Assembly: GCA_025464735.1 (NCBI GenBank)
Contig: JAODMX010000478.1
Coordinates: 1-9,718 of the forward strand
DNA: 9,718 nt
Direction of reading: 5' to 3'
From: Frondihabitans sp.
Lineage (GTDB): Bacteria; Actinomycetota; Actinomycetes; Actinomycetales; Microbacteriaceae
Below are positions 1-9,718 of this stretch, piece after piece. The notes beneath the pieces were generated by a model. The model searched no databases and was not told where the DNA came from. It saw nothing but the letters and a program-made list of their open reading frames with translations. The position numbers were made by a program, and so were the translations under genes. Every line of letters starts with the position of its first letter. Within the stretch, counting starts at the first letter, position 1.

Positions 1-600
1 GCCGCCTGCGAAGACGTCCTCGTGGCGGCGTACCGGAACGACGGGTTCCCGGCGACGATCATCAGGCCGTCGCACACCTACGACCGCACCTCCATTCCGG
101 TGACCGGCGGCTGGACGGTCATCGACCGGCTGCGCCAGGGACTCGAGGTCGTCGTGCCAGGAGACGGCACCTCGCTCTGGACGCTCACGCACCACACCGA
201 CTTCGCGAAAGCATTCGTCGGCCTGCTCGGTCTTCCGGCGGCGGTCGGCGAGGTCTTCCACATCACCTCCGACGAGGCCCTGCCGTGGAACGCGATCTAC
301 ACGACGCTCGCCGCCGCCGCCGGAGTCGACGACCCTCGACTCATCCACGTCGCCAGCGAGTCGGTGGCCGCGGTCGAGCCCGAGTGGGGGCCCGGGATCC
401 TGGGAGACAAGGCCCACTCGGTCGTCTTCGACAACACCAAGGTGAAGGCGTTCGTGCCCGGTTTCGTCGCGACGATTCCGTGGCAGGTGGGGGCCCGCGA
501 GATCGTCGAGTGGTACGACGGTGATGCCGCGCGCCGCGAAGTGGACCCGAAGGCGAACGCGGCTTTCGAACGGCTGATCGCCGGCGCGAAGGCGTTCTGA
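1..600 (+). CDS. NAD(P)-dependent extended SDR (epimerase/dehydratase-like), 3' part only
   Basis: The frame is open from the first base, so the start lies outside the window; 199 residues remain before a TGA at 598-600. Visible landmarks of extended short-chain dehydrogenases are IIRPSHTYD (about visible residues 20-28), the substrate-loop region with VVVPGDGTSLWTLTHHTDFAKAF, the FHITSDEALPWNAIY segment, and a C-terminal GDKAHSVVFDNTKVKAFVPGF block ending in a helical tail. These resemble NAD-dependent epimerase/dehydratase or isoflavone-reductase-like oxidoreductases acting on nucleotide sugars or small ketones in the cytoplasm. The N-terminal Rossmann GxxGxxG and the catalytic YxxxK are upstream of the window, so activity cannot be judged and the substrate cannot be named. 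The internal GTG at 22 is not the start because the frame reads sensibly upstream of it. The gene converges on the minus-strand membrane-protein gene ending at 809. Confidence 0.85.
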   Translation, partial: AACEDVLVAAYRNDGFPATIIRPSHTYDRTSIPVTGGWTVIDRLRQGLEVVVPGDGTSLWTLTHHTDFAKAFVGLLGLPAAVGEVFHITSDEALPWNAIYTTLAAAAGVDDPRLIHVASESVAAVEPEWGPGILGDKAHSVVFDNTKVKAFVPGFVATIPWQVGAREIVEWYDGDAARREVDPKANAAFERLIAGAKAF

Positions 601-631
601 ACGACCCGGATTCTCCGCGAGCGAACACGGC

Positions 632-655
632 CAACATTGGACATGTCCAGCGTTG
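632..655. promoter_or_regulatory. 24-nt imperfect palindrome, possible operator or hairpin
   Basis: Two 12-nt arms meet without a spacer: CAACATTGGACA (632-643) and TGTCCAGCGTTG (644-655). Ten of 12 positions are complementary, and the core TGGACATGTCCA (638-649) is perfect. The geometry fits a dimeric repressor site. However, it lies between two converging genes, 32 nt after the SDR stop, with no obvious promoter beside it, so it could equally be part of a termination structure. No T-tract follows on either strand. Function is unassigned. Confidence 0.4.
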
Positions 656-688
656 CCATCGCGGGGTTCCGGTGTCTACGGTTGATTC

Positions 689-707
689 ATCAGTTCCCCC
701 AACTGAT
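689..707. repeat. Short perfect hairpin in the convergent gap (possible terminator)
   Basis: ATCAGTT (689-695) and AACTGAT (701-707) form a perfect 7-bp stem around a CCCCC loop. It lies about 100 nt beyond the stop of the minus-strand 7-TM gene and about 90 nt beyond the plus-strand SDR stop. The stem is AT-rich for this genome and no U-tract follows it, so a role as terminator is possible but weakly supported. The rest of 601-808 holds C-rich runs near 710-717 and 732-738, the perfect 10-nt palindrome GGTGCGCACC (796-805), and no coding sequence I trust. Confidence 0.3.
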
Positions 708-808
708 ACCGCCCCCGGTCTTCCAGGTTTCCCCCCCATTTTCCTGATGGCCCGGGGGCATTTCTCTGCCCTGACCGTGTTTGCCGACCGCACGGGGTGC
801 GCACCGCG

Positions 809-1774
809 TCAGCGCAACTCGACCCGACTGATCAGCTTCTCGCTGCGCGTCAACAGGTCGTTCTCCCCCGGAGTGAGCGCGAAGTCCGGGTTCAAGAACA
901 TCTGGTCGCGGACTTCGACGACCAGCCGATGCACCTGATCGAGCGGGGTCGCCTCGCCGCCCGGAACGCGCGCGCCCGGCGGAAGCAGCAACCGAGGCGC
1001 CTCGGGCGCCGTCCGCTCCCTGATCCTTTCGAGCCCGTCGACGAGTTCCGGTACCTGCCGCGAGAGCCGACGCCGCTCCCGCCGACCAGAGACCGACGGC
1101 ACCGCGAGCCCGATCGCCACAAGGAGGACCGCGACGAGCAACAGGCCCCCGTAGCCACGATCCACCTCGGACGAGGCGTGGTCGAGGCCCGCGATTCGCA
1201 GCACGTCGCGCACGAGGAGGAGGAGCGAGGTGAGGACGGAGGCCGCGCATCCGGCGATCAGGATCCGGATCCCGACCCTCACCGGACGAGGCGCCGACTG
1301 ATAGCCGGAGCGGAGGCAGGTGATCCCGGCCGCGGCCACGACGACACCGAAGTAGAGGAAGTGCGCCTGCGAGTAGATGGCGGCAGCGAGCTGCCCGCCG
1401 TAGACCGTCATGAGGTTGGTGACGGAGCCCTTGTCCATGTCGATGCGGAAGAACGCGACCGTGTGGATCACGAGGGCCAGCACCGGCGCTATCCACAGCC
1501 ACCGGAGACGTTCGGTGGCTCCGACCGCGCGACGGACGGCGAGGTAGAAGAATGCCGCGGAGCCGACGAGGAAGCTCTGCTTGATCAGGTCGGCCACATT
1601 GACGTCGCCGAACGGACGGTCGACACCTCGATAGACGGAATGCAGCGAGAGAGTGAGCGCGATCGCCATCAGGACAGTGGAGATCAGCACCGACGAATCT
1701 CGCCCCTTGCGCAGCGACAGGGCGAGGACGACCGCTGCGACCCACAGGATGAAGGGCGGCGCGATCTGGATCAT
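809..1774 (-). CDS. Seven-TM membrane protein resembling the DUF6545/MAB_1171c family
   Basis: This is a 321-residue integral membrane protein. I count seven hydrophobic segments at about residues 3-21, 28-48, 64-82, 92-110, 127-150, 168-190 and 207-226. A basic stop-transfer (RRERRRLSR, 231-239) and a soluble tail of about 90 residues (240-321) rich in charged helix follow. From memory the layout (7 TM plus a C-terminal soluble domain, next to an XRE gene and an ImmA/IrrE gene) matches actinobacterial proteins labelled MAB_1171c-like putative transporter or DUF6545; true function is unknown, and 'transporter' is only a label. The frame stays open upstream to 2011, but that extension is low-complexity antisense-like sequence. 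I place the start at the ATG at 1774-1772, which overlaps the stop of the metallopeptidase gene (ATGA, 1774-1771) and implies translational coupling. It is the last gene of the module. Confidence 0.82.
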   Translation of the reverse strand: MIQIAPPFILWVAAVVLALSLRKGRDSSVLISTVLMAIALTLSLHSVYRGVDRPFGDVNVADLIKQSFLVGSAAFFYLAVRRAVGATERLRWLWIAPVLALVIHTVAFFRIDMDKGSVTNLMTVYGGQLAAAIYSQAHFLYFGVVVAAAGITCLRSGYQSAPRPVRVGIRILIAGCAASVLTSLLLLVRDVLRIAGLDHASSEVDRGYGGLLLVAVLLVAIGLAVPSVSGRRERRRLSRQVPELVDGLERIRERTAPEAPRLLLPPGARVPGGEATPLDQVHRLVVEVRDQMFLNPDFALTPGENDLLTRSEKLISRVELR

Positions 1775-2199
1775 CCGAACACGCCGAGAAACCTCGACAG
1801 ACGTTCGGGGCCTCGACGGATCGCCCTGGAGAGCGCGTCCGCAAGCAGCTCGGCGGCGATCTCGGTCGAGTCGTCGAAGTGCGACCGCTGTCGGTCGAAA
1901 TGGTCGAGGACGAGGTGACCTACCTCGTGAAGCACCACCGCATCCCGATGGCTGGCGGACAGCGGGGGTGCGATCAGGATCTCGTCGCGGTCCTGCCGCT
2001 CGTTCCACCAACCGCAGGTCTTCGTGCCCGCGAGCGCAGGCAACTCGGTCACGGTGATCGGGCGCCGACGAAGACCGGCCACGTGGGTGATGACGCCGGT
2101 GACAGTGAGGGCATCAGGGAGGGTCAGCAGGTCGAAGGCGCGTGCACTGAGCTCTTCGCCCCGGCGCTGGGCGTCTCGCACATCGTCGCGGCTCCCCAT
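1771..2199 (-). CDS. ImmA/IrrE-type zinc metallopeptidase
   Basis: A 142-residue soluble protein with the gluzincin motif HEVGH at residues 91-95, preceded by a hydrophobic strand (EILIAPPLSASHRDAVVL) and followed by DDSTEIAAELLADALSRAI, where Glu113 or Glu117 would be the third zinc ligand. This is the ImmA/IrrE (COG2856-like) fold; known members cleave XRE-type repressors (ImmA on ImmR in ICEBs1, IrrE/PprI on DdrO in Deinococcus). The protein is short for the family and has only a small N-terminal helical part (1-30). The same frame is open upstream to 2442, but I choose the ATG at 2199-2197 because a TACTAT box lies 6 nt upstream and the extra N-terminus looks like shadow sequence. A GTG at codon 6, preceded by GGGGAG, is an alternative start. 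It lies 76 nt after the XRE gene and overlaps the 7-TM gene by 4 nt. Confidence 0.88.
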   Translation of the reverse strand: MGSRDDVRDAQRRGEELSARAFDLLTLPDALTVTGVITHVAGLRRRPITVTELPALAGTKTCGWWNERQDRDEILIAPPLSASHRDAVVLHEVGHLVLDHFDRQRSHFDDSTEIAAELLADALSRAIRRGPERLSRFLGVFG

Positions 2200-2205
2200 G
2201 GCTCC

Positions 2206-2234
2206 ATAGTAAGTCGGCGGCAGGTCGCTGGCAG
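2206..2234 (-). promoter_or_regulatory. Candidate leaderless promoter of the ImmA/IrrE-like gene
   Basis: On the minus strand, TACTAT (2211-2206) sits exactly 6 nt before the ATG at 2199. CTGCCA (2234-2229, 4 of 6 matches to TTGACA) lies 17 nt further upstream. This spacing would start the transcript at or beside the A of ATG, giving a leaderless mRNA. It would let the peptidase and membrane-protein genes be expressed separately from the XRE gene. The remaining intergenic stretch 2235-2275 shows nothing else. Confidence 0.5.
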
Positions 2235-2275
2235 GCTCCCGGCCGACCGCGGGCGCCCACTGCGCAGCCGCGACC

Positions 2276-2704
2276 TCAGGCGCCCGCGGCATCCTGGCTG
2301 TCGAGGTAGTCGGCGATGGCCTCGTAGGCGGCCGGATCGGTGTCGCCCAGGTTGCGCGCCGCGAAGTTCTGGACGCGCGCGCGGCGGAGGGCGCGGATGA
2401 GATGCATCTCCGAAGCGATGGTCGCGGGAAGCTCCTCGTCACGGCGCAGGTAGTCGATTCCGACGCCGAAGAGCTCTGCCAGACCGCCGAGGAGGGCCAC
2501 GTCCCGGATCCGCCAGGAGTCGCCGCTCAGCATGTAGCCCCAGCGAGCGCGGGACAGCGGGATCCCCCGCGCCTCGAGAAACCCGCTGACCTCGTTGAAG
2601 GTGTACGCAGTGCCACGGACGGCTTCGACGTGATCGAGAAGGAGGGCGAGCTTTCGCGCGAGCTCCCGTGGCACGGGCCCGTCCCCATTCGGAGCGAGAA
2701 CCAT
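2276..2704 (-). CDS. XRE-family DNA-binding regulator, EspR-like
   Basis: A 142-residue protein. Residues about 12-88 fit a helix-turn-helix of the XRE superfamily: LARKLALLLDHV, then YTFNEVSGFLEARGIPLSRARWGYMLSG (the ESG.LxxxGIxxSxxxxxxLrsG pattern), then VALLGGLAELFGVGIDYLRRDE. A helical C-terminal part (95-142) follows. The order of elements strongly recalls mycobacterial EspR (Rv3849), a nucleoid-associated XRE regulator with a C-terminal dimerisation domain; homology to EspR specifically is my recognition, not a search result. The start ATG (2704-2702) has a good Shine-Dalgarno, GAGAGGA, 9 nt upstream. It heads the module with the peptidase and the 7-TM protein and is the obvious candidate substrate of the peptidase. 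It is divergent from the TetR gene at 2806. Confidence 0.83.
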   Translation of the reverse strand: MVLAPNGDGPVPRELARKLALLLDHVEAVRGTAYTFNEVSGFLEARGIPLSRARWGYMLSGDSWRIRDVALLGGLAELFGVGIDYLRRDEELPATIASEMHLIRALRRARVQNFAARNLGDTDPAAYEAIADYLDSQDAAGA

Positions 2705-2713
2705 GGTCAGGAA

Positions 2714-2738
2714 TCCTCTCGTCGTTCGGCTCAGGCTA
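2714..2738 (-). promoter_or_regulatory. RBS and candidate -10 box of the XRE regulator gene
   Basis: GAGAGGA (2720-2714, minus) is a strong ribosome binding site with a 9-nt gap to the ATG at 2704. TAGCCT (2738-2733) is a TANNNT-type -10 that would give a leader of roughly 22 nt. A weak TTGCCG lies 19 nt upstream of it (2763-2758). Unlike most starts in this window, this gene has a leader with an SD. Confidence 0.45.
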
Positions 2739-2771
2739 CCGCCGTCGAGGGCGCGCCCGGCAATTGGAGGC

Positions 2772-2805
2772 CTGACATGCTTCCGGGCCGCTTAGAATCA
2801 GGGCC
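2772..2805 (+). promoter_or_regulatory. Candidate leaderless promoter of the TetR gene
   Basis: TAGAAT (2793-2798) ends 7 nt before the ATG at 2806, so transcription would begin at or next to the start codon. CTGACA (2772-2777) matches 5 of 6 positions of TTGACA, but the 15-nt spacer is short. GGCCTGA (2769-2775) and TCAGGGCC (2798-2805) are inverted around this region with a one-base bulge and could be contacted by a regulator; that is speculative. Confidence 0.5.
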
Positions 2806-3483
2806 ATGACGACAGGCCAGCCGTCGCGGGGGAGTTCCGACGGTCATCATCCCGACATCGATGCCGCAGCCCGGCAGCTCGCCTTTGCCTCCGGGCTGTC
2901 GTCAATCACGCTGCGTCGCCTCGTTTCGGTGTCGGGCCTCACCCCCGGGTTGATCGCCCAGCACGAACCGTCGATGGCAGCCCTTGTCGCTCGCACCTTC
3001 GAGGAGCTTGCGACAACCGAGATCCACCAGACCGAGGTCGAACTTGCCGCACGGGCGACGGCCATCGACGGTCTCCGCACGCTCGTCGACAGCCTGCTGC
3101 ACGCCAGCCACGACAACTTCAACTCGATCTGGGCCGACGCGTGGAGCATCGGCCGCCGAAATGCGCCCGTGGCGAAAGCCGCCCGCGACACCATGGTGCT
3201 CTGGAATGCGCTGGTGCACGGCCTGGTCGCGGAGGGTATCGCGAAGGGCGAGTTCACCGACGTCGACCCCGACCTCGTCGCGATGCAGTTCTTCGCCCTC
3301 ATCGACAGCACCACGGCCTATTCGCTGGTCGGTTACCTCACCGACGACGAGCGCACCCGCGTGGTGCTCCGGACTCTCGAGATCACGCTCGGCCTCCCGG
3401 AAGATGCGCTCTCGCAAAAATCGGCGATGCCCGGCGGCCACTCACCGCACCTGCTCGCAGGCACGGACGAAGGGTCGGGCTGA
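2806..3483 (+). CDS. TetR/AcrR-family transcriptional regulator
   Basis: A 225-residue protein. The N-terminal DNA-binding domain runs about residues 16-70: DIDAAARQLAFASGLSSITLRRLVSVSGLTPGLIAQHEPSMAALVARTFEELA. It follows the TetR pattern of helix 1, a G, then the HTH (LRRLV.VSGLTPGLIAQH), then the pre-C-terminal helix. Residues 80-195 are an all-helical ligand and dimerisation domain (AIDGLRTLVDSLL, WADAWSIGRRNAPVAK, DLVAMQFFALIDSTTAYSLVG) of the BetI-like TetR C-terminal type. The last 25 residues are a disordered tail. BetI-like members often control oxidation of amines or choline-like compounds, which suits the neighbouring oxidoreductase. This is inferred from position, as the two genes converge. 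The ATG at 2806 is supported by the TAGAAT box upstream. Its TGA touches the stop of the opposing gene with no base between. Confidence 0.87.
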   Translation: MTTGQPSRGSSDGHHPDIDAAARQLAFASGLSSITLRRLVSVSGLTPGLIAQHEPSMAALVARTFEELATTEIHQTEVELAARATAIDGLRTLVDSLLHASHDNFNSIWADAWSIGRRNAPVAKAARDTMVLWNALVHGLVAEGIAKGEFTDVDPDLVAMQFFALIDSTTAYSLVGYLTDDERTRVVLRTLEITLGLPEDALSQKSAMPGGHSPHLLAGTDEGSG

Positions 3484-4854
3484 TCAGTGCCCGGACACCC
3501 TGTCGGCCAGCCGAGCGAGGGCTGCCGTGCGCGAGCCACCCCGCGCCTCCTTCCGGTCAGCCGCCCGATACGAGGCGTAGATGCCCGAGACGCCAAGCCA
3601 CCGAAGCGGCTCCGGCTCCCACGGCTTCGCCAGGTGGCCCACCCACGGCATCCGCATACGTTCGGTGTCGTTGCCGAGGACAAGGTCGGCGAGCGTGCGG
3701 CCGGCAAGGTTGGTCGCCGTGACGCCGGTGCCGACGTACCCGCCGGCCCAGCCGACGGCGGTCGCCGGGTCGAGGCCGACCGTCGCCCTCCAGTCACGAG
3801 GAACACCGAGCACTCCGGACCAGGCGTGGTCGATCGCTGCGTCGCGAGCGGCGGGAAACATGGAGTGCAGGATCCTGGTCAGTTCCGTCACGGTTTTGAG
3901 AGGGGTCGTCCCGTCGACGTCGATCCGCGAGCCGTAGCGATAGGGCACGCCACGGCCGCCGAGAGCGATCCGGTCGTCGGCGGTGCGCTGGGCGTACATG
4001 TAGACGTGCGCCATGTCGCCGATGACGTCGCGGTGCTCCCAGCCGAGCGACTTCCACGCCGCGTCGTCGAGGGGTTCTGTCGCGATCATCGACGAGTTGA
4101 GCGGCACCCAGTCTCGGTGCGACGCAGCGAGATTCGCCGTGAACCCTTCTGTGGCGCGGATCACGTACTGAGCGCTCACGATTCCCTTGTTCGTCACGGC
4201 TCGACGCGGTTCGATCGTCTGCACCGTCGTTCCCTCGAAGATCGGCACTCCGAGACCCTCGACCGTCATGGCGAGACCTCGCACCAGCTTCGCGGGCTGG
4301 ATCCGGGCCGCGTGCGGGTGGTGGAGACCGCCGAGAGTCCCGTCGATGCTGATGCGCTCGAGGCTCTCGGCCGCCGTCAGGCTTGTGGTGTCCGCCTCGG
4401 GCCACTCGGCCTCCGCCCTCGCGAAGGAGTCGAGGCGTGCCTTCTGCGCCGGGGTGCGGGCGACCGAGAGCTCGCCGCCCTTCACGATGTCGGCGTCGAT
4501 CCCCTCCGCTGCGGCCACGCGAATGACCTCGTCGACGGCGTCGTTCATCAGCGTCTGGAATCGCCCGACGACCTCGCGCCCGTGCGAAGCGAGGTACTGC
4601 TCGCGCCCGCCGGTGATGCTGTTGGTCAGCCAGCCGCCGTTCCGCCCAGAGGCGCCGTATCCGGCGAAGCGCTTCTCCAGCACCACGACGCGGAGTTCGG
4701 GCCTCGCCCGCTTGAGGTAGTACGCCGTCCACAGCCCCGTGTAGCCGGCCCCGACGATCACGACGTCGGCGTCGAGATCCCCGTCGAGGGGTGCACGCTG
4801 CTCCGGGACTCCCAGCGAGGAGTACCAGAACGACACGTTCCCGTTCGTGATCAC
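3484..4854 (-). CDS. FAD-dependent oxidoreductase, DAO family (gamma-glutamylputrescine oxidase-like)
   Basis: A 456-residue flavoprotein of the D-amino-acid oxidase/glycine oxidase superfamily. The dinucleotide-binding signature is at residues 31-40 (VVIVGAGYTG) with the ribose-binding acidic residue E60 (VVVLEKR). The GYGASGRNGGW block (65-75) is the second FAD-contact loop typical of PuuB/OrdL-like oxidases. The C-terminal FAD loop GGYVGTGVTATNLAG lies at 371-385. The middle (190-330) is the substrate-binding half. Such enzymes oxidise secondary or primary amines or amino acids to imines with release of hydrogen peroxide; the substrate here is unknown. Length is normal. The start is the GTG at 4854-4852; there is no clear SD, and the gene lies 25 nt after the Nudix-like gene, so it is probably co-transcribed and coupled. 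A later GTG at codon 7 is an alternative start. It converges on the TetR gene. Confidence 0.9.
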   Translation of the reverse strand: MITNGNVSFWYSSLGVPEQRAPLDGDLDADVVIVGAGYTGLWTAYYLKRARPELRVVVLEKRFAGYGASGRNGGWLTNSITGGREQYLASHGREVVGRFQTLMNDAVDEVIRVAAAEGIDADIVKGGELSVARTPAQKARLDSFARAEAEWPEADTTSLTAAESLERISIDGTLGGLHHPHAARIQPAKLVRGLAMTVEGLGVPIFEGTTVQTIEPRRAVTNKGIVSAQYVIRATEGFTANLAASHRDWVPLNSSMIATEPLDDAAWKSLGWEHRDVIGDMAHVYMYAQRTADDRIALGGRGVPYRYGSRIDVDGTTPLKTVTELTRILHSMFPAARDAAIDHAWSGVLGVPRDWRATVGLDPATAVGWAGGYVGTGVTATNLAGRTLADLVLGNDTERMRMPWVGHLAKPWEPEPLRWLGVSGIYASYRAADRKEARGGSRTAALARLADRVSGH

Positions 4855-4879
4855 GACGACCGAGCCCCGGATCCGACGA

Positions 4880-5422
4880 TCAGCCCAGCGCCCCGACCGA
4901 CGCCAGCGCGGTGCGAAGGAGTGCGCCCCGACCGCCCTCCATCTCGGCGGCGATCTCGGGGCTGGCCGCGACCAGCGGGCTCATCCAGGTGATCTCGAGG
5001 GCGTCCTGGCGCGGGTCGCAGGTGCCGGTGACGGGGACGACGTAGGCGAGCGACACGGCATGCTGGCGCTCGTCCGTGTACACCGACGTGCCAGGGAACG
5101 GGAAGTACTCCGCCACCGAGAACGGCACCGGCGAGGGCGGAAGCTGCGGGAAGGCCATCGGGCCCAGATCTTTCTCGAGGTGCCGGAACAGCGCGGTGCG
5201 CAGGGACTCCCCGTACATCACGCGGCCGGACACGAGCATCCTCGTCATGGCGCCCTCGCTGTCGGCACGCAGCAGCACGCCCACCTCGGTGACCACACCC
5301 TGGCCGTCGGTGCGCACGGGGACGGCCTCGACGTACAGGATCGGCAGGCGCTGCCTGATCTGGAAGAGCTCCTCCTCGGAGAGCCAGCCGGAATTGGGAT
5401 CGGGGGTCTGGACGGAACTCAT
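4880..5422 (-). CDS. Nudix-family protein of DUF4916 type, catalytic box degenerate
   Basis: A 180-residue cytosolic protein with the look of the actinobacterial DUF4916 / 'Nudix hydrolase family protein' group. The Nudix-box equivalent is residues 66-87: G66, five residues, E72, seven residues, then R80-H81-L82-E83-K84-D85-L86-G87. The canonical REUXEEXG therefore has H for the first E and K-D for the metal-binding E-E. G66, E72, R80 and G87 are kept, so the fold is probably intact while pyrophosphohydrolase activity is doubtful. LPILYVEAVPVRTD (26-39) and the Pro-rich FPQLPPSPVPFSVAEYFPFPG (91-111) frame the domain. It precedes the FAD oxidoreductase by 25 nt and probably shares its transcript. 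The ATG at 5422-5420 has a TAAGAA box 6 nt upstream and only a poor SD. It is divergent from the esterase gene. Confidence 0.8.
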   Translation of the reverse strand: MSSVQTPDPNSGWLSEEELFQIRQRLPILYVEAVPVRTDGQGVVTEVGVLLRADSEGAMTRMLVSGRVMYGESLRTALFRHLEKDLGPMAFPQLPPSPVPFSVAEYFPFPGTSVYTDERQHAVSLAYVVPVTGTCDPRQDALEITWMSPLVAASPEIAAEMEGGRGALLRTALASVGALG

Positions 5423-5428
5423 GCCCCA

Positions 5429-5455
5429 TTCTTACCTGCCCGACGTTGCGAACGT
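5429..5455 (-). promoter_or_regulatory. Weak promoter and 13-nt palindrome upstream of the Nudix-like gene
   Basis: On the minus strand TAAGAA (5434-5429) ends 6 nt before the ATG at 5422, the same spacing as other leaderless-type starts here, but the last base is A, not T. Just upstream, ACGTT-GCG-AACGT (5443-5455 on plus) is a palindrome with perfect 5-nt arms, placed around -20 to -33, where a repressor could block polymerase. I see no convincing -35. Confidence 0.3.
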
Positions 5456-5467
5456 GTGACGCCGCCC

Positions 5468-5537
5468 GCTAAACCCTCGCTGTCGGCTGCCGCGGTGCGC
5501 CTAGGACCACCGCGGCAGCCGGCGGTGAGGGTTTAGC
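5468..5537. repeat. 70-nt inverted repeat (30-bp stem, 10-nt loop)
   Basis: The outer arms GCTAAACCCTC (5468-5478) and GAGGGTTTAGC (5527-5537) are perfectly complementary. So are the inner arms GGCTGCCGCGGTG (5485-5497) and CACCGCGGCAGCC (5508-5520). The 6-nt segments between them (5479-5484 and 5521-5526) differ as DNA at three positions, but in plus-strand RNA all six pair (G-U, C-G, U-G, G-C, U-G, C-G), giving an uninterrupted 30-bp stem. The loop contains CCTAGG (5500-5505), repeated just outside as GCCTAGGC (5541-5548). It fills the gap between the divergent Nudix-like and esterase genes. It may be an intergenic palindromic repeat, an insulating terminator or an unannotated small RNA; the sequence does not decide. 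Confidence 0.75.
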
Positions 5538-5543
5538 GAGGCC

Positions 5544-5555
5544 TAGGCTGAAAGC
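5544..5555 (+). promoter_or_regulatory. Candidate leaderless -10 of the esterase gene
   Basis: TAGGCT (5544-5549) ends 6 nt before the GTG at 5556, and there is no Shine-Dalgarno between them, which points to a leaderless transcript and supports this GTG as start. No recognisable -35 is visible; the -35 position falls in the right arm of the 70-nt inverted repeat. Confidence 0.5.
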
Positions 5556-6191
5556 GTGCCCCCGATCGACGCCTCCGCCGTCCGCTGGTCCGTGCCGGAG
5601 TCCGAGCGGAGCGGCAAACCGCTGATGCTCCTGCTGCACGGGGTGGGCTCACACGAGGGCGACCTCATCGGCCTCGCCCCGTACCTCTCGTCTGCGTACG
5701 TCTACGCCTCGCTTCGGGCGCCGCTCCCGTACGGCGGCGGGTGGTCGTGGTACCCGCTCACAGAACCGGGTGCGCCCGACAACGCCGCAGTCGACGTAGC
5801 CGCCGACGAGGTGCTGGCGTGGCTCGACGATCTGCCCTCCGCGCATCCTTCGATTTCGCTCCTCGGATTCTCCCAGGGCGGTTCGCTCTCCTTGCAGCTG
5901 CTGCGCAAGAGACCCGCGGGCTTCGACTTCGCCGTGGTCCTCGCCGGGTTCGTCGTGCCGGGCGCTCCCGAGGAGGTGGACGCCGCGGTTGCGCGGGTCC
6001 GCCTACCGGTGTTCTACGGTCGCGGTGACGTCGACCAGGTGATCCCGGGCGAAGCGGTCGCACGAACCGAGGACTGGCTCGAGACACATACCGAAGCGGA
6101 GTCCACCGTCTACCCGGGACTCGCCCACGGCGTCTCGCAGGAAGAACTCGACGACGTCAACGCGTTCATCGGACGCGTGCACCCCGCCTGA
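5556..6191 (+). CDS. Phospholipase/carboxylesterase-family alpha/beta hydrolase
   Basis: A 211-residue single-domain serine hydrolase of the phospholipase/carboxylesterase (acyl-protein thioesterase-like) family. LMLLLHGVGSHEGDLIGLAP (23-42) supplies the oxyanion-hole region. The nucleophile elbow is G104-F-S106-Q-G108. The acid is D160 in GDVDQVIP (by analogy with GDCDPLVP of the family), and the base is H191 in LAHGVSQEE. All triad positions are present, so it should hydrolyse carboxyl esters or thioesters. There is no signal peptide, so it is cytosolic; the natural substrate is unknown. Length is normal for the family (about 200-230). The start is the GTG at 5556, chosen from the TAGGCT box 6 nt upstream. 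It stands alone as a monocistron, with a repeat-derived hairpin starting 3 nt after its stop. Confidence 0.9.
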   Translation: MPPIDASAVRWSVPESERSGKPLMLLLHGVGSHEGDLIGLAPYLSSAYVYASLRAPLPYGGGWSWYPLTEPGAPDNAAVDVAADEVLAWLDDLPSAHPSISLLGFSQGGSLSLQLLRKRPAGFDFAVVLAGFVVPGAPEEVDAAVARVRLPVFYGRGDVDQVIPGEAVARTEDWLETHTEAESTVYPGLAHGVSQEELDDVNAFIGRVHPA

Positions 6192-6193
6192 TC

Positions 6194-6219
6194 GGAGACA
6201 CGCCCCAGGGCGTGTCCCC
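6194..6219. repeat. Head-to-head repeat-end hairpin after the esterase stop
   Basis: GGAGACACGCCC (6194-6205) faces GGGCGTGTCCCC (6208-6219) around CA, complementary at 11 of 12 positions. The left part matches the right terminus of the compact repeat at 7032-7083 (GGAGACACGCCC in both), and the right part is the left end of the large element starting at 6207. It therefore looks like a relic end abutting a second copy. Lying 3 nt after the esterase stop, it may also act as its terminator, though without a U-tract. Confidence 0.6.
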
Positions 6220-6369
6220 GAATTGGTCGCAGGTGGTGGGTGACCCGGTCTCGCGGGCTGCAAGGCGGACGACGCAGGAGGCTGCTGCGCAGCCTTCAAG
6301 GAGGACAACGCCGCAGATCGCGCGATCCGGGCCGCCCACCACCCGTGAGGAATTGGGGGACACGCCCTA
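6207..6369. repeat. Large near-palindromic repeat element (about 162 bp), MITE- or REP-like
   Basis: The ends 6207-6240 and 6335-6368 are inverted copies of each other with 29 of 34 positions matching (AGGGCGTGTCCCC ... GGTGGTGGG against CCCACCACCC ... GGGGACACGCCCT). Complementarity continues inward through CCCGG, TCGCG and CTGC blocks to a central hairpin AGGCTGC-TGC-GCAGCCT (6279-6295), whose centre coincides with the centre of the whole element. The outer arm shares the GGGCGTGTC..CC.AATT motif with the compact copy at 7032-7083. There is no open reading frame of note and no transposase in the window, so it would be non-autonomous if mobile. Its last bases run into the -10 box of the SIMPL gene. 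Confidence 0.85.
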
Positions 6370-6380
6370 AGCTCACCGCT
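6368..6380 (+). promoter_or_regulatory. Candidate leaderless -10 of the SIMPL gene, at the repeat boundary
   Basis: TAAGCT (6368-6373) ends 7 nt before the ATG at 6381. Its first two bases are the terminal TA of the palindromic element, so the promoter is formed at the element junction. No -35 motif is recognisable inside the element arm. The same hexamer TAAGCT precedes the MarR start at the same type of distance. Confidence 0.45.
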
Positions 6381-7034
6381 ATGACGACATTCGTGGTCGC
6401 AGGCGACGCGGCCAGAGTCCACCCGGCCGAGCGGGGCACTATCCGGCTGGCGGTCACTCTGACGGGTGCCGACCGGTCGCAGGTGACCATCGACACCATC
6501 GCGACGCACAACGAGGTCGTTACCGAGGCGAGTGCACAGGAATCGCTGGGCGCCGTCATCAGGTGAAGCAGCGATCGGGTCTGGGCGGAAGAGTTCCAGG
6601 AGTACCCGCCGGGAAGCGACCAGTCCGTGCGACGCTTCCGTGCCCGCTCCACGGTCGAGGCCACTTTCGTCGACTTCACCGCGCTTGCCGAGTGGGTGAG
6701 CGACCTCGCGGGACGTGAGGGTGTGCACATCGAGGGCCTCGACTGGACCCTGACTACGGCAACGCAGGTAAAGCTCGAGCGCGAGGCCCGGATCGAGGCG
6801 GTCCAGAACGCTGTGACGAAGGCCGCCGATTATGCGAGCGCTCTCGACCTCGGGACGCCGACGCTCGACGCCGTGTTCGAGGCGGGCCTGCGCCCCGGGC
6901 TCGGAAGCGGTGGCGGCGCGTCCGTCGCACGAGCCAAGACGATGTCGAGTCCGGCCCACGACGGCGGCTCCTTCGAGCTCGCCCCGCGCGACATCGAGGT
7001 GACAGCAACGATCTCGGCGGACTTCACGCTGTAG
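6381..7034 (+). pseudogene. SIMPL-domain (DUF541) protein gene interrupted by an in-frame TGA
   Basis: The frame reads as one SIMPL-like protein of about 217 codons, normal for the actinobacterial family. MTTFVVAGDAARVHPAERG (1-19) is the typical N-terminal strand. Codon 62 (6564-6566) is TGA, and after it the same frame continues with SSDRVWAEEFQEY, FRARSTVEATFVDFTALAEWV, EGLDWTL, EARIEAVQNAVTKAADYASALDL and the C-terminal FELAPRDIEVTATISADFTL to TAG at 7032-7034. The missing residue is probably Trp, so one G-to-A change in TGG explains the break. Downstream restart at the GTG at 6627 (GGGAAG 10 nt before) would give only the C-terminal 135 residues. SIMPL proteins are poorly understood and some are linked to oxidative stress; most known ones are envelope-associated, but this type lacks a signal peptide. 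A recent pseudogene, sequencing error or readthrough are all possible. It is bracketed by palindromic repeats, and the downstream one supplies the TAG. Confidence 0.85.
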
Positions 7035-7083
7035 GGCGTGTCTCCCAATTGCTCGCCCGTGAGGAATTGGGAGACACGCCCTA
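7032..7083. terminator. Compact palindromic repeat, probable bidirectional terminator
   Basis: TAGGGCGTGTCTCCCAATT (7032-7050) and its exact reverse complement (7065-7083) form a perfect 19-bp stem. After a G-G mismatch, CTC (7052-7054) pairs with GAG (7061-7063) around GCCCGT. It lies between two converging genes: its first three bases are the stop codon of the SIMPL gene, and the MarR stop is 6 nt beyond its right end. That position, and the strong stem on both strands, suit a shared terminator, although no U-tract follows. The sequence belongs to the same family as the 162-bp element upstream, so it is both repeat and likely terminator. Confidence 0.75.
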
Positions 7084-7088
7084 GCCAC

Positions 7089-7490
7089 TCACACCCGCTT
7101 GAGCAGAGCCAGCAGCGTCACCCGCTCCTCCTCCGACAGGTCGCCGAAGAAGCCCTCGAACAGGTCGTCGACGACCGGCTGCGCGGACTCGAGCGTGGCG
7201 CGGCCCGCCTCGGTGAGGTGGTGCTCCACGCGGCGACCCTCGCCGGGCCGGCGCTCGACGAGCCCCTGCGCGACAAGACGCGAGGCAAGCGTGCCGAAAG
7301 CCTGGTCGCTCTGGAAGGTGCGCTCCGCGAGGTCGTGAGCCGAGGATCCTGGTGCTCTCGAAATCGCGCGAAGGGCGTCCCATTGCGCGAGGGTCGTGCC
7401 CTGCACCGCAAGCAGCCTTTCGATGGCGCGGTGGTGTCGCCACTGCGCCTGCTTCACTTCGCGGCCGAGTTCACCGAGGTCTGTCGCCAT
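7089..7490 (-). CDS. MarR-family transcriptional regulator
   Basis: A 133-residue winged-helix repressor. Helix 1 (about 8-29) is for dimerisation; TLAQWDALRAISRAPGSSAHDLAERTFQSDQAFGTLASRLVAQGLVER (33-80) carries the helix-turn-helix, and RRPGEGRRVEHHLTEAGR (80-97) is the wing with its conserved Arg and Thr-x-x-Gly. The C-terminal helices (100-133) complete the dimer. There is no cysteine, so it cannot sense oxidants through thiols as OhrR does; a small aromatic or phenolic ligand is more likely. The ATG at 7490-7488 has TAAGCT 6 nt upstream and no SD. It is transcribed away from the alpha/beta hydrolase at 7544, with a perfect palindrome between them, so it probably represses both. Its end is 6 nt from the hairpin at 7032-7083. 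Confidence 0.9.
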   Translation of the reverse strand: MATDLGELGREVKQAQWRHHRAIERLLAVQGTTLAQWDALRAISRAPGSSAHDLAERTFQSDQAFGTLASRLVAQGLVERRPGEGRRVEHHLTEAGRATLESAQPVVDDLFEGFFGDLSEEERVTLLALLKRV

Positions 7491-7496
7491 GAACTC

Positions 7497-7502
7497 AGCT
7501 TA
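7497..7502 (-). promoter_or_regulatory. Candidate leaderless -10 of the MarR gene
   Basis: TAAGCT on the minus strand (7502-7497) ends 6 nt before the ATG at 7490, with no ribosome binding site between. The expected -35 position falls in the palindrome at 7516-7529, so a bound repressor would occlude this promoter. Confidence 0.5.
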
Positions 7503-7507
7503 TCAGC

Positions 7508-7536
7508 TTGTTTATATCAACATGTTGATTTACAGT
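7508..7536 (+). promoter_or_regulatory. Candidate leaderless promoter of the alpha/beta hydrolase gene
   Basis: TTGTTT (7508-7513), a 17-nt spacer and TACAGT (7531-7536) form a plausible promoter ending 7 nt before the ATG at 7544. The palindrome 7516-7529 lies wholly in the spacer, the usual place for repression by steric block. This promoter decides in favour of ATG 7544 over the in-frame GTG at 7535, which lies inside the -10 region. Confidence 0.55.
7516..7529. promoter_or_regulatory. Perfect 14-bp palindrome, probable MarR operator
   Basis: ATCAACATGTTGAT is its own reverse complement. After one mismatched pair (7515/7530), the next two pairs (7514/7531 and 7513/7532) match again. It is AT-rich in a GC-rich setting and sits between the divergent MarR and hydrolase starts, covering the spacer of one promoter and the -35 region of the other. 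Length and TTGA-type half-sites fit known MarR-family operators. Confidence 0.75.
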
Positions 7537-7543
7537 GATCGAC

Positions 7544-8320
7544 ATGGACATCACCGCACTCACACTGACCGAGACCGGCCTCGAACCCGGCACCGCACCC
7601 ACCGCCCTCGTGCTCCACGGCGGCGGCGGCCCCTTCACCGTCGCGAACATCGCCGAACACCTCGCGGCGACCCACCACGTCATCACGCCCACCCATCCGG
7701 GCTGGAACGGCACCGCCCGCCCCGACGACCTCGACTCCATCCCCGGGCTCGCCCGCCTCTACCTCGATCTACTGGCCAAGCGCGACCTCCACGACGACGT
7801 CGTCATCGGCTCCTCGCTGGGCGGTTGGATCGCCGCCGAAATGGCGGCCACCGACGCGGCCGCCCGCATTGGGCGTCTCGTCATCATCGACGGTGGCGGC
7901 ATCGAGGTGGAGTCCGAGCCGATGGTCGACTTCTTCTCGCTCGACCCCCGCGGGGTGGCGGAACACTCGTGGTACGACGCCGACGCGTTCTTTGTCGACC
8001 CGGCCACGCTGGATCCTGCGCGGGTCAGAGCCCAGAGGGCGAACATGCAGACGATGGGCGTCTACGCGGGCGACCCCTACATGCACGACCCGGCGCTCCC
8101 GGCGCGGCTGGCCGACATCACCGCGCCCACCCTGCTGATCTGGGGCGCGGCCGACCGTGTCTTCACGCCCGGCTACGGACGCGCCTACGCGGGCTTGATT
8201 CCCGGCGCGCGCTTCGAACTGGTCGAGCGAGCAGGGCACCTGCCGCACCTCGAGCGCCCGGAGGTCACGCTGGAACTCGTCGACGCATTCGCTGGGGCAG
8301 GATCCGCACCACTGCGATAA
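7544..8320 (+). CDS. Alpha/beta hydrolase
   Basis: A 258-residue alpha/beta hydrolase-fold enzyme. LVLHGGGGPFTVANIAEHLA is the oxyanion HGGGG region near residues 23-27. The nucleophile elbow is G89-S90-S91-L92-G93 with S91 as nucleophile. The acid is D204 in IWGAADRVFTPGYG, and the base is H232 in AGHLPHLERPE. The cap region (about 115-180) is of moderate size. It has no signal peptide, so it is cytosolic; the substrate is unknown, and esterase, lactonase or C-C hydrolase activity are all open. Regulation by the divergent MarR suggests a role in handling an aromatic or toxic ligand. The ATG at 7544 is chosen over the GTG at 7535 because TACAGT lies 7 nt upstream of the ATG. Its 3' end overlaps the converging MFS gene by 56 nt. 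Confidence 0.9.
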   Translation: MDITALTLTETGLEPGTAPTALVLHGGGGPFTVANIAEHLAATHHVITPTHPGWNGTARPDDLDSIPGLARLYLDLLAKRDLHDDVVIGSSLGGWIAAEMAATDAAARIGRLVIIDGGGIEVESEPMVDFFSLDPRGVAEHSWYDADAFFVDPATLDPARVRAQRANMQTMGVYAGDPYMHDPALPARLADITAPTLLIWGAADRVFTPGYGRAYAGLIPGARFELVERAGHLPHLERPEVTLELVDAFAGAGSAPLR

Positions 8321-9512
8321 CCAGGAAGACGCACGGAGCCGAGATGGCCACCAGGTCGAAGCCGGTGAAGCCTCCCCCGATCCGACCCGCGTCCGACTGG
8401 CCGATCAGGCCGCCGACGAACGAGCCGACAGCCATCGCCCCGACCACGCTCGCGCTGAGCCAGGCGACACCCTCGGTGAAGACCTCCGGGCGCACCTCCT
8501 CGTGCAGCACCCGGTTGCTCGAGATCGTGAACGGCGTGATCGTCGCGCCGGCGAGAAGGCCCAGTGGGAAGAGCCAGGCAACATCGGGGGCGAGGGCGAG
8601 AGCGCTCCAGAAGATTCCGACGGCCGCCGACGCGAGGAGCAGGAGGCGGTAGGGCGGGATCCTGGGCGGGATCGCACCCATGAGGAAGCCACCCGTCACG
8701 CTTCCGATCGAGTAGGCGGTGAGCACGAGACCGGCGATCTGTGGAAGACCGGCGTCGGTGGCCCAGGCGACCACCGTGACATCGTTCACGCCGAAGGTCA
8801 TCCCGAGGACGACACTCGAGACAAGGAGCGCCATGATGCGCCTCGAACGCCAGGGAGCGAAGATGTGACGCTGCCCGGCGGCGACGGGCGCGATCGGCAC
8901 AAGATCGGCTCCGCGTCGGAGCCAGAGGAACCCGACGGCACCGAAGATGCCCGAGAGGACAAGGCCCGCCGCGGAGTTGATCGTGCCGGCCACGAGCGCC
9001 GCAAGCGCCGGGCCGAAGACCCAGACGAGATCGTCGGCGATCGCCTCCAGAGAGAAGGCGACGTGGATACTCGGACCAACACCGAGGAGCGCAGACCACC
9101 GGGCTCGCGTGTAGGCGCCCGCGGGCGCGATGGATGCTCCCACGACGAGCACCGCCACCGAGACGAGGACGAGGTTTGCGCCGCCGGCACCGCTGGCGCC
9201 GATAACGATGAGCAGCGCGATGGCGAGAGGGTGCACGATCGCGGCGACGAGGAGGGCACCACGCTGCCCGCGACGGTCGGCGATCCGGCCGAACACCGGC
9301 CCGATGAGCGCGTTCGCGGCGATCGCGACACCGGACTCGAAGCCCGCGACTGCGAACGACCCCGTGGTCGAGCGTACGAAGAAGAGCACACTGAAGCCGA
9401 CGATCGCCAACGGGATCCGCGCGACGAGACCGGCCCCGACGAGGTGCCGCCGATCGGGCTCCGAGAGGAGAACGGCGTAGCCCCTGAGGCCGCCCGACTT
9501 CGGCGTCGTCAC
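8265..9512 (-). CDS. Major facilitator superfamily transporter
   Basis: A 415-residue inner-membrane protein with about 12 hydrophobic segments, in the MFS pattern. The first helices (LVGAGLVARIPLAIVGFSVLFFV, 25-47) lead to FESGVAIAANALIGPVFGRIADRRGQR, where GRIADRRGQR (75-84) is motif A in the loop between helices 2 and 3. A central cytoplasmic loop contains APWRSRRI, and the second half has YSIGSVTGGFLMG and LFPLGLLAGATITPF. It ends with a basic tail (RILPQRMRRRVPA). Likely a proton-driven exporter or importer of a small molecule; the substrate is not predictable. I start at the GTG at 9512-9510, which has AAAAGGGA 5 nt upstream; the frame is open to an earlier ATG at 9563, but that would bypass the RBS. 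It is monocistronic and converges on the hydrolase with a 56-nt tail-to-tail overlap. Confidence 0.9.
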   Translation of the reverse strand: MTTPKSGGLRGYAVLLSEPDRRHLVGAGLVARIPLAIVGFSVLFFVRSTTGSFAVAGFESGVAIAANALIGPVFGRIADRRGQRGALLVAAIVHPLAIALLIVIGASGAGGANLVLVSVAVLVVGASIAPAGAYTRARWSALLGVGPSIHVAFSLEAIADDLVWVFGPALAALVAGTINSAAGLVLSGIFGAVGFLWLRRGADLVPIAPVAAGQRHIFAPWRSRRIMALLVSSVVLGMTFGVNDVTVVAWATDAGLPQIAGLVLTAYSIGSVTGGFLMGAIPPRIPPYRLLLLASAAVGIFWSALALAPDVAWLFPLGLLAGATITPFTISSNRVLHEEVRPEVFTEGVAWLSASVVGAMAVGSFVGGLIGQSDAGRIGGGFTGFDLVAISAPCVFLVIAVVRILPQRMRRRVPA

Positions 9513-9517
9513 GTGTG

Positions 9518-9572
9518 TCCCTTTTGACCGGTGGAGAGAAGCGTCCAGATCCGGACGCCCCACCCCAGCCTA
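9518..9572 (-). promoter_or_regulatory. MFS gene promoter, leader hairpin and RBS
   Basis: On the minus strand TAGGCT (9572-9567) is a TANNNT -10 with a start expected near 9560. The leader contains GCGTCC-GGATCT-GGACGC (9558-9541), a 6-bp hairpin or imperfect palindrome that could be an operator just downstream of the start site. AAAAGGGA (9525-9518) is the RBS, 5 nt from the GTG. No good -35 is visible. With the XRE gene, this is one of the two genes in the window with a clear leader and SD. Confidence 0.45.
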
Positions 9573-9594
9573 CGGCGTGCCCTCGCCGGCGAGG

Positions 9595-9654
9595 ACCGGG
9601 GTTTCGGCCGGAGTGCCACTGCCGCGGCGCTGGTACCTCGGCCGAAATCGCGGT
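9595..9654. repeat. 60-nt inverted repeat, possible terminator of the minus-strand gene at the right edge
   Basis: ACCGGGGTTTCGGCCG (9595-9610) and CGGCCGAAATCGCGGT (9639-9654) are inverted copies with 14 of 16 positions matching; the innermost 9 are perfect. The 28-nt spacer contains further weak pairing (CCA/TGG) and the palindrome GCCGCGGC. It begins 12 nt past the stop of the minus-strand partial gene, so it could terminate that transcript. It is similar in scale to the repeat at 5468-5537 but unrelated in sequence. Confidence 0.55.
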
Positions 9655-9666
9655 CTCCCCGCGGGA

Positions 9667-9718
9667 TTACCAGCGGGAGTGAACTGCCCTGCGGAAGTAG
9701 CGGTCGTAGAGGCGCTCG
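9667..9718 (-). CDS. C-terminal end of an unidentified protein, cut by the window edge
   Basis: The last 16 codons read ERLYDRYFRRAVHSRW followed by TAA (9669-9667). The composition (aromatic, charged, Arg-rich) looks like genuine protein rather than noise, and the hairpin just downstream fits a gene end. The piece is too short to name a family, and it may still be chance. Confidence 0.4.
   Translation of the reverse strand, partial: ERLYDRYFRRAVHSRW

Follow-up and report, generated by a model that had tools for sequence, protein, structure and literature searches.

MITEs are usually defined by their ends, the interior being taken for a decayed insertion sequence (IS). Members of the IS427 subgroup duplicate a TA target. 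Repeats of the REP/BIME type are linked with a Y1 (RAYT) transposase, and the Correia/NEMIS repeats of Neisseria have TA-type ends and a length of about 155 bp. For IS5 itself the reported target duplication is 4 bp long and is printed as CA/TAG/A (PMC11677980). ERIC, also called RU-1 or IRU, is a 127-bp imperfect palindrome of enterobacteria, and Delihas (2007; PMC2759123) prints an E. coli sequence in which GCAAGGCGG and AACGC-A-GC flank a hairpin. YPAL (RU-2) of Yersinia is a 168-bp palindromic mobile repeat that is reported to lie at dyad symmetries or beside them and to influence RNA upstream (PMC2229807). In the main text of a 2024 review of prokaryotic MITEs the strings 'actinobacter' and 'streptomyces' are absent (PMC10969869).

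The window, meaning the whole stretch of 9,718 nucleotides that was analysed, carries two hairpins with common ends. An IS5-type MITE, present in full-length and internally deleted copies, moved in trans and carrying a folded conserved core, provides the best explanation overall, with a probability of roughly 0.8. By its ends this is an ordinary IS5-type MITE. What is unusual is the interior, a widespread, covarying and unnamed module common to MITEs with different ends. The features, with the basis for each, are as follows.

6194-6205, plus strand: GGAGACACGCCC, identical to the 12 bases that end the element on its right (compare 7070-7081); sequence.
6206-6207, no strand: CA, left flank of the long element where a TA duplication is expected; sequence and TA-flanked relatives.
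6208-6367, plus strand: long element, a 160-bp near-palindrome; bounds set by comparison with relatives.
6208-6224, plus strand: left terminal inverted repeat of the long element, GGGCGTGTCCCCGAATT; sequence, palindrome search and relatives.
6250-6323, plus strand: 62.4-bit hit of covariance model R1, whose 20 source sequences include the window.
6260-6272, plus strand: left core face, GC-AAG-GCGGACGA; core alignment and invariance.
6279-6295, plus strand: apical 7-bp core hairpin, AGGCTGC TGC GCAGCCT; fold, with a matching helix that covaries in relatives.
6301-6314, plus strand: right core face, GAGGACAACGC-C-GC; core alignment and invariance.
6351-6367, plus strand: right terminal inverted repeat of the long element, AATTGGGGGACACGCCC; sequence and palindrome search.
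6368-6369, no strand: TA, right flank of the long element; sequence.
7032-7034, plus strand: TAG stop of the SIMPL frame, formed by the TA duplication and the short element's first G; sequence and syntenic genes.
7034-7081, plus strand: short element, 48 bp, with the same ends and the core missing; palindrome, fold and alignment with the long form.
7082-7083, no strand: TA, right flank of the short element; sequence.

Both hairpins had been recognized in a preliminary description, as a near-palindrome of 162 bp at 6207-6368 and a hairpin of 52 bp. They are present, with arms that are 83% complementary in the long form (6207-6248 with 6327-6368) and 96% in the short (7032-7054 with 7061-7083), but the elements proper are the 160 bp and, between the TA dinucleotides, the 48 bp given above. 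The proposal of a terminal motif common to both holds, with four matches in the window at three or fewer mismatches against 0.04 expected, as does the central 7-bp hairpin of the long form. The suggestion that the short form is the long form without its interior is borne out by alignment, in which a single block of 112 nt is missing and there are four mismatches. The short copy looks like an internal-deletion derivative of the 160-bp form. The long form was also said to fold as one unit. Folding of 6190-6380 as RNA gives z = -7.0, and of 7025-7090 z = -8.5, with none of 200 shuffles as good in either case; the long form folded as DNA gives z = -7.6. A palindrome of about 100 bp in another genome, G141 (locus L011, 1501-1602), resembles the Gordonia long form discussed below in its arms but has no core, and represents another apex-deletion form.

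The short element is flanked by TA on both sides, the long element by CA and TA. The 12 bases that precede the long element (6194-6205) are a probable remnant of an older copy, judging by their match to the right end, and the long element was possibly inserted into the end of that copy. Both hairpins had been placed directly after a stop codon. This applies to the short copy, where the stop includes the element's own first base, but the long copy begins 16 nt beyond the TGA at 6189-6191. The intervening SIMPL gene had been called broken. The interruption of the frame (6381-7034) is real, but it is caused by an in-frame TGA at 6564-6566 and not by the hairpins, and a SIMPL match is retained downstream of it in 6627-7034.

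Among the genomes searched the nearest relatives are in the family of G119, from which nine loci around the esterase gene were compared. In seven the esterase gene is followed by SIMPL with neither hairpin site occupied, and no SIMPL gene was found in the other two (L040 and L044). In six of these seven the SIMPL gene has a TAG stop and no element. The comparison of empty sites proposed earlier finds no element in any of the nine syntenic loci, and sequences resembling the ends, at two or fewer mismatches, are absent from loci L021-L048. A second, unrelated palindrome of 72 bp, GCTAAACCCTCGC...GCGGTGAGGGTTTAGC, occupies 5467-5538 of the window between divergent DUF4916 and esterase genes; a search of the other loci compared gave no match to GCTAAACCCTC.

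Copies elsewhere identify a likely partner. A search of the genome collection with the right-arm pattern matched four stretches, two of which are palindromes of the same type, one long, in Gordonia polyisoprenivorans, and one short, in Rhodococcus triatomae. The Halapricum and Ardenticatenia matches have no matching palindrome. Two matches on Burkholderia plasmids show no core in the stretch examined, a Paenibacillus match has no core, and the long element has no match in phage records. The 17-base end pattern is found, in exact form, in five of 394 genomes from the same class. In G. polyisoprenivorans the same end closes a complete, TA-flanked, IS5-type insertion sequence of 952 bp, with two overlapping frames matching DUF4096, DDE domains and NCBIfam transpos_IS5_3, and this too sits at a TAG stop re-formed by its own first G. 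Its ends and those of the MITE in that genome agree at 16 of 16 bases. The corresponding values are 15 of 16 in G014 and 13 of 16 in G131, and such IS ends as could be delimited in G227 (9) and G244 (4 and 10) are unlike the MITE ends. TA-flanked inverted ends occur at only six of the 36 transposase or end loci examined. Of 17 genomes searched, 12 gave a DUF4096 match; none was found in G002, G071, G054, G012 and G036, of which G054 has the freshest copies.

The resemblance to IS5-family IS and MITEs involves the ends, the TA flanks, a CTAG-like target and the transpos_IS5_3 transposase of the partner element. The difference is that the interior is unlike the Gordonia IS beyond the ends and is common to MITEs with differing ends. 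An IS5-type transposase would mobilize the 160-bp element in trans, and on the evidence of the ends the element was probably moved by such a borrowed enzyme. Six copies of a AATTGGGAGACACGCCC end in G202 (L010, L014 and L017-L020) lie beside near-identical sequence, at least five of them clearly at or near contig ends, with no core by pattern; these are probably insertion-sequence ends.

The TAG junction recurs. We count as MITE-type the 24 core elements flanked by TA left and right, a class selected for that feature and in which some members share a genome; flanking repeats are seen around 117 of 145, many by chance, and only the 24 were counted. They measure 156-162 bp in 19 cases and 172-184 bp in five, and have at least a dozen different ends, 20 beginning with GG and one further with G. 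Among the GG-ended copies, 15 have one edge or more falling exactly within a called gene's TAG stop, and in two of these both edges do so. In 557,228 bp of comparison loci, such stops account for 53 of 175 CTAG sites and 166 of 4534 TA sites. The excess is significant against the CTAG (p 5e-5) and TA (p 4e-18) backgrounds, with the caution that these values are rough, since the background was drawn from different genomes and the 20 copies do not all come from separate ones. CTAG is rare in GC-rich genomes and is often part of a TAG stop codon. Insertion splits the TA of the stop, and TAG is restored by the element's first G, so that the gene stays intact. Such re-formation explains how elements of this kind can accumulate at 3′ ends without gene breakage.

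A single window does not reveal that conservation reaches most widely in the interior and not in the ends. A central motif is common to the long forms of different genomes, a core of about 50 nt that reads GC-AAG-GCGGAGGA, hairpin, GACGACAACGC-N-GC and lies between unrelated outer arms, which differ between copies yet pair. The pattern detected 19 copies in five of six genomes, and the reversed pattern none. The core begins with two paired bases, which are followed by a bulge of three bases, three further paired bases and an internal loop that is asymmetric; at its apex is a hairpin whose sequence is free. In the 76 rows of the alignment the faces GC-AAG-GCGGAG and CGACAACGC-N-GC show 96-100% invariance; the stems change with compensation around two unpaired faces that hardly vary. 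Among 75 distinct sequences, pairing is seen in 92.2% of cells, as against 66.7% when shuffled and 23-52% when slid by one to three columns, and the covariation score is 0.644 versus 0.179 shuffled and at most 0.145 slid. Changes on both sides are seen in 17 of 22 pairs, which five of 500 shuffles equal. These numbers lean towards structure, the alignment having been fitted to R1 with the 20 model sequences among its rows.

The covariance model R1 was built from a 20-sequence alignment that included the window, and the score of the window (62.4 bits) is thus partly by construction. At E<=1e-3 it matched eight of 120 genomes of the window's family. Two matches (G464 and G411) look like chance on inspection, leaving six that are convincing. 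At E<=1e-6 there are matches in 69 of 296 actinomycete genomes (the same class), three of which (G001, G071 and G141) had supplied model sequences; 12 of the 69 have at least 16 candidates each, and copy numbers are lower bounds. None of 251 genomes of another phylum, that of G634, gave a match, which shows little as there is no known positive there. Five Streptomyces plasmid loci match R1, as do four palindromic virus contigs (L049, L052, L060 and L061; GC 0.30-0.62). In three of the latter, L049, L052 and L061, with GC 0.30-0.40, the core palindromes have quite different ends. These four are among 14 viral-contig stretches with the loose core pattern; the other ten were judged to be chance by eye, from an inspection that covered 13 of the 14, as was L088. 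G507 contains two cores in tandem, 86 and 99 bp apart (L121, 6864-7022; L124, 9017-9188).

In Rfam 15 the window region scored only far below the gathering score of any model, and the core in 20 loci had no match. A module present in 69 of 296 actinomycete genomes is matched by no Rfam family. In the open-access literature searched, no description of the core was found. Here the conserved part of a MITE is its interior and the ends are what varies, a pattern suggestive of some function for the passenger.

What that might be is addressed by copies without TA-flanked ends, which we call settled. In G507, G440 and G479, 17 of 23 such copies lie within 24 nt of a neighbouring stop, in one orientation. 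A context table of 81 elements was compiled, with duplicates and elements having less than 300 nt of flank dropped and hairpin edges assumed to lie 18 nt from the R1 match. In the non-TA-flanked group, which includes the window's long element and some other MITE-like copies that fail the TA criterion, the stop of a right-hand minus-strand gene is within 30 nt in 33 of 49 cases compared with six of 26 for left-hand plus-strand genes (p 5e-4). Counted by genome the bias is 13 to two, one genome being tied (p 0.007). Along the gene-sense strand, settled copies read GCGTTGTCGTCGG, hairpin, CCTCCTCCGCCTTGC. The long element of the window, relative to the esterase gene, has the reverse of their usual orientation. 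Since orientation is kept in settled copies, the core may be read as RNA there, a suggestion we make cautiously. It is conceivable, at somewhat short of even odds, that the core is recognized by a host factor common in actinobacteria, likeliest in the 3′-end transcript, and selected in both mobile and settled copies.

A competing and less probable account is that the core acts purely as DNA, an extruded or single-stranded recognition hairpin, serving as a priming site or as the site of a structure-specific protein, that aids multiplication, or survival as a long palindrome, with no RNA role. The core folds equally well as DNA and is paired with different transposon ends, and the mobile, MITE-type copies display no significant orientation bias (10 of 12 compared with six of 11, p 0.19). 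The single prevailing orientation of the non-TA-flanked copies, on the other hand, is not what a DNA role predicts. A DNA-level function may nonetheless operate in the mobile form beside the RNA role suggested for settled copies.

Conservation of the core could also reflect mere common descent, the copies being recent members of one young, function-less MITE family. Three copies in G054 are 95.6-97.5% alike in different surroundings, which by sequence is recent spread; identities involving L172 (0.72-0.73) were excluded from this comparison, the palindrome there being read in the other orientation. Between genomes, however, the arms cannot be aligned, and this is difficult to reconcile with youth when the faces of the core are almost invariant and the stems compensate. 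We consider such descent improbable as the whole explanation.

It is more improbable still that the hairpins are intrinsic terminators or 3′-end stability hairpins of the host, grown in place, their likeness at the ends due to convergence or local gene conversion. Their stability and position after stop codons would fit, as would arms that in G507 and G440 differ from site to site and are unique to each. Relatives lack them, however, and TA flanks and IS-like ends are not accounted for. Nor is there a T-run. Between 6000 and 7200 there are no terminator-like sites (GC hairpin and T-run), and a promoter search of the same interval found none. For the earlier idea of a mobile terminator the indications conflict: the lack of such a site speaks against it, but the non-TA-flanked copies mostly lie just after stops and in one orientation.

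A REP/BIME-like family moved by a Y1 (TnpA_REP/RAYT) transposase, also raised in the preliminary description, would likewise be palindromic, intergenic and repeated in other genomes, but it can scarcely be entertained for a 160-bp element with TA duplications when Y1_Tnp is found in none of 16 genomes, 12 of them with the core, against five of 14 in a control search, and when REPs measure 20-40 bp according to one account (PMC3733652).

The IS5-type MITE remains the preferred explanation. It agrees with the initial proposal of a non-autonomous mobile element, and the basis for mobility is the presence of copies in other genomes, the IS5-type ends, TA duplications and element-free relatives; stop-codon junctions and the conservation and covariation of the core are likewise observed. 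Points that weigh against it are the genomes in which no DUF4096 match was found, the unlike ends in G227 and G244, the small share of loci with TA-flanked inverted ends, the CA flank of the long copy and the reversed orientation of its core, and the non-significant orientation bias of MITE-type copies. The result named beforehand as counting against mobility, a lack of further copies or of covarying arms, did not occur; copies exist elsewhere and the stems covary.

The core was also compared with the other palindromic repeats, six sequences of four repeats being tried with a two-block core score and 3000 shuffles of each. Correia/NEMIS differs in having no significant core match (289 shuffles as good) and nothing significant with R1. 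YPAL/RU-2 has an unconvincing score (82 as good) and no TA ends (PMC2229807). For RU-3, 1063 shuffles were as good. ERIC, like the long element, is an imperfect palindrome, and its printed sequence has two halves arranged likewise about a hairpin. Two shuffles were as good as the printed sequence; for genomic E. coli and Salmonella copies the numbers are 122 and 142. The core pattern in ERIC was equalled by four of 20,000. Arms and length differ, and R1 gives the genomic E. coli copy only 10.6 bits, placing it first in its own locus and ninth among seven loci, with E values of 0.044 (1.9 kb searched) and 0.31 (12.8 kb searched). We regard a link between ERIC and the core as a lead and not a result. 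If it is true, then the nature and the mover of ERIC become directly testable. A broader proposition, which we think doubtful, is that the core, as structured RNA or DNA, is a module not confined to a single transposon family, that it was carried on MITEs with successive IS ends and settled in actinobacteria as a 3′-end regulatory hairpin to which a host factor binds, and that it is related to the central part of ERIC. As a minor observation on the records, NZ_CP119140.1 and NZ_CP119142.1 are 2.17-Mb sequences of Neisseria gonorrhoeae that are filed as plasmids and are of chromosome size.
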